64,000 nucleotides of DNA from Alphaproteobacteria bacterium (GTDB lineage Bacteria > Pseudomonadota > Alphaproteobacteria > Micavibrionales > Micavibrionaceae), in the NCBI GenBank assembly GCA_018608245.1, contig JABAZY010000061.1, forward strand, positions 1-64,000, written 5' to 3'. Position 1 is the first letter of the stretch. Each line of letters begins with the position of its first letter. The position numbers were made by a program, and so were the translations under genes. Under the pieces are notes generated by a model that searched no databases, had not been told where the DNA came from, and worked only from the letters and a program-made list of their open reading frames with translations. Positions 1 through 64,000 of this stretch are shown here, piece by piece.

Positions 1-717
1 GGCTTCATAAAGCATTTTATACTCATCGGGAGCAAACCATGCTCTGTGATTAACCTTACCAGATGTATTATAGGTAGGGGTAATGTCAGGAACAGTTTCA
101 ATCCAGCCATAACGGTGAGCTGTTTTAAGAACAAGCCGTAGAGTGACTGTTTCATGGTGAAGTGTACTTCTTGAGGGAACTTTTCCATTAAATCCATTCT
201 GTGTACGAGATATCCGGTATTCTTGAACTAATCCTGCATTAATCTCTTTAACGGACATTTTTCCAAAGAAAGGAAGAAGGTGATTTATTAATCTCAGTTC
301 ATGGGACTTGGCGTAGCGTTCATTTCGCTGACCTGCAACACTCATTTCATATTCAGCAATAAATTTTTCTGATGCTTTTGCAAAACTTTCACCGCTAGGT
401 TTCGTTTTTGCAGAAGTCTCTTCTTTGAATTGAAAAGGAGAAGGGGCGTTAAGCGGGATAGAATTTGTGCTTTCTGCTCCAGTATATCGGGTAACGAGTT
501 CATCAATACGCGATCCTCTGGAAACTTTCTTTGTTTCAACATAAACGGCTGTGTACCATTCACGCGCAAATTCTAAGGCAAGCCTTAAGTTTTCTTCTTT
601 TGTTGATACGCGATAATTACGTCCACACATATAGGAAGAGCATTGCCAGTATCGGCTACTAGGTCTTCGGTAAACATGGACTTTTCCATCAAGAAGGGAG
701 TGCTTTTCATTAAGCAT
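1..717 (-). CDS. Tyrosine recombinase / phage-type integrase, N-terminal part (runs off the left edge)
   Basis: An uninterrupted minus-strand frame starts at ATG 717-715 and is still open at base 1, giving 239 residues. The first ~60 residues (start MLNEKHSLLDG) are basic with aromatic and Cys residues and would be an arm-type or N-terminal domain. A linker follows, then at about 115-205 a helical segment (ESFAKASEKFIAEY ... NHLLPFFGKMSVKEINAG) that has the form of the SAM-like core-binding domain of tyrosine recombinases. The catalytic R-H-R-Y domain would lie outside the window. The position is typical of an integrated element: the gene reads away from a tRNA-Leu fragment at 889-936. Family assignment is by pattern only, and completeness or activity cannot be judged here. 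Confidence 0.75.
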   Translation of the reverse strand, partial: MLNEKHSLLDGKVHVYRRPSSRYWQCSSYMCGRNYRVSTKEENLRLALEFAREWYTAVYVETKKVSRGSRIDELVTRYTGAESTNSIPLNAPSPFQFKEETSAKTKPSGESFAKASEKFIAEYEMSVAGQRNERYAKSHELRLINHLLPFFGKMSVKEINAGLVQEYRISRTQNGFNGKVPSRSTLHHETVTLRLVLKTAHRYGWIETVPDITPTYNTSGKVNHRAWFAPDEYKMLYEA

Positions 718-888
718 TAGAGCCTCCTTGTTTAGTTGTTAATAACTGACACATTTTAATCTCCATAAAGCTGAAAATTTGTTTTGTCTTGGACAACGAA
801 AAGTGTGTAAGACATGTGTAAGTATAAAACAAAATGGTTAATGAATTTAACCTATTGATTTTATTGTATTTTTTATGTTTCGAGAAGT

Positions 889-936
889 TGAGTTCTGATT
901 TTAAGTCCACAGCGTCTACCATTCCGCCACAGCCCC
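889..936 (-). tRNA. 5' half of a tRNA-Leu(UAA) gene, truncated after the anticodon arm (probable att site)
   Basis: On the minus strand from 936 the sequence has the acceptor 5' strand GGGGCTG, a D arm GCG-GAATGGTAGA-CGC, and an anticodon loop CTTAAAA with UAA anticodon, as in tRNA-Leu. The 3' strand of the anticodon stem matches for only two pairs (TC) and then stops pairing. No variable arm, T arm or acceptor 3' strand follows; AT-rich sequence leads to the integrase instead. This is what remains when recombination occurs in the anticodon arm. The fragment cannot give a functional tRNA as it stands. Confidence 0.6.
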
Positions 937-974
937 AACAATTATGCGCACATATTAACCATAGTTTTTAATAC

Positions 975-2891
975 ATGACAAGTTGCGATATCGTAAAACT
1001 TGCCATACATTCCACAGATATGAATAAAAAAGAACCATCACTGACACGTGGCGCTGAAATTATCAGCGAATACGTGAAGAATTTACCTGCTACACCCGGT
1101 GTCTACCGTATGATAGCGGATAATGGGGATGTGTTATATGTGGGTAAAGCCAAGGCGTTGAAAAAGCGGGTGGTGAGCTATACGCATATTGATAAACTGC
1201 CTATTCGTCTGCAACGGATGGTCGCAGCCACGGGGACGATGGAGTTTGTGACGACGCATACTGAGGCCGAGGCTTTGCTGTTAGAAGCTAATCTGATTAA
1301 GAAGTTAAAGCCCCGTTATAATATTTTACTACGGGATGACAAATCTTTTCCTTATATTTTGGTGACGGGGGATCATGATTACCCGCAGATAAAGAAGCAT
1401 CGTGGGATGAAGAAAAAGAAGGGCGCTAAAGGAGGTGGGGAGTATTTTGGGCCGTTTGCTTCTGCGGGGGCGGTTAATCGTTCTATCGAAGTACTCCACC
1501 GTGTGTTCCGTTTACGCAATTGTTCCGATAGTGATTTTGCGACGCGGGATCGCCCGTGCTTACAATACCATATCAAGCGTTGTAGTGCGCCCTGTGTGGG
1601 GCATGTAAGCAAGGAAGAATATGGTGAGCAGGTCGAATTGGCGCGGGATTTTTTGGCGGGTAAAAGCCGAGCCATTCAGGAGGATTTTGCGCGAAAAATG
1701 CAAGCTTGCAGTGAGGCAACGGATTTTGAAAAGGCGGCGGAGTATCGTGATCGCATTCGTACATTATCGTCCATTCAATCTAATCAAGATATTAATATTG
1801 AAGGTATTGGCGATGTTGATGTGGTGGCGTTATCACAAAAAGAGGGACGCACTTGCATTCAAATCTTCTTCTTTAGAGGAGGGCAGAATTTAGGTAATCG
1901 TCCTTACTTCCCACGCCATGAGGCAGATGCAGAGCCAGCCGAGATTGTAGCTGTATTTATGGGGCAGTTTTATGTGGCAAAACCTGTGCCTGCAACTATT
2001 TTGGTTAATATTGAACCGCAAGAAAAAGAATTACTGGAGACCGCACTGACGACACAGCGCGATAGTGGCAAGGTGACAATCTCTGTGCCACAACGGGGCA
2101 AGCGCAGACGCTTAACGGATTTTGTTGAAAGTAATGCCAAGGAAGCGCTGGCGCGTCATTTGATTGAACGGGCAGGACAAGTTAGGCATTTGAAAGAAGT
2201 GGCAAAGCTTTTTGATATGGATAAGCCGCCGCAACGTATTGAAGTTTATGATAACTCTCATATCTCAGGCACGAATATGGTGGGGGGTATGATCGTGGCT
2301 GGCGTTGAGGGTTTTCGCAAAAATGCTTATCGGAAATTTAATATTAAGGCCGCTAAAGAAGCCGATGATTACGGCATGATGCGTGAGGTTATGACGCGAC
2401 GCTTTGGGCGTGCCTTAAAAGAGAATGTTGATTTTGAGGGCGATGATTGGCCAGACTTACTGTTGATTGATGGCGGGAAGGGGCAGTTAAGCTCTGTGAA
2501 GCAAGCATTAGAGGAGTTGGGTGTTTGGGATAAGTTGACCGTTGTGGGTATTGCCAAAGGCGAAGATCGTAATGCGGGGCGGGAGCAATTCTTTATTGAT
2601 GGAAAGACGCCTTTTCAACTGCCAATCAATGATCCAACACTTCATTACTTACAACGTTTACGAGATGAAGTGCATAGATTTGCGATTGGCGCGCATCGTA
2701 CCCGCCGTAAAAATGATATTACCAAATCCCCGCTGGATCAGATTGAGGGAATAGGGGCTAAGCGTAAGAAGGCCCTGTTACTCCATTTTGGCTCAGCCAA
2801 AGAAGTCGCGACAGCGGGCATTGAAGATTTGCTCAAGGTTGATGGAATCTCTAAAGGCGTTGCTGAGAAGGTTTATGGGTATTTTAATTAG
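975..2891 (+). CDS. uvrC: UvrABC excinuclease subunit C
   Basis: Nucleotide excision repair nuclease that makes the 3' and 5' incisions around a lesion after loading by UvrB. The N-terminal GIY-YIG domain starts near residue 40 (GVY at 42-44, LYVGKA at 54-59). A UVR domain for UvrB contact lies near 235-270 (DFEKAAEYRDRI). The RNase H-like nuclease half follows (VYDNSHISG carries the conserved Asp), and the last ~55 residues hold two helix-hairpin-helix motifs (IEGIGAKRK, VDGISKGVA). At 638 residues it is close to family length. The start at 975 has no clear ribosome site; ATG 1020 (MNKKEPSL) is an equally plausible start, since conservation only begins after it. No terminator is visible before the next gene. 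Confidence 0.97.
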   Translation: MTSCDIVKLAIHSTDMNKKEPSLTRGAEIISEYVKNLPATPGVYRMIADNGDVLYVGKAKALKKRVVSYTHIDKLPIRLQRMVAATGTMEFVTTHTEAEALLLEANLIKKLKPRYNILLRDDKSFPYILVTGDHDYPQIKKHRGMKKKKGAKGGGEYFGPFASAGAVNRSIEVLHRVFRLRNCSDSDFATRDRPCLQYHIKRCSAPCVGHVSKEEYGEQVELARDFLAGKSRAIQEDFARKMQACSEATDFEKAAEYRDRIRTLSSIQSNQDINIEGIGDVDVVALSQKEGRTCIQIFFFRGGQNLGNRPYFPRHEADAEPAEIVAVFMGQFYVAKPVPATILVNIEPQEKELLETALTTQRDSGKVTISVPQRGKRRRLTDFVESNAKEALARHLIERAGQVRHLKEVAKLFDMDKPPQRIEVYDNSHISGTNMVGGMIVAGVEGFRKNAYRKFNIKAAKEADDYGMMREVMTRRFGRALKENVDFEGDDWPDLLLIDGGKGQLSSVKQALEELGVWDKLTVVGIAKGEDRNAGREQFFIDGKTPFQLPINDPTLHYLQRLRDEVHRFAIGAHRTRRKNDITKSPLDQIEGIGAKRKKALLLHFGSAKEVATAGIEDLLKVDGISKGVAEKVYGYFN

Positions 2892-2903
2892 TAATAAATT
2901 ATA

Positions 2904-2938
2904 TTGACATAATGTTATATATGTATATATGTTATCTT
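2904..2938 (+). promoter_or_regulatory. Candidate sigma70-type promoter for the P450 gene
   Basis: A perfect -35 TTGACA lies at 2904-2909, followed by a very AT-rich stretch with several possible -10 hexamers (TATATG 2926-2931, TATGTT 2928-2933, TATCTT 2933-2938). It lies in the short gap between uvrC and the P450 gene, which suggests that the P450 gene is transcribed independently. Confidence 0.45.
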
Positions 2939-2952
2939 AATTAATAATATTA

Positions 2953-4278
2953 ATGGTTAGTATAATGAGTGATACGGTAAAAAAAGCATCAATTCGATCT
3001 GTGGCTATCTCAGCACTTAGATTGGTGCCTAATGTCATGAAATCTTTCTATAATCCTAACTATTTATTGCAAACACTAGATGAATTGTCTGATTTAGGGG
3101 ATCGAGTAAGAGTGGACAAGCCTATCGGAGCATCAACTCATTTTTTATTTCATCCTGAGGACATTACAGAAGTTTTTCGCCAAAATCATAGAAAAATAGG
3201 ATTGGCAGGCAAGCAGATAAAAATGCTCTCTGAGACATCAGACGATAGACCGTCTACAATTGTTAATTCTTCCGGTAAAGATTGGCAGCAAGGGCGTCAA
3301 GCATTATCAAAGCATATGCACTCTAAACGAGGATTAAAACAGCCTGTTATGAGCGCTGTTGAGAGAGTTATAGATGACCACACGAAAAGTTGGAATGGGC
3401 GTTCATCAATTTCTCTAGCGAGAGAAAGCTCTCACTTAATGATAAAATTAGCTTATAGGGTTATGTTTGGTCAGGTGGCGTCCCCTGAAATATGTGATTC
3501 ATTGGAATCTGCCGCAAAGCGCCTTCATCGTCATCAAGTAAATGTTGCGTTAAGTGATGGGTTGTTAAAGCCTATCTCTCTTAATTTACCTCAAACAAGT
3601 GATGCTATAGAGTTTTTTCATAACGAAGTGATGGCTATAAGGGAAATTTACCAAAAGCAAACACAGAAAGACCAAAATATTTTGTTAGATGATTTAATAG
3701 ATGTGGATGATGCAGTATCGCAAGAACGTATAGGCATGATGATTAGGGCTAGTCACACAACAATGGTTTATACTTTTTTTAATGCTATGTGGAATATTTC
3801 TGGATCTCAAGATTGGCAAGATAGAATAGCTAATGATGATAATGATCCTATAACTCAGCAGGTGATTCAAGAAACTTTGAGATTGCATCCTGCTATATAC
3901 GTTATACCGAAAGATGTTAAAGAGAGGTTTGTAACAAAAGATGGTCATGCATTTAGCAAAGGGGATTCTGTTATCATTTCACCCCATGTTACTAATCGTC
4001 TACCAGATTTTTATGCTAACCCTAATACGTTTGATCCTGAAACAAATCAAAATGCTGAGGCTCAAAAAGCTCGCCACCAAGACGCTTTTATTTCTTATGG
4101 TGTTGGTTCTAGAAAATGTCCAGGCCGAGTAGCTGCAGAGCAGCAATTATCTGTAGCTTTGAAAAAAGCTTGCCAAAAATTTAGATATTCAAGAATGAAC
4201 GCTAATGCGCCTGCTGTAAACGCAAGTTGTATGATGATTCCTGACGGATCTTCTAAATTAGCCATTCATTTGAGGTGA
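2953..4278 (+). CDS. Cytochrome P450 family protein
   Basis: Heme-thiolate oxygenase family; substrate unknown. The K-helix ExxR is ETLR at residues 307-310. The heme loop reads YGVGSRKCPGR with the proximal Cys at residue 389, so the usual first Phe is Tyr. The meander has FDPETN. The central I-helix reads RASHTTM, where most P450s have A-G-x-(D/E)-T-T, so the acid of the proton-relay pair is missing. At 441 residues it has the length of a soluble bacterial P450 and no membrane anchor. No ferredoxin or reductase gene lies nearby. The gene is more AT-rich than uvrC and could be acquired. ATG 2965 (MSDTVKK) is an alternative start. Confidence 0.88.
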   Translation: MVSIMSDTVKKASIRSVAISALRLVPNVMKSFYNPNYLLQTLDELSDLGDRVRVDKPIGASTHFLFHPEDITEVFRQNHRKIGLAGKQIKMLSETSDDRPSTIVNSSGKDWQQGRQALSKHMHSKRGLKQPVMSAVERVIDDHTKSWNGRSSISLARESSHLMIKLAYRVMFGQVASPEICDSLESAAKRLHRHQVNVALSDGLLKPISLNLPQTSDAIEFFHNEVMAIREIYQKQTQKDQNILLDDLIDVDDAVSQERIGMMIRASHTTMVYTFFNAMWNISGSQDWQDRIANDDNDPITQQVIQETLRLHPAIYVIPKDVKERFVTKDGHAFSKGDSVIISPHVTNRLPDFYANPNTFDPETNQNAEAQKARHQDAFISYGVGSRKCPGRVAAEQQLSVALKKACQKFRYSRMNANAPAVNASCMMIPDGSSKLAIHLR

Positions 4279-4282
4279 CTTG

Positions 4283-5359
4283 TTAACCACCCATATAATC
4301 TTTTTTGAGCCATATTAGAATTGCTAAAAAGATTAATGAGCTTAGCCAGATAAGCGCATTAATTTTTGAGGCTTTCTTTGCTTTTTTCTCTTCAAACCAT
4401 GTGCGGGGCTTAATGCCCTTTAGCCGGAAGACGGCTAAGGCGGATAAATTTACACAGACAACGTTGGTGGCGAGCAATAAAAATGCGCCATAGGCCAGCT
4501 GCCATTGCGTATTGCCGATTGTTACTCCTAGCGTAACAGCAGGTGGCATAAGGGCAACCGCCACCATAACACCCACCAAGGCGCTGGAGACACCTGCCGT
4601 TAAGGACAATACGGCTGCCGCCCCAGAGGCAAGCGCCAAAATAATACTGGCATAGCCAACGTTCGTGCGGTTCATCATTTCGGTGCTGTTAAGCACGGTC
4701 TCGGGTGAAATAAGTAAGCTGCCGATAATCGCTATTACTAGAGTGAAGCTTAAACCGATTAAATTAGTTTTTACACCGCTGGCGATTAAGCTTCTACTGC
4801 CCAATGCTGCGCCAAAAGCGAGGGCAAGATTTGGACCGAGCAAGGGCGCAATCACCATCGCACCAATAATAATGGCAACATCAGACTGCATAAGACCGAT
4901 GCCTGCTACTATAGAGGAAAGAAATACGAGTAACATAAAGTCTAAATTCAAGCGGCCACCTTTTTCCATGTCTTGAAGAAGTTCTTCCCTTGTCACAGAG
5001 CCTTGCAAAATATTTTTGATATCAAACCATTTCTTTAAGCCAGTTTCTTTACTGGACGTATCGGATTTATTGTTGTTTTTTTCAAGTTCTTCTGGTGTGG
5101 GTAAAGTGGCTTCCACAGCCAACAACAATATTCTCCAACCATCATTGCTTTGAACGCGACGGGTGAGGGCATCCATTAATTCTTGCTGATTCTTCACGTC
5201 AACTAAGATTCTAGTTGTGCTACGTTCCTCCTCGTTTTTACCGAACCAACTTTTGCGACTCGTTTGCCAGCAATCAATAGCGTTGTTCTTTTCGGCAAGC
5301 TCTTTGATTTTGTCAGAAGCTTTATCGGGCGCTGAAATTTCTATTATTCTCAATGACAT
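4283..5359 (-). CDS. DUF389 family membrane protein (TIGR00341-like)
   Basis: About 110 soluble residues and a charged linker precede six or seven hydrophobic segments from about residue 138 to the end. The segments include the Gly/Pro-rich stretches typical of the family (GAMVIAPLLGPNLALAFG, MVAVALMPPAVTLGV). The function of DUF389 proteins is not established. The gene is convergent with the P450 gene with only four bases between the stop codons, so their 3' ends must share or lack a terminator. It is divergent from the bactofilin gene across about 208 bp. Confidence 0.85.
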   Translation of the reverse strand: MSLRIIEISAPDKASDKIKELAEKNNAIDCWQTSRKSWFGKNEEERSTTRILVDVKNQQELMDALTRRVQSNDGWRILLLAVEATLPTPEELEKNNNKSDTSSKETGLKKWFDIKNILQGSVTREELLQDMEKGGRLNLDFMLLVFLSSIVAGIGLMQSDVAIIIGAMVIAPLLGPNLALAFGAALGSRSLIASGVKTNLIGLSFTLVIAIIGSLLISPETVLNSTEMMNRTNVGYASIILALASGAAAVLSLTAGVSSALVGVMVAVALMPPAVTLGVTIGNTQWQLAYGAFLLLATNVVCVNLSALAVFRLKGIKPRTWFEEKKAKKASKINALIWLSSLIFLAILIWLKKDYMGG

Positions 5360-5392
5360 AGATATTTTTCCTTCTGAAATAATGAGGTGCTT

Positions 5393-5423
5393 ATTATATT
5401 GATCTTTTTTAATCGGCTGTCAA
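5393..5423 (-). promoter_or_regulatory. Candidate promoter for the DUF389 gene
   Basis: On the minus strand there is a perfect TTGACA (5423-5418) and a perfect TATAAT (5398-5393), but the spacer is 19 bp, longer than the optimum of 17. It lies 34 bp upstream of the ATG in the divergent region shared with the bactofilin gene. Confidence 0.35.
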
Positions 5424-5567
5424 GATTATTTAACAAAATCAGAGTCTTATAAAAGTTGTTTAAAAAGTTTATTTCATGCTTGCGATTGAATAAATGAGGT
5501 GCTAATTGTTAGTTATTCAAATTGAGAACTTTGTTAAATCTATTGCGACATAGAAGGGGAAAACTAT

Positions 5568-6644
5568 ATGTTTCATCGCTTGAATACCGAGCAGTCTGAG
5601 GGTCAATCTACAGATCATCCAGAAGAAAAGGTTGCTAGGAAACAGGAAGTTAAAACAGCAAAGCCGAAATATAAGGAGAATACTTATAAGATTGGATTAG
5701 AACAATCAGCGGTCGAGCGTTATGCGAAGAAAGACAATATCACACCCGAAGACCAAGATTTGAACATGGCAAACCAAAACTCAACTGCACCTTATGCAGT
5801 GAAAAAATTTGCTGTAACAAATAATTTGAAGACGAAGCACGAAGAAACAGAACAAAATAACTGGCAAGAAGACGTCAGTTATGAAGTTAAGCAGGAAGAA
5901 ACGAGGCAAGAAGAACCTCAAGAAATAGAACAAGAAGACTTAAACGAAACTAATAACTTTAATATAGAAGAAAATACCCAACTAATTATAGAAGAGGACA
6001 CTATTATGAATACCGAAAACAACCAGAAGAATGATTCATCTGACGAAAACAGCACATCAATGCAAGATCGCGTTGATATTCCAGGTAACAACTTCCAACG
6101 CCCAAATCGTGCGATTGGTAGCCAGCCTGCAACACCACAACCTGCTAGCCGTCCAGCATACCCTGGTACATATTCATCACCTTACGGTTCACAAGCAAAT
6201 GATGCTGACACTCGTAAGTTGGTTATCGGTAAAGGTATTAACCTTTCTGGTGAAATTGATTCATGTGATCATTTGATTGTTGAAGGTACAGTAGAAGCAG
6301 CACTTAAAGGTGCTGATCTTATGGATATCTCTGAAAGTGGTGCTTACTTTGGTACTGTTGAAATCGAAGAAGCTGTAATTGCTGGTCGTTTCGAAGGTGA
6401 TATCATGGTAAATGGTCGTTTGACTATTCGTTCAACAGGTATCGTTATGGGTACAATTTCTTACAAAGAAATTGCTATCGAAGCTGGTGCAACTGTTGAA
6501 GGTTCAATGGCGCCAATTGGCTCAACTGTGAGCTCTGCGCAACCATCATCAAAGAAAACATCAAACACTAAGTCAAAAAAAGTAGCACATAATGCTGGGG
6601 ATGAATTACCGTTCTCAGATAAAACAGCTGCTGCGGCTGAGTAA
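5568..6644 (+). CDS. Bactofilin with long acidic N-terminal extension
   Basis: Bactofilins polymerise into cytoskeletal filaments that position cell-envelope and morphogenesis proteins. The bactofilin beta-helix is at about residues 217-318 (LVIGKGINLSGEI ... GTVEIEEAVIAGRFEGDI ... GTISYKEIAIEAG). The C-terminal tail is short and Lys/Ser-rich. Residues 1-146 are an unusual hydrophilic Glu/Gln/Asn-rich extension. The start at 5568 is supported by GAAGGGG about 8 bases upstream. A second start, ATG 6006 (Met147), has its own AGAGGA at 5993-5998 with 7-base spacing and would give a 212-residue protein of ordinary bactofilin size. Two isoforms are therefore possible. Confidence 0.9.
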   Translation: MFHRLNTEQSEGQSTDHPEEKVARKQEVKTAKPKYKENTYKIGLEQSAVERYAKKDNITPEDQDLNMANQNSTAPYAVKKFAVTNNLKTKHEETEQNNWQEDVSYEVKQEETRQEEPQEIEQEDLNETNNFNIEENTQLIIEEDTIMNTENNQKNDSSDENSTSMQDRVDIPGNNFQRPNRAIGSQPATPQPASRPAYPGTYSSPYGSQANDADTRKLVIGKGINLSGEIDSCDHLIVEGTVEAALKGADLMDISESGAYFGTVEIEEAVIAGRFEGDIMVNGRLTIRSTGIVMGTISYKEIAIEAGATVEGSMAPIGSTVSSAQPSSKKTSNTKSKKVAHNAGDELPFSDKTAAAAE

Positions 6645-6722
6645 GAATCGATCTACTATATCTCTTAACAGGGAAGATATATTAGAGAGAGCTCAAGAAT
6701 GAGCGGTTAAGGTCAGACTCTG

Positions 6723-7235
6723 ATGTTTATAATGACTAAAATCAATAATGTATTAAAGCGGGTGCTTGCATCCGCTTTAGCTGTTGTGCTGACAGGCCGC
6801 CGTGGTTTATTGGCGGTGTTTCTCTGTGCATCTCTTCTCTCGCTTGGAAGTTGTGATGAGGAAGCGACTCTGTTGGGCTTTCAAGAACACCCAACTGATC
6901 TGAGTGTCTTAAGCCAAAATGAATTAGATAAGCATGCGCGTGTTGTCAAAGACAGCATTACTGAAGATCCTGCTTTGATTGCCTCTCTAAGACAACAAGA
7001 TATCGAGCTAGCGTTAGCGAAGCCTGATTTAGTGCGTGTCGATGGGCAAACGCAAGTGTGGCAATACCGTACGCAATCTTGTGTGTTGGATATTTACTGG
7101 CGTGGAAAAGATGTAACATCAAAATCTGCTAGCCATTATGAGTTCCGTGCGCGCCAGAATGGTGACATGCAGAATCAGGATGAAGCAGCCCCGTGGCATT
7201 GTGTTCAATCAATCATCCAAAAGCGCGATATTTAA
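6723..7235 (+). CDS. Putative lipoprotein, function unknown
   Basis: A basic N-terminus and hydrophobic segment (LLAVFLCASLLSL) lead to a lipobox LGSC with the lipidated Cys at residue 44. The mature part is about 126 residues and contains the stretch VWQYRTQSCVLDIYW. Similar segments occur in uncharacterised alphaproteobacterial lipoproteins that resemble small outer-membrane assembly lipoproteins, but I cannot confirm a family. ATG 6732 is an alternative start. The stop overlaps the convergent nth stop by four bases. Confidence 0.7.
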   Translation: MFIMTKINNVLKRVLASALAVVLTGRRGLLAVFLCASLLSLGSCDEEATLLGFQEHPTDLSVLSQNELDKHARVVKDSITEDPALIASLRQQDIELALAKPDLVRVDGQTQVWQYRTQSCVLDIYWRGKDVTSKSASHYEFRARQNGDMQNQDEAAPWHCVQSIIQKRDI

Positions 7236-7864
7236 GCGGTTTTCTCTTTAAACTTACATAAATCAATGACTGGGCAGTTGGCGCAGTCTGGTTTGCGTGC
7301 TTTGCAGATATAGCGTCCATGCAGGATAAGCCAGTGATGGCAATGGAATTTGAATTGGTCGGGTACGACCTTCAATAATTTATCTTCTACTTTTTCAACG
7401 GTAGTGCCTTTTGCAAGACCTGTACGGTTGCTGACACGGAAGATGTGTGTGTCAACGGCGATGGTGGGTTGCCCAAATGCCATACTGAGGACGACATTTG
7501 CCGTCTTTCGCCCAACACCAGGAAGCTTTATTAGATCATCCATATTTTGAGGGACTTCACTATTATGCTCATCAATTAGAATTTGGGAGAGTTTATAGAC
7601 ATTCTTTGCCTTGGCATTAAAAAGCCCGATGGTTTTGATGTGATGGCGGATACGATCCTCACCAATTGCGACCATTTTCTCTGGCGTATCAGCTTCGGCA
7701 AATAAAGCGGGCGTGGCTTTGTTTACGCCAATATCCGTGGCTTGCGCCGATAAGACAACAGCAACGAGCAAAGTGAACGGATTCACATAGTCAAGCTCCC
7801 CCTTAGGCTCAGGGGTAATAGCTTGAAATCGCGTAAAAAACTCAATGACATCTTCTTTTTTCAT
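7232..7864 (-). CDS. nth: Endonuclease III
   Basis: Base-excision repair DNA glycosylase / AP lyase for oxidised pyrimidines. The helix-hairpin-helix LPGVGRKTA carries catalytic Lys120, and Asp138 is in AVDTHIFRVSNR. The [4Fe-4S] cluster cysteines are 187, 194, 197 and 203 in the C-x6-C-x2-C-x5-C pattern, at the same numbers as in the E. coli enzyme. The length of 210 residues is normal. The stop overlaps the lipoprotein stop on the other strand. Its start overlaps the end of the asparaginase-like gene by four bases, which suggests translational coupling of those two. Confidence 0.97.
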   Translation of the reverse strand: MKKEDVIEFFTRFQAITPEPKGELDYVNPFTLLVAVVLSAQATDIGVNKATPALFAEADTPEKMVAIGEDRIRHHIKTIGLFNAKAKNVYKLSQILIDEHNSEVPQNMDDLIKLPGVGRKTANVVLSMAFGQPTIAVDTHIFRVSNRTGLAKGTTVEKVEDKLLKVVPDQFKFHCHHWLILHGRYICKARKPDCANCPVIDLCKFKEKTA

Positions 7865-8376
7865 GCTGCTTCAAAGACGCCTTTTTCTGTATTCTTAACT
7901 GCGCGCCCTGCGTTAAATGTTTGTGCGTTCATACATATATAAATACCAGATTCTAGCGATGGGCATTGCCCAATAGCGTAGCCCAAATTAAAGCCAACAT
8001 CGTTAGGAGATAGAGCGTAAGGATACATAGAGCCAATCAGGATAATTGTTTTGCCGTGATCTGATGAAAGCCTTTCTAATAATAGCTGGGCTGTGTTTGA
8101 CATTGTATCGGTGCCATGTGTGATAATGATATGAGTGCCTGATTTATCTATAGCCTCTATGATTTTTTCATATATCTCCTCGGTCATATCGCGGCTGTCA
8201 ATATTACATACTGGATGATAATTAATATCAAAAGCAGGTTGAATGTATTTTTCAATATAATTGGGCAGGGGAGACGGCGCATCAGTACAGACAGTTGTTT
8301 GCACAATAGGGTCATATTGCTTTTCTAGTGTACCGCCAGTTGTAATGATATCTATGGTAAGATTGGGGTGTCTCAT
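7861..8376 (-). CDS. Single-domain asparaginase homologue
   Basis: Resembles only the N-terminal domain of L-asparaginases. The first catalytic-Thr motif is ITTGGTLEK and the second is THGTDTM. The C-terminal domain of the full enzymes (~330 residues) is absent, because the protein ends at 171 residues. I chose ATG 8376 (MRHPNLTIDI) because an AGGA sits six bases upstream and homology starts there; an in-frame ATG at 8451 would overlap ogt. Short asparaginase-domain proteins exist in other bacteria, so this need not be a truncation. Activity is uncertain. Confidence 0.72.
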   Translation of the reverse strand: MRHPNLTIDIITTGGTLEKQYDPIVQTTVCTDAPSPLPNYIEKYIQPAFDINYHPVCNIDSRDMTEEIYEKIIEAIDKSGTHIIITHGTDTMSNTAQLLLERLSSDHGKTIILIGSMYPYALSPNDVGFNLGYAIGQCPSLESGIYICMNAQTFNAGRAVKNTEKGVFEAA

Positions 8377-8424
8377 GAGGAATCCTGTTGATTTTAAAAT
8401 TAGACTCTCTTTATACTGTGTTTT

Positions 8425-8940
8425 ATGGAGAAAATCATCTACGGATTGCATAACACGCCTCTGGGGCAGGTTATTTTAGCGAAAAGCACTAAGGGGCTTT
8501 GCTGGATAGGTTTTATGACGACTGTCGCGCAAGGGTCCTATAAGGGCGATGCGTTGGAGCGGATGCAAAGTTTTCTACCTCAAGCAGAATTTATCCATGA
8601 TGATAGTGCCGTTAAGGGCGACGTTGAGGCTGTTATCAAAGCGTGGAAGTTAGATGATTTCGGTCAATTGACACTAGATTTGCGCGGCACAGAATTTCAA
8701 AAATCCGTATGGCAAGCTCTCCTCAAAATTCCAAAAGGTAAGCTTGTGACTTATGGTGATGTAGCGAATGATATTGATCGCCCTAAAGCTTATCGCGCGG
8801 TGGGGACGGCCGTGGGTGAAAATCCATTATCGTTGATTATCCCTTGTCATCGTGTAGTGCAGGCATCTGGCGCGTTGGGTAATTATGGCTGGGGTTTGCC
8901 AGTGAAGGAAAAATTGCTTGAGTTGGAAAAAGCGATTTAG
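8425..8940 (+). CDS. ogt: Methylated-DNA--[protein]-cysteine S-methyltransferase
   Basis: Suicide repair protein that removes alkyl groups from O6-alkylguanine. The active-site motif IPCHRVV has its acceptor Cys at residue 141, preceded by the DNA-binding helix-turn-helix segment (FQKSVWQALLKIPKG, TYGDVA). At 171 residues it is a stand-alone Ogt without an Ada regulatory domain. It is divergent from the asparaginase-like gene with only ~48 bp between the chosen starts. A terminator follows. Confidence 0.95.
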   Translation: MEKIIYGLHNTPLGQVILAKSTKGLCWIGFMTTVAQGSYKGDALERMQSFLPQAEFIHDDSAVKGDVEAVIKAWKLDDFGQLTLDLRGTEFQKSVWQALLKIPKGKLVTYGDVANDIDRPKAYRAVGTAVGENPLSLIIPCHRVVQASGALGNYGWGLPVKEKLLELEKAI

Positions 8941-8948
8941 CCATAAAG

Positions 8949-8978
8949 AAAACCGCCAAACATGCGTTAGGCGGTTTT
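8949..8978. terminator. Bidirectional intrinsic terminator between ogt and rpsU
   Basis: A 9-bp perfect stem, AAAACCGCC (8949-8957) with GGCGGTTTT (8970-8978), has a 12-base loop. The A/T ends give a T-run in both directions, so it can serve both convergent genes. Confidence 0.8.
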
Positions 8979-9028
8979 ATTAAATTATTAGATCCAAATA
9001 AATTTAGGATATTTAAGAAGTTGAAAAA

Positions 9029-9226
9029 TTAGTATTCGCTTTTCTTACGTGCAGTTTTACGTGAACGGCGAATATTTTCCTGTTTCTCACGTTTGCGTTT
9101 TTCACACGGCTTCTCAAAATCACGACGCATTTTCATTTCACGGAAGAGTCCTTCACGCTGCATTTTTTTCTTCAACACACGTAGTGCTTGATCGACGTTA
9201 TTATCACGAACGGATACAGTTACCAA
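9029..9226 (-). CDS. rpsU: 30S ribosomal protein S21
   Basis: Small basic ribosomal protein of 65 residues with the family start [21 protein letters not shown]-type sequence and a Lys/Arg-rich tail. The start codon is TTG (9226-9224), not ATG: the reading frame begins VTVSVRDN and a strong extended Shine-Dalgarno AGAGGTGATT lies at 9240-9231. No in-frame ATG exists before the conserved region. Confidence 0.95.
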
Positions 9227-9343
9227 TTAAAATCACCTCTTTCTTATTTGGTCTTTTGGCCATTTGGCGTTATAAATACGTGACTTAATTACCCTTAATG
9301 AAGGGCTAAATCAAGTAATAATAAGGATTTGTAGGTTAATTAT

Positions 9344-11107
9344 ATGCTATTTCACCGTTTTTACCTAATTGGAGCGCTATTTTGCTTTGTTTTCACTGGT
9401 GTAGCGCCTTTGAACGCAAAAGAGGGCGTGGTGCGCCCAGCGCCTGAGAGCGCCACGGGGATTGATAAGAAATCAGCCGTTATTGGGCAAAACATGATGG
9501 TTGTGAGTGCGCACCCGCTGGCGACCCAAGCAGGTTATGATATTTTGAAAAAGGGCGGTAGTGCCGCTGATGCGGCAATTGCTGTGCAACTTGTGTTGGG
9601 GATGGTTGAACCGCAATCATCTGGCCTTGGGGGCGGTGGTTTCGTTCTTTATTATGATGCGGCGAATAAGCAACTTATTACATTAGATGGACGTGAGACT
9701 GCACCCGATAATGCGGGTAAGCATTTATTCATGGATAATGAAGGTAAACCGTTAGGGTTTTATGAAGCGTCCATTGGCGGTCGCTCAGTTGGCACGCCTG
9801 GTTTGTTACGCATGATGGAAAAACTTCATCAATGGCATGGCAAAAATAATTGGAGTGATTTATTCACGCCTGCTATTCGTGTCGCAGAAAAAGGATTTAC
9901 TGTTTCCCCACGTTTGCATCAACAGCTTTTAAAAGAGCGTGGTCGTTTTGAAATAGATATAGATGCCAAATTATATTTTTATCCTGATGTTGATAACCCA
10001 TTGCGGGTAGGCGATGTGGTTACAAATATTAAATACGCAAACACGTTGAAAAAAATTGCCATGAATGGCGCAGACTATTTTTATGAAGATGAGTTGGCGC
10101 AAGATATTGTTGCGAAAGTCCGTGATTTACCAACGAAGCGTGGGTTGATATCTGTTGAAGATATGGCGGCGTATGAAGCCAAAGAACGTGCGGCGGTGTG
10201 TGGTAATTACCGCACGTATAAAGTCTGCTCTATGGGGCAACCTTCTAGTGGGGGGCTTACGCTGTTGATGACGTTAGGGATTTTAGATCATTTTGATTTG
10301 CGCTCTATGGGCCCTAATGATCCTAAGAGCTGGCATCTAATTTCGGAGGCTAGTCGCTTGGCGTTTGCGGATCGTAATCAATATATGGCCGATCCGGATT
10401 TTGTTGAAACGCCAGATACAAAATTATTGGACGCTGGATATCTAAAGGAACGTGCTGAATTTATTTCATCAGAAGGCGCGATGAAAAAAGTAACGGCAGG
10501 TATTCCGCCAGAATGGATAACCGAGGAAGAAAATGGGGTAGATGATTCAATTAAGCCACCAGGCACGTCACACATTACAGTTGTTGATGGACTGGGTAAT
10601 ATTGTGTCGATGACAAGTTCAATTGAAAATGCATTTGGCTCGCGGTTGATGGTTGAAGGGTTTTTGTTAAATAATCAACTCACTGATTTTTCTTTTAAAC
10701 CGTATGACGATGAAGGAAATTTAATTGCTAATAGTGTGGTGGGGAATAAACGTCCTCGGTCATCAATGGCGCCGACTATTATTTTCGATGAGGCGGGTGA
10801 GCCTGTATTGGCTATTGGGTCAGCTGGTGGAAGTCGTATTATTGGTTTTGTGTTGCAACGTATTATTGCTGTGCTGGATTGGGATATGGGCATCCAAAGT
10901 GCGCTGGATATGCCTAATATTGTCCACCGTGGGAAGAAGCTTGAGGTTGAGGTGAGTGGGATGGATTTTGCTGAACCGCTTAAAGATTTAGGGCATCCTA
11001 TTGAAGTTGGCCCTATGAATAGCGGGTTAACGGCTATTCATTTCAAAGATGGTAAGATTATTGGTGCCGCTGATCCACGCCGTGACGGTGTGGCTATGGG
11101 CGAGTAG
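9344..11107 (+). CDS. ggt: Gamma-glutamyltranspeptidase
   Basis: Periplasmic Ntn-hydrolase that cleaves gamma-glutamyl bonds of glutathione and related peptides. It has a signal peptide (LIGALFCFVFTGVAPLNA, then KEG). Autoprocessing should occur before Thr408 in PPGTSHITVVDG, the equivalent of the TTH motif, giving large and small subunits. GSAGGSRII provides the oxyanion and substrate contacts. The length of 587 residues is typical. Neighbours give no pathway context. Confidence 0.95.
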   Translation: MLFHRFYLIGALFCFVFTGVAPLNAKEGVVRPAPESATGIDKKSAVIGQNMMVVSAHPLATQAGYDILKKGGSAADAAIAVQLVLGMVEPQSSGLGGGGFVLYYDAANKQLITLDGRETAPDNAGKHLFMDNEGKPLGFYEASIGGRSVGTPGLLRMMEKLHQWHGKNNWSDLFTPAIRVAEKGFTVSPRLHQQLLKERGRFEIDIDAKLYFYPDVDNPLRVGDVVTNIKYANTLKKIAMNGADYFYEDELAQDIVAKVRDLPTKRGLISVEDMAAYEAKERAAVCGNYRTYKVCSMGQPSSGGLTLLMTLGILDHFDLRSMGPNDPKSWHLISEASRLAFADRNQYMADPDFVETPDTKLLDAGYLKERAEFISSEGAMKKVTAGIPPEWITEEENGVDDSIKPPGTSHITVVDGLGNIVSMTSSIENAFGSRLMVEGFLLNNQLTDFSFKPYDDEGNLIANSVVGNKRPRSSMAPTIIFDEAGEPVLAIGSAGGSRIIGFVLQRIIAVLDWDMGIQSALDMPNIVHRGKKLEVEVSGMDFAEPLKDLGHPIEVGPMNSGLTAIHFKDGKIIGAADPRRDGVAMGE

Positions 11108-11120
11108 TTTAGCTACATAA

Positions 11121-11149
11121 TTGGCAATAATGGTTATTTATGACATAAT
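11121..11149 (+). promoter_or_regulatory. Candidate promoter for aqpZ
   Basis: TTGGCA (11121-11126), a 17-bp spacer and CATAAT (11144-11149), about 50 bp upstream of the start codon; each hexamer deviates from consensus at one position. Confidence 0.55.
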
Positions 11150-11201
11150 CTTACTCGGAGCGTTCGTTCCTTCTAAATTAAAAAACATATAAGAGGTTAT
11201 C

Positions 11202-11906
11202 ATGAAAAAAGAATTTGCTGAATTTATAGGTACTTTCACGCTTGTTTTGTTTGGATGCGGTGCTGCCGTTATCGCTGGAGAACAAATTGGTGTGTTAGGT
11301 ATTTCGTTTGCGTTTGGCCTTGCGTTAATTGCAATGGCCTATGGTATTGGGGCTGTATCAGGCTGTCATATTAACCCTGCTGTTAGTCTTGGCGCTCTTA
11401 TTGCTGGGCGTATGTCTGTGATTGATTGTATTCGTTATATGATTGCACAATGTGCAGGTGGTATAGCAGGTGCCTTTGTGCTCTTGACAATTATGAATGG
11501 TCAATTGGCAGGGTATGATGTTGCAGCTTCTGGCTTAGGTCAAAATGGTTGGGGGGCAGGTTACCTTGGTGAATTTGATATGCATGCTGCTTTACTGTTT
11601 GAAGTTGTTGCAACTTTCTTATTCATGACCGTTATCTTAGGGGCAACAAATGATGATGCACATCCTGCGATCGCTGGCTTGGCTATTGGTTTAACATTGG
11701 TTGTCATTCATATTGTTGGTATCCAAGTCACGGGCGTTTCTGTGAACCCAGCACGTAGCTTAGGGCCAGCATTATTTGTTGGTGGTCAAGCGATGGAGCA
11801 GTTATGGCTCTTTATTGCAGCCCCTTTTGCAGGTGCAGTATTAGCAGCGTTAAGATACCGTTTCTGTATTCTAACGGGCGCCTGTTGCGGCACTTGTAAG
11901 AAATAA
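11202..11906 (+). CDS. aqpZ: Aquaporin Z-type water channel
   Basis: Inner-membrane MIP channel with six membrane segments. The two pore motifs are HINPAVS (Asn58) and SVNPARS (Asn182). The selectivity-filter residues look water-type rather than glycerol-type, with His in VVIHIVG and Arg in NPAR. The length of 234 residues is normal. The C-terminus ends with an unusual Cys-rich tail (GACCGTC). AAGAGG sits five bases upstream of the ATG. It is monocistronic between its own promoter and terminator. Confidence 0.95.
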   Translation: MKKEFAEFIGTFTLVLFGCGAAVIAGEQIGVLGISFAFGLALIAMAYGIGAVSGCHINPAVSLGALIAGRMSVIDCIRYMIAQCAGGIAGAFVLLTIMNGQLAGYDVAASGLGQNGWGAGYLGEFDMHAALLFEVVATFLFMTVILGATNDDAHPAIAGLAIGLTLVVIHIVGIQVTGVSVNPARSLGPALFVGGQAMEQLWLFIAAPFAGAVLAALRYRFCILTGACCGTCKK

Positions 11907-11926
11907 CAAATCTATATAATTTTAAG

Positions 11927-11960
11927 AAAAGCGGCCTAAAGATAATAGGCCGCTTTTTTT
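11927..11960 (+). terminator. Intrinsic terminator of aqpZ
   Basis: An 11-bp perfect stem, AAAAGCGGCCT (11927-11937) with AGGCCGCTTTT (11947-11957), has a 9-base loop and continues into a T-run to 11960. Confidence 0.92.
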
Positions 11961-12019
11961 ATTGGTATAATATTAAAACAAGGTCATAACATCACAAATT
12001 TATAAAACAAGGGTGTGTG

Positions 12020-12353
12020 ATGAGTAATGTTGTGAAGCTTGAAGATTTTAAATTAAAAGCTAGTCAAACATTTGGTATAGCCCGTGAGGGTGAAGCTATT
12101 AACATAGCTGTGCCTGATTTAAAGAGGATAGCTATCGTCACTATTAGTTCTCAAGAACCTGCGCTTAATCAAGTTATGGTAGAAAAAAACCCTGGATGGA
12201 TCAGAAACACCATCACGTGATATTGCAGATTCTATTTCACATGCGGCGTTCGGTACGTCTGCTGAGTTTACACGCCAAAACAGAGACACTAAAGAAGAAA
12301 CTGTTTACGTTGGTATTAGCGGATATATCCCTAAGACATTAGAGGCAGCTTAG
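12020..12353 (+). pseudogene. Small unknown protein, frameshifted in an A7 run
   Basis: From ATG 12020 (AAGGG seven bases upstream) the frame reads MSNVVKLEDFKLKAS and then hits a stop at 12218-12220, shortly after a run of seven A (12183-12189). Removing one A restores a frame that continues through VEKTLDGSETPSRD ... YVGISGYIPKTLEAA to a TAG at 12351-12353, about 110 residues in total. The downstream frame has coding character and ends exactly at a terminator. The shift could be a sequencing error, a real mutation or slippage at the homopolymer. I recognise no family. Confidence 0.55.
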
Positions 12354-12370
12354 TTTTAAGCTGCTTTTTT
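12345..12370. terminator. Intrinsic terminator overlapping both convergent stop codons
   Basis: The stem GCAGCTTA (12345-12352) and TAAGCTGC (12357-12364) with loop GTTT is followed by T6. The plus gene's TAG and yejF's TAA both lie inside the hairpin, so coding sequence of both genes supplies the stem. The T-run favours the plus-strand transcript. Confidence 0.75.
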
Positions 12371-13981
12371 CTTCTTTGTTTTTAAATTGAGCGCAGCTTC
12401 TAGGAGAGTTTTTGTGTAATCTTCTTTTGGTGCTTTGAATATTGCACTAGCTTTTCCGCTTTCGACGACTTTACCATTTTTCATGACAATTAAATCATGC
12501 GCCATAGCACGGACAACGCGAAGATCATGGCTAATGAATAGGTAAGCCAAGTTATGCTCTTTTTGTAATTCACGGAGAAGGTCAATTATTTCCACTTGCA
12601 CAGAAACATCTAACGCACTTGTTGGCTCGTCTAACACCACGAACTTAGGGTTTAAAATCATGGCGCGGGCAATGGCAATACGTTGGCGTTGACCACCAGA
12701 AAATTCATGCGGGTAGCGGTGACGTGTTTCAGGATCAAGGTGAACTTTTTTAAGCACATCAACGATTAAGTCATCACGTCCTTGTTCGTCCAAGTCTTTA
12801 CGGTGAATTTTCAGGCCTTCTTCAATAATGCCAGCTACACTCATGCGGGGAGAAAGGGCGCTGAAAGGGTCTTGAAAAACAATTTGTAAGTCGGAACGCA
12901 AAGGGGTCATTTCCTTACGGGAGAATTTAGAAATATCTTTCTCGTTATAATTAATGCTTCCTTCTCCGTTAAGTAAGCGTAATAAAGCAAGCCCAAGCGT
13001 TGATTTACCAGAGCCACTTTCACCGACAATACCAACAGTGTGACCAGATTTAATTTCTACATCTATGCCGTCAACAGCCTTTACCCAGCCAACAGTCTTG
13101 CCACGCCAGCTTTTCTTGTTTGGAAAATGCACCTTGATATTATCGCCTGTAATCACAGGTAATGAATTTTTTGCAGGCGCTGAGGCTGTGCCCTTAGGCT
13201 GGGCATTTAATAATTTTTGAGAATAGGCGTGTTCAGGTTTTTTGAATATAGCTTTGACCGTGTTCTGCTCAACAATTTCACCTTGTTGCATCACACACAC
13301 ATGATCTGCAAATTTCTCAACGATGGATAAATCATGCGTGATCATTAGCATCGCCATGTTCAGCTCGTTTTGAAGTTCTTCTAATAACTCTAGAATTTCA
13401 GCTTGTACCGTTACGTCCAAGGCCGTTGTTGGTTCATCTGCAATTAATAATTCAGGATCATTGGCAAGCGCCATTGCAATCATCACCCGCTGACGTTGAC
13501 CACCAGAGAGTTCATGAGGGTAGGCGTTAAGGCGTTCCTTCATCATAGGAAGTTGTACCATGTCGAGCAGTTCTTTAACGCGCGTACGGGCATCGGATTC
13601 ATTCATTTTTTGATGTAGACGCAAGACTTCGCCAATTTGACGCTCAATAGAATGAAGTGGATTTAACGCAGTCATGGGTTCTTGAAAAACCATACCAATT
13701 TGACTGCCGCGAATATGGCGCATGAAACCATCCTGTTTACCGACAAGTTCTTCGCCATTGAATTTAATACTGGATGGAATTGGGTGTGAGGCAAGCGGGT
13801 AGGGAAGTAGTTGCATGATTGACATAGCCGTTACAGACTTGCCCGATCCGCTTTCGCCGACGAGGGCGACTGTTTGCCCTTCTTCAATAGTGAAGCTGGC
13901 ATCCTTTACGGCATGGAAGACACGTTGATTGCTCGTGAAATCAACATTTAAGTTTTTAACTTGTAATAATGGCGTTTTCAT
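12356..13981 (-). CDS. yejF: Oligopeptide/microcin C-type ABC transporter, duplicated ATP-binding protein
   Basis: Energises peptide import through the YejBE permease. Two full ATPase domains are fused in 541 residues. Each has Walker A GESGSGKS (near residues 42 and 324), a signature motif (LSGGQRQR and FSGGQRQR) and a Walker B/H-loop region (LLIADEPTTALD, FVVLDEPTSALD). The partner genes yejE, yejB and yejA lie 7-15 kb upstream on the same strand, separated by the arginine operon and other genes. Confidence 0.9.
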   Translation of the reverse strand: MKTPLLQVKNLNVDFTSNQRVFHAVKDASFTIEEGQTVALVGESGSGKSVTAMSIMQLLPYPLASHPIPSSIKFNGEELVGKQDGFMRHIRGSQIGMVFQEPMTALNPLHSIERQIGEVLRLHQKMNESDARTRVKELLDMVQLPMMKERLNAYPHELSGGQRQRVMIAMALANDPELLIADEPTTALDVTVQAEILELLEELQNELNMAMLMITHDLSIVEKFADHVCVMQQGEIVEQNTVKAIFKKPEHAYSQKLLNAQPKGTASAPAKNSLPVITGDNIKVHFPNKKSWRGKTVGWVKAVDGIDVEIKSGHTVGIVGESGSGKSTLGLALLRLLNGEGSINYNEKDISKFSRKEMTPLRSDLQIVFQDPFSALSPRMSVAGIIEEGLKIHRKDLDEQGRDDLIVDVLKKVHLDPETRHRYPHEFSGGQRQRIAIARAMILNPKFVVLDEPTSALDVSVQVEIIDLLRELQKEHNLAYLFISHDLRVVRAMAHDLIVMKNGKVVESGKASAIFKAPKEDYTKTLLEAALNLKTKKKKAA

Positions 13982-14182
13982 CCCATATTTTTAGCTTAAT
14001 TCGCACTGGTTTAGAAGGGGAAAGGCAGAGTTATTAGGCTATTTGTCTCTGTCGTCCTGAAAACGTTAGTGGTGAAGGGTCTGTGAATTCGGCTTTTAAT
14101 AGCTTTTCCTTGAGTTGTAAGGGATTTTGTAATAATAATGGGGCATATATATTATTCATACAGATTGATAGGAGACTTCATC

Positions 14183-14833
14183 ATGGATTTAGTAAAATTA
14201 TTACAGGCTTCAGGCCAGCAAGATCAAATTATTAGCGCTTTAACGAAGCAGTTTGGGTTAGATCAATCACAAACAAGTGCTGTTATGGGGCAAGTCATGG
14301 GCGCGCTTAAGGGCGGTATGCAAAAGCAAGCAACGCAAGGTGGTGTAAAGCCATTAATCAATGCCGTGATGAAAGGAAATCACGGGCAATATATTGAGCA
14401 ACCACAACAGCTAATGAATGCAGAAGCAGAAGGTAATGCTGTTTTAGGACATTTGTTGGGTAGTAAAGATGTTAGCCGTGCGTTAGCGGGAAAAGTTGAG
14501 CAAGACACAGGCGTTAGTTCAGCTATCATTAAGAAAATGTTACCTATATTGGCCATGGCAGCGATGGGCGCAATGAGCAAAAATTTGAAACCTTCAGCTT
14601 CAGGTAACCAAGGTAATGTGTCTGGTGCAGGTGGCTTATTAGGAAGCCTTAGTGCTTTAGCTGGTGGCCGTGGTGGAAATGCTGGCGGCGGTATGGCGAG
14701 CATGCTTGGTGGTTTATTGGGCGCAAAAGGCGGCGCGAATAAGCAGGGTATGGCGAATATCATGAGCATGTTAGATCAAAATCAAGATGGTAATCCGCTT
14801 GATGATATCATGAAAATGGTTGGTAAACGTTAA
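14183..14833 (+). CDS. DUF937-like Gly/Ala-rich protein
   Basis: The start is ATG 14183 with AGGAGA at 14170-14175; the upstream in-frame ATG at 14138 lacks such a site. The 216-residue product begins MDLVKLLQASGQQDQI and has helical repeats with Ala/Gly/Met-rich segments. The C-terminal half contains long Gly-rich runs (GGLLGSLSALAGGRGGN). The pattern LGxLLGSKDVSRALAGKVEQDTGVSS, followed by a MLPILAMAAMG helix, is that of DUF937 proteins, whose role is unknown. It is convergent with the next gene. Confidence 0.7.
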   Translation: MDLVKLLQASGQQDQIISALTKQFGLDQSQTSAVMGQVMGALKGGMQKQATQGGVKPLINAVMKGNHGQYIEQPQQLMNAEAEGNAVLGHLLGSKDVSRALAGKVEQDTGVSSAIIKKMLPILAMAAMGAMSKNLKPSASGNQGNVSGAGGLLGSLSALAGGRGGNAGGGMASMLGGLLGAKGGANKQGMANIMSMLDQNQDGNPLDDIMKMVGKR

Positions 14834-14840
14834 GGGAAGA

Positions 14841-15839
14841 TTATCCGCCTAGGCCTGGAGCTGCTGCGGCGGGTTGCATTTCTGCGACATCTAATTTTGG
14901 TTGAGTGAAATCTTGGCCGGCCGCAAGTTGAATGGTGACTGCTGGTTCTGCCAAGTTTGGATCATTAGAAGCGGGTGCTTGAAATTGATCTGATAATGCG
15001 CCCATTGTGATAGGTTCGTCAAAAGATGCGCTTCCGATAGATAATTTATTTTCAGCGCTGAAGGCAAATTGTTCAGACACAGTTAGCGATTCTTGAAGAG
15101 AGGTATCCATAAGCTTTTCTGGCATAGATGGATTGCGCGTTGTTTCAACTGCAACAGCTTCTTGAATTCTGGCTTCATCACTGGTGGTAAAAGAATCTGG
15201 CGTCACCAGTTTTTGTGATAAGAAATCTATTTCTGTATCAGGGGTAACATCCGTATCAACAATAATATCATTATTATTATCAAGCTTAACATCGGCTAAT
15301 TCATCAATGTCTGGCGTTTCTTTTCTGTCACGCTGTATGCTGTCTGGCTCTGTTAATGACTGTTCCGCGAGGTCATCAAGCCCATCATCGTCATTCTTTT
15401 TTGGTTTTTCTTTTTGTGTAGATTCTTTGTGATTGGTTTGATCTTTATTAACAGGTTCTTTTTCTGCTGGTCTGTTATCTCGGTTTTTAGGTTCAATGAC
15501 AGGATCATTGGCGGCAGGTTTTAATAGAGAATCTTGTTTTGGTGTTTCAGGTGCTAAAGCCATTAAGTCAACATCAGGGTTAGTTTCATTTTCAGGCTTG
15601 TTTTTATTGTTAACGTCAGATTCTTCAGAATCTAGTTCTATGGAAGGATCTTTATTGGAGCGCACATCTTGTTCGCCCTGTGATTGGAGAGGGTCATGTG
15701 TTTCATCTGCGACAAAAGCAAGTGCTTCATCTGGTGTAACTTGTTCACTTTCAACTAAAACGAGGTCGTCTTTTTTTCCCCTAAATAGCCTTAGGATGTA
15801 CTCTACCACGTCACTAACGATAGTTGTAACAGCGCTCAT
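14841..15839 (-). CDS. Hypothetical acidic, probably disordered protein
   Basis: The 332-residue protein has a short hydrophobic/amphipathic N-terminus (VTTIVSDVVEYILRLFRGKK). A very long Asp/Glu/Asn/Pro-rich region without predicted hydrophobic core follows, and the C-terminus is Ala/Pro/Gly-rich. I recognise no domain. The composition suggests an intrinsically disordered protein attached by its N-terminal helix. It lies between yejF/DUF937 and argF on the minus strand, 103 bp downstream of argF, and could be co-transcribed with the arginine operon. No terminator is visible in that gap. Confidence 0.6.
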   Translation of the reverse strand: MSAVTTIVSDVVEYILRLFRGKKDDLVLVESEQVTPDEALAFVADETHDPLQSQGEQDVRSNKDPSIELDSEESDVNNKNKPENETNPDVDLMALAPETPKQDSLLKPAANDPVIEPKNRDNRPAEKEPVNKDQTNHKESTQKEKPKKNDDDGLDDLAEQSLTEPDSIQRDRKETPDIDELADVKLDNNNDIIVDTDVTPDTEIDFLSQKLVTPDSFTTSDEARIQEAVAVETTRNPSMPEKLMDTSLQESLTVSEQFAFSAENKLSIGSASFDEPITMGALSDQFQAPASNDPNLAEPAVTIQLAAGQDFTQPKLDVAEMQPAAAAPGLGG

Positions 15840-15942
15840 GTAACTATTATACTAGATTATAAGGGTTAAATACAAATTAACTGGGCTTAAGCCAATAATA
15901 AAAATTGTTTTATTTCAATGCTTTAACATAATAAAGTGCTAA

Positions 15943-16833
15943 TCATACGTTTACTTCAGTGTCTGCAAGACACCAGGCTAAAATGGCTTTTTGTTCATGG
16001 ACTCTGTTTTCAGCTTCATCGTAGATAACACTAGCAGGAGAGGCGAGGACTTCTTCTGTCACTTCTTCTCCTCTATGGATAGGCATACAATGCGTGAAAA
16101 TTGCACTTTCTTTTGCGAGCGTCATCAGCTTTGAATTGACCTGATAAGATTCAAAAATTTCAATAGCTTTGCCTTCTTGACCCATTGATACCCATGTATC
16201 TGTTACAACAACATCAACGTCCTTAACGGCTTCTTCTGCTGTATCTACAAGATTAGCCCGTTTATCAGCTTTATGTCTTAGCGATTCAGGGACGGCTAAA
16301 GTGAGTTCAAAATCAAATTTTTCTGAAGCTTGAACGAAAGCATGGGCAACATTATTATAATCCCCTAGCCATGCAATTTTTTTACCTGCTATAGGGCCTA
16401 ATTTTTCTTCCATCGTTAAAATGCTCGCCATGATTTGGCAGGGGTGTGAATGATTCGTTAGGCCGTTAATTACAGGGATAGTGGTGTTTTCAGAAAGTTT
16501 TTTGAGTGTTGCATGATCACTCATTCTAATCATGATAGCATCCACAAAACGTGAGAGTACTTGTCCAGTATCTTCTATACTTTCCGCACCAGTCAGTTGG
16601 ATTTCATCCATACTTGTCACAATTGTGTGGCCGCCAAGTTGTTTGAAAGCCACCTCAAAAGAAAATCTTGTCCGCGTAGATTTTTTATCAAAGACCATCG
16701 CAAGTGATAAACCTTTGAATAGTTGAGGCGGATTGAACTTTAATTTTTTTAATTCATGCGCATGTGCCAAAATTTCTTTTAGCGTTTTTGCATCAATATC
16801 GTCAATATTTAGAAAATGATTTATTCCAGGCAT
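15943..16833 (-). CDS. argF: Ornithine carbamoyltransferase
   Basis: Cytosolic step of arginine synthesis: carbamoyl phosphate + ornithine to citrulline. The carbamoyl-phosphate motif STRTRFSFEVA lies near residue 52. HSHPCQIMAS, and HCMPIHRGEEV with the catalytic Cys, follow. The length of 296 residues is slightly short but within the family. The start overlaps the end of argD by 13 bases, so it is probably the last arginine gene of the operon. Confidence 0.95.
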   Translation of the reverse strand: MPGINHFLNIDDIDAKTLKEILAHAHELKKLKFNPPQLFKGLSLAMVFDKKSTRTRFSFEVAFKQLGGHTIVTSMDEIQLTGAESIEDTGQVLSRFVDAIMIRMSDHATLKKLSENTTIPVINGLTNHSHPCQIMASILTMEEKLGPIAGKKIAWLGDYNNVAHAFVQASEKFDFELTLAVPESLRHKADKRANLVDTAEEAVKDVDVVVTDTWVSMGQEGKAIEIFESYQVNSKLMTLAKESAIFTHCMPIHRGEEVTEEVLASPASVIYDEAENRVHEQKAILAWCLADTEVNV

Positions 16834-18050
16834 GGTAAATTATCCGAGGTAATAACAGTTTTGATCTTTTTGATGGCTTCATCAATTTCTGTGTTGGAAA
16901 TAGTTAGAGGAGGCGTCAATCGGAGTGTGTTTTTACCTGCTTGCGTTGCAACCAATCCATTTTCTAGAAGTTCAGCCAATAATTCTTTGATTTGAAATTT
17001 TGTATCAAGACCAATCATTAGACCTTGGCCTTTGATAGCGGTGATGGCATCGCCCGTTTCAGCCTGTAATGCTTCAAGTTGATCATAAAAATAAGCGCTA
17101 GCTTCGCGGACACGCGCTAAAAATTCAGGTTTCACAATTTCACTAACAACATGATAAACAACGTTTGTTGCAAGCGGGTTTCCGCCATAGGTCGTGCCAT
17201 GGTCGCCAGGTTTAAATACGGAGCATACATGATCTTTGGCCATGAACGCGCCAACAGGGAAGCCTCCACCAATACCTTTGGCAAGTGTTATAATGTCAGG
17301 TTCATAGTCAAAATGCGCGTGGGCAAATAATGTTCCCATACGCCCTATACCCGTTTGGATTTCATCAGAAATTAAAATGATATCATTATCGTTACAGAGT
17401 TTTTGTAGGCCTTGTAAAAATTCTGTTGTCCCTGCGGTTAAACCGCCTTCACCCTGAACAGGTTCAACAAGAACGCCACAAATTTTATCTGTGATAAGGG
17501 CTTTGACTGAATCTAAATCATTGAAATCTGCAAAGTGATAGCCGGGTAGGTAAGGGCCAAATTGTGGTTGTGATAATGATTTTTGTGTTCCGCTAACGGC
17601 ACCGTAAGTACGACCGTGGAATGAATTTTTGAAAACAATAAATTCTTTGCAGTCTTCTGAGCGGTTATAGTGCGCATAAGCACGAGCGAGCTTTAACGCA
17701 CCTTCAACGGCTTCAGCACCAGAGTTGCAGAAGAAAATTTTATCAGAACAACAATTGTTAACGAGAAGCTCAGCCGCATTGACTTTAGGCTCATGCGCGA
17801 AAGAGCCTACACACATAGTAAAACCTTTATCTAATTGCTCTTGGACACCCTTATTAAATGCAGGGTGGTTGTGCCCTAAAGAGCTGACGGCAATGCCTGC
17901 TGCGCAATCAAGATACTTGTTACCGTCTGTATCGTATAGGTAACAACCATCTGCTTTTTCCAACGCTATATGTTTATGCGGATATAAGGGCATAATAGAA
18001 TCGTTAGCGCGTTTTTGTAAGGCTTCACCGCTTGAGTTTTTAATGGTCAT
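16821..18050 (-). CDS. argD: Acetylornithine aminotransferase
   Basis: PLP-dependent class III aminotransferase that converts N-acetylglutamate semialdehyde to N-acetylornithine; it may also serve the lysine pathway. The PLP lysine is in ITLAKGIGGGFPVGAF and the cofactor Asp in LISDEIQTGIGRMG. GTTYGGNPLA is also conserved. The protein has 409 residues. An AGGAG lies about eight bases before the ATG. It is located 15 bp after argB. Confidence 0.96.
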   Translation of the reverse strand: MTIKNSSGEALQKRANDSIMPLYPHKHIALEKADGCYLYDTDGNKYLDCAAGIAVSSLGHNHPAFNKGVQEQLDKGFTMCVGSFAHEPKVNAAELLVNNCCSDKIFFCNSGAEAVEGALKLARAYAHYNRSEDCKEFIVFKNSFHGRTYGAVSGTQKSLSQPQFGPYLPGYHFADFNDLDSVKALITDKICGVLVEPVQGEGGLTAGTTEFLQGLQKLCNDNDIILISDEIQTGIGRMGTLFAHAHFDYEPDIITLAKGIGGGFPVGAFMAKDHVCSVFKPGDHGTTYGGNPLATNVVYHVVSEIVKPEFLARVREASAYFYDQLEALQAETGDAITAIKGQGLMIGLDTKFQIKELLAELLENGLVATQAGKNTLRLTPPLTISNTEIDEAIKKIKTVITSDNLPCLE

Positions 18051-18065
18051 TATATTTCTCCTAAA

Positions 18066-18932
18066 CTATTTTTTGCTTAATTCTTTTTGATAATTTTCTT
18101 TTTCGCTTTCACGAATAATCATGGTGCCCATACCTTCAGAGGTATAAATTTCATTGCGTAGAGCATCTTCTTTAAAGCCGTTTAAAATATGGACACGTTT
18201 TACACCGTTGCGTAGTGCATCGACACAATTTTCTAGTTTTACGCGCATACCATCTTTAACAGTTCCATCTGTAATCAGTTCTTCAATTTGACGAGCTGTT
18301 AAATATGATTGAACTTTACCATCCGCCATCACACCATCAATATCAGTGAGTAGAATTAGTTTGTTAGCTTTCGTCTCGCTAGCTAGTTGGATGGCTACAT
18401 TATCTGCATTGATATTTAGCGCTGTGCCGTCTTCTGAGAAGGCGAGGCAGGGGCAGACAGCTAGATCAGTGGCCGAGAAATGCTCCCGAATAGCGTCGCT
18501 ATCAATTTTTTCTAATGTGCCATCAAAACGCACTATATCACCTTCGTTAGGACGTCTTTTAGCTGTTGTCCAGTGCGGAGGAAGAGCGTTTAAGACTGTA
18601 GAGGGAAGTCTTGCTTTTACTAAGCTTTCGGATAATTTAAACCCTAAATCGCCGGTCAAGGTTTTCTTGATGATTTTGATATCATCGGCAGAAGAAATTC
18701 TACGCCCGTCAATTTTAAACGGTTCAAGTCCGGCTTCTTTCATCGCAATATCAATTGACTCACCACCGCCATAGATAAGCAGGATTTTGATGCCGTCATT
18801 GGTTAGCTCTTGGATATTCGCAATTAAATTTTCGCGGGCACCCTTGTCTGTAATGATACGACCACCAGCCTTTACAACAAAGAGCTGTCCTTGGAATAAA
18901 TTACGATAGAATTTTTTAAACGAATTTATCAT
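18066..18932 (-). CDS. argB: Acetylglutamate kinase (divergent)
   Basis: Amino-acid kinase fold enzyme that phosphorylates N-acetylglutamate. The N-terminal Lys-Gly motif reads FVVKAGGRIITD and the substrate loop LLIYGGGESID; common enzymes have K-(Y/L)-GG and HGGGP there. LLTDIDGVMADG and NINADNVA are the usual C-terminal motifs. At 288 residues the length is standard. The departures in the N-terminal glycine loops place it away from the classical E. coli form, possibly nearer the kinases associated with GNAT-type synthases. The identification rests on these motifs plus the argC/argD/argF context. Confidence 0.88.
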   Translation of the reverse strand: MINSFKKFYRNLFQGQLFVVKAGGRIITDKGARENLIANIQELTNDGIKILLIYGGGESIDIAMKEAGLEPFKIDGRRISSADDIKIIKKTLTGDLGFKLSESLVKARLPSTVLNALPPHWTTAKRRPNEGDIVRFDGTLEKIDSDAIREHFSATDLAVCPCLAFSEDGTALNINADNVAIQLASETKANKLILLTDIDGVMADGKVQSYLTARQIEELITDGTVKDGMRVKLENCVDALRNGVKRVHILNGFKEDALRNEIYTSEGMGTMIIRESEKENYQKELSKK

Positions 18933-18937
18933 AGCGC

Positions 18938-19933
18938 TTACGGATAAATTGGACTGTTAAATTGAAGGCCGAGTGTTTCATCAAGACCAAACATAATATT
19001 CATATTTTGAATGGCGGTCCCTGATGCACCACGGAGTAAATTATCTAACGCACCTTGAGCAATGATTTCGCCGTTATTACCTTGAGTATAATTCAAATCA
19101 ACGAAGTTTGTGCTGACGACATTCGTGAGTTCGACCTTATCAACGACACGCACGAAAGGATGGTTGTTGAATACGCTTAAATTTGCGGATGAGTCTGACT
19201 TAATAAAGCCATTGGCAAAGATACCCCGCAGGAAGGGCCCTACAGTGGGCGCGAAGTTCAGTTGTTTTTCGTCAAGTCCGCTTGTTGCCAAAATCTCTGG
19301 GGTATGGCGGTGATTATTGACCAGATAACTTCTGATATTTTGCGAGCAGAAGGGGTGATCGACAGGGTCACGGGCACTACGTCCACCTCCAGATGTACCA
19401 GAAATAGCAATAACATCGGCACCGTCCATTTTATCTTTGAAGGGTAGCAATAATAATTGAACTAAGAGTGCAAAGCACCCTGGGTTTGCGACGGCATCGG
19501 CTTTGGCGATTTGATCTCTGTAGATTTCAGGGAGACCATAGACAAAACGCCCATCTAATAATTCTGGATGATGATGTTCGATATTGTAATAACGCTCATA
19601 AGTTTCTTTGTCGCTTAATCTAAAATCAGCAGAGAAATCTATGATTTTGGTTTTACCCAAAAAGCTAGGGGCAACTTCTTGTGCAGCCTTGTGTGGTAGA
19701 CATAAGAAAACAACATCACTGTCGTTAGCCACAGTGTCGTGGGCTGTGTTTGTAATGTTTAATCCTTCAATATGACTCAATCTTGGGAATAATTCGGATA
19801 GAGGTGTGCCCTCATGTTGGCGAGATACAAGATATTTAAGCTCAATTTCAGGGTGTTGAAGTAGACAACGTAATAACTCTGTGCCTGTGTAGCCAGTGAC
19901 GCCGATAATTGATACTTTGATTTTGTTACTCAT
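18938..19933 (-). CDS. argC: N-acetyl-gamma-glutamyl-phosphate reductase
   Basis: NADPH-dependent reduction of N-acetylglutamyl phosphate to the semialdehyde. The Rossmann N-terminus is SIIGVTGYTGTELLRCL. The catalytic Cys is in VANPGCFALLVQ, and SGTSGGGRSA and HRHTPEI follow. The 331-residue length is typical. Its start lies 18 bp after the GNAT gene and it ends five bases before argB, consistent with one operon. Confidence 0.96.
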   Translation of the reverse strand: MSNKIKVSIIGVTGYTGTELLRCLLQHPEIELKYLVSRQHEGTPLSELFPRLSHIEGLNITNTAHDTVANDSDVVFLCLPHKAAQEVAPSFLGKTKIIDFSADFRLSDKETYERYYNIEHHHPELLDGRFVYGLPEIYRDQIAKADAVANPGCFALLVQLLLLPFKDKMDGADVIAISGTSGGGRSARDPVDHPFCSQNIRSYLVNNHRHTPEILATSGLDEKQLNFAPTVGPFLRGIFANGFIKSDSSANLSVFNNHPFVRVVDKVELTNVVSTNFVDLNYTQGNNGEIIAQGALDNLLRGASGTAIQNMNIMFGLDETLGLQFNSPIYP

Positions 19934-19951
19934 GGTGGGGTGTTTCCTAAT

Positions 19952-20611
19952 TTATTGTAAGGCTAAGGGTATAGCTATTTGGGGTGTTGGGGCAATAGGT
20001 GACGGCATTATTGTCACAGCAGGTTCAGGTTGTTCAATTGGAAGATTAAAGAAAACTGAGGCGTAGTCATCTTCTGCCAAAAGTGTTGGCATGCCAGCAG
20101 TGTAGCCTTGATTGATAAAAAGGGCGTGGCTACCCATATTTTGTGCACCAACCTTGGCGATGATTTGGCTAATACCTGCTTCTTTCGCTATAAGTTCAGC
20201 TTGTTTGAATAATATATCGTATGGTTTTACGGCTTCGCTCATATGGGTATATTGCTTAGGTCTATAATCTGGGTGAATGACCACAGATTGAATAACAGCC
20301 ATTCCTTCAGTGATGGGATATCCCTCTAGATTTATCGTCGCAGGATTAGCAGGATCTGTTGTGAGTAATAAATGAGCGATATGATTGCCGTAATTATCCT
20401 TAATGCCAATAATCGGCATGTCTGCATCCAAATGAGCTTTTAAATCTTCAATCGTTCTTGGCTTCAGCCGATGTTTTTTGTCTTCTGGAAGATCCTCAAT
20501 GACTTGGTCTTGAAGTGTAATGAGATGAGGTAAATCATCTTCGTTAAGTACATAGCAGGCGTAAGGCGTGCCGTAAGAGGGGTTATTAAATACATTCATT
20601 TCGTAGCTCAT
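19952..20611 (-). CDS. GNAT-like acetyltransferase, first gene of the arginine operon
   Basis: The 219-residue protein has a GNAT-like order of strands. VIQSVVIHPDYRPKQYTHMS matches the beta4/acetyl-CoA loop region, and AKVGAQNMGSHALFINQGY the beta5-alpha4-end helix typical of the fold. A Pro-rich tail (EQPEPAVTIMPSPIAPT) ends it. The canonical R/Q-x-x-G-x-G/A loop is degenerate. No argA or argJ is visible in the operon, so it could be a short N-acetylglutamate synthase, but that is inference from position only. The start ATG 20611 has a weak ribosome site. Confidence 0.7.
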   Translation of the reverse strand: MSYEMNVFNNPSYGTPYACYVLNEDDLPHLITLQDQVIEDLPEDKKHRLKPRTIEDLKAHLDADMPIIGIKDNYGNHIAHLLLTTDPANPATINLEGYPITEGMAVIQSVVIHPDYRPKQYTHMSEAVKPYDILFKQAELIAKEAGISQIIAKVGAQNMGSHALFINQGYTAGMPTLLAEDDYASVFFNLPIEQPEPAVTIMPSPIAPTPQIAIPLALQ

Positions 20612-20614
20612 TAA

Positions 20615-20745
20615 ACATAGTCGAAGCCCAAGCGCCTTTGTGTAAAGGTCTTATGATTGATCGCTATTCTAGAAATGAAAGAGTGATAGAGGGGCTTAAA
20701 AACTAAACACACGTAACATATTAGCGATCAGCTAATACGTCGTCG
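20615..20745 (-). promoter_or_regulatory. Candidate arginine attenuator with alternative hairpins
   Basis: In the leader RNA, 20741-20731 (including the Arg codons and TATTAGC) pairs with 20725-20715 in an 11-bp stem with two G-U pairs. The loop and right arm, TGATCGCTA (20730-20722), can instead pair perfectly over nine bases with TAGCGATCA (20666-20658). The two folds exclude each other. A U-rich stretch (TTTAGTTTTT, 20707-20698) follows the first hairpin. A further possible pair, AAGCCC (20697-20692) with GGGCTT (20629-20624), lies just before the GNAT start. The structures are read by eye, not computed. Confidence 0.5.
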
Positions 20746-20772
20746 GCTTTGATATGTGCAGTTCTTATCCAT
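20728..20772 (-). CDS. Candidate arginine leader peptide (14 codons, Arg-Arg-Arg)
   Basis: ATG 20772-20770 opens a 14-codon ORF, MDKNCTYQSRRRIS, ending at TGA 20730-20728. Three consecutive Arg codons (CGA CGA CGT) lie at 20745-20737, directly on the left arm of the first leader hairpin. There is no Shine-Dalgarno sequence. The -10 element ends only seven to eight bases upstream, so the A of ATG may be the transcription start, a leaderless arrangement. The Sinorhizobium trpL leader peptide is a known leaderless precedent. Its place before an arginine operon is what makes it credible. Confidence 0.5.
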   Translation of the reverse strand: MDKNCTYQSRRRIS

Positions 20773-20778
20773 AAGCTA

Positions 20779-20808
20779 GTTATAAGTGTTTTTTGGAAAA
20801 TTTGTCAA
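20779..20808 (-). promoter_or_regulatory. Promoter of the GNAT-argCBDF operon
   Basis: Minus-strand TTGACA (20808-20803), a 17-bp spacer and TTATAA (20785-20780), or TATAAC with spacing 18. This predicts a start at about 20773-20772 and a leader of roughly 160 bases before the GNAT start codon. Confidence 0.65.
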
Positions 20809-20830
20809 TGCATTAATTTTATTAATAGCT

Positions 20831-21403
20831 TTAAATCGTCTTTTTATGTGGAGTAAATTCGCCATAGAAAATGTTATTTCTAAGCATGGTAAAAACTCTT
20901 GGAAATCCATACTCTATTTCAAAATATATTTTTTGATTCTTATCTTTTGTCTTTTTTGAGTATGTGGCTACTTTTCTAATAGAATTAATTGGAGGAATAG
21001 GTCTGTCATAACAGCAAACATCTATATCCAATATCCGTAATAAATATTGGAGTTCAAATGTTTTTTGATTACTAGAAATGCCCTTTATTGGTATTGTGAC
21101 TTCATAAGTAAGGGTGGCGCTACTATGAGATTTAATGTTATCTGGAACTTCAATTTTAATTAATTTACCAATAAAGAAAACTTCTCTTTGTAAATAAAGC
21201 TCATATTCAGTGATGGTTGGCCCAAAATACGTAGCTTTTCCAGTCGTTTTTTTCATGTCATTGATTATTTTTTCGGCTTCAATAATGTCTTGTTTTGGAA
21301 TTTTGATATGAATTATATACAGCCAGCTTAAAATAATTACAGATATAGAAAGCGCTAATAAAAAAAATATTTTCGTATTAAATTTTATTTTTTTATCACT
21401 CAT
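20831..21403 (-). CDS. Hypothetical membrane-anchored protein
   Basis: The 190-residue protein has a basic N-terminus, one membrane segment (IFFLLALSISVIILSWLYII, residues ~12-32) and a periplasmic-side domain of beta-rich character. It is AT-rich. I recognise no family. It lies seven bases after yejE on the same strand, so it may be read from the yejE transcript, and it sits immediately upstream of the arginine promoter. Confidence 0.6.
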   Translation of the reverse strand: MSDKKIKFNTKIFFLLALSISVIILSWLYIIHIKIPKQDIIEAEKIINDMKKTTGKATYFGPTITEYELYLQREVFFIGKLIKIEVPDNIKSHSSATLTYEVTIPIKGISSNQKTFELQYLLRILDIDVCCYDRPIPPINSIRKVATYSKKTKDKNQKIYFEIEYGFPRVFTMLRNNIFYGEFTPHKKTI

Positions 21404-21410
21404 ATTATCT

Positions 21411-22436
21411 CTATAAAGTCGTCTTGCGCGGATCGAATGCGTCTCTGACGGCTTCGCCGATGAAGGTTAGGAGTGAGAGCATTAGGGCTAGTGATACAAA
21501 AGCGGTGATGCCTAACCATGGTGCTTGAAGGTTGTTTTTACCTTGGGCGAGCATTTCTCCTAATGACGCGGAACCGGGTGGTAGGCCTAGTCCTAAGAAA
21601 TCTAAGGAAGTAAGCGCGGTGATTGATCCTGTTAAGATAAATGGCATCAACGTTAATGTGGCGACCATCGCATTGGGTAGAACATGGCGATACATAATGG
21701 ATAGGTTTGATACACCAAGGGCATTGGCGGCCTTGACGTAGTCAAAGTTACGGGTGCGTAAGAACTCTGCACGGACAACATCGACAAGACTGACCCATGA
21801 GAATAAAAGTAGGATAGCGAGTAATGTCCAAAATCCAGGAATAAACATCGCGGAGAATATGATGAGAATATAGAGCGAGGGGAGTGATGCCCAGACCTCA
21901 ATAAAGCGTTGCATGATTAAGTCTAATCGTCCGCCATAATAGCCCTGAAACGCACCTGCAATAATACCGATGATGGAACTGATGATGGTGAGGGTTAGGC
22001 CGAATAAAACAGAGATGCGGAAGCCATAAATAACACGGGCTGCAACATCGCGCCCTTGATCATCTGTACCAAAAATATTATCGCGTGTTGGGCCTGATGG
22101 GGCAGGGGTTGGCAGATTATAATTAATCGTGTCATAGGAAAAACGGATTGGTGGCCAAACCATCCAACCTTTTTCATTGATAAGATCTTGGACGTAGGTA
22201 TCGCGGTAGTCAGCCTCGGTCTCAAAATCTCCGCCGAATTTGGTTTCGGGGTAATTTTGGAATACAGGCGCATAAAAGCCACCGTCATATTTGACCAATA
22301 AAGGTTTATCATTCGCCACAAACTCAGCGCACAGACATATCAGCAATAACGAGCAGAATATCCAAAACGACCAAAGGCCACGTTTATTGGCTTTAAATTG
22401 GGCAAGGCGTCGTTGTGTAAGGGGCGATAGAACCAT
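21411..22436 (-). CDS. yejE: Peptide ABC transporter permease YejE
   Basis: Inner-membrane permease subunit of the YejABEF-type importer. A cytosolic start (RRLAQFKANKRGLWSFW) is followed by a first membrane helix and a ~90-residue periplasmic insertion (GGDFETEADYRDTYV) typical of YejE. Then comes the DppC-like core (FGTDDQGRDVAARVIYG) and the EAA loop (ANALGVSNLSIMYRHVLPNA). The length is 341 residues. yejB lies about 1.3 kb upstream, with hypothetical genes between. Confidence 0.92.
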   Translation of the reverse strand: MVLSPLTQRRLAQFKANKRGLWSFWIFCSLLLICLCAEFVANDKPLLVKYDGGFYAPVFQNYPETKFGGDFETEADYRDTYVQDLINEKGWMVWPPIRFSYDTINYNLPTPAPSGPTRDNIFGTDDQGRDVAARVIYGFRISVLFGLTLTIISSIIGIIAGAFQGYYGGRLDLIMQRFIEVWASLPSLYILIIFSAMFIPGFWTLLAILLLFSWVSLVDVVRAEFLRTRNFDYVKAANALGVSNLSIMYRHVLPNAMVATLTLMPFILTGSITALTSLDFLGLGLPPGSASLGEMLAQGKNNLQAPWLGITAFVSLALMLSLLTFIGEAVRDAFDPRKTTL

Positions 22437-22490
22437 AGAGTGTTTATATTACTGATTAAGTTTAATATTTATATCAGCAATTCTAAGCTA

Positions 22491-23389
22491 TTATTTGTAT
22501 TCTAACAAAGGCTTATTGCCTAAAGCAGAGATTTGTTCACTGATAGCAGAATTAAATGTTGGATCTGGATGGCAATGAGCAAATTGCCCAAATATGCGTG
22601 ACACAGCGCCAGCGATGTAATCGGCTATTGATGTCGTTGCTAATTCAGTATTTTTATAATCGCTATCAGCAACATTTATGGTTCTTGTATAAGGTGTTAT
22701 TTTGCCCTCATAGTTAGATGCTCTGGATGATTTATCTATTTCAATAAAGTAACCTAAGGCAGATTTTGTTTCTTGGGTAGGGGTATTGAAATCAGCCACA
22801 AGCGTTAGTTCATATATATCCTTAGTAGATTTATATTCAAACCCTACTCGAATAGTGTTTGAATAACCTGCGTTTTTAAATATTTCTGGATTGAGTGTGT
22901 AAGCATCAATTTCGGATATAGGAATTAAGCTAGCAAATCTAATTTGATCGTTTGTAGTTACAAATTTATCAATATTTTCATTTTTGAACGCGTCAGCTAA
23001 ACAAGTTGAAAAATCATTAGCAGGTAGCTGTTCTATAACATCATCTATCGTTTCAGCATTGTCGTATTCATAATAGAGGGTGCATTTAAAGCGTAATGCT
23101 TTTTCAATGTTTGTTGCGCATTCATCCGTTTCTTCTGTCGTGAGATCTGTTGTTACAACATCATTATTTGAAGAAGTGGTGGGTTAGGCGCTGTTTCAAT
23201 ACCAGAAACAGCTTTAAATGGTGATTTATATTTTGAGTCTTGAGTTCTTTCAGGCGTATTCGCCGGGGTGTTGTCGTTGACTGGTGTAGGTTTTTGATCT
23301 GGCCATAATAGAGCTGTCGCCAAAACGACAACTGATGCAACGCCTAATGTTTTTCTATTGAATAACGCCATAATATCTCTTTGAAACAA
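22491..23389 (-). pseudogene. Unknown exported or anchored protein, frameshifted
   Basis: From ATG 23389 (or 23371, MALFNRKTLG) the frame has a membrane/signal segment (VASVVVLATALLWP) and a Pro/Thr/Asn-rich linker, and stops at ~23153. The other half is open from about 23180 to 22491 in a shifted frame, with coding character (TTDLTTEETDECATNIEKA ... ALGNKPLLEYK). One extra C in the CCC at 23183-23181 would join them as APNPTTSSNND, giving ~300 residues. The C-terminal half has four scattered Cys, suggesting an oxidised periplasmic fold. The frame break may be real or an assembly indel. No family is recognised. Confidence 0.6.
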
Positions 23390-23434
23390 AAAAAAGACAT
23401 TAGCACAGTATTGTAATTATGTAAATAAAATTAT

Positions 23435-23707
23435 TTAATGAACAGACGTAGAGCCAGTACCAGTTTTCTCCATGATGCGGAGTTTGAACTTTTGGTCACT
23501 ATTTAGGGGGGTATTGTCGTTTTCAGGAAGGGGGATAAGGAATTCGTTGGCTTTTTTAGGGTGTTGTTGTAAATCACCGCGTGAAACAGCGATTGTTTCT
23601 TCGACTAATTCCTGTAGATGTTTTTTGTCTTCTTCTGTCACTTCGCCATTTTCCAAAATCTTCTTACGAAAATCATTTAGTTTTTTATGGACAGTGTTGA
23701 ATTTCAT
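23435..23707 (-). CDS. Hypothetical small helical protein
   Basis: The 90-residue charged protein has a probable coiled-coil N-terminus (VHKKLNDFRKKILENGEVTEEDKKHLQELVEETI) and a polar tail. No recognised domain or signal. It lies between yejB and the frameshifted gene on the same strand, 80 bp from yejB. The frame is clean and the codon use resembles neighbours, so it is probably real. Confidence 0.5.
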   Translation of the reverse strand: MKFNTVHKKLNDFRKKILENGEVTEEDKKHLQELVEETIAVSRGDLQQHPKKANEFLIPLPENDNTPLNSDQKFKLRIMEKTGTGSTSVH

Positions 23708-23787
23708 GACGTTTATTCCTTTTGAGTGCCAACTTTATAGGCGTATTTAGGCGTTTTGTCAAGTTTTTATGGAATTATCAGACTGTG

Positions 23788-24891
23788 TTATACAGTACGT
23801 GCCTCAAAATCAATACGCGGATCAACCTTCACATAGACAATGTCACGGATGAGGGTCATCACTAATCCCATAAGGGAGAAGATATAGAGCGTGCCTAATA
23901 CAACAGGGTAGTCACGGTTAATAACGCTCTCATAACCGAGCAGTCCAAGGCCATCGAGAGAGAAAATAACCTCGATCAATAAAGATCCTGTGAAGAAGAT
24001 AGCAAGGAAGGCGCTGGGGAATCCAGCAATCACAATCAGCATAGCATTACGAAAGACATGACCGTATAGCACTTGTTTCTCACCAAGGCCTTTGGCGCGG
24101 GCGGTTAGCACGTAATGCTTGTTAATCTCATCAAGAAAGGAGTTTTTGGTCAGCATTGTAAGTCCTGCAAACCCACTAATTACCATAGCAATCACAGGCA
24201 AGACCATATGCCAGAGATAATCACCAATTTTGCCTATGCTGGAGAGGTCGTCCCAATTATCGGAGGTCAGTCCGCGTAAGGGAAAAATATCGAAATATCG
24301 CCCACCCGCAAACACAATGATCAGCAGAATAGCAAACATGAAAGAGGGGATGGCATAACCTGTAAAGACCGCAGCTGATGTCCAAATATCAAATTTTTGT
24401 CCATCTTTGACAGCCTTTTTAATACCGAGGGGAATAGAGATAAGGTAGATAATCAGTGTTGACCAAAGGCCCAGTGAAATGGACACAGGCATTTTTTCTA
24501 GAACTAATTCAATAACGGACACATCACGGTAATAGCTTTGCCCCAGATCGAATTGAGCATAGTTAACGACCATATCAAAAAAGCGGATATGGGCTGGTTT
24601 ATCAAAGCCGTACATGGCCTCAAGCTCTGCCACAAATTCTGGGTCTAATCCTTGAGAGCCACGATACTTGCTCGACTCGCCTGTTGATTGTGCGCTGACG
24701 CCAACGGCCATGTCTGCCCCACCCCCGCCACCAATACGAGCAGTTGCCTCTACGCCGTGACCTTGCAATTGTGCAATCATACGCTCAACGGGGCCGCCTG
24801 GCACGAATTGAACAATGATAAAGCTGATCAGCATAATGCCCAACAATGTCGGGATCATGAGGAGTAGTCGACGGAGAATGTAATTAAGCAT
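23788..24891 (-). CDS. yejB: Peptide ABC transporter permease YejB
   Basis: DppB-like inner-membrane permease of the YejABEF-type importer. It starts [20 protein letters not shown], has a long periplasmic loop after helix 1 characteristic of YejB (~residues 45-125), and the core EAA region [22 protein letters not shown]. The protein has 367 residues. It starts 12 bp after the phosphatase-like gene and may share that transcript. Confidence 0.92.
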
Positions 24892-24903
24892 AGAAAAGCT
24901 CGC

Positions 24904-25518
24904 TTATGGTTTTATGTTCCAATCATGGATGATCCATTGATTATCAACAAATTCTAATACAGCTAGCCCCCCAGTGGAAAGCTTGATTTTGTTTTGCGCA
25001 GAGAATTCTTCAAAATTGCCCGTCAGATGAGGCGCAAACCGCGCAATACCGTTGGAGGTTACGACCATAATTGTATCTTGCCCATCCTCGATAATGTGAT
25101 TAGCAAAGTTTTTCCAGTTATCAATGCAATTTTGTGGGTCAAAATTCCATCCCTCTGGCACGATGCCGTGGTTGTCCCAATCTTTGATAGCTTGCTCTCC
25201 TATGCGTTGTATCACTTTGTCTTCTGTTAAGTTTTCATCTGGCCCATAATCAATTTCGTTGAAAATATCTAATGGGAAAACAGGTTGCGCATAGCCGAGT
25301 GTTTTCAGCGCAATTTCCGCTGTTTCCTTTGTGCGTATCAATTTCGAGGAATAAGTGACTTCGGGGTAAATTTTATTCGTTTTTAACCACGCGCCAATTT
25401 TCTCAGCTTGAGCAAGACCGCTTTCTACAAGGGGAAGGTCAGTTCGCCCACCAACGCGCGTTGGTGTTTGATCGGCGGTAAACGTATTCCCATGTCTAGC
25501 GATGATAAGTTTTGTCAT
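24904..25518 (-). CDS. Histidine phosphatase / phosphoglycerate-mutase-like protein
   Basis: The N-terminal RHG motif (LIIARHGNTF) supplies the phospho-accepting His. A second conserved Arg lies in SSKLIRTKETAEIAL, and a Glu/His region follows (FNEIDYGPDE, VVTSNGIARF). The usual C-terminal catalytic His of the T-H-G motif reads TSNG here, so activity is not assured. The length is 204 residues. The start overlaps the SMR-like gene end by four bases (kdsB-SMR-phosphatase-yejB transcript likely). The substrate is unknown. Confidence 0.8.
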   Translation of the reverse strand: MTKLIIARHGNTFTADQTPTRVGGRTDLPLVESGLAQAEKIGAWLKTNKIYPEVTYSSKLIRTKETAEIALKTLGYAQPVFPLDIFNEIDYGPDENLTEDKVIQRIGEQAIKDWDNHGIVPEGWNFDPQNCIDNWKNFANHIIEDGQDTIMVVTSNGIARFAPHLTGNFEEFSAQNKIKLSTGGLAVLEFVDNQWIIHDWNIKP

Positions 25519-25862
25519 TTCATTCCTTCTAGAATGAAGATAGCTGTAAAGCCTATTAAAAGACCTATGGACTGTTTTATTGTAATAATATCTCCAAAAA
25601 TTAAAAAAGCAAAAATAAGATATAATGCGATGTTAATTAATATACAAACCACTGTTGCCACAGCGATATTTTGATAAGGAAAGCTCATTGATAAGCAAAA
25701 TATACCTATGGCGGAGATACAGAAAGCCATTAAGAAATATAATGTTGTTGTTGATTGATACCAAAATCTAAAAAGAATGTCTGCAGACGTAAAAAGTACA
25801 GCACTTAAGCTAATCCATACAAACGGTGGTAATAATTGTGATAAGAGGATTAAATTAGGCAT
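25515..25862 (-). CDS. Small multidrug-resistance/EamA-type membrane protein
   Basis: A 115-residue protein with four hydrophobic segments (FVWISLSAVLFTSADILF, LYFLMAFCISAIGIFCLS, AVATVVCILINIALYLIFAF, QSIGLLIGFTAIFIL), the SMR/half-DMT layout. The membrane-embedded Glu14 of drug-exporting SMRs is not evident; an Asp (SADILF) sits in helix 1. It overlaps kdsB by eight bases, so an envelope-precursor role is possible but unproven. Confidence 0.65.
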   Translation of the reverse strand: MPNLILLSQLLPPFVWISLSAVLFTSADILFRFWYQSTTTLYFLMAFCISAIGIFCLSMSFPYQNIAVATVVCILINIALYLIFAFLIFGDIITIKQSIGLLIGFTAIFILEGMK

Positions 25863-26661
25863 TGGCTATTTCTTTCAAAATATCTTCGGCGCGTTGTACG
25901 TCTTCGGGGGAGTCTATGCCTGCTTGTGCGAGGCCTGCGTCTACGTCTAGTTTAATAGTGTGTATGGGGATATTATTTTCGATTAGGCGGAGTTGTTCTA
26001 ACCCTTCCAATTTCTCGTAATGTCCTTCGGGGAGGCTTGTGAATTTTTTAAGTGTTTCAACGCGGTAGCCGTATAAACCAATATGTTGATGAACAGGGGA
26101 AAACTCATCAGCCTCGCGCCAAGTTTCCTCTTTGCGAATAGCGGGGATGATGTTTTTAGAAAACCACATCGCGCGACCATCTGCGTTTAAAATGGCGGTT
26201 GTACCACTGAAAGGTGTAATTTTTTTGGACTCTCTCAATTTGTCTAACTCGTTCCAACGAAGGCGAATGACGGGGGTGATGACTTGGATATCTGGATTAT
26301 CTTGAATGGCTTTAAGCATTTTTACAGGGGCATCAACGGGTGTGAAGGGGGCATCGCCTTGAAGCCCTAAAACAAATTCAATGTTACTGTCCAGTTTTTC
26401 GACGGCTTCTAACACGCGGTCAGAACCCGTGGCGCAGTTATCGGATGTCATGATGCCACGCACGCCAATTTTATCGCAGTGATCTAAAATTCGTTGGTCT
26501 TCTGTGGCAACGGCAATCTCTATATCATCAATATTATCAGCGGCTTGACGGGCAATGTCTACGACACGGCTGAGCATAGATTGTCCACCAATAAGCGTTA
26601 AAGGCTTACCCGGAAACCGAGTTGAAGCATAACGCGCTGGAATGATAATAGCTGTTTTCAT
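25855..26661 (-). CDS. kdsB: 3-deoxy-manno-octulosonate cytidylyltransferase
   Basis: Activates Kdo to CMP-Kdo for lipopolysaccharide core synthesis in the cytosol. The nucleotide-binding start is IPARYASTRFPGKPL. VLGLQGDAPFTP, and the C-terminal pattern EGLEQLRLIENNIPIH, support the family. The 268-residue length is slightly above the E. coli 248. It is first in a minus-strand run with the SMR-like, phosphatase-like and yejB genes. Confidence 0.95.
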   Translation of the reverse strand: MKTAIIIPARYASTRFPGKPLTLIGGQSMLSRVVDIARQAADNIDDIEIAVATEDQRILDHCDKIGVRGIMTSDNCATGSDRVLEAVEKLDSNIEFVLGLQGDAPFTPVDAPVKMLKAIQDNPDIQVITPVIRLRWNELDKLRESKKITPFSGTTAILNADGRAMWFSKNIIPAIRKEETWREADEFSPVHQHIGLYGYRVETLKKFTSLPEGHYEKLEGLEQLRLIENNIPIHTIKLDVDAGLAQAGIDSPEDVQRAEDILKEIANA

Positions 26662-26731
26662 ATTTTTATTGCTTTATATTACATAATGTTTTATATGGGT
26701 AACCTCAATACAACATAAAAGAGAAATGACG

Positions 26732-27115
26732 ATGAGTAAACCAGAAGAAGAAGTTGTAGGTGTACTAGATGAAGAAGTTGTGCGAAATGATGTTTGTTCA
26801 AAAGATGAGTTTGCTAGAGAAATTGTTAGTATTAATAGGTGGAAAGCCGCTTTTGTAGGTGCTGCTTTAGTAACAATAAGTTCTATTGGGGATGTTTTAA
26901 TAGATGAAATATCCGATAAAAGTAATGATAGTGCACCTAGCGAAATGCGCCAGTCGTGGGAAACCGTTCGAGCGCCAATTGCAGGGCTATCTTTTGTTTG
27001 TGCTCTTATTGGAGGAATCTATACGTTTAGAAAAAATTCTAAGTTAGAAGAACGTGTTGAGAATGAAGTTCAAAGAATTATGAGTGATCGTCAACAAAAC
27101 TCGCCTAAACCTTAA
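26732..27115 (+). CDS. Hypothetical two-helix membrane protein
   Basis: ATG 26732 is preferred over 26726 because the AGAG site is then eight bases away. The ~127 residues have an acidic N-terminus and two hydrophobic segments (WKAAFVGAALVTISSIGDVL, APIAGLSFVCALIGGIYTF). A charged C-terminal helix (KLEERVENEVQRIM) ends it. No family is recognised. It is a single plus-strand gene wedged between kdsB (divergent) and yejA (convergent, six-base gap). Confidence 0.55.
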   Translation: MSKPEEEVVGVLDEEVVRNDVCSKDEFAREIVSINRWKAAFVGAALVTISSIGDVLIDEISDKSNDSAPSEMRQSWETVRAPIAGLSFVCALIGGIYTFRKNSKLEERVENEVQRIMSDRQQNSPKP

Positions 27116-27121
27116 ATTATT

Positions 27122-28981
27122 CTACTCCTCAACCCACCAAGTATCTGCGATGGCTGGAGTTAATCCAGAGAGTGTTTCTGGGCGTTGAAGCTTTTTCCAA
27201 TAGGCTGTGCGCCAGTGGTCGATGTGCCATTGTGGAATCAGGTAATAACCAGAAAGCAATACGCGATCTAACGCACGGGTAAGGGCGACTAATTCTGCGC
27301 GGCTTGGTGCTTTAATAATTTTAACAATCAAATCATCAATCACTTGATCTTTGATACCTATGTAGTTACGTGAGCCTGGGATATCAGCTTTTTTTGAGCC
27401 CCAGAAATCAATCTGTTCATTACCAGGGGAGCTGGATTGTCCGATAGAACTGACGGTCATATCATAGTCAAATTCATTCAAACGGTTTTGATATTGAGCA
27501 GGGTCTAGAACACGGAAGTTAGCTTCCACACCAATTTTCTTCAAATTAGAAATGAAGGGGAGCACCCAACGTTCAAACATAGGGTTTGAATCTATAATCT
27601 CAAAGCTTAGGCGTGTGCCTGTTTTTTCGTGAACGCGGATACCATCATCGCCAAGCTTATAACCAGCATCATCCAGAAGTTTCATCGCGGTACGAAGATT
27701 GTTACGAAGGTTACCACTACCATCAGTTTTAGGTGGTTGGTAGCGTGTGGTGAAAATATCATCAGGAATTTTACCGCGGTAGGATTCTAAGATTTCCAAT
27801 TCGCGTCCTTCTGGTAGACCATTCCCTGCGGCAAGTTCAGAATTTTCGAAATAACTGTCGGTACGTTTATATCCACCAAAGGCAAATTGTTTGTTTGACC
27901 ATTCAAAATCAAAGGCGTAACCGAGCGCTTTACGCACTTCGATATCAGAAAAAACGCTACGGCGTGTATTGTACAAAAACCCTTGTACTCCTTGGGGGCG
28001 CTGATGGTTAATCTCTGCTTTTATAACCCTGCCATCGTTGACAGGTGGGGCATCGTAGGCTGTGTTCCAGAGCTTTGCGACATTCTCAATACGGTAATCA
28101 TATTCATTCGCAAAGAAAGCTTCTAGGGCAACATTACCATCTTTGTAATAATCATATTCAAGCACATCAAAGTTGTAACGGCCTTTATTGACGGGGGCGT
28201 CTTTTGCCCAATAATCATCAAATCTTTTATATGTGATAGAACGCCCTACATCCACTTTTTCGACTCTGTAAGCACCACTACCTAAAGGAGGTGCGATAGA
28301 CGTAGCCGAGATGTCATTGCCTTCAGCAGTCCAGAAATGTTTTGGTAAAACAGTCATCTGCGACAAAATGAGCGGTAGTTCAGCATTCTCTAAATTACCT
28401 AAGGTGAATTTTACGCGGGTAGGGGAAGTGGCTTCGACCTTTGTCACATCACCATAATAAGCTTTGAAGAAAGGTGTGCCTTTTTCAAGCAACGTGTTAA
28501 ATGTCCAGATCACGTCATCGGCTGTGATTTGATTACCATCATGCCATTTGGCCTTTGGGTTTAGGTTAAAGGCAACCCAGCTTTTGTCGGCTGTGTCATA
28601 CTCGATTGTTTCGGCGAGTAAGCCATACATTGAAAACGGCTCGTCATAGCTTTGCACCATAAGTGAGTCATAAATTGAGCTTTGTCCCAAGAATGACATG
28701 CCTGCGGCGGGTGTTCCCTTTGTGATGAAAGGGTTAAGAGAGTCAAAGGAACCGATTGCAGAAGATTTTAGCGTGCCGCCTTTTGGGGCGTTTGGATTCA
28801 CATACTCATAATGCGTAAAGCCTTCTTTATATTTTGGTTCGCCATGCATGGTGATAGAAGGGGAAATGATTATGGTTGATTCTTCAACTGCTTCGGCTTC
28901 AGCCACTTCGTCTTGTGCTTGCATATGAGCGGGTAGAAAAGCCATAACTAAAAATGCAAAAGTAAGCGTTAAGTGTTTCAT
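27122..28981 (-). CDS. yejA: Periplasmic peptide-binding protein of the Yej transporter
   Basis: Family 5 solute-binding protein. It has a cleavable signal peptide (LTLTFAFLVMAFLPAHMQAQ), then HGEPKYKEGFTHYEYVNPNAPKGG, the usual YejA N-terminus, and KWHDGNQITADDVIWTF, a family-5 hallmark. At 619 residues it is the expected length. The downstream permease genes of a normal yejABEF operon are displaced. It lies 12 bp after pyrD and may continue that transcript. Confidence 0.93.
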   Translation of the reverse strand: MKHLTLTFAFLVMAFLPAHMQAQDEVAEAEAVEESTIIISPSITMHGEPKYKEGFTHYEYVNPNAPKGGTLKSSAIGSFDSLNPFITKGTPAAGMSFLGQSSIYDSLMVQSYDEPFSMYGLLAETIEYDTADKSWVAFNLNPKAKWHDGNQITADDVIWTFNTLLEKGTPFFKAYYGDVTKVEATSPTRVKFTLGNLENAELPLILSQMTVLPKHFWTAEGNDISATSIAPPLGSGAYRVEKVDVGRSITYKRFDDYWAKDAPVNKGRYNFDVLEYDYYKDGNVALEAFFANEYDYRIENVAKLWNTAYDAPPVNDGRVIKAEINHQRPQGVQGFLYNTRRSVFSDIEVRKALGYAFDFEWSNKQFAFGGYKRTDSYFENSELAAGNGLPEGRELEILESYRGKIPDDIFTTRYQPPKTDGSGNLRNNLRTAMKLLDDAGYKLGDDGIRVHEKTGTRLSFEIIDSNPMFERWVLPFISNLKKIGVEANFRVLDPAQYQNRLNEFDYDMTVSSIGQSSSPGNEQIDFWGSKKADIPGSRNYIGIKDQVIDDLIVKIIKAPSRAELVALTRALDRVLLSGYYLIPQWHIDHWRTAYWKKLQRPETLSGLTPAIADTWWVEE

Positions 28982-28993
28982 TTTAATATCCTT

Positions 28994-30067
28994 TTATGTG
29001 TGCGCTGTGCCGACAGCATCTGAAATGTTGTTAAATCCATCTTGGTCTAAAAGCATGGCTAAATCACGGCAAATTTGTGTGATTAATTCTGGCCCATGAA
29101 AAACAAGGGCGGAGTAAAGTTGAATAAGCGAAGCACCTGCTTTGATTTTTTCGTAAGCGTCATTTGCATTTGAGACACCACCAACACCAATAATAGGAAT
29201 TTGTCCGTTAGTGTATTGGTAAAAATTATGGATGGTGCTGGTTGATTTTTCATTTAAAGGTTTACCACTAAGTCCCCCTAGGCGTTCTCTAAAATCTTGA
29301 GGTAAGTAATCAGGGCGTTTTGTCGTTGTGTTGCTTAGGATCAAGCCGTCAATGCCCGTATCAAGGCATGCTTTTGCCAATGCTTGTTGTTGGTCTTCGT
29401 TTAAGTCAGGGCTAAACTTTACACATAACGGTAATTGTTTTTTATCGTATAGACTATTTCGTTCGTTTATTAGCGTTAACGCCAATTCATGAAAAACATC
29501 CGCTTGTTCCAAGTTTTTCAGCCCTGGCGCATTGGGGCAGGAAACATTAAAGACCATATAATCGGCCAATGATCCCAATTCGCGCATAAGTTTTTTGAAA
29601 TCTTTTTCAGGCTCTGTTTGACCAGAGGTCATGGCAATTTGAATACCAACTAATTTATTTGTATCAGGATTTTTTTGACGAAAATCAGCCATATTTTTTT
29701 TGAACTGAACCATACCGACATTGGGGAAATTCATTCGGTTAATAATAGCTTCGTTTTCAGTGTCACGGAAAATTCTGGGTTTTGGTAGTCCTTTTTGTGG
29801 GTTGATTGTAACGCCACCAAATTCTGCGAATCCAAATCCCATATGGTGAACGGCGCTAACCATTTCTGCATTTTTGTCAAAGCCCGCAGCGAGGCCGATG
29901 GGGTTTGAAAATTCGTTGCCTAGGACGGTGGTTTTTAGCTTGGGATTATCAATGTTTTTGAAGCGGGGGGTAAGGCCGTGTTTCCCTGCAAAAATCGTGA
30001 TTTTATGCGCTGTTTCGGGATCGAACGAATGTATGATTGGTTTGATGTATTTAAACGGTATCGGCAT
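28994..30067 (-). CDS. pyrD: Dihydroorotate dehydrogenase (quinone, class 2)
   Basis: Membrane-associated FMN enzyme of pyrimidine synthesis that passes electrons to quinone. The N-terminal helix (IKPIIHSFDPETAHKIT) that docks to the membrane marks class 2. NPIGLAAGFDKNAE, the catalytic Ser in FNVSCPNAPGLKNL, and the FMN loops GLILSNTTTKRP and IIGVGGVSNA follow. The length of 357 residues is normal. Confidence 0.96.
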   Translation of the reverse strand: MPIPFKYIKPIIHSFDPETAHKITIFAGKHGLTPRFKNIDNPKLKTTVLGNEFSNPIGLAAGFDKNAEMVSAVHHMGFGFAEFGGVTINPQKGLPKPRIFRDTENEAIINRMNFPNVGMVQFKKNMADFRQKNPDTNKLVGIQIAMTSGQTEPEKDFKKLMRELGSLADYMVFNVSCPNAPGLKNLEQADVFHELALTLINERNSLYDKKQLPLCVKFSPDLNEDQQQALAKACLDTGIDGLILSNTTTKRPDYLPQDFRERLGGLSGKPLNEKSTSTIHNFYQYTNGQIPIIGVGGVSNANDAYEKIKAGASLIQLYSALVFHGPELITQICRDLAMLLDQDGFNNISDAVGTAHT

Positions 30068-30099
30068 GGATACAATAAAGCACTCAGGCGCCTATTGAA

Positions 30100-30636
30100 T
30101 CAAGACTGAATGTGAGATAATCCAGTTTTAAGATATGCCCAGCCAGTGATGACGGTTAGAAGTGCCGCGATAAGTAAGCTGATTTGCCCAATTAAGAGGA
30201 CTGAACCGCCGATGGTCAATAAACCAAGAGCTACCATTTGGATAGTGGTTTTCCATTTGGCTAGTTGGGAGACGGGCAGTTTGATGTTTTTAGGCCCTAA
30301 GAATTCACGCATACCTGATACCAAAAATTCTCGTGTTAAAATAATAATAACGGGGATTGTCCATAGCTCTTCTAAACGGCCAATATCCACCAAAGTTACC
30401 AATAGAACAGCGATAAATATTTTATCAGCAATGGGGTCTAAGAAAGTACCGAAAGGGGATACGACCTTCCATTTACGTGCCAGATAGCCATCTACAAAGT
30501 CAGTCACTGCGGATAAAACATAAAGCCCAAATGCGCTCCACAATGCCCAAGTTTGGGGCATGTAGAGCAGAACAATCAGAACAGGCAAAAGCGCAATTCT
30601 TGAGATTGTCAAAATGTTAGGAATTTGATTTTTCAT
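30100..30636 (-). CDS. pgsA: CDP-diacylglycerol--glycerol-3-phosphate 3-phosphatidyltransferase
   Basis: Inner-membrane enzyme for the committed step of phosphatidylglycerol synthesis. The CDP-alcohol phosphotransferase signature D-x2-DG-x2-AR-x8-G-x3-D-x3-D is complete: TDFVDGYLARKWK, then GTFLDPIADK. About five membrane segments in 178 residues fit. It is located between ctrA and pyrD with gaps of 24 and 32 bp. Confidence 0.94.
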   Translation of the reverse strand: MKNQIPNILTISRIALLPVLIVLLYMPQTWALWSAFGLYVLSAVTDFVDGYLARKWKVVSPFGTFLDPIADKIFIAVLLVTLVDIGRLEELWTIPVIIILTREFLVSGMREFLGPKNIKLPVSQLAKWKTTIQMVALGLLTIGGSVLLIGQISLLIAALLTVITGWAYLKTGLSHIQS

Positions 30637-30660
30637 CAGCCTTGCCGATATTGAACGGGA

Positions 30661-31362
30661 TTAACCTGCTTTTTTCTCAGCACCTGCAACTGGTTCACGC
30701 ATGACATAGCCACGTCCCCAGACAGTTTCAATATGGCTCTCACCGTCATTTATTTTCTCAATCTTCTTACGAAGCTTACAAATAAATACGTCGATGATTT
30801 TCACTTCTGGCTCGTCCATGCCACCATATAAATGGTTTAGAAACATTTCCTTGGTCAGGGTCGAACCCTTACGCAAAGATAGAAGCTCGATAATGCCATA
30901 TTCTTTACCCGTTAGGTGAAGTGGTGTGCCACCGACATCAACAGTACGGCTATCAAGGTTAACAGTCATATTACCTGTGACAATCGTGCTTTGTGAGTGA
31001 CCTTGTGAGCGACGGACAATAGCTTGTAGGCGTGCCATTAGTTCGCGTTTGTCGAAAGGTTTTGTTAGATAGTCATCGGCACCGAAGCCTAGACCTTTAA
31101 TTTTGTTATCAAGCTCTGTTAAGCCAGACAGAATAAGGATTGGCGTATCAACTTTGGCCGCACGGAAATCTTTTAGAACATCGTAGCCGTCCATATCTGG
31201 AAGCATTAGGTCCAGAATAATAATGTCGTAATCATAAATTTTACCTATTTCTAGGCCATCTTCGCCTAAATCTGTTGTATCAACCACATATCCTTCTGAT
31301 TTTAGCATTAATTCAATGCTTTTGGCTGTTGAACTGTCGTCCTCGACTAATAATACGCGCAT
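30661..31362 (-). CDS. ctrA: Cell-cycle response regulator CtrA
   Basis: OmpR-family master regulator of alphaproteobacteria that controls cell cycle, motility and polarity genes. The receiver has EDD at 7-9, phospho-acceptor Asp in [17 protein letters not shown] and Lys in [10 protein letters not shown]. The winged-helix DNA-binding domain contains [12 protein letters not shown] and the CtrA-typical [26 protein letters not shown]. The length is 233 residues. It is divergent from fliI with 125 bp between, where phased TTAA boxes occur. Confidence 0.96.
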
Positions 31363-31390
31363 GTGTTTACCCCATGTAAAAGTGAAAAAA

Positions 31391-31415
31391 TTAACCTTTA
31401 TTAATAAATGTTAAC
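31391..31415. promoter_or_regulatory. ctrA: Three TTAA boxes spaced by exactly 10 bp upstream of ctrA
   Basis: TTAA occurs at 31391, 31401 and 31411 (the last as TTAAC), that is TTAA-N6-TTAA-N6-TTAAC. The known CtrA site is TTAA-N7-TTAA, so this is a near match with one base less. It lies in the ctrA/fliI divergent region, where autoregulation would be expected. The region is AT-rich, so chance is possible. Confidence 0.35.
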
Positions 31416-31487
31416 ACATTTTGGCTTTTTATAAAAATATTTATTAACCTTTTAGGAAAATTAGGTTTTCAATGTACAATCATATGC

Positions 31488-32843
31488 ATGGAACGCCTTA
31501 CTGAAAAAGCCTTAGTCTCAATTGCTCCTATCCCTGATCATGAAATTTATGGTCGGGTGACTAAGGTATTGGGATTACTGGTAGAAATTGCTGGATTTGG
31601 TCAAGAATTGTCCATTGGCTCCATTGTGCATTTGCGTCCAAACCCTGAAAAAAATATCCCGTGTGAGGTAATTGGTTTTAAAGATGAGCGGGCGTTATTA
31701 ATGCCTTTTGGAACATTAGAAGGCATAGGATTAGGCTGTCCGGCGATTATTCAAGAATCTGAAGCGACGATATGCCCTGATGAGCGTTGGTTGGGGCGGG
31801 TTATAAATGCGTTGGGGCAACCTATTGATGGCAAAGGGCCGTTGATGCAGGGCGGTCGACCTATCCCGCTCAAAAATACACCGCCATTGCCCCATAATAG
31901 ACAACGTATTGGCGATAAGTTGGATTTGGGTGTGCGCGCCGTGAATAGTTTTCTGTCCACCTGTAATGGCCAACGTATGGGTATTTTTGCTGGCTCTGGG
32001 GTTGGTAAATCGGTGGTACTGTCGATGATGGCAAAATATACGGAAGCTGATGTGTCCGTGATTGGTCTAGTCGGGGAGCGTGGGCGTGAGGTCCAAGAAT
32101 TTCTAGAAGATGATCTAGGCGAAGAAGGCTTGGCACGATCTGTTGTGATTGTAGCGACGGGCGATGAGCCAGCCTTGATGCGTAGGCAAGCGGCATACAC
32201 TACCTTATCTGTTGCAGAATATTTTCGTGGTGAGAATAAACAAGTTTTATGCATGATGGATTCCGTGACGCGTTTTGCGATGGCGCAACGTGAAATTGGA
32301 TTGTCTGCAGGGGAGCCACCAACGTCTAAAGGTTATCCGCCAACAACGTTTGGTGAGTTATCAAGATTGCTGGAGCGTGCAGGCCCTGGTGCACAAGGTG
32401 AAGGCTCTATCACGGGTATATTCTCGGTGCTGGTCGAGGGAGATGATCATAATGAGCCAATCTCTGATGCGGTGCGGGGAATTATTGATGGCCACATTGT
32501 GATGGACAGAAAAATTGCGGATCGTGGGCGGTATCCTGCGATTGATGTTTTGAAATCTGTGTCACGTTCAATGCCAAAATGTTTGAATGTTGAACAAAAT
32601 GAATTAGTGGTGCGTGCCAAACAATTAATTAGCCGTTATGAAGATATGGAAGAATTAATTAAACTGGGCGCCTATCGAAAAGGCAGTGACCCAGAAGTTG
32701 ATGATGCAATTTTACGCTATCCTCTATTGGAAGAATTTTTGGGGCAGGATAAGGAAGAAAGCTCAACGATTGAGGAATCTTTTCAACGCCTCGCACAGAT
32801 TTTGAGTATGCCTTATGCTGGCAGCGGTGTGGTGAATGGCTGA
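31488..32843 (+). CDS. fliI: Flagellar export ATPase FliI
   Basis: Cytosolic ATPase of the flagellar type III export apparatus, related to F1-beta. The Walker A is FAGSGVGKSVVLSM, with VGERGREVQEFLE and the Walker B region CMMDSVTRFAMAQRE following. SAGEPPTSKGYPPTTF is typical of FliI. At 451 residues it has normal length. It overlaps fliJ by eight bases. Together they form a plus-strand pair divergent from ctrA. Confidence 0.97.
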   Translation: MERLTEKALVSIAPIPDHEIYGRVTKVLGLLVEIAGFGQELSIGSIVHLRPNPEKNIPCEVIGFKDERALLMPFGTLEGIGLGCPAIIQESEATICPDERWLGRVINALGQPIDGKGPLMQGGRPIPLKNTPPLPHNRQRIGDKLDLGVRAVNSFLSTCNGQRMGIFAGSGVGKSVVLSMMAKYTEADVSVIGLVGERGREVQEFLEDDLGEEGLARSVVIVATGDEPALMRRQAAYTTLSVAEYFRGENKQVLCMMDSVTRFAMAQREIGLSAGEPPTSKGYPPTTFGELSRLLERAGPGAQGEGSITGIFSVLVEGDDHNEPISDAVRGIIDGHIVMDRKIADRGRYPAIDVLKSVSRSMPKCLNVEQNELVVRAKQLISRYEDMEELIKLGAYRKGSDPEVDDAILRYPLLEEFLGQDKEESSTIEESFQRLAQILSMPYAGSGVVNG

Positions 32844-33261
32844 TCTAAGTTCCCTTGTTCGGTTGAAACGTCACGGCGTTGAAGAAAAGCAAAAAATTCT
32901 GGCTGAAATTTATCGACAAATTGAGTTACGTGAAGAGCGTAAAAAAGAATTGTTGGAGAGCCTTGAAAAAGAACGTGCTGCCCTTGATGATTTACAAGAT
33001 TTTGTTAGCTCTACTGATTTTGGGCGCTTCTCTAGTGTTATCCGCAAAGGTGTTGAACGTATGGATGGTGAAATTAGAACGCTTGAAACGCGGTTAGAAA
33101 TTGCCCAAGAAGAAGTACGTGCTGCCTTTACTGATTTAAAGCGTGTTGAGATCGTCAGTCGTCGTCGCGCTGAAGAAGAGCTAAAAGAAATTCAAAATAA
33201 AGAATCTCAAGAGCTTGATGAAATTGGAATTGAAGGATTTAGACGTAATAGTGAAGAGTAA
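32836..33261 (+). CDS. fliJ: FliJ-like coiled-coil protein
   Basis: The 141-residue protein is almost entirely charged heptad sequence (LVRLKRHGVEEKQKILAEIY, ETRLEIAQEEVRAAF), as expected of FliJ, the stalk-like partner of FliI and FlhA. Sequence identity in this family is low, so the call relies on size, coiled-coil character and translational coupling to fliI. It ends two bases from the convergent FliK-like gene. Confidence 0.75.
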   Translation: MADLSSLVRLKRHGVEEKQKILAEIYRQIELREERKKELLESLEKERAALDDLQDFVSSTDFGRFSSVIRKGVERMDGEIRTLETRLEIAQEEVRAAFTDLKRVEIVSRRRAEEELKEIQNKESQELDEIGIEGFRRNSEE

Positions 33262-33263
33262 AG

Positions 33264-35522
33264 CTAGGCGTTTACCCCTAATTGTTCTTTGCTTTGCAAC
33301 ACATTTACCCAATCTTTGGTGGAGCCTTGGAAGTATAGTTCGCCGTTCATGGAGGTGTGGGAGAGAGCGGTAAGGTAGGCTTTGCGCATGGTTTCTTGCA
33401 TAGGCCCACTCATCATATTTTGGGTACGGACGACCAAATCTAGGCGCTTTTCTTTTAGCAAACCATCTAACTGTACATCACCCATGCGGGATAGGTTTAG
33501 GTCAAAAATAAATCTGGTTTGATCGCCGTTTTCATTTTCTTGTTGATTATGTTCGTTGCTGTGTTTGGTGTAGAGCATAATTTTTTGAATTTCACTTTCC
33601 CAAAACATCGGCAGAGGCACGGCGCGCCATTCGCTGGCGGCTGATTCTGGAATAGCTGTGCGCATAGTTGCGCCTGTTTCCTGCGTTAGACGGCTAATGA
33701 TATTGCTACGGTCCATACGTTGTAACAAGTCCATTTTCTTATCTCCTAACCATCCACCAATATCGCCTGCGCGAATGGCGGCAATAAACATCATGGCCGT
33801 TGGTCCCATTTGTGATGGGTTAATGGCATTGGGTAATGTGCGTGCAAAGCTTTGCGCTGCTTGTGGGTTTGTATGCAGAAGTGACTGATAAAGCTCTTCT
33901 ATTACTGCCCATTGTGTTGATTGAAATAATGGCGGTAGTGCTGATTGTACAGGAGCATTAACGGCTGAACCCTTAGGGGTTATAAGCCCTGACAATTGTA
34001 ACTGAGCGCCAATTTTAATATTGGGAGCGCTTGATTGTAGGATAAAACTTTGCGGTAAGGTCGTGCCTGGTAATTGAAGCGTAATTAGAGGCAAGCCTGT
34101 TGGTGTAAGGCCAGTGACATTGGCCGTGATAGTGGAAGCTTGGTTATTACTGATAATTGCAGGTTGGAATGTTGTGTTCGCTGGAATGATATTGGGTGTT
34201 TTATTGTTGCCACCAATATTAGTAGGGGGCGTTAGTAATATTTCTGGCGGCGTTATTTTTAAAATTTGAACATCAATTTTCTGTGTCGCTGTGTTGGAGA
34301 GAACAAAATTATTTTCTGTCGTGATGTTGTTAATAGCAATAGGTGTAATTGTTGCAGGTGTCGGAATTGGCGTGGTTTGTGGGGTGATGGGCACTGTTAT
34401 TGGTTGTGTAGAGGCCTGAATAATGGGCGTTTGCAGAAATGAAGTCGTACCCGATCCGTTTACTGGATTGATTAGGTTAAGGTTGATGGCTTGTGTTGGT
34501 ACTGTGTTATTTACAGGCGGTAAAAATGCGTTATTGGCAGTAATTGCTTGCGGTAAAATATTTAGTGGATTTGGTATTGTGTTTGGTATTGTATTTTGCG
34601 TTACTATATTTGTTGGCGTTACAACATTACCTATATTTGTTGTTTGAATAACATTAGAAATTTGCGTTTGGTTTTGTGGCGTTGTGATTTGCCCTGTTAA
34701 ATTTGTTAAGGGCGTTGATAAAATCTGTGCTGTTTGCGGTATTTGAGGAACCGTCGTTGGTGTGCTTAACGTTAAAGCTGGTGTTGTTTTAACCGCATTT
34801 ATTAAGCTCTGACTTAAATTCGTAGAAATATTTTCAGTAATTAAATTCGCCGTGAAGGCGGCGCGTGGAATAGTTGCAATCGTTGTTGTTAAGTTGGCAA
34901 AACTTTGACTGGCAATATCGATTGCTTGCGCAGGAGGAATACTTAATAAGCGCACAGGTGTATTCAGTGGTAGTGGTTGAACAGGGGCTTGTGCTTGTGT
35001 CGCGGGCTGTGCCGTTGGTTGAGTGGTTGTTAGGCTGGGCAGTGGTGCAGTGTAAGGGCGCGTGGTTGTCACGGGCTGTGATGTCTGTGGTGCTTGCGTT
35101 ACTGGTTGTGTTTGAACACGCACCTGATCTTGTGTTTGGTTTTGTGGTGGTACAGTTTGTGTCGGGCGTGTGGGTGCTGGTTGATTAGTAGCATTGTTAT
35201 TATTCTGCGGTGCTTCTCTTGAAATATCTTGGCGTAAACTTGCCTGACGGGGAGGACGGCCAGCAGGAATTTCAATTTCAACGCGTTGCCCAGTTTGCGG
35301 TTGGTTTTTGCCACGCACCTGAACATCAACATCACCCTCGGGGGTTAGAATTCTTACAACTCCATCACGTTGAACATTCGTTACTTGACCTTCAACGCGT
35401 GTAGCACGGTTTAGGTTGGTAAGTGATTCAGGCAAGCCTAAAATTTTAACTGCCTGCCCACTGCTTAGACCGTTTCCCGCTTGAAAAGTCTTTCCCGCCG
35501 ATGGTATTGAATTTGAATCCAT
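33264..35522 (-). CDS. Large FliK-like protein with Thr/Gln/Pro/Asn-rich spacer
   Basis: A 752-residue protein. After an OB-like N-terminal part (RVEGQVTNVQRDGVVRILTP, residues ~40-80) comes about 450 residues of low-complexity Thr/Gln/Pro/Asn-rich sequence. The C-terminal ~200 residues are globular, with FIFDLNLSRMGDVQLDGLL resembling the substrate-specificity switch domain of FliK. A second, canonical FliK is encoded at 52523-54379. This one opens the flhG-flhF side of the cluster. It may be a hook-length or export-switch accessory, or a surface-related protein; the role is uncertain. Confidence 0.65.
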   Translation of the reverse strand: MDSNSIPSAGKTFQAGNGLSSGQAVKILGLPESLTNLNRATRVEGQVTNVQRDGVVRILTPEGDVDVQVRGKNQPQTGQRVEIEIPAGRPPRQASLRQDISREAPQNNNNATNQPAPTRPTQTVPPQNQTQDQVRVQTQPVTQAPQTSQPVTTTRPYTAPLPSLTTTQPTAQPATQAQAPVQPLPLNTPVRLLSIPPAQAIDIASQSFANLTTTIATIPRAAFTANLITENISTNLSQSLINAVKTTPALTLSTPTTVPQIPQTAQILSTPLTNLTGQITTPQNQTQISNVIQTTNIGNVVTPTNIVTQNTIPNTIPNPLNILPQAITANNAFLPPVNNTVPTQAINLNLINPVNGSGTTSFLQTPIIQASTQPITVPITPQTTPIPTPATITPIAINNITTENNFVLSNTATQKIDVQILKITPPEILLTPPTNIGGNNKTPNIIPANTTFQPAIISNNQASTITANVTGLTPTGLPLITLQLPGTTLPQSFILQSSAPNIKIGAQLQLSGLITPKGSAVNAPVQSALPPLFQSTQWAVIEELYQSLLHTNPQAAQSFARTLPNAINPSQMGPTAMMFIAAIRAGDIGGWLGDKKMDLLQRMDRSNIISRLTQETGATMRTAIPESAASEWRAVPLPMFWESEIQKIMLYTKHSNEHNQQENENGDQTRFIFDLNLSRMGDVQLDGLLKEKRLDLVVRTQNMMSGPMQETMRKAYLTALSHTSMNGELYFQGSTKDWVNVLQSKEQLGVNA

Positions 35523-35588
35523 TTTAACCTCTTTTATACTCGTTATTATGGCATAAAAAAGTTAATAATTACAGAGTATTGAGGGGGA

Positions 35589-36431
35589 TTAGGCGCTAGC
35601 GGCTTGTTTCGCTTTGTTGGCTAAATCTTTGATGACTATTTTCGCAATTTTTTCAACATCTTCTGCCGCGTCAGCGTTAGGTGAGCGGGTTAAGATAGGG
35701 CTTTGATGGCGAATAGATTCTTTAACTTTTTTGTCATGGCGAACCATGCCAACCATTGGTGGTTTAAGACGTAAGAAATTTTCACATGCTTTCAATAATG
35801 TTTTATATGTCTTTTCGCCTTCGCTCTCGCTTGTGGCTTGGTTAATCACGATACCAACATTTTTGGACATGCCAGCTGTGCTACCTAATTTAATAAAGGC
35901 ATAAGCATCTGTTAAGGATGTCGGCTCATCAGTTGTTACCAATAAAGTACGGACAGCGGTGGCAGATAACATACGAACAGTACGATCAACACCTGCACCC
36001 AGATCTAGGATAACAACATCATAGTTGTGGGCGACATCTAATAATTGATCACGTAATAAGCTTAAGCGTTGGCTCGGAAGCGCTGAAAGAGCTGCTTGAC
36101 CAGAACGACCTGCGATGATGTCAAATCCACCTTCTGGGTATGGTTGGATAACTTTGTCTAAGCCTAAACGACCACGAATAACATCGTTAAGATCGCGCTT
36201 TGGCATTAGGCCTAATTGAACATCAATATTAGCTAACCCTAAGTCACCATCAAAAAGTAGAACTTTTTTACCTGCCTTGGCTAGTGCGTGGGATAGGGTA
36301 ATTGAAAACCAAGTTTTACCGACGCCACCTTTGCCAGAAGCAACGGCAATCGTGTTGGTTCCGCGAGACGCAGAAGGGGTTGATAATTTACTTTTTGGCT
36401 TATCGGTCATTTTTGTAATAGAATCAGACAT
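35589..36431 (-). CDS. flhG: FlhG / MinD-like ATPase
   Basis: ParA/MinD-family ATPase that sets flagellar number with FlhF. The deviant Walker A is ASGKGGVGKTWFS, with LLFDGDLGLANIDVQLGL and VVILDLGAGVDRTV following. Its position directly downstream of flhF separates it from cell-division MinD. The length is 280 residues. A C-terminal amphipathic membrane-targeting helix is plausible (DVEKIAKIVIKDLANKA). Confidence 0.9.
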   Translation of the reverse strand: MSDSITKMTDKPKSKLSTPSASRGTNTIAVASGKGGVGKTWFSITLSHALAKAGKKVLLFDGDLGLANIDVQLGLMPKRDLNDVIRGRLGLDKVIQPYPEGGFDIIAGRSGQAALSALPSQRLSLLRDQLLDVAHNYDVVILDLGAGVDRTVRMLSATAVRTLLVTTDEPTSLTDAYAFIKLGSTAGMSKNVGIVINQATSESEGEKTYKTLLKACENFLRLKPPMVGMVRHDKKVKESIRHQSPILTRSPNADAAEDVEKIAKIVIKDLANKAKQAASA

Positions 36432-36446
36432 GTTGTACCTATATTC

Positions 36447-37460
36447 TTATCCGACTTTCTTTGCGATGTCTATTCCTGCCCGTGTAATATTTGGCATTAA
36501 TAACTGGGTTAATGTCTTTGGTGTCAGAGCGGTTAGCCCATCTGCCACTTTCGCTGTCGCGCTCATATCTGCAAAAACCAAGCCACCTTGGTGCGCAGCG
36601 GATAGGATGCTACCCATTCTGCGGGCAACATCAATTCGTGTGGGGATAACTCTGGTAGCACCTATATTCGCAAATTGACGGGCAATTTCTCCTGACTCTT
36701 CAGCGTCGCCACCAGCAGGAAGGGCTAATAATATTTCAAGCTCGCTCACACCCACGTATTTTGCCAGCAATTTTACAGCGTCACGGTCAAATGGATTGGT
36801 GCTGGCGGTATCAATGATAACCTGATCCGCTTGTTTTGTTTCAAGCAGAAGTTCTTTAAGCATGGCAGGGGAGTTGGCTGTTCTAAGTTCAATACCCATT
36901 AAATTTGTAAAGGCTTCTAGTTGCTGGCGACCACCTGCACGTTCTGTATCCGTCGTGATAACGGCAACATCTAACCCTGCCATAGAGGCACGGGCGGCAA
37001 TTTTTGCAGTGGTTAGCGTTTTACCTGCGCCAGGTGCGCCGACCAACATAAAGGGAGTAGGAGCCTTAGCCATAGGAAGCGGAGCGAATTTGAAGATGGA
37101 TTCTAATGAGGTCAGTAAGGCCAAGCGTGGTTCATCAATTTCGGAAACAGAGGCGCATGATAGAATTTGGTCTAGCACTTCATCAGGAACGGAATGGCGG
37201 AGCATGGTTTCGGTTAATTCTTCGACAACCATGGCTTCGTTGTCATCATCGTCATACATCCAGTCATCATCGCTATGCATGAAGTCTGGGCCTTGTTCAA
37301 ACTGAGCATCATTATCAATGGCAGCGGTTAGATGCACATAGTCTAGGCCTTCAATTTTTTCTTCGCGTGTTGCCACAATAATCGCGTCTTCTCCCAGCTC
37401 ATCTCGAACCATGTTCATCGCTTCTTTCATTGTCTGTGCTTTATAGGATTTTAACCTCAT
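36447..37460 (-). CDS. flhF: Flagellar biosynthesis GTPase FlhF
   Basis: SRP-family GTPase that places the flagellum at the pole. It starts MRLKSYKAQTMKEAMNMVR, the conserved FlhF opening. The G1 loop is VGAPGAGKTLTTAKIA, then TTDTERAGGRQQLEAF, the G3 region VIIDTASTNPFD and G4 as TRID. At 337 residues the N-terminal B domain is short compared with gammaproteobacterial FlhF. It lies 15 bp before flhG and 111 bp after flhA. Confidence 0.92.
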   Translation of the reverse strand: MRLKSYKAQTMKEAMNMVRDELGEDAIIVATREEKIEGLDYVHLTAAIDNDAQFEQGPDFMHSDDDWMYDDDDNEAMVVEELTETMLRHSVPDEVLDQILSCASVSEIDEPRLALLTSLESIFKFAPLPMAKAPTPFMLVGAPGAGKTLTTAKIAARASMAGLDVAVITTDTERAGGRQQLEAFTNLMGIELRTANSPAMLKELLLETKQADQVIIDTASTNPFDRDAVKLLAKYVGVSELEILLALPAGGDAEESGEIARQFANIGATRVIPTRIDVARRMGSILSAAHQGGLVFADMSATAKVADGLTALTPKTLTQLLMPNITRAGIDIAKKVG

Positions 37461-37571
37461 ATTTTGGCTGTTCCAGTCGTACTTTAATTATAGAGCGTCT
37501 CGAATCATGAAACTAGCACATTATGGCCTATTCCACAGCTTTATGTCTACCGTTTGACGTAAGTTAAAAAA

Positions 37572-39701
37572 TCAGACCTGACCCAATGTCTTAATCTTTG
37601 CTTTAGGATGGATTTCATTTTGGCTCATGATGGTGGTTTGAGGGCGGAAGCGCTCAATCACTGATCTTACATATGGGCGGATACTTGGGGATGTCAGCAT
37701 GACTGGGCTTTCACCTTCCATACCGAATTTCTCATAGACTTTGCGGGTGGCTTGGATGAAGTCTTGAAGCTGGGTTGGAGCCATCGCCAATTGACGGTCT
37801 TCGCCTTCGTTGCCAATCAACGCTTCATTGAACCCTTGTTCCCATTCTGGTGATAGCGTTACAAGAGGTACAAAGCCATTGACGTTTGTATTTTGGTCAC
37901 AGATCTGACGCGATAGACGGGTACGGACATGCTCTGTGATGTGACCAATATTTTTTGTGTAAGCGGTGGCTTCGGCGATGCCTTCAAGGATAGTTGGCAA
38001 GTCACGAATGGACACACGTTCTGATACAAGGTTTTGCAAAATACGCTGTAGACCGCCAACAGAAAGTTGAGCAGGGATGGTATCACCAACAAGCTTTTGA
38101 TATTCGGGTGGTAACTCATCCAATAATTTTTGTGTTTCTGCGTATGAGAGAAGATCAGACATGTTGTCTTTGATGATCTCTGTGATGTGTGTGGTGATAA
38201 CGGTTGGTGCATCAACAACGGTGTAGCCTTTGAAGTGGGCTTCTTCACGGTATTGTTCATCAATCCACATGGCAGGTAGACCAAAGGTTGGCTCAGTTGT
38301 ACTCTCACCTGGCAGGGTAATCGCGGCACCTGTTGGATCCATACACATGAGCATACCTGGGCGGACATCACCGCGTCCTGCTTCTATTTCTTTGATACGA
38401 ACCACGTATGTATTGGCAGGTAATTGTAAATTATCTTGGATACGCACAGCAGGAAGGACATAGCCCATATCTTCGGCTAGTTGACGGCGTAGACCTTTAA
38501 TTTGGTCAGTCACTTTGTTTGTACCTTCACCTTGTACAAGTGGTAGGCAACCATAACCAAGTTCAAGGCGGATGATGTCAATCGCAAGGGCTTTAGAGAT
38601 AGGTTCTTCGGCTGGTTGTGCTTGACCATCCGCGCCAACGGTGCCTTGCGCTTGTTCCAATTGCAGTTGCGCCGCGTCTGCGACATCTTCGTTTTTACGC
38701 CATGAGAAATATGAAATAGCACCAAATAATACGGCTAAGAATGCAAATGGCGGGAAGGGAATAACGGGTACTAGACCAAGGACAAGCATTAACCCAGCGC
38801 TCATTGCAATGGCTTTTGGGTGTCTGGTAAACTGTGTTAAAAGGGCTTGGTCTGCGGTGCCTTCAACGCCAGCTTTTGATACAAGCAGGCCAGAGGCAAT
38901 AGAGATAATTAAAGCTGGGATTTGGCTGACAAGGCCGTCACCGATCGTTAGAAGTGTGTAAGTTTGCGCGGCTTCACCCATGTTCAAACCTTGTTGGGTT
39001 GTTCCAATAACAATACCGCCAATGATATTAATGAATACAACGAGCAAGCCAGCAATGGCATCTCCACGGACGAACTTCGCCGCACCATCCATTGATCCAA
39101 AGAAGTTACTTTCTTGTTCTAGCTCTTTACGTTTGGCTTTGGCTTCATCTTCGGTTAGTAGGCCAGAGGATAAATCAGAGTCGATGGCCATTTGTTTACC
39201 TGGCATTGCGTCCAAGGTGAAACGAGCGGCGACCTCCGCGATACGACCAGAACCTTTTGTGATAACTACAAAGTTCACGATGACGAGGATGGCAAAGACG
39301 ATACCCCCAACAATAAAGTTACCTTGAATAATTAAGCCCCCAAAGGCTTCAATGACGTGCCCTGCTGATGCCCCACCTTCATGTCCTTCACCCAGAATAA
39401 GACGTGTAGAGGCAACGTTTAGTCCTAAGCGGAGCGAGGTAGCAATCAATAGCACGGTTGGAAAAGTTGAAAATTCCAATGGCTTTTGAATTGATAAAAC
39501 CAGCATCATGATGAAGACGGAGAATAGAATGGATATTGCTAAACCCATATCCAACATCCATGTCGGAATAGGAATAAGCATGAATATTAGAATGGTAATA
39601 ATACCAAGCGCCAACACAACATCACCGCGCAAAAAACCTCTGGCAGCGCCACGGGCGTGGGCTATTCCTATTGTGTAGTTTGAGTTAGGGGCGTCGGACA
39701 T
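37572..39701 (-). CDS. flhA: Flagellar export gate protein FlhA
   Basis: Inner-membrane export-gate protein. Eight or so membrane helices occupy residues ~25-330 (start DVVLALGIITILIFMLIP). The conserved cytosolic FHIPEP-type loop region (FTLDAMPGKQMAIDSDLSSG) follows, then the large cytosolic domain that docks chaperone-substrate complexes. The 709 residues match the family. It ends with a polar tail (NEIHPKAKIKTLGQV). Confidence 0.97.
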   Translation of the reverse strand: MSDAPNSNYTIGIAHARGAARGFLRGDVVLALGIITILIFMLIPIPTWMLDMGLAISILFSVFIMMLVLSIQKPLEFSTFPTVLLIATSLRLGLNVASTRLILGEGHEGGASAGHVIEAFGGLIIQGNFIVGGIVFAILVIVNFVVITKGSGRIAEVAARFTLDAMPGKQMAIDSDLSSGLLTEDEAKAKRKELEQESNFFGSMDGAAKFVRGDAIAGLLVVFINIIGGIVIGTTQQGLNMGEAAQTYTLLTIGDGLVSQIPALIISIASGLLVSKAGVEGTADQALLTQFTRHPKAIAMSAGLMLVLGLVPVIPFPPFAFLAVLFGAISYFSWRKNEDVADAAQLQLEQAQGTVGADGQAQPAEEPISKALAIDIIRLELGYGCLPLVQGEGTNKVTDQIKGLRRQLAEDMGYVLPAVRIQDNLQLPANTYVVRIKEIEAGRGDVRPGMLMCMDPTGAAITLPGESTTEPTFGLPAMWIDEQYREEAHFKGYTVVDAPTVITTHITEIIKDNMSDLLSYAETQKLLDELPPEYQKLVGDTIPAQLSVGGLQRILQNLVSERVSIRDLPTILEGIAEATAYTKNIGHITEHVRTRLSRQICDQNTNVNGFVPLVTLSPEWEQGFNEALIGNEGEDRQLAMAPTQLQDFIQATRKVYEKFGMEGESPVMLTSPSIRPYVRSVIERFRPQTTIMSQNEIHPKAKIKTLGQV

Positions 39702-39769
39702 AGAAATTCATCTCGTTGAAAACAAGTTATTACCATTGTAATTGATGAATAGGCTTTTGGGAAGGGGCG

Positions 39770-41137
39770 TTATCCGGCTTCGGAGATTTCTTCGCCGTCA
39801 TCTTTGTACAGATTTAGCTTATTACGTAACGTACGTATGGAAATACCCAAAATTTTGGCGGCATGGGTACGGTTTCCAAGGCAATGGTCCAAGGTATTCA
39901 CAATCATATCACGCTCAACGTCAGAAATTGTCCGCCCAACAAGGCCTTCAACGCCTGCGGCATTTTGGACTGCAACTGGCTCGACTGGATTTGCATTTTG
40001 TTGTGTTGACTCACCACGGGCAGTGGTTTGGGTGAAATTGCTTTCTTGAAGGTGGATTGCATCTGCTTCTAACGCATCTTCTACGGACATTAAAATTGCG
40101 CGGTGCATTGTATTCTCAAGTTCACGGATATTTCCGCGCCAGCCATAAGCTTCTAGTTTATCTTGTGCTGGTTTTGAAATTTTCTTTTTATCGATACCAT
40201 TGGCTTCGGCAAATTTATCAGCAAAGAATTGTGATAGCGCCAAAATATCAGCAGGGCGTTCACGTAAAGCGGGGAGGGCGATGTTAACCACGTTTAAGCG
40301 GAAATATAAATCTTCGCGGAAGTCGCCTTTTTGAACGGACTCTTCCAAGTTTCTGTTTGATGTTGCGACTATACGTACGTTTACTTTGACTGGTGTGTTG
40401 TTACCAATACGTGTGATTTCTTTTTCTTGTAACGCGCGGAGTAATTTTGCTTGAAGGGACGGGTCCATTTCTGAAACCTCGTCCAATAATAATGTTCCGT
40501 TATTGGCTTCTTCAAATTTACCGATACGGCGACCAGTAGCGCCAGTGAAGGCACCTTTTTCGTGTCCAAATAATTCTGACTCAAGCAAGTTCTCAGGAAT
40601 AGCGGCGCAGTTAACGGCGATAAAAGGCGCGTCTTTACGCTTTGATTTACGGTGGATGTAGCTGGACATCACTTCTTTACCAGTGCCCGATTCACCTGTG
40701 ATTAAAATGGTCGCGTCACTCGGTGCGATTTTGTCGGCAAGTTTCAAAACAGATTGCATAGATGGATCGCTGGCGATCATCGTATTGCTTTCTTCCGTGA
40801 CTGCTTCTAGAACAGCGGCGATTAATTCTGCATCAGGTGGTAATGGTATGTATTCTTTTGCGCCATCTTGAATGGCTTTCACCGCCGCACGTGAGTCTGT
40901 GCCAATACCGCAGGCAACAACAGGTACGCAGATACGTTCAGCTTCTAAATTCTCAATTAATTTTCCGATTTTTTGTTTGATGTCACACATGACAACGTCG
41001 GCACCTTTACCATTGCGGAGTGCGCCAAGCGCCTCTTCAATATCTTCGCAATGAATGACTTTCGCACCGCGTTGTAGGGCAATTTTCCCTGCGGCACTGA
41101 TATAGCCTTCTAGTTGTCCAACAATCATTAGTCTCAT
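39770..41137 (-). CDS. flbD: Sigma54-dependent flagellar regulator FlbD
   Basis: NtrC-family activator that switches late flagellar genes. The N-terminal receiver (~115 residues) lacks the paired acidic residues at its start (RLMIVGQ) and keeps only VVMCDIK. The AAA+ domain has Walker A TGESGTGKEVM and the sigma54-contacting GAFTGA loop. The C-terminal Fis-type helix-turn-helix ends the protein (HAAKILGISIRTLRNKLNLY). The 455-residue length and the position between motA/fliN and flhA match Caulobacter FlbD. Its partner fliX is at 56816. Activity is expected to depend on FliX rather than phosphorylation. Confidence 0.92.
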   Translation of the reverse strand: MRLMIVGQLEGYISAAGKIALQRGAKVIHCEDIEEALGALRNGKGADVVMCDIKQKIGKLIENLEAERICVPVVACGIGTDSRAAVKAIQDGAKEYIPLPPDAELIAAVLEAVTEESNTMIASDPSMQSVLKLADKIAPSDATILITGESGTGKEVMSSYIHRKSKRKDAPFIAVNCAAIPENLLESELFGHEKGAFTGATGRRIGKFEEANNGTLLLDEVSEMDPSLQAKLLRALQEKEITRIGNNTPVKVNVRIVATSNRNLEESVQKGDFREDLYFRLNVVNIALPALRERPADILALSQFFADKFAEANGIDKKKISKPAQDKLEAYGWRGNIRELENTMHRAILMSVEDALEADAIHLQESNFTQTTARGESTQQNANPVEPVAVQNAAGVEGLVGRTISDVERDMIVNTLDHCLGNRTHAAKILGISIRTLRNKLNLYKDDGEEISEAG

Positions 41138-41253
41138 TCTCGTTACTTCCTTTTCCTTTTCTCTGTCGTTACTGCGCTTCTCAAATAGTAACCTATTTTT
41201 CGTCGCTTGTGCCTAATAGAAAAGAAAAATCAAGCAACGATTAGAATGTGTGT

Positions 41254-42093
41254 TTAATCAAAATAACTTATTTGTTGTGATGGGGGTAGCTCGCTGTTTA
41301 ACAGCATTTCTAAACGGCGAGGGTTATCTTGTCTTGCCATAGAGGACATAGCCATTAACACAAGCGTACGAAGCAATGCTTCATCATTTGAATTACGCTC
41401 TAGCTTAGCCGCCATAGGAGCTAATACAGCAGTCCCTAGAATCGCACCATAGAATGTTGTTAGAAGGGCGACCGCCATAGAGGGGCCAATGCTCTCTGGA
41501 TTTTGGAGATCCGCTAGCATCTGAACCAAACCAATTAATGTACCAATCAAACCCATAGCTGGAGCAATTTCTGATCCACGGCGTAAGATACCTGCGGAGC
41601 GTTTATGACGTTCAACAAGGGCGTCTAAATCTTGTGATAATATGCGTTCAATATCTGCCACCTCATACCCGTCAGTCACAATTTGAACTGCTTTAAACAG
41701 ATGAGGGTCTTTGCGCAGTTCTTGATTGTTTTTCGAAATAGATAGTAGCCCTTTTTTCTTGGCTAGTGAGGCAATTTCCATTAACTGCAATGCCATAACG
41801 GAAGGTGCTAAACGTTTTCTGAAAAGAGTATTACCAATAATAGCGCCAGCATTTTTTAGCTCGTCCCATGTGTATGAAATGCTTGTGACCGCAAGTGTCC
41901 CTAAAATAACGATAAGGAATGAGGGGATGTTAAAGAAATTAGCGTTACTTTCACCAATTAAAATAGCGACTGAAATAAGCGCGAAAGTTAAAATAACACC
42001 AAAGATTGTATTAAAGTCAGGCGAGATTTTAGCTGTGGTAATACGAATAGCATTCGGAGCTAAATTAGTATTGTTAGAATCTGCTTTCGCCAT
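41254..42093 (-). CDS. motA: Flagellar motor stator protein MotA
   Basis: Stator subunit with four membrane helices. The first pair follows residue 28 (TIFGVILTFALISVAILIGE), and the cytosolic loop of ~100 residues contains the rotor-contact region. Helices 3-4 are in APAMGLIGTLIGLVQMLADL and MAVALLTTFYGAILGTAVLAPMA, the conserved Pro/Gly motif. The length is 279 residues. No motB lies next to it. It sits between fliN and flbD, so it is probably expressed with the basal body genes. Confidence 0.9.
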   Translation of the reverse strand: MAKADSNNTNLAPNAIRITTAKISPDFNTIFGVILTFALISVAILIGESNANFFNIPSFLIVILGTLAVTSISYTWDELKNAGAIIGNTLFRKRLAPSVMALQLMEIASLAKKKGLLSISKNNQELRKDPHLFKAVQIVTDGYEVADIERILSQDLDALVERHKRSAGILRRGSEIAPAMGLIGTLIGLVQMLADLQNPESIGPSMAVALLTTFYGAILGTAVLAPMAAKLERNSNDEALLRTLVLMAMSSMARQDNPRRLEMLLNSELPPSQQISYFD

Positions 42094-42128
42094 AAAATAA
42101 TCTCTCTTTAATCGGTTAGCTGTTTAAT

Positions 42129-42497
42129 TTAGCTACGATCAGATTTCACGATTTCAGTCATTGTTACGCCAAGCTTGTCTTCAACCACAACAACTTCACC
42201 ACGGGCAACCAACCGGTTATTCACGTAGATATCAATTGCTTCACCAACCTTACGGTCAAGTTCAACAACCGCACCACGACCAAGCTTCAATAGCTGGCTG
42301 ACTTGCATACTGGAGCGTCCGAGTACGGCAGAAATTTGAACAGGAATTTCATAAATGGCGGTAACGTCGTTAGCCATAGCTTCACCCATATCCCACTCTT
42401 GATCTGCTTCCACTGAGGCGGGGTCATCATGTATTTCATTGTAATTAACATTGCTGTTATCATCTTTTTTTACATCATCACTCATCATCGTCTCCAT
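42129..42497 (-). CDS. fliN: Flagellar switch protein FliN
   Basis: C-ring component; the SpoA-type domain is at residues ~50-120 (IPVQISAVLGRSSMQVSQLL, GAVVELDRKVGEAIDIYVN, ARGEVVVVEDKLGVTMTEIV). An acidic N-terminal tail precedes it. The length is 122 residues. The start region METMM offers ATGs at 42497, 42488 and 42485; the first overlaps fliH by 20 bases. No fliM is in the window. Confidence 0.95.
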   Translation of the reverse strand: METMMSDDVKKDDNSNVNYNEIHDDPASVEADQEWDMGEAMANDVTAIYEIPVQISAVLGRSSMQVSQLLKLGRGAVVELDRKVGEAIDIYVNNRLVARGEVVVVEDKLGVTMTEIVKSDRS

Positions 42498-43284
42498 TTA
42501 TATCCGCTTCTTGATTAGAAGGCGGGGGGTTATTAGTGGGATTATCGTCGCGAATATCGTTCTGCGACGCATCTCCACTATCATTTATACCATTATTTTG
42601 CGCACTCGTAAGCTTTGAGTTGGTATTTTCTTCTGTTTTTTCCGGATTTTCCAATAAAGAGGCTATTTTCTCTCTAATTTCATTGGCTGTTTTCACAGGA
42701 TCACGGATCATACCGCCATCTTGCCAAGTAATTTCACAGCCGCCATCGTTGAGGTCATTTTTGCCCAGAACTTTATATTTAGGCATATCTTCTTTTTCTG
42801 GCCAGATAGCTTCAATGGCGTGACCAATTTCAGCAACATTATCGGGGGCGACTTCAATACGAATTTCTGCTTTTTTAGACTGATGTTTAATAGCGTCTGT
42901 AATGACAGCTTTTAATGTTTCAATACCTAAGTTTTTTTCTAATGTAGGGGCGAGAGCATCAATTAATGCTAACCCTAGCTTTAAAGATTCTTCTTCATAT
43001 ATATTTTCACGCAATTGTTCTTTGGCAAATAGGTTGGAAAAGTTTTTAGAGATGGCTTCTAAAATTTCTTTAACGGTGGTTTCACGGATACCACGTTCTT
43101 CTTTAATACCTTCTAAACGTCCTTTTTCATGCGCAATAATTTTGGCGGATTCTAATTCATCTTCTGAAAAAGTTGGCGGTGGGGGCGGTAGGTCTTCTTG
43201 TACAGATTCTTCAACAATTTCTGCTTCAACCTCTTCTGTGTCGAAGTTATTTAGGTCGAATAAAAATTTATTATTACTGTTCAA
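42478..43284 (-). CDS. fliH: FliH-like flagellar assembly protein
   Basis: Negative regulator and linker of FliI to the C-ring. The 268-residue protein has an acidic Pro-rich start (DLPPPPPTFSEDELESAKI), a helical middle (EILEAISKNFSNLFAKEQLREN) and the FliH/HrpE-like C-terminal fold (IRIEVAPDNVAEIGHAI, NDGGCEITWQDGGMIRDPV). A long acidic tail follows. Its position between fliG and fliN is that of Caulobacter flbE/fliH. Confidence 0.85.
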   Translation of the reverse strand: MNSNNKFLFDLNNFDTEEVEAEIVEESVQEDLPPPPPTFSEDELESAKIIAHEKGRLEGIKEERGIRETTVKEILEAISKNFSNLFAKEQLRENIYEEESLKLGLALIDALAPTLEKNLGIETLKAVITDAIKHQSKKAEIRIEVAPDNVAEIGHAIEAIWPEKEDMPKYKVLGKNDLNDGGCEITWQDGGMIRDPVKTANEIREKIASLLENPEKTEENTNSKLTSAQNNGINDSGDASQNDIRDDNPTNNPPPSNQEADINGDDDE

Positions 43285-43330
43285 AATACTCTAAAGCCTT
43301 ATCTGTCGCCTAATTTGTTTGGGTTATATC

Positions 43331-44350
43331 TTAATAGATTAATTCATCTTCTTCAGCACCGCTAGAGATTGTAATCTCACCGCGTGCTTCAAGTTCTTTT
43401 GCAACGCCCACAATATATTGCTGCGCTTCCTCAACATCCTTAAGTCTTACAGGCCCCATAGCGGCCATGTCTTCCTTCATAATCTTCGCGGCACGTTCTG
43501 ACATGTTAGAGAAGAATAGGTCGCGTAGTGTTTCTGTAGATCCCTTCAATGCAGGTGGTAATTTTTCTTTATCACAAGCACGAATAAGTGTTTGCATTGA
43601 TCCAGGGTCAAGACGTTGTAGATCTTCAAAGGTGAACATCAAGCTACGAATTTTTTCTGCTGATTCAGGAACTGTTTTTTCTAACATATCCATGAAGCTT
43701 TGTTCAGCACTACGGTCGAAATTATTAAAGATGCTGGCCATGACTTCATGACTATCTTGTCTCTGTGTTCTAGCCAAGTTAGACATGAATTCTGTACGCA
43801 ATGTTTTTTCAACATCGTCAAGCACATCACGTTGTACTGCTTCCATGCGCAACATACGGTGAATAACTTCAAGCGCAAAATTATCAGGCAAAAGAGCTAA
43901 AACTCTTGCCGCATGATCTGTTGAAATTTTAGACATGACCACGGCAACAGTTTGCGGATATTCTTTTTGTAGGAAGTTAGCGAGGATTTCTTCATTAACG
44001 TTCGTCAGTTTTTCCCACATGTTACGGCCAGCAGGACCACGAATTTCTTCCATAATTTGTTCAATTTTTTCAGGGCTCATCCCTGCGCGCGCTAACATAC
44101 GTTCAGTACTTTCTTGCGTACCGATTAGTGCATTGGCTGAGCTCATTTGCTCAACAAAATCAACAAATAAACGTTCAACAACAGCCGCATCAATTTTACC
44201 AAGGCCGGCCATTGTTTGGGATAGTTCTAGAATTTCTTCATCGTCCATATGGCTAAAGATTTTAGCTGTATATTCTTCGCCAAGCGCCAACATAAATATG
44301 GCAGCTTTTTCAGGGCCCGATAATGTTCTGTAATCATCACGTATACGCAT
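43331..44350 (-). CDS. fliG: Flagellar motor switch protein FliG
   Basis: C-ring torque-generating subunit of 339 residues. The N-terminal FliF-binding part starts at [17 protein letters not shown], the middle domain has [22 protein letters not shown], and the C-terminal domain has [29 protein letters not shown]-type charged-face residues are present as EKLPPALKG. It is directly after fliF with a 12-bp gap. Confidence 0.97.
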
Positions 44351-44362
44351 TAGTTTTTAATC

Positions 44363-46045
44363 CTAGTCCTCTGTCATCCAGCTACGAATAACTGATACGG
44401 TTTCATCTGGGTAATTTTCAACAATATCTTCAACCTTTTTAACGGAAGATGCCTTGACCTTACCACTAATGCTTTGAACATCAATCATACTGGAGTCATC
44501 GTCATCACTTTCAAGCGCGGCGGGCACAAACTCACCATTTTCATTAATCGTGCCTGCACCAACACCACCTGGACCTGCAAGGGCAGGGTGTGCTTTACCA
44601 CCAGCAAGTAGGTTTTTCTCAAGTTCTTCTTCTTCGGAACCAGGCCCACCTTCAGTCACTAGTAAGCGCCCAACCATTGGTTGAATAACCAGTAAGATTA
44701 CAAGAATAATCATGATGGCAATGATAAGAACTTCACCAGCATCGATTAGTTTATTTTTATCAAATCCGAAAAGCGTATTGTCGAAAACTGAGTCTGCTAC
44801 ATCGACAGCTGAGAACTCCATATTCACAACTTCAAGCGTATCACCACGTTCTGCATCATAACCGATAGCAGAGCGCACTAGGGCAGCAATTTGGTCTAAT
44901 TCTCTTTCTGTGCGTGGCGTGTAAACTTGGTTACCTTCAGCGTCTGCTTTGTATGTACCATTTACTAGGACAGCCATAGATAAGCGGCGAACTTCACCAG
45001 TTTCGCTCACTACATTACGAACAGTTTTACTAATCTCAAAGTTAGTTGTTTCTTCTAAACGGTTACTTTCTTGTGTTGGATTATTGTCAAAGAATAAATC
45101 ATTCCCAACGGCAGGTAGGTTATTTTCAACCGAGACATTTCGTTCATCTGGCTCACGTTCAACATTGTTTTCTTCGATTGTTTGATTAGAGCGTGCAATT
45201 TGGCTTTCTGGATCAAATAACTCTTCGCTTGTGCTAATACGGTCAAAATTTAGATCAGCAGACACATTGGCGCGGACATTACCGTAACCTACTGTGCGTC
45301 CAACCAAGTCTTCAACAGCGCGGATCATACGTTGTTCGTAAGCTAAACGCATTTCTTCGGCTTTTGCATTGATAAGGCTATCTTGGTTTTCACCTCCACG
45401 AGCAAGCAAGTTACCATTTTGATCAATTAGAGAGACGTTTTCAGGTTGTAATTGAGGAACAGCAGACGCTACCAAAGATTGGATCGCCGATATTTGATTG
45501 TCATCAATACGCGCACCTGATTTCAAACCAACTGCAACACTTGCGCTGGCTTGACGGTTTTCACGGCTGAATAATTCACGCTTTGGTAAAACCAAATGAA
45601 CACGGGCGCTACGGATAGGGTTTAGTGAGCTAATCGTTCTTGAAAGTTCACCTTCAAGGGCGCGGACTTTGTTCAGGGTCACAACATCATTTGTTGTACC
45701 AAATCCTGTTTTTTGGTCGAAAATTTCATACCCCATCGATCCGCCATTTGGTAGACCAGCTTCTGCGAGTAACATACGGGCACGACCAATTTCATCGCTA
45801 GGAACGGTAATTCTAGTCGCATCGCTAGATACTTGATAAGGAATTTCAGATTCTTCTAGCTTAGCGACCATAGCGCTAGAGTCAGTAGAGGTTAAATCGC
45901 TGTAGAGTAAGTTGTAATCTGGCTGTGCTACACGCATTGAAATGAAGACGAAAAAGATCATCAACGCAAGCAAAATGCCGCCCATAATACCAAGGCGAGC
46001 AGGACCAAGTTGTTTTAGTGTCTCAAGAAAGCTATTCACGGGCAC
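44363..46045 (-). CDS. fliF: Flagellar MS-ring protein FliF
   Basis: Forms the MS ring in the inner membrane. It has two membrane segments (IMGGILLALMIFFVFISMRV near residue 20; EVLIIAIMIILVILLVI near 440). The ring-building motifs between them include YSDLTSTDSSAMVAKLEE and LSRTISSLNPIRSARVHLVL. The length is 560 residues. It begins the fliF-fliG-fliH-fliN-motA-flbD run on the minus strand. Confidence 0.97.
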   Translation of the reverse strand: MPVNSFLETLKQLGPARLGIMGGILLALMIFFVFISMRVAQPDYNLLYSDLTSTDSSAMVAKLEESEIPYQVSSDATRITVPSDEIGRARMLLAEAGLPNGGSMGYEIFDQKTGFGTTNDVVTLNKVRALEGELSRTISSLNPIRSARVHLVLPKRELFSRENRQASASVAVGLKSGARIDDNQISAIQSLVASAVPQLQPENVSLIDQNGNLLARGGENQDSLINAKAEEMRLAYEQRMIRAVEDLVGRTVGYGNVRANVSADLNFDRISTSEELFDPESQIARSNQTIEENNVEREPDERNVSVENNLPAVGNDLFFDNNPTQESNRLEETTNFEISKTVRNVVSETGEVRRLSMAVLVNGTYKADAEGNQVYTPRTERELDQIAALVRSAIGYDAERGDTLEVVNMEFSAVDVADSVFDNTLFGFDKNKLIDAGEVLIIAIMIILVILLVIQPMVGRLLVTEGGPGSEEEELEKNLLAGGKAHPALAGPGGVGAGTINENGEFVPAALESDDDDSSMIDVQSISGKVKASSVKKVEDIVENYPDETVSVIRSWMTED

Positions 46046-46374
46046 GAACCTATTGTTATTATTACAAAAGATAGAAACGGAAACCCCAAGGAGGGAAGTA
46101 GGGGCGCTCTATCCTTAATAGAATGATAAGAAAGATATATTAGTCATCAAAACAAATCAATCCACCTACTATTATAACCTGTTTTTCAATAATTTACTAT
46201 TAGAGAAATGGGCGTCTAAATAGGGGCAAAAATACCCGATACTTTAACGAAAAATTAGTAATTCACATATAATGTCGTATATAGGGAAAATACTTGACAA
46301 ATAGCTTAGTATTTGCTATATTATAAGTAGGTTAATAGGTGTGCGTTTATGCACTTATTTAAGGGAGTTTAAAA
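46046..46374. other. 329-bp divergent region between fliF and the FlaG-like gene
   Basis: No ORF of note. On the plus strand it holds a strong sigma70-type promoter (46294-46322). A TTAA-N7-TTAG match to a CtrA site occurs at 46244-46258, one base short of the TTAA-N7-TTAA consensus. The minus side should contain the fliF promoter, but I see no clear -24/-12 or -35/-10 pair for it. Confidence 0.5.
46294..46322 (+). promoter_or_regulatory. Promoter of the FlaG-like gene
   Basis: TTGACA (46294-46299), a 17-bp spacer and TATATT (46317-46322). The -35 is perfect and the -10 differs from consensus at one position. The leader is about 45 bases with AAGGGAG before the start codon. Confidence 0.75.
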
Positions 46375-46812
46375 ATGTTAGAAGCAGTTAATTCAGTGTT
46401 ATCGAATGCCTCTGCTACTCGCGTCAGCGCAGAGCAGGTGAGCACAGTGCGTTCCTACGCGGCTAATCCTGAGAAGATTCAGGAGACAGCTCGACCTTCA
46501 AAGACAACTACCATAACAATAGATAATACAATTAATCGCGCTATTTTAGAAGTGCGCGATAATAGTTCTGGTGACATTGTTCGCCAATTTCCAACAGAAG
46601 GGCAGTTAAAGGCTTATCGTCTGGCTCAGCAGTTAGATACATCAAAAGAATCTAGAGAAGCACCACCGCCACAAGCGCCGTCCATTACGGTGGAAAGTAG
46701 CTCTTCGCAATCTACTACACAAACAGCTAGTGTTGCGCCTCAACCATCAGCAGCGCCACAGGCACCAGCGCCGACAAGCGCACCAGTTCAAACTACAGTT
46801 ACAGAAGCATAA
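46375..46812 (+). CDS. FlaG-like protein
   Basis: The 145-residue protein carries the FlaG core ITIDNTINRAILEVRDNSSG, then DIVRQFPTEGQLKAYRLAQ, at residues ~46-88. A Pro/Ala/Ser/Thr-rich tail, probably unstructured, follows. FlaG proteins modulate filament formation; the mechanism is unclear. AAGGGAG at 46363-46369 is six bases before the ATG. The stop lies five bases from the convergent flaF stop. Confidence 0.75.
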   Translation: MLEAVNSVLSNASATRVSAEQVSTVRSYAANPEKIQETARPSKTTTITIDNTINRAILEVRDNSSGDIVRQFPTEGQLKAYRLAQQLDTSKESREAPPPQAPSITVESSSSQSTTQTASVAPQPSAAPQAPAPTSAPVQTTVTEA

Positions 46813-46817
46813 TTTTA

Positions 46818-47321
46818 TTACGCTGAAGTGATAACAGAATTACCGTCTTCGGACGGTTTTTTATTGTCATCTTTGGAATTTTCTTGTTCTGATGTTGATG
46901 CAGTTATTTTTGCACTTTCCATCAGGCCTGCTGCGATTTCTCGGTTAATGCTAATGAGGACATCAAGCTTTTCTTTGGACGGATTGCTTACAATTTCTAA
47001 TTCACGTTTGAAGACAAAGTTAGCCAAATTAATAATATTTGAGCGTAAATCATTGGGGCGATCTTCTTCTGGATTTTCTATTGCTGTGTCATAAAACATC
47101 ATCCAAATTTGACGATTATATTTTAATGTTTCTTCCAATATATCTGGTGTTACGTTATCCCAGTCACTTTGCATGTCTGTGAGAAATTTAGTAGATTTCA
47201 GCAAAACATGTGCTTCTAATTCACGCTGATCTGGCGTGTTTTTTTGTACGTTATCGCCATAAGCGCCAGCAGCTGCTGCATAGGGGTTTTGTGAAGGAGG
47301 GGTATTACTGTCCTGTGGCAT
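46818..47321 (-). CDS. flaF: Flagellin biosynthesis regulator FlaF
   Basis: Alphaproteobacterial protein needed with FlbT for flagellin synthesis and secretion. The typical start is NPYAAAAGAYGDN, and NRQIWMMFYDTAIENPE and LRSNIINLANFVFKR follow. A polar tail of ~40 residues extends it beyond the common ~115-residue size, to 167. It overlaps flbT by 17 bases, so the two are coupled. Confidence 0.93.
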   Translation of the reverse strand: MPQDSNTPPSQNPYAAAAGAYGDNVQKNTPDQRELEAHVLLKSTKFLTDMQSDWDNVTPDILEETLKYNRQIWMMFYDTAIENPEEDRPNDLRSNIINLANFVFKRELEIVSNPSKEKLDVLISINREIAAGLMESAKITASTSEQENSKDDNKKPSEDGNSVITSA

Positions 47322-47697
47322 GTTTAATAAGGTCCTGTTCTAATTCTATAAGTTCTTTTGCTTCTTTCATGGCTTTGTAATAGTTACCCTCAATCATTTT
47401 TTCATTGATGCTGAGGAATAAAAAAGAAAGTTTGGGCGCTGCGTGTTGTATTTCTTTGACGGTGTCAAAATATCTATCGTAATAATCCTTTGGATTACGC
47501 GCCATATACATGCATTGGATGTAAAAATAGGCAAGCTTACACGGTGTGTTAGCTTCTTCTTCCCGCATAATATCTTTTTCACGGATAATGGCCGCTTCGC
47601 CAGATATATGGAGTCTTGTACGTTGAGAGTCATTGGTAATGACAGCTGTTCCAATTAAAACTTTTTCTTTTGGCTTGAGATCAATTACGAGTGCCAT
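47305..47697 (-). CDS. flbT: Flagellin post-transcriptional regulator FlbT
   Basis: RNA-binding repressor that acts on the 5' leader of flagellin mRNA in Caulobacter. The 130-residue sequence has the family pattern MALVIDLKPKEKVLIGTAVI, then REEEANTPCKLAYFYIQCMY. Its position between flagellin and flaF is usual in the class. The start codon is preceded by AAGGAAGAATTCC. Confidence 0.93.
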   Translation of the reverse strand: MALVIDLKPKEKVLIGTAVITNDSQRTRLHISGEAAIIREKDIMREEEANTPCKLAYFYIQCMYMARNPKDYYDRYFDTVKEIQHAAPKLSFLFLSINEKMIEGNYYKAMKEAKELIELEQDLIKHATGQ

Positions 47698-47809
47698 GGA
47701 ATTCTTCCTTTCTTAGATTAGATGAAATTCTTTCATAACTTTAAGTATAATATAGGAAAACTTACAAAGAGTTAATATTTATTATTAATTGTTCTTATTG
47801 TATGGGTAC

Positions 47810-47839
47810 AAAAAAAGAGCCAGCGATAAACGCTGGCTC
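47810..47839 (-). terminator. Intrinsic terminator of the flagellin gene
   Basis: On the minus strand a 9-bp perfect stem, GAGCCAGCG with CGCTGGCTC (47817-47839), has a 5-base loop and is followed by seven T (47816-47810). It separates flagellin from flbT. Confidence 0.92.
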
Positions 47840-47883
47840 TAAATGTTATTCGACTTGCCGTCCCTTACCCTAACCGCTTAGGA

Positions 47884-49515
47884 TTAGAATAATCTTAGGA
47901 CTGACTGTTGAGAAGCCGCAGCTAGTGATAGGGATGTAACACCCAACTGTTGTCTCGTCTGAAGCGCTAGAAGGTTTGCGCCCTCTTCGTTCTGATCAGC
48001 AACAGTTAAATCATCTGCACCAGCTTTCAATGTGTTAATTGTGTTCTCAGTGAAATCACGTCTTGTTTGAATGACAGATAGGTCATTTGCAATGCTTCGT
48101 CCAAATGTTCTAACGTTGTCAATCGCGCCACGAACTTTGTCGATCGCTTGTTGAACATTGTTAGCATTTGTGAAGTCTGCTTCTGTGATACCTAAACCAA
48201 GTGCTGAGAAGTCAACGCCATTTGTTTCCAATGAGCTGTCACCATCTTCATTGAAGTAGGTTGTCAGATCGTCACCAGATAATAAGTTAACACCACGGTA
48301 ATTTGCATCTTCGATCAAGTCATCAATCTGATTACGAATTTCGTTGTAATCTTCTTGGAACTGATCAACTTCTGCACTTACACCATCAAAAGTGAAGTTT
48401 TCACTTAATGGGTTAGCACCTGTCGCTAAATTCAATGCAGCAGACCCACCAAAAGTGAACGCTACAGATGCACCACCTGGACCTGTACCATCAAATTCTA
48501 AGCGAACTTGACCAACTGTATCATCAAATTTTAGTTCGATTTGACCAGAGTCAACATTGAAAGATGCGGTTACATCACCGTTACCAGCATTGTTAATGTT
48601 ATCTACAACATCTTGAATAGTATCAGTGTCGGAGATTGTACCAGTATTAACAACGTCGCCGTCAATATTAAGATTTAGATCAACAGAACCTGCTGCTGTG
48701 AAGTATCCTGCAGTGGCAAGATCAGCACTTGCTTCATAGTTACCGCCAACTTGAGGGGCAGCACTAACAGAAGATGTTAATGTATCACCAGCGATAGATG
48801 TTCCACCAAAGGATACAGCGCCACCAGCTTCTTCTTGAGAAGCAACGGTATCTAATCCAAGGGCTGCGAAATCATCTGATGTGAATGTACCACCATTGTC
48901 AGCAATACGTAATGAAGCACCATCAACAAGAGAAGCAATCTCTAATTGACCGTTACTTGTTACACGCGCTCTTACGCTGTCATTGATGTTTCCGTTACTA
49001 TTAATGGAAGCAACAATGTTATCGACTGTGTCACCATTAACAATTGTGATGGTTTCTGTTACGTTGCTTAAGCCCGATGGATCATCAGGATCGGATAAGG
49101 TTATATCAAAAGCATCATTGTTTTCAAGATCGGTATCAGCGACTAAGTCAGTCGCCTCTCTTAAGTCTACAGTACCACGTAAACGTGAGAAGCCTTCAGC
49201 TGAACGAACTTCTGATTGTGCATCAATAGCAATCGCTTCAGCTTGATCAAGTAAATTACTGAGTGTTTCAACACCTGTGTTTGCTTGTTCAATCGTTCTG
49301 ATAGATTGACCAATACCATCAAGTAAACGTTGCAGGTCGCCTGCACGGTTATTTAATGATTTTGCTGTGAAAAAGTTTTGTGGATTATCAAGGGCAGAGT
49401 TAACTTTCAATCCAGTCGCTAAGCGAAGCTGAGTTGTGTCGATACTTCTTTGTGTACCCTGTAATGATAAAAGATTGTTCCGCAGTGCGGATGATAGGAC
49501 TATATCGTTAGACAT
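47884..49515 (-). CDS. fliC: Flagellin
   Basis: Filament subunit exported by the type III apparatus. The N-terminal D0/D1 helices start MSNDIVLSSALRNNLLSLQG and have LATGLKVNSALDNPQNFFTA. The C-terminal D1/D0 ends ALQTRQQLGVTSLSLAAASQQ. The central 300 residues form a variable, Asp/Gly/Thr-rich surface region with repeated TITIVNGDTVDNI-like stretches. At 543 residues it is a large flagellin. Only one flagellin gene is in the window. Confidence 0.95.
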   Translation of the reverse strand: MSNDIVLSSALRNNLLSLQGTQRSIDTTQLRLATGLKVNSALDNPQNFFTAKSLNNRAGDLQRLLDGIGQSIRTIEQANTGVETLSNLLDQAEAIAIDAQSEVRSAEGFSRLRGTVDLREATDLVADTDLENNDAFDITLSDPDDPSGLSNVTETITIVNGDTVDNIVASINSNGNINDSVRARVTSNGQLEIASLVDGASLRIADNGGTFTSDDFAALGLDTVASQEEAGGAVSFGGTSIAGDTLTSSVSAAPQVGGNYEASADLATAGYFTAAGSVDLNLNIDGDVVNTGTISDTDTIQDVVDNINNAGNGDVTASFNVDSGQIELKFDDTVGQVRLEFDGTGPGGASVAFTFGGSAALNLATGANPLSENFTFDGVSAEVDQFQEDYNEIRNQIDDLIEDANYRGVNLLSGDDLTTYFNEDGDSSLETNGVDFSALGLGITEADFTNANNVQQAIDKVRGAIDNVRTFGRSIANDLSVIQTRRDFTENTINTLKAGADDLTVADQNEEGANLLALQTRQQLGVTSLSLAAASQQSVLRLF

Positions 49516-49605
49516 ATTTATTCTCCTTTACTAGGTTAGTGTTTTGCATTCTGCAATTTGTTTGTTATGTGAAAACGATCACCTTTTAATAGTATAACAT
49601 ATAAC

Positions 49606-49620
49606 TTAATAGAAAGTTAA
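49606..49620 (-). promoter_or_regulatory. Candidate CtrA box upstream of flagellin
   Basis: TTAA-N7-TTAA reads exactly on the minus strand (TTAACTTTCTATTAA). It is ~90-105 bp upstream of the flagellin start. This matches the published CtrA consensus in spacing and bases, but the surroundings are AT-rich, so a chance match is possible. Confidence 0.4.
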
Positions 49621-49786
49621 CATAAAAAAATATTCGATTACACATAGAGTTTTAGTAGGTTTTTTTGTGAACAGGCACCGAAAAGTGACTGCATATGGCT
49701 ATGATACAGCTTTTTAGCAGAAAAAACAGCGTTTTTTTGCTTGCCCTAAACTTGGGGATAATTTTTACCTGTAAAAGACAGAAAGT

Positions 49787-49810
49787 GGCACCCTAGTTGC
49801 CTAGGGTGCC
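49787..49810 (-). terminator. Terminator after flgE
   Basis: A 10-bp perfect stem, GGCACCCTAG (49787-49796) with CTAGGGTGCC (49801-49810), has loop TTGC. On the minus strand it is followed by only a weak T-rich stretch (ACTTTCTGTCTTTT). It lies 39 bases after the flgE stop. Confidence 0.65.
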
Positions 49811-49848
49811 GTGTTACTGAGTGAGTCTAGTCAATTAACTACGATATT

Positions 49849-51657
49849 CTATCGTAATCTCAGTAAGTCTTCTGTCATTTGGTCGACGGTCGTGATTACC
49901 TTTGTATTCGCAGAATAAGCTCTCTGCGTGATAATCAGCTTAGTAAATTCGTCGGCCAAGTCCACATTCGATTGTTCTAACGATGCGCCTTCAAGCTTTC
50001 CAGCACGTCCAACACCAGCTTCTTGAATAAGAGGAGTTCCTGATTCGGAGTTCTCTCTATAAGAAGTCGTTGAAATTTCTTGTAGCTGTTCTTGGCTAGC
50101 AAACGTAACGATAGGTAGTTTGTATATTCTGGATGATGTTCCGTTAGAGAATCTAGCGTTCACGTATCCTTCACTATCGATATCAATAGATGTTTTAAGT
50201 CCTAACTCTGAACCGTTTTGGTTAGAGAAGGCAACATTGTAAGGTCCCGCATATTGTGTGAAACCTTCGATATTAATATTAATATCTTGAAGTTCAGCAT
50301 CACCATTATCCCAGTTAATTGCTTTAAGTTCGATATCAATCGCTTTGTTGGCATCACCAACGGCATTGATTGATCCGTCATTATTAAAGTTAATTAAACC
50401 AGAGGTCATTGAAGAGCCGAATTCTGGTGAGATAACATCAACTTGCCACCAACCATCTGCATTATATTGACCATTACCTGGTACGTTCTGCAATGTAGGG
50501 TAGGTAGCATCATCTAGTGCTGTAGAGTCTGTGTTGAATGGCGGTAATGTGCCCGGAGTTACACCATCTCCTGATGTAGGAGGGGTTACACCTGCAACAA
50601 AGCCTAAACGTGTGATACCTGTACCACCCAATGTTAAGTCTTGTTGAGTAGCTGCAGTATCTCTGTAGTCGTTGGCTGTAATAACCAAACCACCATCGTT
50701 ATTTAAGAAAGCATGAGCCTTATCTTCTGGGCCTACAGCTAGGTTGTTATAGTCATTTATTTCAGCGATCAGTTCACCAATAGTTGTGATTTCACCAGCT
50801 ACTGGTGGAATTGCTTGAATTGCACGCACTGTGTAGGATTCGAGGGGGCCACCACCGATTTGAACATCAATTGTTTCACCATCTGCAAATCCTAAGTCAT
50901 TGATCAAAAGATCTTGTGGATCTAGACCGTCTGAATTAGAAATCTCAGTTGCTGCAGGACCATAAGTTCTACGCATCTCAAGAATAAGATCATGTGATTT
51001 ACCAAGAGAGTCATATGTTCTGATCGTTCTGGAATAATCCGCAACATCTGATAAAGGGTCAATCAAACCACCAATAGATTGTGGCATTGTTGCTGTTTCG
51101 TCAGCATCTAGATTAATCGCTAAATTAATTTGATCTGTTGGTTCTGTTTTACCACTTGGTAGTCCAACATCAACAGGCTCTAATACACTCAGGTCTGCGT
51201 TGTAGCTTGTCTGGTCAGCAACATCGATGTCTGAAAATGCATCATCAACAGGCCAGCCATATAGACGCATACCCGCTGAGTTTACTAAAATACCTTCGTT
51301 ATCTTCAAAGAATTGACCGTTTCTTGTGTATGAGAAAGGTTCTTGTTCTCTAAGCATCATGTCTGCAGTTGTTTTCACAGCAAAGAAACCATCGCCAGAA
51401 ATAGCTACATCTGTCGAAGATGATGTCTGAGCAATCTGACCTTGTTGACCAACTTGCTGCATTCTGTTCACTTGAACACTACCTGGTGAATAACGAGCTG
51501 CTGCTGATTCTACAGTCACTAGGGATGAGAACGCTGCTTCTGAGCGTTTAAACCCGACCGTGTTCACGTTCGCGATGTTGTTCGAAATGATTGCTGTGGC
51601 TTGTGACTGTGCTGCCAATCCGCCTACTGCTGTATAAAGTGATCCAAATAAGCTCAT
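49849..51657 (-). CDS. flgE: Flagellar hook protein FlgE
   Basis: Hook subunit. The N-terminal rod/hook signature is MSLFGSLYTAVGGLAAQSQ with ISNNIANVNTVGFKRSEAAF. The C-terminal FlgE family helix is SLEQSNVDLADEFTKLIITQ, then RAYSANTKVITTVDQM. The central ~400 residues form the variable hook domains. At 602 residues it is longer than E. coli FlgE (402), as in other alphaproteobacteria. Confidence 0.96.
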   Translation of the reverse strand: MSLFGSLYTAVGGLAAQSQATAIISNNIANVNTVGFKRSEAAFSSLVTVESAAARYSPGSVQVNRMQQVGQQGQIAQTSSSTDVAISGDGFFAVKTTADMMLREQEPFSYTRNGQFFEDNEGILVNSAGMRLYGWPVDDAFSDIDVADQTSYNADLSVLEPVDVGLPSGKTEPTDQINLAINLDADETATMPQSIGGLIDPLSDVADYSRTIRTYDSLGKSHDLILEMRRTYGPAATEISNSDGLDPQDLLINDLGFADGETIDVQIGGGPLESYTVRAIQAIPPVAGEITTIGELIAEINDYNNLAVGPEDKAHAFLNNDGGLVITANDYRDTAATQQDLTLGGTGITRLGFVAGVTPPTSGDGVTPGTLPPFNTDSTALDDATYPTLQNVPGNGQYNADGWWQVDVISPEFGSSMTSGLINFNNDGSINAVGDANKAIDIELKAINWDNGDAELQDININIEGFTQYAGPYNVAFSNQNGSELGLKTSIDIDSEGYVNARFSNGTSSRIYKLPIVTFASQEQLQEISTTSYRENSESGTPLIQEAGVGRAGKLEGASLEQSNVDLADEFTKLIITQRAYSANTKVITTVDQMTEDLLRLR

Positions 51658-51742
51658 AATTACCTCCTATGATAAAATCGTTGTAAATTGTATGTTGCCA
51701 AATTTCTGGCTGTTAAAAATTAAAGTCTTTGTCGCGATTGAA

Positions 51743-52462
51743 TTAAATAGTTGTGCCATCATCCGTGCCTTCTGTGGTTTGTTCTACTTCTTCAGGTTCT
51801 GAAGCATTTAGGATTGATGTGATAGGAACGGCACGTTCACCAACAAGGGCAAAGACCTGACCGTTTTGTGTTTCAATACCGCGAACACGACCCTTAACAA
51901 CAGTTGTTGTTTCTATTGGGCTGTCTTCTGAGTCGAATGAGTCAATTGTGACAGCGTAAGTACCTTCTGGTGCTAGAACGCCATTTTGGTCTCTTCCATC
52001 CCAAACAAATTGATGAACGCCTGCGCTTGTTTCTGCATCACCAGAGAAAACAATTTCGCTGCTTTCGTTATAAATATTAATTCTTGATGTTGTAGCGCTT
52101 GCGGTTAGCGAGTAATTAACTTCTGCAGGTGTTTCACCATCATAGGCAATTTCAGCACTAACATAAGAAGCATCTAATCCTACATAACCAAGAGCGGCTG
52201 TTGTTGAATTTGAAAGTTGTAAGGCAACCAAGTTATCTAATTTAGAGTTTGTATTAATCGCTTGCTCAACTTGTGAGAAACGAACCAACTGATTTGTAAA
52301 TTCATTTGAGTCTAGTGGGGCAAGAGGGTCTTGGTTTTGAAGCTGTGTGGTCAATAGTGATAAGAAGTCGGCAAAATCTTCCCCTAACGTTACCGTTTGG
52401 TTTGCGGTCGTTTGTGCCTGAGCGGTAATTGCTGACGCTGTTAAATTTACATCTGATACCAT
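51743..52462 (-). CDS. flgD: Flagellar hook capping protein FlgD
   Basis: Hook-assembly scaffold. The start is set at ATG 52462 (MVSDVNLTASA) because AGGAG lies eight bases upstream; an in-frame ATG at 52522 would add 20 residues and has no such site. FADFLSLLTTQLQNQDPLAPLDSNEF is the family hallmark, and a FlgD Ig-like domain lies near residues 110-190 (FVWDGRDQNGVLAPEGTY). The length is 239 residues. It sits between fliK and flgE. Confidence 0.93.
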   Translation of the reverse strand: MVSDVNLTASAITAQAQTTANQTVTLGEDFADFLSLLTTQLQNQDPLAPLDSNEFTNQLVRFSQVEQAINTNSKLDNLVALQLSNSTTAALGYVGLDASYVSAEIAYDGETPAEVNYSLTASATTSRINIYNESSEIVFSGDAETSAGVHQFVWDGRDQNGVLAPEGTYAVTIDSFDSEDSPIETTTVVKGRVRGIETQNGQVFALVGERAVPITSILNASEPEEVEQTTEGTDDGTTI

Positions 52463-52522
52463 TTTCTTATCTCCTGTACTCTTGGAACCTATATGTTCCG
52501 CGAACTTCCTCTGCTGTTTCAA

Positions 52523-54379
52523 TTAGGCTAATATGTTGTAATGTACATGGCCTGTTTCTGGGTCTACGTCCCATGTCATAGTCGTTGCAATTACCATGCC
52601 ATCTTCTTCCATCTGGTCTTCGCTACTGTCATCTCCAGCTTTACCGTTATAATTTTTGTCATTATCACGATCATTGCTGAATGAGTTTCCGTCTTGCGCC
52701 ATTTCAAAGCTTAAAGAAATACCATCAGTCTCTAGACCTGCATTTTGTAGGGCACGTTCTAGAGAGGATGTGTCACGTTGAAGCATCAGAAGAGTTTCTG
52801 GCTTCTCAACGACTAAATGTGCTTTCACGGCGTTATCTGCGCCAAATTCTAGCTTAATCTTAACTTTGCCTAATTCCGCTGGGTTTAGCTGAATGGTAAT
52901 TTCATTCGCTTGACCAGATTGCGCGGCCTTATGCATTGTAACGGCAACCATTTGTGACGCTGGGTGGGCCTGACCAGCTTGTGGCATAGCAGTTGAAGCG
53001 TGAACAGCATGGCTAACGTGGCTCAAAGGTGTCGCCGTGTGAATATCAAAATTGTATGAGCTCAATTCTTCTGATGTAGGCAATGCCCAATCAGCAGTTA
53101 ATAAAAAAGGTTGTGCGTTATCTGCGCCTTTTGGCGCTGGACCAACTTGGGCAAGCGCTGCTAAAACGCTTTTCGCAACTTGTAAGCCTTGTTGGTTAAT
53201 CTTATCCATTGTCTTACCGAATAACGCATTAAACTCAGAATTTTTTCTTTGTTCTTCTGGAGCAATAAGATCAGCTTCTGTATCTGTCGCAACATCTGCG
53301 CTATCAATAACAGGAGTAGGCGTGTTTACACTTTCAGCTGTTAGGTTATTAATGCGCGCCATTAATCTGTTGCCTAAGGCCATTAATCTATTTTCACCAA
53401 CAAAATTTTGTTTGCCATTTTCTCTAGCAGGAAGGACTTCGAATGATCCTTCATGCTTAATAGCTTCATTTGTAAGACCTAATTCTTTAGGTGTTTTTTG
53501 AAGCGTTTCTATAGGAGCTATATTAGCGCCAAATTCTAGAACATTTTCACTTGTATTTTGATCGGTGACTACTTGTTCTGCGCTTGCTGTAGTTGTTTTA
53601 ATGCTGCCTTCTAATTCAGATTTTTTGGCATCACTTAAGTAAGATGCTAGCAACGCTTTGTCTTCGTCACTCGCAGTATTGTTGATTAAATCAATGAAAT
53701 CACCCGTACTGATTTTGTTATCCTCGTCACCAGTGCCAGGAACAGGGATGATGTTTCCAACGCCTGCAATTAAATCTTCAACCGTTAATTCACGGCCTAA
53801 TTTTTCTTCAACTTCTTGGATGCGTGATGTTATTTTTGTTAGTTGATTTGGGTTTAATCCTGTCGCAATTAGAAGGCTGAATGATCCGTCTTCAACGTCA
53901 ACACCGTCACGGAATACTTCTAATTTTGTTTCTAAATTTTCTAAACGTTCCTCAAGATTTGCGACCAATGTTTCGATAGAGCCGTTTTGTTCAGCAATAG
54001 CAGGAAGGCCACTTGTCAGATGTTCAATAATTTTAGTTAATTGATTAACGCGGTTGTCTAAACGCTCTGCACGAAGCTCTGCTAGTTGTTTATCAATATC
54101 ACCATCAGGAGATTGCCCTAAAAGCGCTAATTGTAATAAGCCTAAATTTGCTTTTTCGTTTTTAACTTCTTCAGAAGTATATGCAAGGGATTGATTTAAC
54201 GCATCATCATTTCCGTTTAACAACTCATCTTTAGCTTCTGCATTACCAAGGATAATATTCCAGAAATCAACACCAATTGCGCTAACATTGCCTATGCCAT
54301 TGGATAGGAGCGGGGAGTTACCACTTAAAGGTGCTTTTTGTGATCCGGTTGTTTGTGTTGCGAATAAACTTGTATCCAT
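52523..54379 (-). CDS. fliK: Flagellar hook-length control protein FliK
   Basis: Secreted ruler that switches export from hook to filament substrates. The C-terminal Flg_hook domain is clear: NEITIQLNPAELGKVKIKLE, then HLVVEKPETLLMLQRDTSS and LERALQNAGLETDGISLSF. The N-terminal ~400 residues are charged and low-complexity, with a coiled-coil stretch (LVANLEERLENLETKLEVF). The length is 618 residues. It lies directly upstream of flgD with 60 bp between. Confidence 0.88.
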   Translation of the reverse strand: MDTSLFATQTTGSQKAPLSGNSPLLSNGIGNVSAIGVDFWNIILGNAEAKDELLNGNDDALNQSLAYTSEEVKNEKANLGLLQLALLGQSPDGDIDKQLAELRAERLDNRVNQLTKIIEHLTSGLPAIAEQNGSIETLVANLEERLENLETKLEVFRDGVDVEDGSFSLLIATGLNPNQLTKITSRIQEVEEKLGRELTVEDLIAGVGNIIPVPGTGDEDNKISTGDFIDLINNTASDEDKALLASYLSDAKKSELEGSIKTTTASAEQVVTDQNTSENVLEFGANIAPIETLQKTPKELGLTNEAIKHEGSFEVLPARENGKQNFVGENRLMALGNRLMARINNLTAESVNTPTPVIDSADVATDTEADLIAPEEQRKNSEFNALFGKTMDKINQQGLQVAKSVLAALAQVGPAPKGADNAQPFLLTADWALPTSEELSSYNFDIHTATPLSHVSHAVHASTAMPQAGQAHPASQMVAVTMHKAAQSGQANEITIQLNPAELGKVKIKLEFGADNAVKAHLVVEKPETLLMLQRDTSSLERALQNAGLETDGISLSFEMAQDGNSFSNDRDNDKNYNGKAGDDSSEDQMEEDGMVIATTMTWDVDPETGHVHYNILA

Positions 54380-54429
54380 CGTATAATCTTTCTGATTTAG
54401 TTCTCGTTCTTACTTTTTCTAAGTGTCAT

Positions 54430-54966
54430 TTAGGCAGATTCACTGACGCCCATGCTGGCTTTAGCGCTGGTTTGCATATGCCCTTTAGCGTTATAAATAA
54501 TTTGATCGTGTTTTTTTGCAGCCATTTGTGCTTGGTTCATGATGCGCTCACCAAGGCGTTTCATGCCTGTTTTCATACGATCAATCGCTTGTAAATTTTC
54601 TTGCGTGATGTCCGCAAAATCCAAACGCATTTCTTCAAGTTTTTGTTTAAGTGTTGGGTCTGCATCTTTAAGCTCGTCTTTACGGTCAATTAATTGATTC
54701 ATGCCATCTAAATAATGGCTGGTGATTTCAATTTTCTTTTCTTGCATGTTTAAAAAAGAAATAGTGTCGGCTTTTTTTAACGCCGCAGTTTCTTCCGTTA
54801 GTGTCGTTCTTAAAGAGTCTATGGTTTCCATCATCTCCTGCATTGCTTTGTTAGGGTTAGCGGGCAGGGTATAGACGTTCTTTTCAGTTTTCATGTTTGT
54901 AGACTCACTTGTATTTACAGTTGGGGTTTCATTGGTTTCTGTTGTTGTGTTCCCTGTGTTATTCAT
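54430..54966 (-). CDS. flgN: FlgN-like export chaperone
   Basis: The 178-residue, nearly all-helical protein has a Thr/Asn/Glu-rich start. The pattern MQEMMETIDSLRTTLTEETA, then FLNMQEKKIEITSHYLDGM, fits the FlgN family, the chaperone for FlgK and FlgL, as does its end IIYNAKG. The family is weakly conserved, so the evidence is size, helix pattern and cluster position between flgJ and fliK. It overlaps the flgJ-like gene by eight bases. Confidence 0.65.
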   Translation of the reverse strand: MNNTGNTTTETNETPTVNTSESTNMKTEKNVYTLPANPNKAMQEMMETIDSLRTTLTEETAALKKADTISFLNMQEKKIEITSHYLDGMNQLIDRKDELKDADPTLKQKLEEMRLDFADITQENLQAIDRMKTGMKRLGERIMNQAQMAAKKHDQIIYNAKGHMQTSAKASMGVSESA

Positions 54967-55402
54967 TGTTTAACTCCTCTATGATTTGGTCTAGTGGGTT
55001 GTTAGCTGTTACAGCCATTGTTGGTTCGTTAGTTTCGGTTGGTATTGTTCCTTCTGGTCTGCCGCCCTGCATTTCAATTAATTGTCTTTTTACTTGGTCG
55101 GCGATACCGAACTGCCCTGTTTCAGCCATTAATTTTCCGTACTCTTGAAGCATCATGCCTTGAAAAATTTCTTCACCTTTTCCGCCACCAAAGCGTTCAT
55201 CAGGTTTTAATTCTGCAAACATTGGTTTCATCATTTCTGTGACAAACACAGCTTCAAAATCTTTTGATACTTCGTCTAATCTTTCTAATTCTTTTTCAGT
55301 TAAAGAATTGGCTTTGACGTTTTTTAAATTATTCGTTGCGGCGGCTGTTTGGCCTTGCGCACTTTGAATAAGAGCCAGCGATGTATCTGGGTTTAAATTC
55401 AT
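54959..55402 (-). CDS. flgJ: FlgJ-type rod-binding protein
   Basis: Rod cap/chaperone domain only, without the peptidoglycan hydrolase domain of enteric FlgJ. The core is VSKDFEAVFVTEMMKPMF, then GGGKGEEIFQGMMLQEYGKL, at residues ~45-115. At 147 residues it is the short alphaproteobacterial form. The start overlaps the flgI stop by one base. Confidence 0.88.
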   Translation of the reverse strand: MNLNPDTSLALIQSAQGQTAAATNNLKNVKANSLTEKELERLDEVSKDFEAVFVTEMMKPMFAELKPDERFGGGKGEEIFQGMMLQEYGKLMAETGQFGIADQVKRQLIEMQGGRPEGTIPTETNEPTMAVTANNPLDQIIEELNNE

Positions 55403-56565
55403 TATAGTGTCTCAATTTCTGCTTGAAGGGCGCCCGCTGCTTTAATAGCTTGTAAAATTGTAATGATGTCACGCGGAGCGATGCCTAATTTGTTAAGGCC
55501 AGCCACTAGGTCTTGAAGGGTTACGCCTGTTTCAACAACTTGTAATTGATTGCCAGAGCCATCATTTACAGCGATATCTGTTCTCGGTACAACTTGCGTT
55601 TGACCTTGCGCCAATGGATTGGGCTGTGCCACTTGTGGTGTTTCTGTTACTTGGACGGTTAGGTTCGCTTGGGCGATAGCCACCGTGCTAATTTTTACTT
55701 CTGATCCCATCACGATAACGCCAGAGCTTTCGTCAATAATCACGCGGGCGATTTGATCTGGGGTAACGGTTAATAGTTCAATGTCTGTAATTAAATCGAC
55801 GATGTCACCTGAGTAATTAGCAGGACGACGAAGAACAACGCTCGCAGAGTTTTCAGCCTTAGCTGAATTAAAAGCTGTCTTAACATTAATTGCTTTTGCA
55901 ATGCGACGTGCTGTTGTGAAGTCTGGGTTTCTTAATGACAGTCTAATTTGTTGAAGCTCTGCAAGTTCGAAATCAATTTCGCGTTCTATAATCGCACCAT
56001 TTGCAATGCGACCAGTTGTTGGTGTGTTTTGTGTAACGCCACCTGCGTCACCACCTGCGCTAAAGCCCGCAATAGCAACGGGACCTTGTGCTACGGCATA
56101 TACTTCACCGTCAGCTGCCATTAAAGGGGTTACTAATAATGTACCGCCTTGTAGGCTTTCAGAGTCGCCTAAGGCAGATACGCGAATATCAATTGTTGCA
56201 CCTTGGTTCATAAAAGGAGGCAGGGTTGCGGTTACCATTACGGCGGCAACGTTTCCTGTGTTTAAATTTTGACCACGAATACTAACGCCTAAACGTTCTA
56301 ACATGGCGATCAAACTTTGTTCTGTGAAGGGGGAATTACCTAAGGAATCTCCTGTGTCGTTTAACCCGACTACTAAACCGTAACCGACCAATTGGTTGTT
56401 ACGTACGCCTTCAAAATTAACGATGTCTTTAATACGAGTGTTTTTTGCTTCGGCGGTTGTTTGGAAGCTGACAACAAACATTAGAACGATGACGGCAACG
56501 CCAAGGAGAAATAAAATACTTTCACCGACAGATCTTATATCTATTCTCTTTAATATAGTTGTCAT
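55402..56565 (-). CDS. flgI: Flagellar P-ring protein FlgI
   Basis: Periplasmic P-ring subunit. The start is placed at ATG 56565 (MTTILKRIDIRS), which gives a normal signal peptide (FLLGVAVIVLMFVVSFQTTAEA) followed by KNTRIKDIVNFEGVRNNQLV. An in-frame ATG at 56646 would add 27 residues without benefit. VGYGLVVGLNDTGDSLGNSPF is the family hallmark. The chosen form has 387 residues. No flgH or flgA is in the window. Confidence 0.95.
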   Translation of the reverse strand: MTTILKRIDIRSVGESILFLLGVAVIVLMFVVSFQTTAEAKNTRIKDIVNFEGVRNNQLVGYGLVVGLNDTGDSLGNSPFTEQSLIAMLERLGVSIRGQNLNTGNVAAVMVTATLPPFMNQGATIDIRVSALGDSESLQGGTLLVTPLMAADGEVYAVAQGPVAIAGFSAGGDAGGVTQNTPTTGRIANGAIIEREIDFELAELQQIRLSLRNPDFTTARRIAKAINVKTAFNSAKAENSASVVLRRPANYSGDIVDLITDIELLTVTPDQIARVIIDESSGVIVMGSEVKISTVAIAQANLTVQVTETPQVAQPNPLAQGQTQVVPRTDIAVNDGSGNQLQVVETGVTLQDLVAGLNKLGIAPRDIITILQAIKAAGALQAEIETL

Positions 56566-56783
56566 AATTAAACTCGTCCTTAAATGGTTTTGCTCAGTAA
56601 GATTAATGCGAAGATCATGCCAGTTTATAAATACGTTTAATTTCAATTGTTTAGGTAGAACTAATACGGTAGAAAGCGACTGCTACAGGCATAATTGAAC
56701 CTATATAATTGTGACAGGAGAGGTTATGGAGGAAAAATTTGCCTGTCAGTGCAAGTTTTTGATTCAAATGCCTTAAAATGCGC

Positions 56784-56789
56784 TATAAT
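56784..56789 (+). promoter_or_regulatory. Candidate -10 box upstream of fliX
   Basis: A perfect TATAAT 27 bp before the fliX start codon, with a poor -35 (GATTCA at 17 bp). The 250-bp region also carries another TATAAT at 56704-56709 and a very short ORF with a strong ribosome site (56726-56776). Confidence 0.3.
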
Positions 56790-56815
56790 ATTAAGTCAGT
56801 TAATTAGGGAAGCGT

Positions 56816-57265
56816 ATGAAAGTTCAAGGTCCATCAGAGGCAGGTAAAGCCTCTAAATCCAAAAAATCGAATAAAACTAGTGGATCAGATAGCCGTTTTG
56901 GTGAAATGGTTAGCTCTGGCGTGAAAAGTTCCGCCGGCGTTGCGGCAACGCAAAGTATTTCGAAAGTTGATGCGCTTTTGGCTGTTCAAGGGATTGATAC
57001 GGCCACTGAAAAGGGTGCGCGCGGACGCATGAAAAAGCGTGGTGACCAGATTTTACGCCAATTAGATAACATCAGATTAGGTATTTTAACCAGTGATATG
57101 ACGATGGGGCAGATATTAGATGTAGCTGATATTGTGGCTTCTCACCGAGAAAACATAACAGACCCTGAGTTGACGGGCATATTAGATGAGATTGATTTAA
57201 GAGCGCAAATTGAGATTGCCAAAGCCAGAAAGGCGATGGAAGATCAGGATCGCAATAAGATATGA
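56816..57265 (+). CDS. fliX: Class II flagellar assembly regulator FliX
   Basis: Couples basal-body assembly to FlbD activity in Caulobacter. The 149-residue protein starts MKVQGPSEAGKA and has the FliX core (VDALLAVQGIDTATEKGARG, then LDNIRLGILTSDMTMGQILD). It lies opposite the flgI end of the cluster and is divergent from it. AGGGAAGCG precedes the start. Confidence 0.92.
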   Translation: MKVQGPSEAGKASKSKKSNKTSGSDSRFGEMVSSGVKSSAGVAATQSISKVDALLAVQGIDTATEKGARGRMKKRGDQILRQLDNIRLGILTSDMTMGQILDVADIVASHRENITDPELTGILDEIDLRAQIEIAKARKAMEDQDRNKI

Positions 57266-57297
57266 ACTAAATTTAAAGGTATAGATGTAGTTCTTCC

Positions 57298-57326
57298 TTG
57301 CAAGAATCGAAGGTGGCTACTATATT
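57298..57326 (+). promoter_or_regulatory. Candidate promoter of dksA
   Basis: TTGCAA (57298-57303), a 17-bp spacer and TATATT (57321-57326), 48 bp before the dksA start; close to consensus in both hexamers. Confidence 0.55.
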
Positions 57327-57373
57327 CCTGCACAATATTTAATTTTAATAATACGTAATATTCATAAGGCAAG

Positions 57374-57823
57374 TTGAGAATGGCAAAAGCAAAGAAAATA
57401 AAAGAAGTTATTGTTCCAGATAATTATACCCCTGCAAAAGACAAGGCGGGTTACATGAACCCTGTGATGTTAGAGTATTTTCGTGAGCAACTTAATAAAT
57501 GGAAATCAGAGCTTATTCGTGAGTCATCTGAGACTATTAAAGATACTTTGCAAGAAACAGAGCTTCAACAGCCTGATCTAGCAGATCGTGCGTCAGCCGA
57601 GACAGATCATGCGTTGGAGTTACGTACACGTGACCGTGAGCGTAAGTTGGTGAACAAAATCAATTCTGCGTTACAACGTATTAAAGATGGTGAGTATGGT
57701 TATTGTGAAGAGTCTGGTGATGAGATTGGTGTTGCTAGATTAGAAGCGCGTCCTGTTGCTACATTGAGTCTTGAGGCGCAAGAAAGACACGAACGCAAAG
57801 AAAAAATTCATAGAGAAGATTAA
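57374..57823 (+). CDS. dksA: RNA polymerase-binding transcription factor DksA
   Basis: Enters the secondary channel of RNA polymerase with ppGpp. The coiled-coil tip region is DLADRASAETDHALELRTRD. The C-terminal zinc-finger region is altered: YGYCEESGDEIGVARLEARP, then VATLSLEAQERHER, keeping one of the four zinc Cys of E. coli DksA. This is a low-Cys form also seen in alphaproteobacteria. The length is 149 residues. Confidence 0.94.
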   Translation: MRMAKAKKIKEVIVPDNYTPAKDKAGYMNPVMLEYFREQLNKWKSELIRESSETIKDTLQETELQQPDLADRASAETDHALELRTRDRERKLVNKINSALQRIKDGEYGYCEESGDEIGVARLEARPVATLSLEAQERHERKEKIHRED

Positions 57824-57835
57824 GGTATTTCATTA

Positions 57836-58360
57836 ATGTCAGGTTTTTCAGATTTTTCAGAAGAAGATAAGTTAATAATAGTATCCTTACCGTATCGTAT
57901 CGGTGTGTGGATATCTGGCGTTGATGATAATGTTAATACCAAATATGACGATAATATTGAGCTGAAAGAGTTAGAAGAAACACTCAATAAGTTAGCTGCA
58001 CAAGGCAAACAGAGATTTGCTGCAAGTATCTCAAAACATACACTTAATTCAAAAAAAGCGTGGCGTGATTGGCAAGGGAAGTCAGATGAAGTTTCTGTGC
58101 TTGAAGATTTAAATCAAGCTTTGGAGACAGGCGAAAAGAACCTTGAGGCAGAGCAATTAGCTGAGTATAAAAAGATGCTTTGGCATATTGGGTTATCAGT
58201 GGCGCGTAGCTTTGGCGAGCATATTGATCCTGATCATGAAATGCATATGAACAGATTTTTCAGTAAATTCTTTGGTGGTGGACATAAGAGCAGCAAAGAA
58301 AATGTTAGTGACGCTGAAAAAATCGCTCTGAAAAAATTACAATCGATCTTAAAAGCCTAA
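57836..58360 (+). CDS. Hypothetical protein downstream of dksA
   Basis: The 174-residue hydrophilic protein begins MSGFSDFSEEDKLIIVSLPY and is mostly helical with a C-terminal Lys-rich end. There is no signal peptide or membrane segment. It begins 12 bp after dksA and is likely co-transcribed. A terminator-like hairpin (58359-58383) directly follows. I recognise no domain. Confidence 0.65.
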   Translation: MSGFSDFSEEDKLIIVSLPYRIGVWISGVDDNVNTKYDDNIELKELEETLNKLAAQGKQRFAASISKHTLNSKKAWRDWQGKSDEVSVLEDLNQALETGEKNLEAEQLAEYKKMLWHIGLSVARSFGEHIDPDHEMHMNRFFSKFFGGGHKSSKENVSDAEKIALKKLQSILKA

Positions 58361-58384
58361 AAATAACATGCAGGGTTATTTTTT
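58359..58384 (+). terminator. AT-rich terminator after the dksA operon
   Basis: A 9-bp perfect stem, AAAAATAAC (58359-58367) with GTTATTTTT (58375-58383), has a 7-base loop and ends in T. It overlaps the stop codon of the hypothetical gene. The stem is weak, so the call is moderate. Confidence 0.5.
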
Positions 58385-58407
58385 GTATATTACCCCACAT
58401 TATACCA

Positions 58408-58435
58408 TTGTCATGGTGCTAATAATCTCTATTAT
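58408..58435 (+). promoter_or_regulatory. Candidate promoter of sucA
   Basis: TTGTCA (58408-58413), a 16-bp spacer and TATTAT (58430-58435). The predicted start near 58442 would leave only three bases before ATG 58445, which favours the downstream ATG 58469 as the true sucA start. Confidence 0.5.
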
Positions 58436-58468
58436 ACGTCTGTAATGTTTAACGTTTATGGGGCTTCT

Positions 58469-61369
58469 ATGTCGGATAATTTTTCTTTTATCACTGGTGT
58501 TAATTCTGAATATATCGCACATTTGTATGCGCAGTTCAAGCGAGGGGCAGATATTGACCCTAGCTGGAAGCTTTTCTTTTCAGAATTAAATGATGACGAA
58601 GTTACCATTCTTAAAGAAATGCACGGTGCAAGCTGGACTCCGAATGAAAACCGCCGAGAGAGCAATCAGTTTAATGGCGCAATGAGTGCTAATGCAAACG
58701 GTCATGCTGTCGCAGAAGCAAATGCTGCTGATCCTCACCCAATGCCTAGTGTTGAAGAAACACCAGCTGATGTGCGTCAAGCAACGCTAGATTCTATTCG
58801 AGCTATTATGTTGATCCGTGCGTTCCGCGCGCGGGGGCATTTGGAATCAAATCTCGATCCACTAGGCTTGGTTGAGAAAACTTATCACCCTGAACTTGAC
58901 CCTGCACATTATGGTTTTTCAGAACGTGATTATGAGCGTCCAATTTTTATTGATGGTGTTCTTGGTTTAGAAATGGCACCTCTTCGTGAGATTGTTGCTA
59001 TTCTTAGAGAAACATACTGCCAAAATATTGGTGTTGAATTTATGCACCTTACTGATCCTGATGAAAAAAGCTGGGTGCAGGAACGTATTGAAGAGCCGCA
59101 TAATAAAACTGAATTTACGGTTGAAGGTAAAAAAGCAATCTATCAACGCTTAACCGCTGCCGAAGGGTTTGAAAAGTTCCTACACGTTAAACATACAGGA
59201 ACCAAACGTTTCGGCCTTGATGGCGGTGAATCGCTTATCCCATGTATTGAACAAATCATGAAACGTGGTGGTCAACTAGGTCTTAAAGAAATTGCTGTTG
59301 GTATGGCGCATCGTGGTCGTTTGAATGTTTTAACAAACGTGATGGGCAAATCATTTACGGCTGTGTTCTCAGAGTTCCAAGGTAATTCTTCGCAACCTGA
59401 TGACGTTCAAGGATCTGGTGATGTGAAATATCACATGGGTACATCTGGTGATCGCGATTTCGATGGTAATAATATCCATCTGTCTTTGACGGCTAACCCA
59501 TCTCACTTAGAGTTTGTTAATCCTGTTGTGATTGGTAAGGTTCGCGCTAAACAAGTTCAGTTTGAGGACAAAGAAGCTGAAATGGTACTTCCATTATTGC
59601 TTCATGGTGACGCAGCGTTTGCAGGGCAGGGAATTGTGCCTGAAACGTTGATGATTTCTGAGCTGCCTGGCTACCGCGTTGGTGGAACGGTTCATATTGT
59701 GATTAATAATCAAATTGGTTTTACAACGCGTCCTAAATTTGGTCGCTCTGGTCCTTACTGTACAGATGTTGCAAAAATGTTGGCGGCACCAATTTTTCAT
59801 GTGAATGGTGATGATCCAGAAGCTGTTGTTCATGTTGCGCGTATTGCGACTGAGTTCCGTCAGAAATTTAAAAAAGATGTGGTGATTGATATGTTCTGTT
59901 ATAGACGTCATGGTCACAATGAAGGGGACGAGCCAGCTTTCACGCAACCAATCATGTATAAGCAAATTAAAGAACAGCAAACAACACGTGAACTTTACGC
60001 AAAGCAACTTGTGTCCGAAGGTGTCTTAAGCGAAGATGAAGCGCAAGGAATTGTTGATGAGTTTAATAAATTCATGGAAGAAGCTTTTGATGCGGTTGAG
60101 AGTTATAAACCGAACAAGGCCGATTACTTAGAAGGCGCATGGGCTGGATTTACGTCAGCACCTGATGGTGATCGCCGTGGTGATACAGATGTTGAAAATG
60201 ATACGCTTCAAGCAATTGGTAAAATCCTATCAACTGTGCCAGATGATTTTAAGGCAAATAGTAAAATTGTTCGTCAGTTAAAAACCAAAGCGAAGATGTT
60301 TGATAGTGGTGAAGGATTTGATTGGGCAACAGCCGAAGCGATGGCGTTTGGGTCATTACTCGATCAAGGGTTTTCTGTGCGCTTATCAGGGCAAGATGTT
60401 GGCCGTGGGACATTCTCACAACGTCACGCAATTTTATATGATCAAGAAACTGAAAAGAAATATATTCCCCTAAAAAATATTTCAGATGATCAACCTTTGT
60501 TTGAAGCACATGATAGCCCCCTATCTGAATTGGCTGTGATGGGATTTGAATATGGTTATACCTTGGCAGATCCAAAGACATTAGTCCTTTGGGAAGGGCA
60601 ATTTGGTGACTTCGTGAATGGTGCGCAAGTCATTATTGATCAGTTTATTTCTAGTGGTGAAACAAAATGGCTTCGTATGTCTGGTTTAGTACTTTTACTT
60701 CCACATGGTATGGAGGGGCAGGGGCCTGAACATTCATCTGCACGCTTAGAGCGTTTCTTACAAGCAAGTGCAGAAGATAATTGGCAGGTGGCAAATTGTA
60801 CAACACCTGCAAACTACTTCCATATTTTACGCCGTCAAATGTGCCGTGACTTCCGTAAGCCATTGGTATTGATGACTCCTAAATCTTTACTGCGTCATAA
60901 ATTATGTGTGTCACAGTTAGAAGATTTTGCAGAGAGTTCTAGCTTCCACCGTATTCTTTGGGACCATGACTTAGATGAATTGGCGAAACCAAAAGACATG
61001 AAACGCGTGGTTCTTTGTAGTGGTAAAGTTTACTATGACCTGTTACAGGAACGTCGTGATCGTAAAGTTAAGGATGTTGTTTTGGTGCGTCTTGAGCAAT
61101 TATACCCATTCCCAGATGAAAGTTTGACTGAAGAGCTAGAGAAGTATCCGCATGCGGATGTTGTTTGGTGTCAGGAAGAAGCTAAAAATATGGGGGCATG
61201 GAGTTTTGTTGAGCCAGAAATTGAAACAGTGTTGACGAGGTTAAAGCATAAAGCTAAACGTGCTTCTTATGTTGGTCGTGTTGCTGCGGCGTCCCCTGCA
61301 ACGGGTAGTTTGAAGAAACATAATGCTGAGCAAGCGAAGTTGGTTGATGAAGCACTTAGCGTTAAATAG
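58469..61369 (+). CDS. sucA: 2-oxoglutarate dehydrogenase E1 component
   Basis: Thiamine-diphosphate decarboxylase of the 2-oxoglutarate dehydrogenase complex (TCA cycle). The N-terminal E2-binding helix region is NSEYIAHLYAQFKRG. GLDGGESLIPCIEQIMKRGG, AVGMAHRGRLNVLTNVMGK and NGDDPEAVVHVARI are conserved active-site segments, and SGQDVGRGTFSQRHA is the pyrimidine-binding half. About 966 residues from this start; an in-frame ATG at 58445 would add eight. It is followed by sucB after 35 bp. Confidence 0.97.
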   Translation: MSDNFSFITGVNSEYIAHLYAQFKRGADIDPSWKLFFSELNDDEVTILKEMHGASWTPNENRRESNQFNGAMSANANGHAVAEANAADPHPMPSVEETPADVRQATLDSIRAIMLIRAFRARGHLESNLDPLGLVEKTYHPELDPAHYGFSERDYERPIFIDGVLGLEMAPLREIVAILRETYCQNIGVEFMHLTDPDEKSWVQERIEEPHNKTEFTVEGKKAIYQRLTAAEGFEKFLHVKHTGTKRFGLDGGESLIPCIEQIMKRGGQLGLKEIAVGMAHRGRLNVLTNVMGKSFTAVFSEFQGNSSQPDDVQGSGDVKYHMGTSGDRDFDGNNIHLSLTANPSHLEFVNPVVIGKVRAKQVQFEDKEAEMVLPLLLHGDAAFAGQGIVPETLMISELPGYRVGGTVHIVINNQIGFTTRPKFGRSGPYCTDVAKMLAAPIFHVNGDDPEAVVHVARIATEFRQKFKKDVVIDMFCYRRHGHNEGDEPAFTQPIMYKQIKEQQTTRELYAKQLVSEGVLSEDEAQGIVDEFNKFMEEAFDAVESYKPNKADYLEGAWAGFTSAPDGDRRGDTDVENDTLQAIGKILSTVPDDFKANSKIVRQLKTKAKMFDSGEGFDWATAEAMAFGSLLDQGFSVRLSGQDVGRGTFSQRHAILYDQETEKKYIPLKNISDDQPLFEAHDSPLSELAVMGFEYGYTLADPKTLVLWEGQFGDFVNGAQVIIDQFISSGETKWLRMSGLVLLLPHGMEGQGPEHSSARLERFLQASAEDNWQVANCTTPANYFHILRRQMCRDFRKPLVLMTPKSLLRHKLCVSQLEDFAESSSFHRILWDHDLDELAKPKDMKRVVLCSGKVYYDLLQERRDRKVKDVVLVRLEQLYPFPDESLTEELEKYPHADVVWCQEEAKNMGAWSFVEPEIETVLTRLKHKAKRASYVGRVAAASPATGSLKKHNAEQAKLVDEALSVK

Positions 61370-61404
61370 AATTAGATAAAGTTTATTAAAGAAAGAGAAA
61401 TATT

Positions 61405-62637
61405 ATGACACAGATTGTTGTTCCAACCTTAGGAGAATCCGTTAGTGAAGCGACTGTTGCAACTTGGTTGAAAAAAGTTGGTGATGCTGTTGCGGTTGAT
61501 GAACCGCTTGTTGAATTAGAAACGGATAAAGTTACATTGGAAGTAAATGCGACTGAAGCTGGTGTTTTGAGCTCAATTATTGTGCAAGAAGGCGAAGATG
61601 TTGAAGTTGGTGCTTTGCTTGGCGAAATTGGTGCTGAGGGAAGTGCTGCTAATGACTCCCCCGCACCTACCAAGGCCGAAAAGCCTGCTGAGAAAGTAGA
61701 AACACCAAAGGTAGAAGTTAGTTCAAATGATGACGGGCATAAATTATCACCAGCCGTTTTGAAAATGGTTAATGATAATAAGTTGGATGCGAATAAAATT
61801 CCTGCTTCTGGTAAAGGCGGACGCTTGAGTAAAGAAGACGTTATTAATTTTATGGAGAGCGGACAATCCTCTAGCGCGCCTGCTGCAAAGGCGCCCGTCC
61901 CAACAGCACCTGTACCAGTGGCTAAATCATCTGGTGAGTGTGAAGAGCGTGTGCGTATGACACGTTTGCGTCAATCCATTGCAAAACGCCTTAAAGGTGC
62001 GCAAGAAACGGCGGCTATTTTAACGACGTTCAATGAAGTTGATATGGGCGCGATCATGGCATTACGTAAGCAGTACCAAGAAAATTTTGTGAAGAAACAT
62101 GATGTGAAATTAGGTTTCATGTCGTTCTTTGTGAAGGCGGCGGTTCAAGCATTGAAAGAATTCCCAGCCGTTAATGCTGAAATTGATGGTGATGAAATTG
62201 TTTACAAAAATTACTATGACATCGGTATTGCTGTGAGTACTCCACAAGGGTTGATCGTACCTGTTGTGCGTGATTGTGATAAAAAATCTATGGCACAAAT
62301 TGAGAAAGATATCATTGATGTTGGAACGCGTGCGCGTGATGGAAAAGTTGCGATTGAAGAAATGCAAGGTGGTACGTTTACTGTAACCAATGGCGGTATT
62401 TTTGGATCGTTGATGTCGACGCCAATTTTGAATGCACCACAATCTGCTATTTTAGGAATGCATAAAATTCAACAACGCCCAATGGTGATGCCAGATGGCT
62501 CTGTTGAGGCGCGTCCAATGATGTATTTAGCCATGTCCTATGACCACAGAATTATTGACGGCAAAGAATCCGTTCAATTCTTGGTGCGTATCAAGGAAGC
62601 GCTGGAAGATCCACAAAGATTGCTACTTGATTTGTAA
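61405..62637 (+). CDS. sucB: 2-oxoglutarate dehydrogenase E2 (dihydrolipoyl succinyltransferase)
   Basis: Core of the complex that transfers succinyl to CoA. The single lipoyl domain has the lipoylated Lys in [13 protein letters not shown] (near residue 43). The E3-binding domain is [19 protein letters not shown], then [17 protein letters not shown] Pro/Ala linker joins the catalytic domain, with active-site His and Asp in [16 protein letters not shown]. The length is 410 residues. The E3 gene (lpd) is not in the window; the next genes are unrecognised. Confidence 0.96.
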
Positions 62638-62704
62638 AGTAGTTGAACTATTGACATTATTATGTTAAACGTTATTTTTTGTTTAATAATAGGTTTAATA
62701 GGTA

Positions 62705-62869
62705 GTGCGTGGGAATCAGTCTCATATAAGGTTTGAAAAGGTTGTTTTAACAAAAGATTTAGCTGTTAAGTCAGGTCATATTGCCTGGGTGCAAGAAGAT
62801 AACCCTATAGTGGCTATTAGAAATATGTATCAGTCTGTAATGGTTCAACCTTTTAACATAGCGGTTTAG
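62705..62869 (+). CDS. Possible small ORF of 54 codons upstream of the next gene
   Basis: GTG 62705 opens a frame preceded by in-frame stops and ending at TAG 62867-62869, 18 bases before the next ATG. The product contains KVVLTKDLAVKSGHIAWVQ and has ordinary codon composition, with an AGG at 62700-62702, close upstream of the start. Short length and a GTG start make it uncertain. It could be a real small protein, or a remnant linked to the next gene. Confidence 0.3.
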   Translation: MRGNQSHIRFEKVVLTKDLAVKSGHIAWVQEDNPIVAIRNMYQSVMVQPFNIAV

Positions 62870-62887
62870 GAAAATGCGGACCAATAT

Positions 62888-63445
62888 ATGTCAAGTCAGC
62901 TAAGGCAGGATATTGCTAAATGGCGGAGTCGTTTTCATTTTATTTTTTCAGGAGAAATTTGCCAAAGCCATGAGATTAATAATGTTGAAAGGGTATTAGA
63001 TAACGCATTTTCAATGGCTGCTGTGAAACCGAGTAAGGTTTTAATAGTACATGACCATGATAGAGATGATTTTGCAGATGGTATTTCAGCTTTACAAGCA
63101 CATACTGCTTTAAGATCAGAACAAATCTTTAAAGCTTTATCACCTGCGTCTGCAATTATTAGGCCGCGTGTACAACAAACAGCAAAGGTTCATCTAAACC
63201 CTAATTTTCACATAGATAGAGAAAATCCTTATGTCCATGTAAGGTTTTTGGATGCGATTGAATGCCCTCATACTTTAGTGGTGAGTAATGATAACATAAA
63301 TTTAGATAATAAAAATGTTCCTTGGTTTAAAAATCGCGGAGCTACTCAAGTGGCCGAATGTCCATCAGGGAGTCTAGTATTGATAACGCAACCGTGGCAT
63401 GCTCATATGCCAGTATGTCACAGTGAACATTTTGTTACTACTTAA
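62888..63445 (+). CDS. Hypothetical protein, possible DUF1826-like fold
   Basis: A 185-residue protein with no signal or membrane segment. The central NPNFHIDRENPYVHVRFLDA and later GSLVLITQPWHAHMPVCHS have His/Asp positions reminiscent of the iron-dependent-like jelly-roll layout of DUF1826 proteins (F-H-x-D, then a late His). This resemblance is weak and unverified. It lies in an unrecognised stretch after sucB and could be foreign or lineage-specific. Confidence 0.55.
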   Translation: MSSQLRQDIAKWRSRFHFIFSGEICQSHEINNVERVLDNAFSMAAVKPSKVLIVHDHDRDDFADGISALQAHTALRSEQIFKALSPASAIIRPRVQQTAKVHLNPNFHIDRENPYVHVRFLDAIECPHTLVVSNDNINLDNKNVPWFKNRGATQVAECPSGSLVLITQPWHAHMPVCHSEHFVTT

Positions 63446-63492
63446 GGTGAACGTATTCAAGAACGTTCTGTGGTGACTTATGATCTTAGCTT

Positions 63493-64000
63493 TTAAGAGT
63501 AGTCGATAATTTTTGCGTTTGATAATTGCTTCATCGCTTTCAAGCCTGAAACATCACGGCATTTTTGTAGGTCACCTATGGTGATGCGTTTAACATCAGC
63601 ACCAACTAAGTTCACTTGCTCGCGCGATGTGGGGACTTGTGAGCAGAACAAGTAATCGTAAATTAAGAATAGGTTTTTACGTGCCATATGCATCATGAGA
63701 CGGTTTACAGGTTCTTGAATAAAGCTATATTTTCCAACGGGGACAAGCAGATCAATCGCTTCTTCAGGATCTTTCATCGTATAACCAGTTACAGCATGAG
63801 CACGGGCGGTTAAGGCATAAATATTATCGTCAATATCTTTGACTAGAGCCGTTGAAAATTTACGTTTTTTATGCAGATCAAAATTTTCTTGAATTACTTT
63901 TTTGAACGTTTCCTCGTTAGCATCTTTTATTTCTTGGTAATGAATAGGGCTATCTTCAACAGGCAGGTAATCATCAGGGATTTCTAAAATTGAGGTGATT
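63493..64000 (-). CDS. Unrecognised protein, C-terminal part (runs off the right edge)
   Basis: The minus-strand frame is open from base 64000 to the stop at 63493-63495, about 168 residues; Met at 63777 is only internal. The segment contains DDNIYALTARAHAVTGYTMK and LMMHMARKNLFLIYDYLFCS. It is soluble, mixed alpha/beta in appearance. The N-terminal part lies outside the window, so no family can be named. Confidence 0.6.
   Translation of the reverse strand, partial: ITSILEIPDDYLPVEDSPIHYQEIKDANEETFKKVIQENFDLHKKRKFSTALVKDIDDNIYALTARAHAVTGYTMKDPEEAIDLLVPVGKYSFIQEPVNRLMMHMARKNLFLIYDYLFCSQVPTSREQVNLVGADVKRITIGDLQKCRDVSGLKAMKQLSNAKIIDYS

Follow-up and report, generated by a model that had tools for sequence, protein, structure and literature searches.

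A putative leaderless arginine leader peptide and attenuator in front of the arginine-synthesis genes of an alphaproteobacterial family

The arginine-synthesis operon described here is probably preceded by a ribosome-mediated attenuator that responds to arginine and has a leaderless leader peptide. The window, i.e. the whole stretch of 64,000 nt that was analysed, derives from a genome of 2.02 Mb in 72 contigs, from an alphaproteobacterial family. Control of the operon by attenuation through an Arg leader peptide was proposed in a preliminary description of this DNA, and that proposal is supported by a conserved ORF, a covarying helix and the geometry of the promoter. The leaders of the trp, his, leu, ilv, thr and phe operons are ribosome-mediated attenuators. 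Arginine genes do not belong to this classical set, and their control is usually ascribed to ArgR.

The features of the leader and of the genes behind it are listed in Table 1. Three segments of the leader RNA are distinguished: A, the region of the Arg codons and the stop codon; B, at or just after the stop codon; and C, about 50 nt further on.

Table 1. Features of the putative leader and the genes downstream of it (positions in the window)
Feature	Positions	Strand	Basis or remark
-35 box TTGACA	20803..20808	-	sequence; 37/38 leaders have a TTGACA-like box 35-37 nt upstream of their ATG
-10 box TTATAA	20780..20785	-	17 bp from the -35 box; relatives T-rich at -13 to -10
Leader ORF MDKNCTYQSRRRIS + TGA	20728..20772	-	Arg-rich ORFs in the equivalent place in 38 family genomes
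Candidate regulatory codons CGA CGA CGT	20737..20745	-	CGA rare in window ORFs, common in leaders
A:B near hairpin	20715..20741	-	GACGTATTAGC (20741-20731) with GCTAATATGTT (20725-20715), 11 pairs, dG -11.6
Segment B (stop codon + next 6 nt)	20722..20730	-	TGATCGCTA (20730-20722); common to both alternative structures
Possible termination region, U-run TTTTT	20698..20702	-	12 nt past the A:B hairpin
Segment C	20658..20666	-	TAGCGATCA (20666-20658); perfect 9-base pairing with B; equivalent helix covaries in relatives
GNAT-like acetyltransferase ORF, first gene after the leader	19952..20611	-	weak Pfam match, PF00583, E 0.0016
argC	18938..19933	-	TIGR01850
argB	18066..18932	-	TIGR00761
argD	16821..18050	-	TIGR00707
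argF	15943..16833	-	TIGR00658

On the minus strand of the window, the -10 box is followed after 7 nt by the ATG of the leader ORF (20772-20770). The promoter of the form TTGACA-17-TTATAA, with an Arg-codon ORF ending in TGA behind it, was confirmed to the base, and both the 11-bp hairpin and the nine-base alternative pairing of the preliminary description are present in the sequence. Its reading of the genes downstream as an arginine-synthesis operon was borne out by TIGR profile matches for argC, argB, argD and argF. The ORF with the Arg run stands upstream of genes that make arginine, as in a ribosome-mediated attenuator.

The GNAT ORF represents an insertion relative to the loci of genus mates. 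It may encode an N-acetylglutamate synthase, a role that is possible because ArgJ is missing from the window's own genus. Homologues of this ORF in G012, G013, G042 and G044 also lie behind Arg leaders (MKTRAFLSRRRTN, MNKMAFNIRRRTC, MIDMAHSIICSQRRRTA and MNSCMHHIAATRRRTI), with a weaker promoter box in two of them; a full argC was not found in these four genomes. No GNAT domain fused to argB was found in the four genomes with a readable argB. The gene order of the window was also observed in another genus, where the leader MSMRTARLLRRR of G049 (L047/L021) is followed by a GNAT-like gene and then argC. An ORF of 190 aa (20831-21403), absent from the genus-mate loci and giving no Pfam or NCBIfam match, separates the leader of the window from the permease gene.

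Conservation of the Arg codons in relatives had been set beforehand as a check on the proposal. Of about 51 family genomes in which argC is present, 38 contain an ORF of 10-21 codons with an Arg run towards its end, located before argC or before the gene that precedes argC. In most genus mates both the 190-aa ORF and the GNAT ORF are absent, and an ABC-transporter permease gene is followed by about 210 nt and then argC; each of these loci has a leader, the peptides reading MNNNTNRRRRR, MNIANVQNRRRRRN, MNTVSTLGTLPRRRRT, MNTNTNRRRPR, MDLDTTQLRRQRRK and MNTRNAQRRRRRLK. More distant genera, with argC identity as low as about 53-58%, have the leader (e.g. MNNFVASPSRRRPR and MKNLVVTVTPRRRPR) about 1.2 kb ahead of argC, in front of a gene for a protein of ~345 aa. 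In many genera of the family this ~345-aa protein (L058:458-1492) is encoded in the interval from leader to argC; its only match was to CbiA, with an E value of 0.055. One leader is degenerate (AGA AGA ... CGA, in G028), and one further leader, beyond the 38, was found in G024 on a contig separate from argC. In about 13 argC-bearing family genomes no leader was seen upstream of argC in the stretch examined, which in some was limited by contig ends, and none was seen in four argC-bearing genomes from another family of the same order.

It is apparent from a scan that this arrangement is far above the level expected by chance. An Arg-run ORF with a promoter box at exactly 35-37 nt was found at 33 of 60 loci upstream of argC, compared with 0.5 (maximum 2) in resampled sequence. 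The same scan gave one Arg match on the other strand or elsewhere, and runs of other amino acids with the same promoter spacing were found at three loci at most. A DNA-level search with the leader gave no match in relatives, and conservation is visible only by comparison guided by ORF and structure. When the genus was searched by pattern for further poly-Arg leaders, those of argC were the only convincing cases; one weak candidate was found among the argG loci, in L212. A scan for argC in the contigs of named genomes returned mostly distant argC genes and one genus mate (L063).

The distance from the start of the TTGACA-like box to the ATG is 36 nt in 26 leaders, 37 nt in seven and 35 nt in four. 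In 37 of the 38 leaders the ATG is preceded by a C or a T, and transcription that starts at an A usually has such a pyrimidine at -1. Both observations fit initiation at the A of the ATG, as had been expected for the window, and because of this spacing and this pyrimidine the mRNAs are predicted to be leaderless; in the window the transcript would be expected to start at 20772. In G009 (L036) the start codon of the leader and the stop codon of the gene ahead of it overlap (ATGA), and there is no TTGACA box, but the Arg run is retained; this leader is apparently coupled rather than leaderless.

The codons of the run are also unusual. CGA accounts for 4.3% of the Arg codons in the long ORFs of the window, as against 50% of those in the leaders, and 28 of the 38 Arg runs open with it. 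Rare CGA codons slow ribosomes, and this slowing may be relevant to the function of the leader.

The two alternative structures of the window share segment B. The left arm of the A:B hairpin begins at the second Arg codon and ends with the last sense codon. Taken by itself, the window gives no significant signal, in that the fold of its whole leader had a z score of -1.17 and its downstream duplex was no better than shuffles (p 0.68). An outer stem in the window's own genus, between the 5' part of the ORF and TTTGTGC after B, was attractive but not significant, and was rejected.

The comparison of relatives is more informative. When 14 distant leaders were aligned with MAFFT without guidance, the B:C helix was the only one predicted by RNAalifold, with compensatory double changes in five of its nine pairs. 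Counting of pairs gave 26 double-change cells versus 9.9 in shuffles, and the covariation was matched in none of 500 shuffles. The proportion of paired cells fell from 84% to 51% or less once the partner was slid by one column, and self pairs were stronger than cross pairs between genomes. The B:C helix is also found in the window's own genus, the pairing listed in Table 1 being the window's version. The A:B hairpin, comprising the last Arg codons, the stop codon and the bases that follow, recurs in most leaders; in part of the window's genus, A lies just after the stop codon and not on the Arg codons. Thus, of the competing stems anticipated to covary, B:C does so as a family-wide helix and A:B is found as a recurrent hairpin that shares segment B, and two mutually exclusive structures are kept in relatives.

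The effect of a ribosome on this choice was calculated with a partition-function model. Over 37 leaders, expected pairs in the A:B region fell from 8.3 to 6.4 with the ribosome on the first Arg codon and to 1.5 with it on the last, and B:C pairs rose from 8.0 to 13.4 with the ribosome on the Arg codons. For the window itself, with the first Arg codon occupied, expected B:C pairs rose from 0.2 to 9.8. Several relatives favour B:C at full length even when no ribosome is present, so the choice of structure would have to be kinetic.

These observations suggest the following sequence of events. Transcription would begin at the A of the leader ATG, as the promoter geometry indicates, and a ribosome would load directly on the 5' end of the mRNA and translate the leader peptide. 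When Arg-tRNA is plentiful, the ribosome would finish and depart, A would pair with B, and RNA polymerase would halt in the U-rich stretch behind the hairpin. When charged Arg-tRNA is short, the ribosome would stall on the rare codons CGA CGA CGT and mask A; B would then pair with C, A:B would be blocked, and GNAT-argCBDF would be transcribed. The preliminary description is thereby refined, since the data from relatives support A:B as a terminator-like hairpin and B:C as an anti-terminator.

In relatives the fraction of U at offsets 3-10 after A:B is 0.48-0.73, and clear U-runs follow the terminator-like hairpins in several genera (e.g. L051, L058 and L148). In the window's genus the tract is GU-rich, and an intrinsic terminator would be weak in the window because its U-run lies 12 nt beyond the hairpin. 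Evidence for intrinsic termination is good in several relatives; in the window such termination is doubtful. The most serious alternative keeps the Arg-sensing leader but replaces the intrinsic terminator by termination through Rho, by an effect on RNA stability or by control of translation of the first gene. Such an output would accord with the window and its genus, where the hairpin is not immediately followed by a strong U-tract, and it has precedents: translation and Arg codons in Salmonella orf34 work via Rho and RNase G (PMC6386406), and an earlier comparative study, in its treatment of the mycobacterial cys leaders, found no conserved terminator hairpins (PMC1262725). It is, however, at odds with the family-wide enrichment of U-tracts behind A:B and with the terminator-like hairpins named above, and for translation in particular, most leaders have C at a good distance upstream of the gene start, with no sequestration of a ribosome site apparent by eye. 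An output of this kind is rated as a possibility of minor but real weight.

It could also be supposed that the peptide or its short RNA works in trans, the proposal made for peTrpL and rnTrpL of Sinorhizobium (PMC7298713), any effect in cis being secondary. A short leaderless mRNA would indeed arise, but the Arg run is the only conserved part of the peptide and the remainder varies freely, unlike a functional peptide; action in trans is thus improbable. In many bacteria the arg genes are commonly regulated by ArgR, and control by ArgR at the promoter would render the leader incidental. This explanation, more improbable still, is contradicted by the search for ArgR (PF01316), which gave no match above the cutoff in any of 104 family genomes, compared with matches in nine of 14 control genomes. 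Coincidence of a promoter, an Arg-rich ORF and hairpins, for which the non-significance of the window sequence on its own might be cited, is refuted by the conservation in 38 genomes, the covariation and the codon bias, and can be dismissed. In a search of Rfam, no match to a riboswitch, T-box or described attenuator leader was obtained above the gathering score.

For the wider occurrence of the leader type, 385 alphaproteobacterial genomes were covered by a specific pattern scan and a scan anchored on GNAT genes. Poly-Arg promoter-proximal leaders were found roughly 150-210 nt before GNAT genes in families f94, f22, f138, f135 and others. Of 110 GNAT upstream regions, 17 carried a leader (16 by the scan, plus that of G431, whose region is cut off), versus 2.45 expected (maximum 7). 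In G340, as judged by eye, TTCGTCG, with TTTTT after it, can pair with the Arg codons CGACGACG, and the more distal AACCGACGAA is able to pair with that TTCGTCG arm, following the A/B/C logic. Short poly-Arg promoter-proximal ORFs were noted in other families before YhbS-like GNAT genes (L248, L249, L250, L255, L256, L275, L304 and L329). Judged by these sequence comparisons, the leader type is more than a feature of arg operons, and also precedes GNAT genes in other genomes. Somewhat favoured, on balance, is the broader proposition that arginine-sensing leaderless attenuators are widespread in Alphaproteobacteria and replace ArgR, with the Arg codons forming one arm of the terminator, and control arg operons in this family and GNAT genes in several others.

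The putative attenuator resembles those of the trp/his type in having an ORF with end-product codons directly before the operon, exclusive hairpins and ribosome stalling as the presumed sensor. It differs in being specific for arginine and leaderless, and in that, for most leaders, the terminator-like hairpin has the regulatory and stop codons as its 5' arm (A/B/C rather than 1-2-3-4). The trpL leader of Sinorhizobium meliloti, with its 5' end at the ATG (PMC7298713), is likewise alphaproteobacterial, leaderless and 14 codons long, but concerns tryptophan and a different operon. Leaderless short poly-Cys ORFs of mycobacteria, which control downstream genes (Canestrari et al. 2020, as cited in PMC9031893), share the leaderless start and the consecutive codons for one amino acid, but are specific for cysteine and occur in Actinobacteria. 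The orf34 leader of Salmonella speF contains consecutive Arg codons, and when arginine is low, ribosome pausing at them switches the RNA to an alternative fold (PMC6386406). It controls ornithine decarboxylase, an enzyme of polyamine synthesis, and not an arginine-synthesis operon; furthermore, its start codon is at nt 32 with a Shine-Dalgarno sequence, and it operates through Rho and RNase G, as mentioned above. An actinobacterial survey describes, in the relevant part, attenuators of Trp, Cys, Leu and Ilv genes and none for arginine (PMC1262725). No report of an arginine-synthesis attenuator was found in the literature covered; the surveys of Vitreschak 2004 and Lopatovskaya 2010 lie outside that coverage, and a prior mention is possible.

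A family that lacks ArgR and conserves a leaderless poly-Arg leader would show attenuation taking over the arginine pathway, and the arrangement would be simple, the sensing codons being themselves part of the terminator. The combination of promoter, 36 nt, ATG and CGA run provides a sequence handle that predicts GNAT genes which may belong to arginine metabolism. If the broader proposition is true, the GNAT genes behind such leaders would encode unrecognised enzymes of the arginine pathway.
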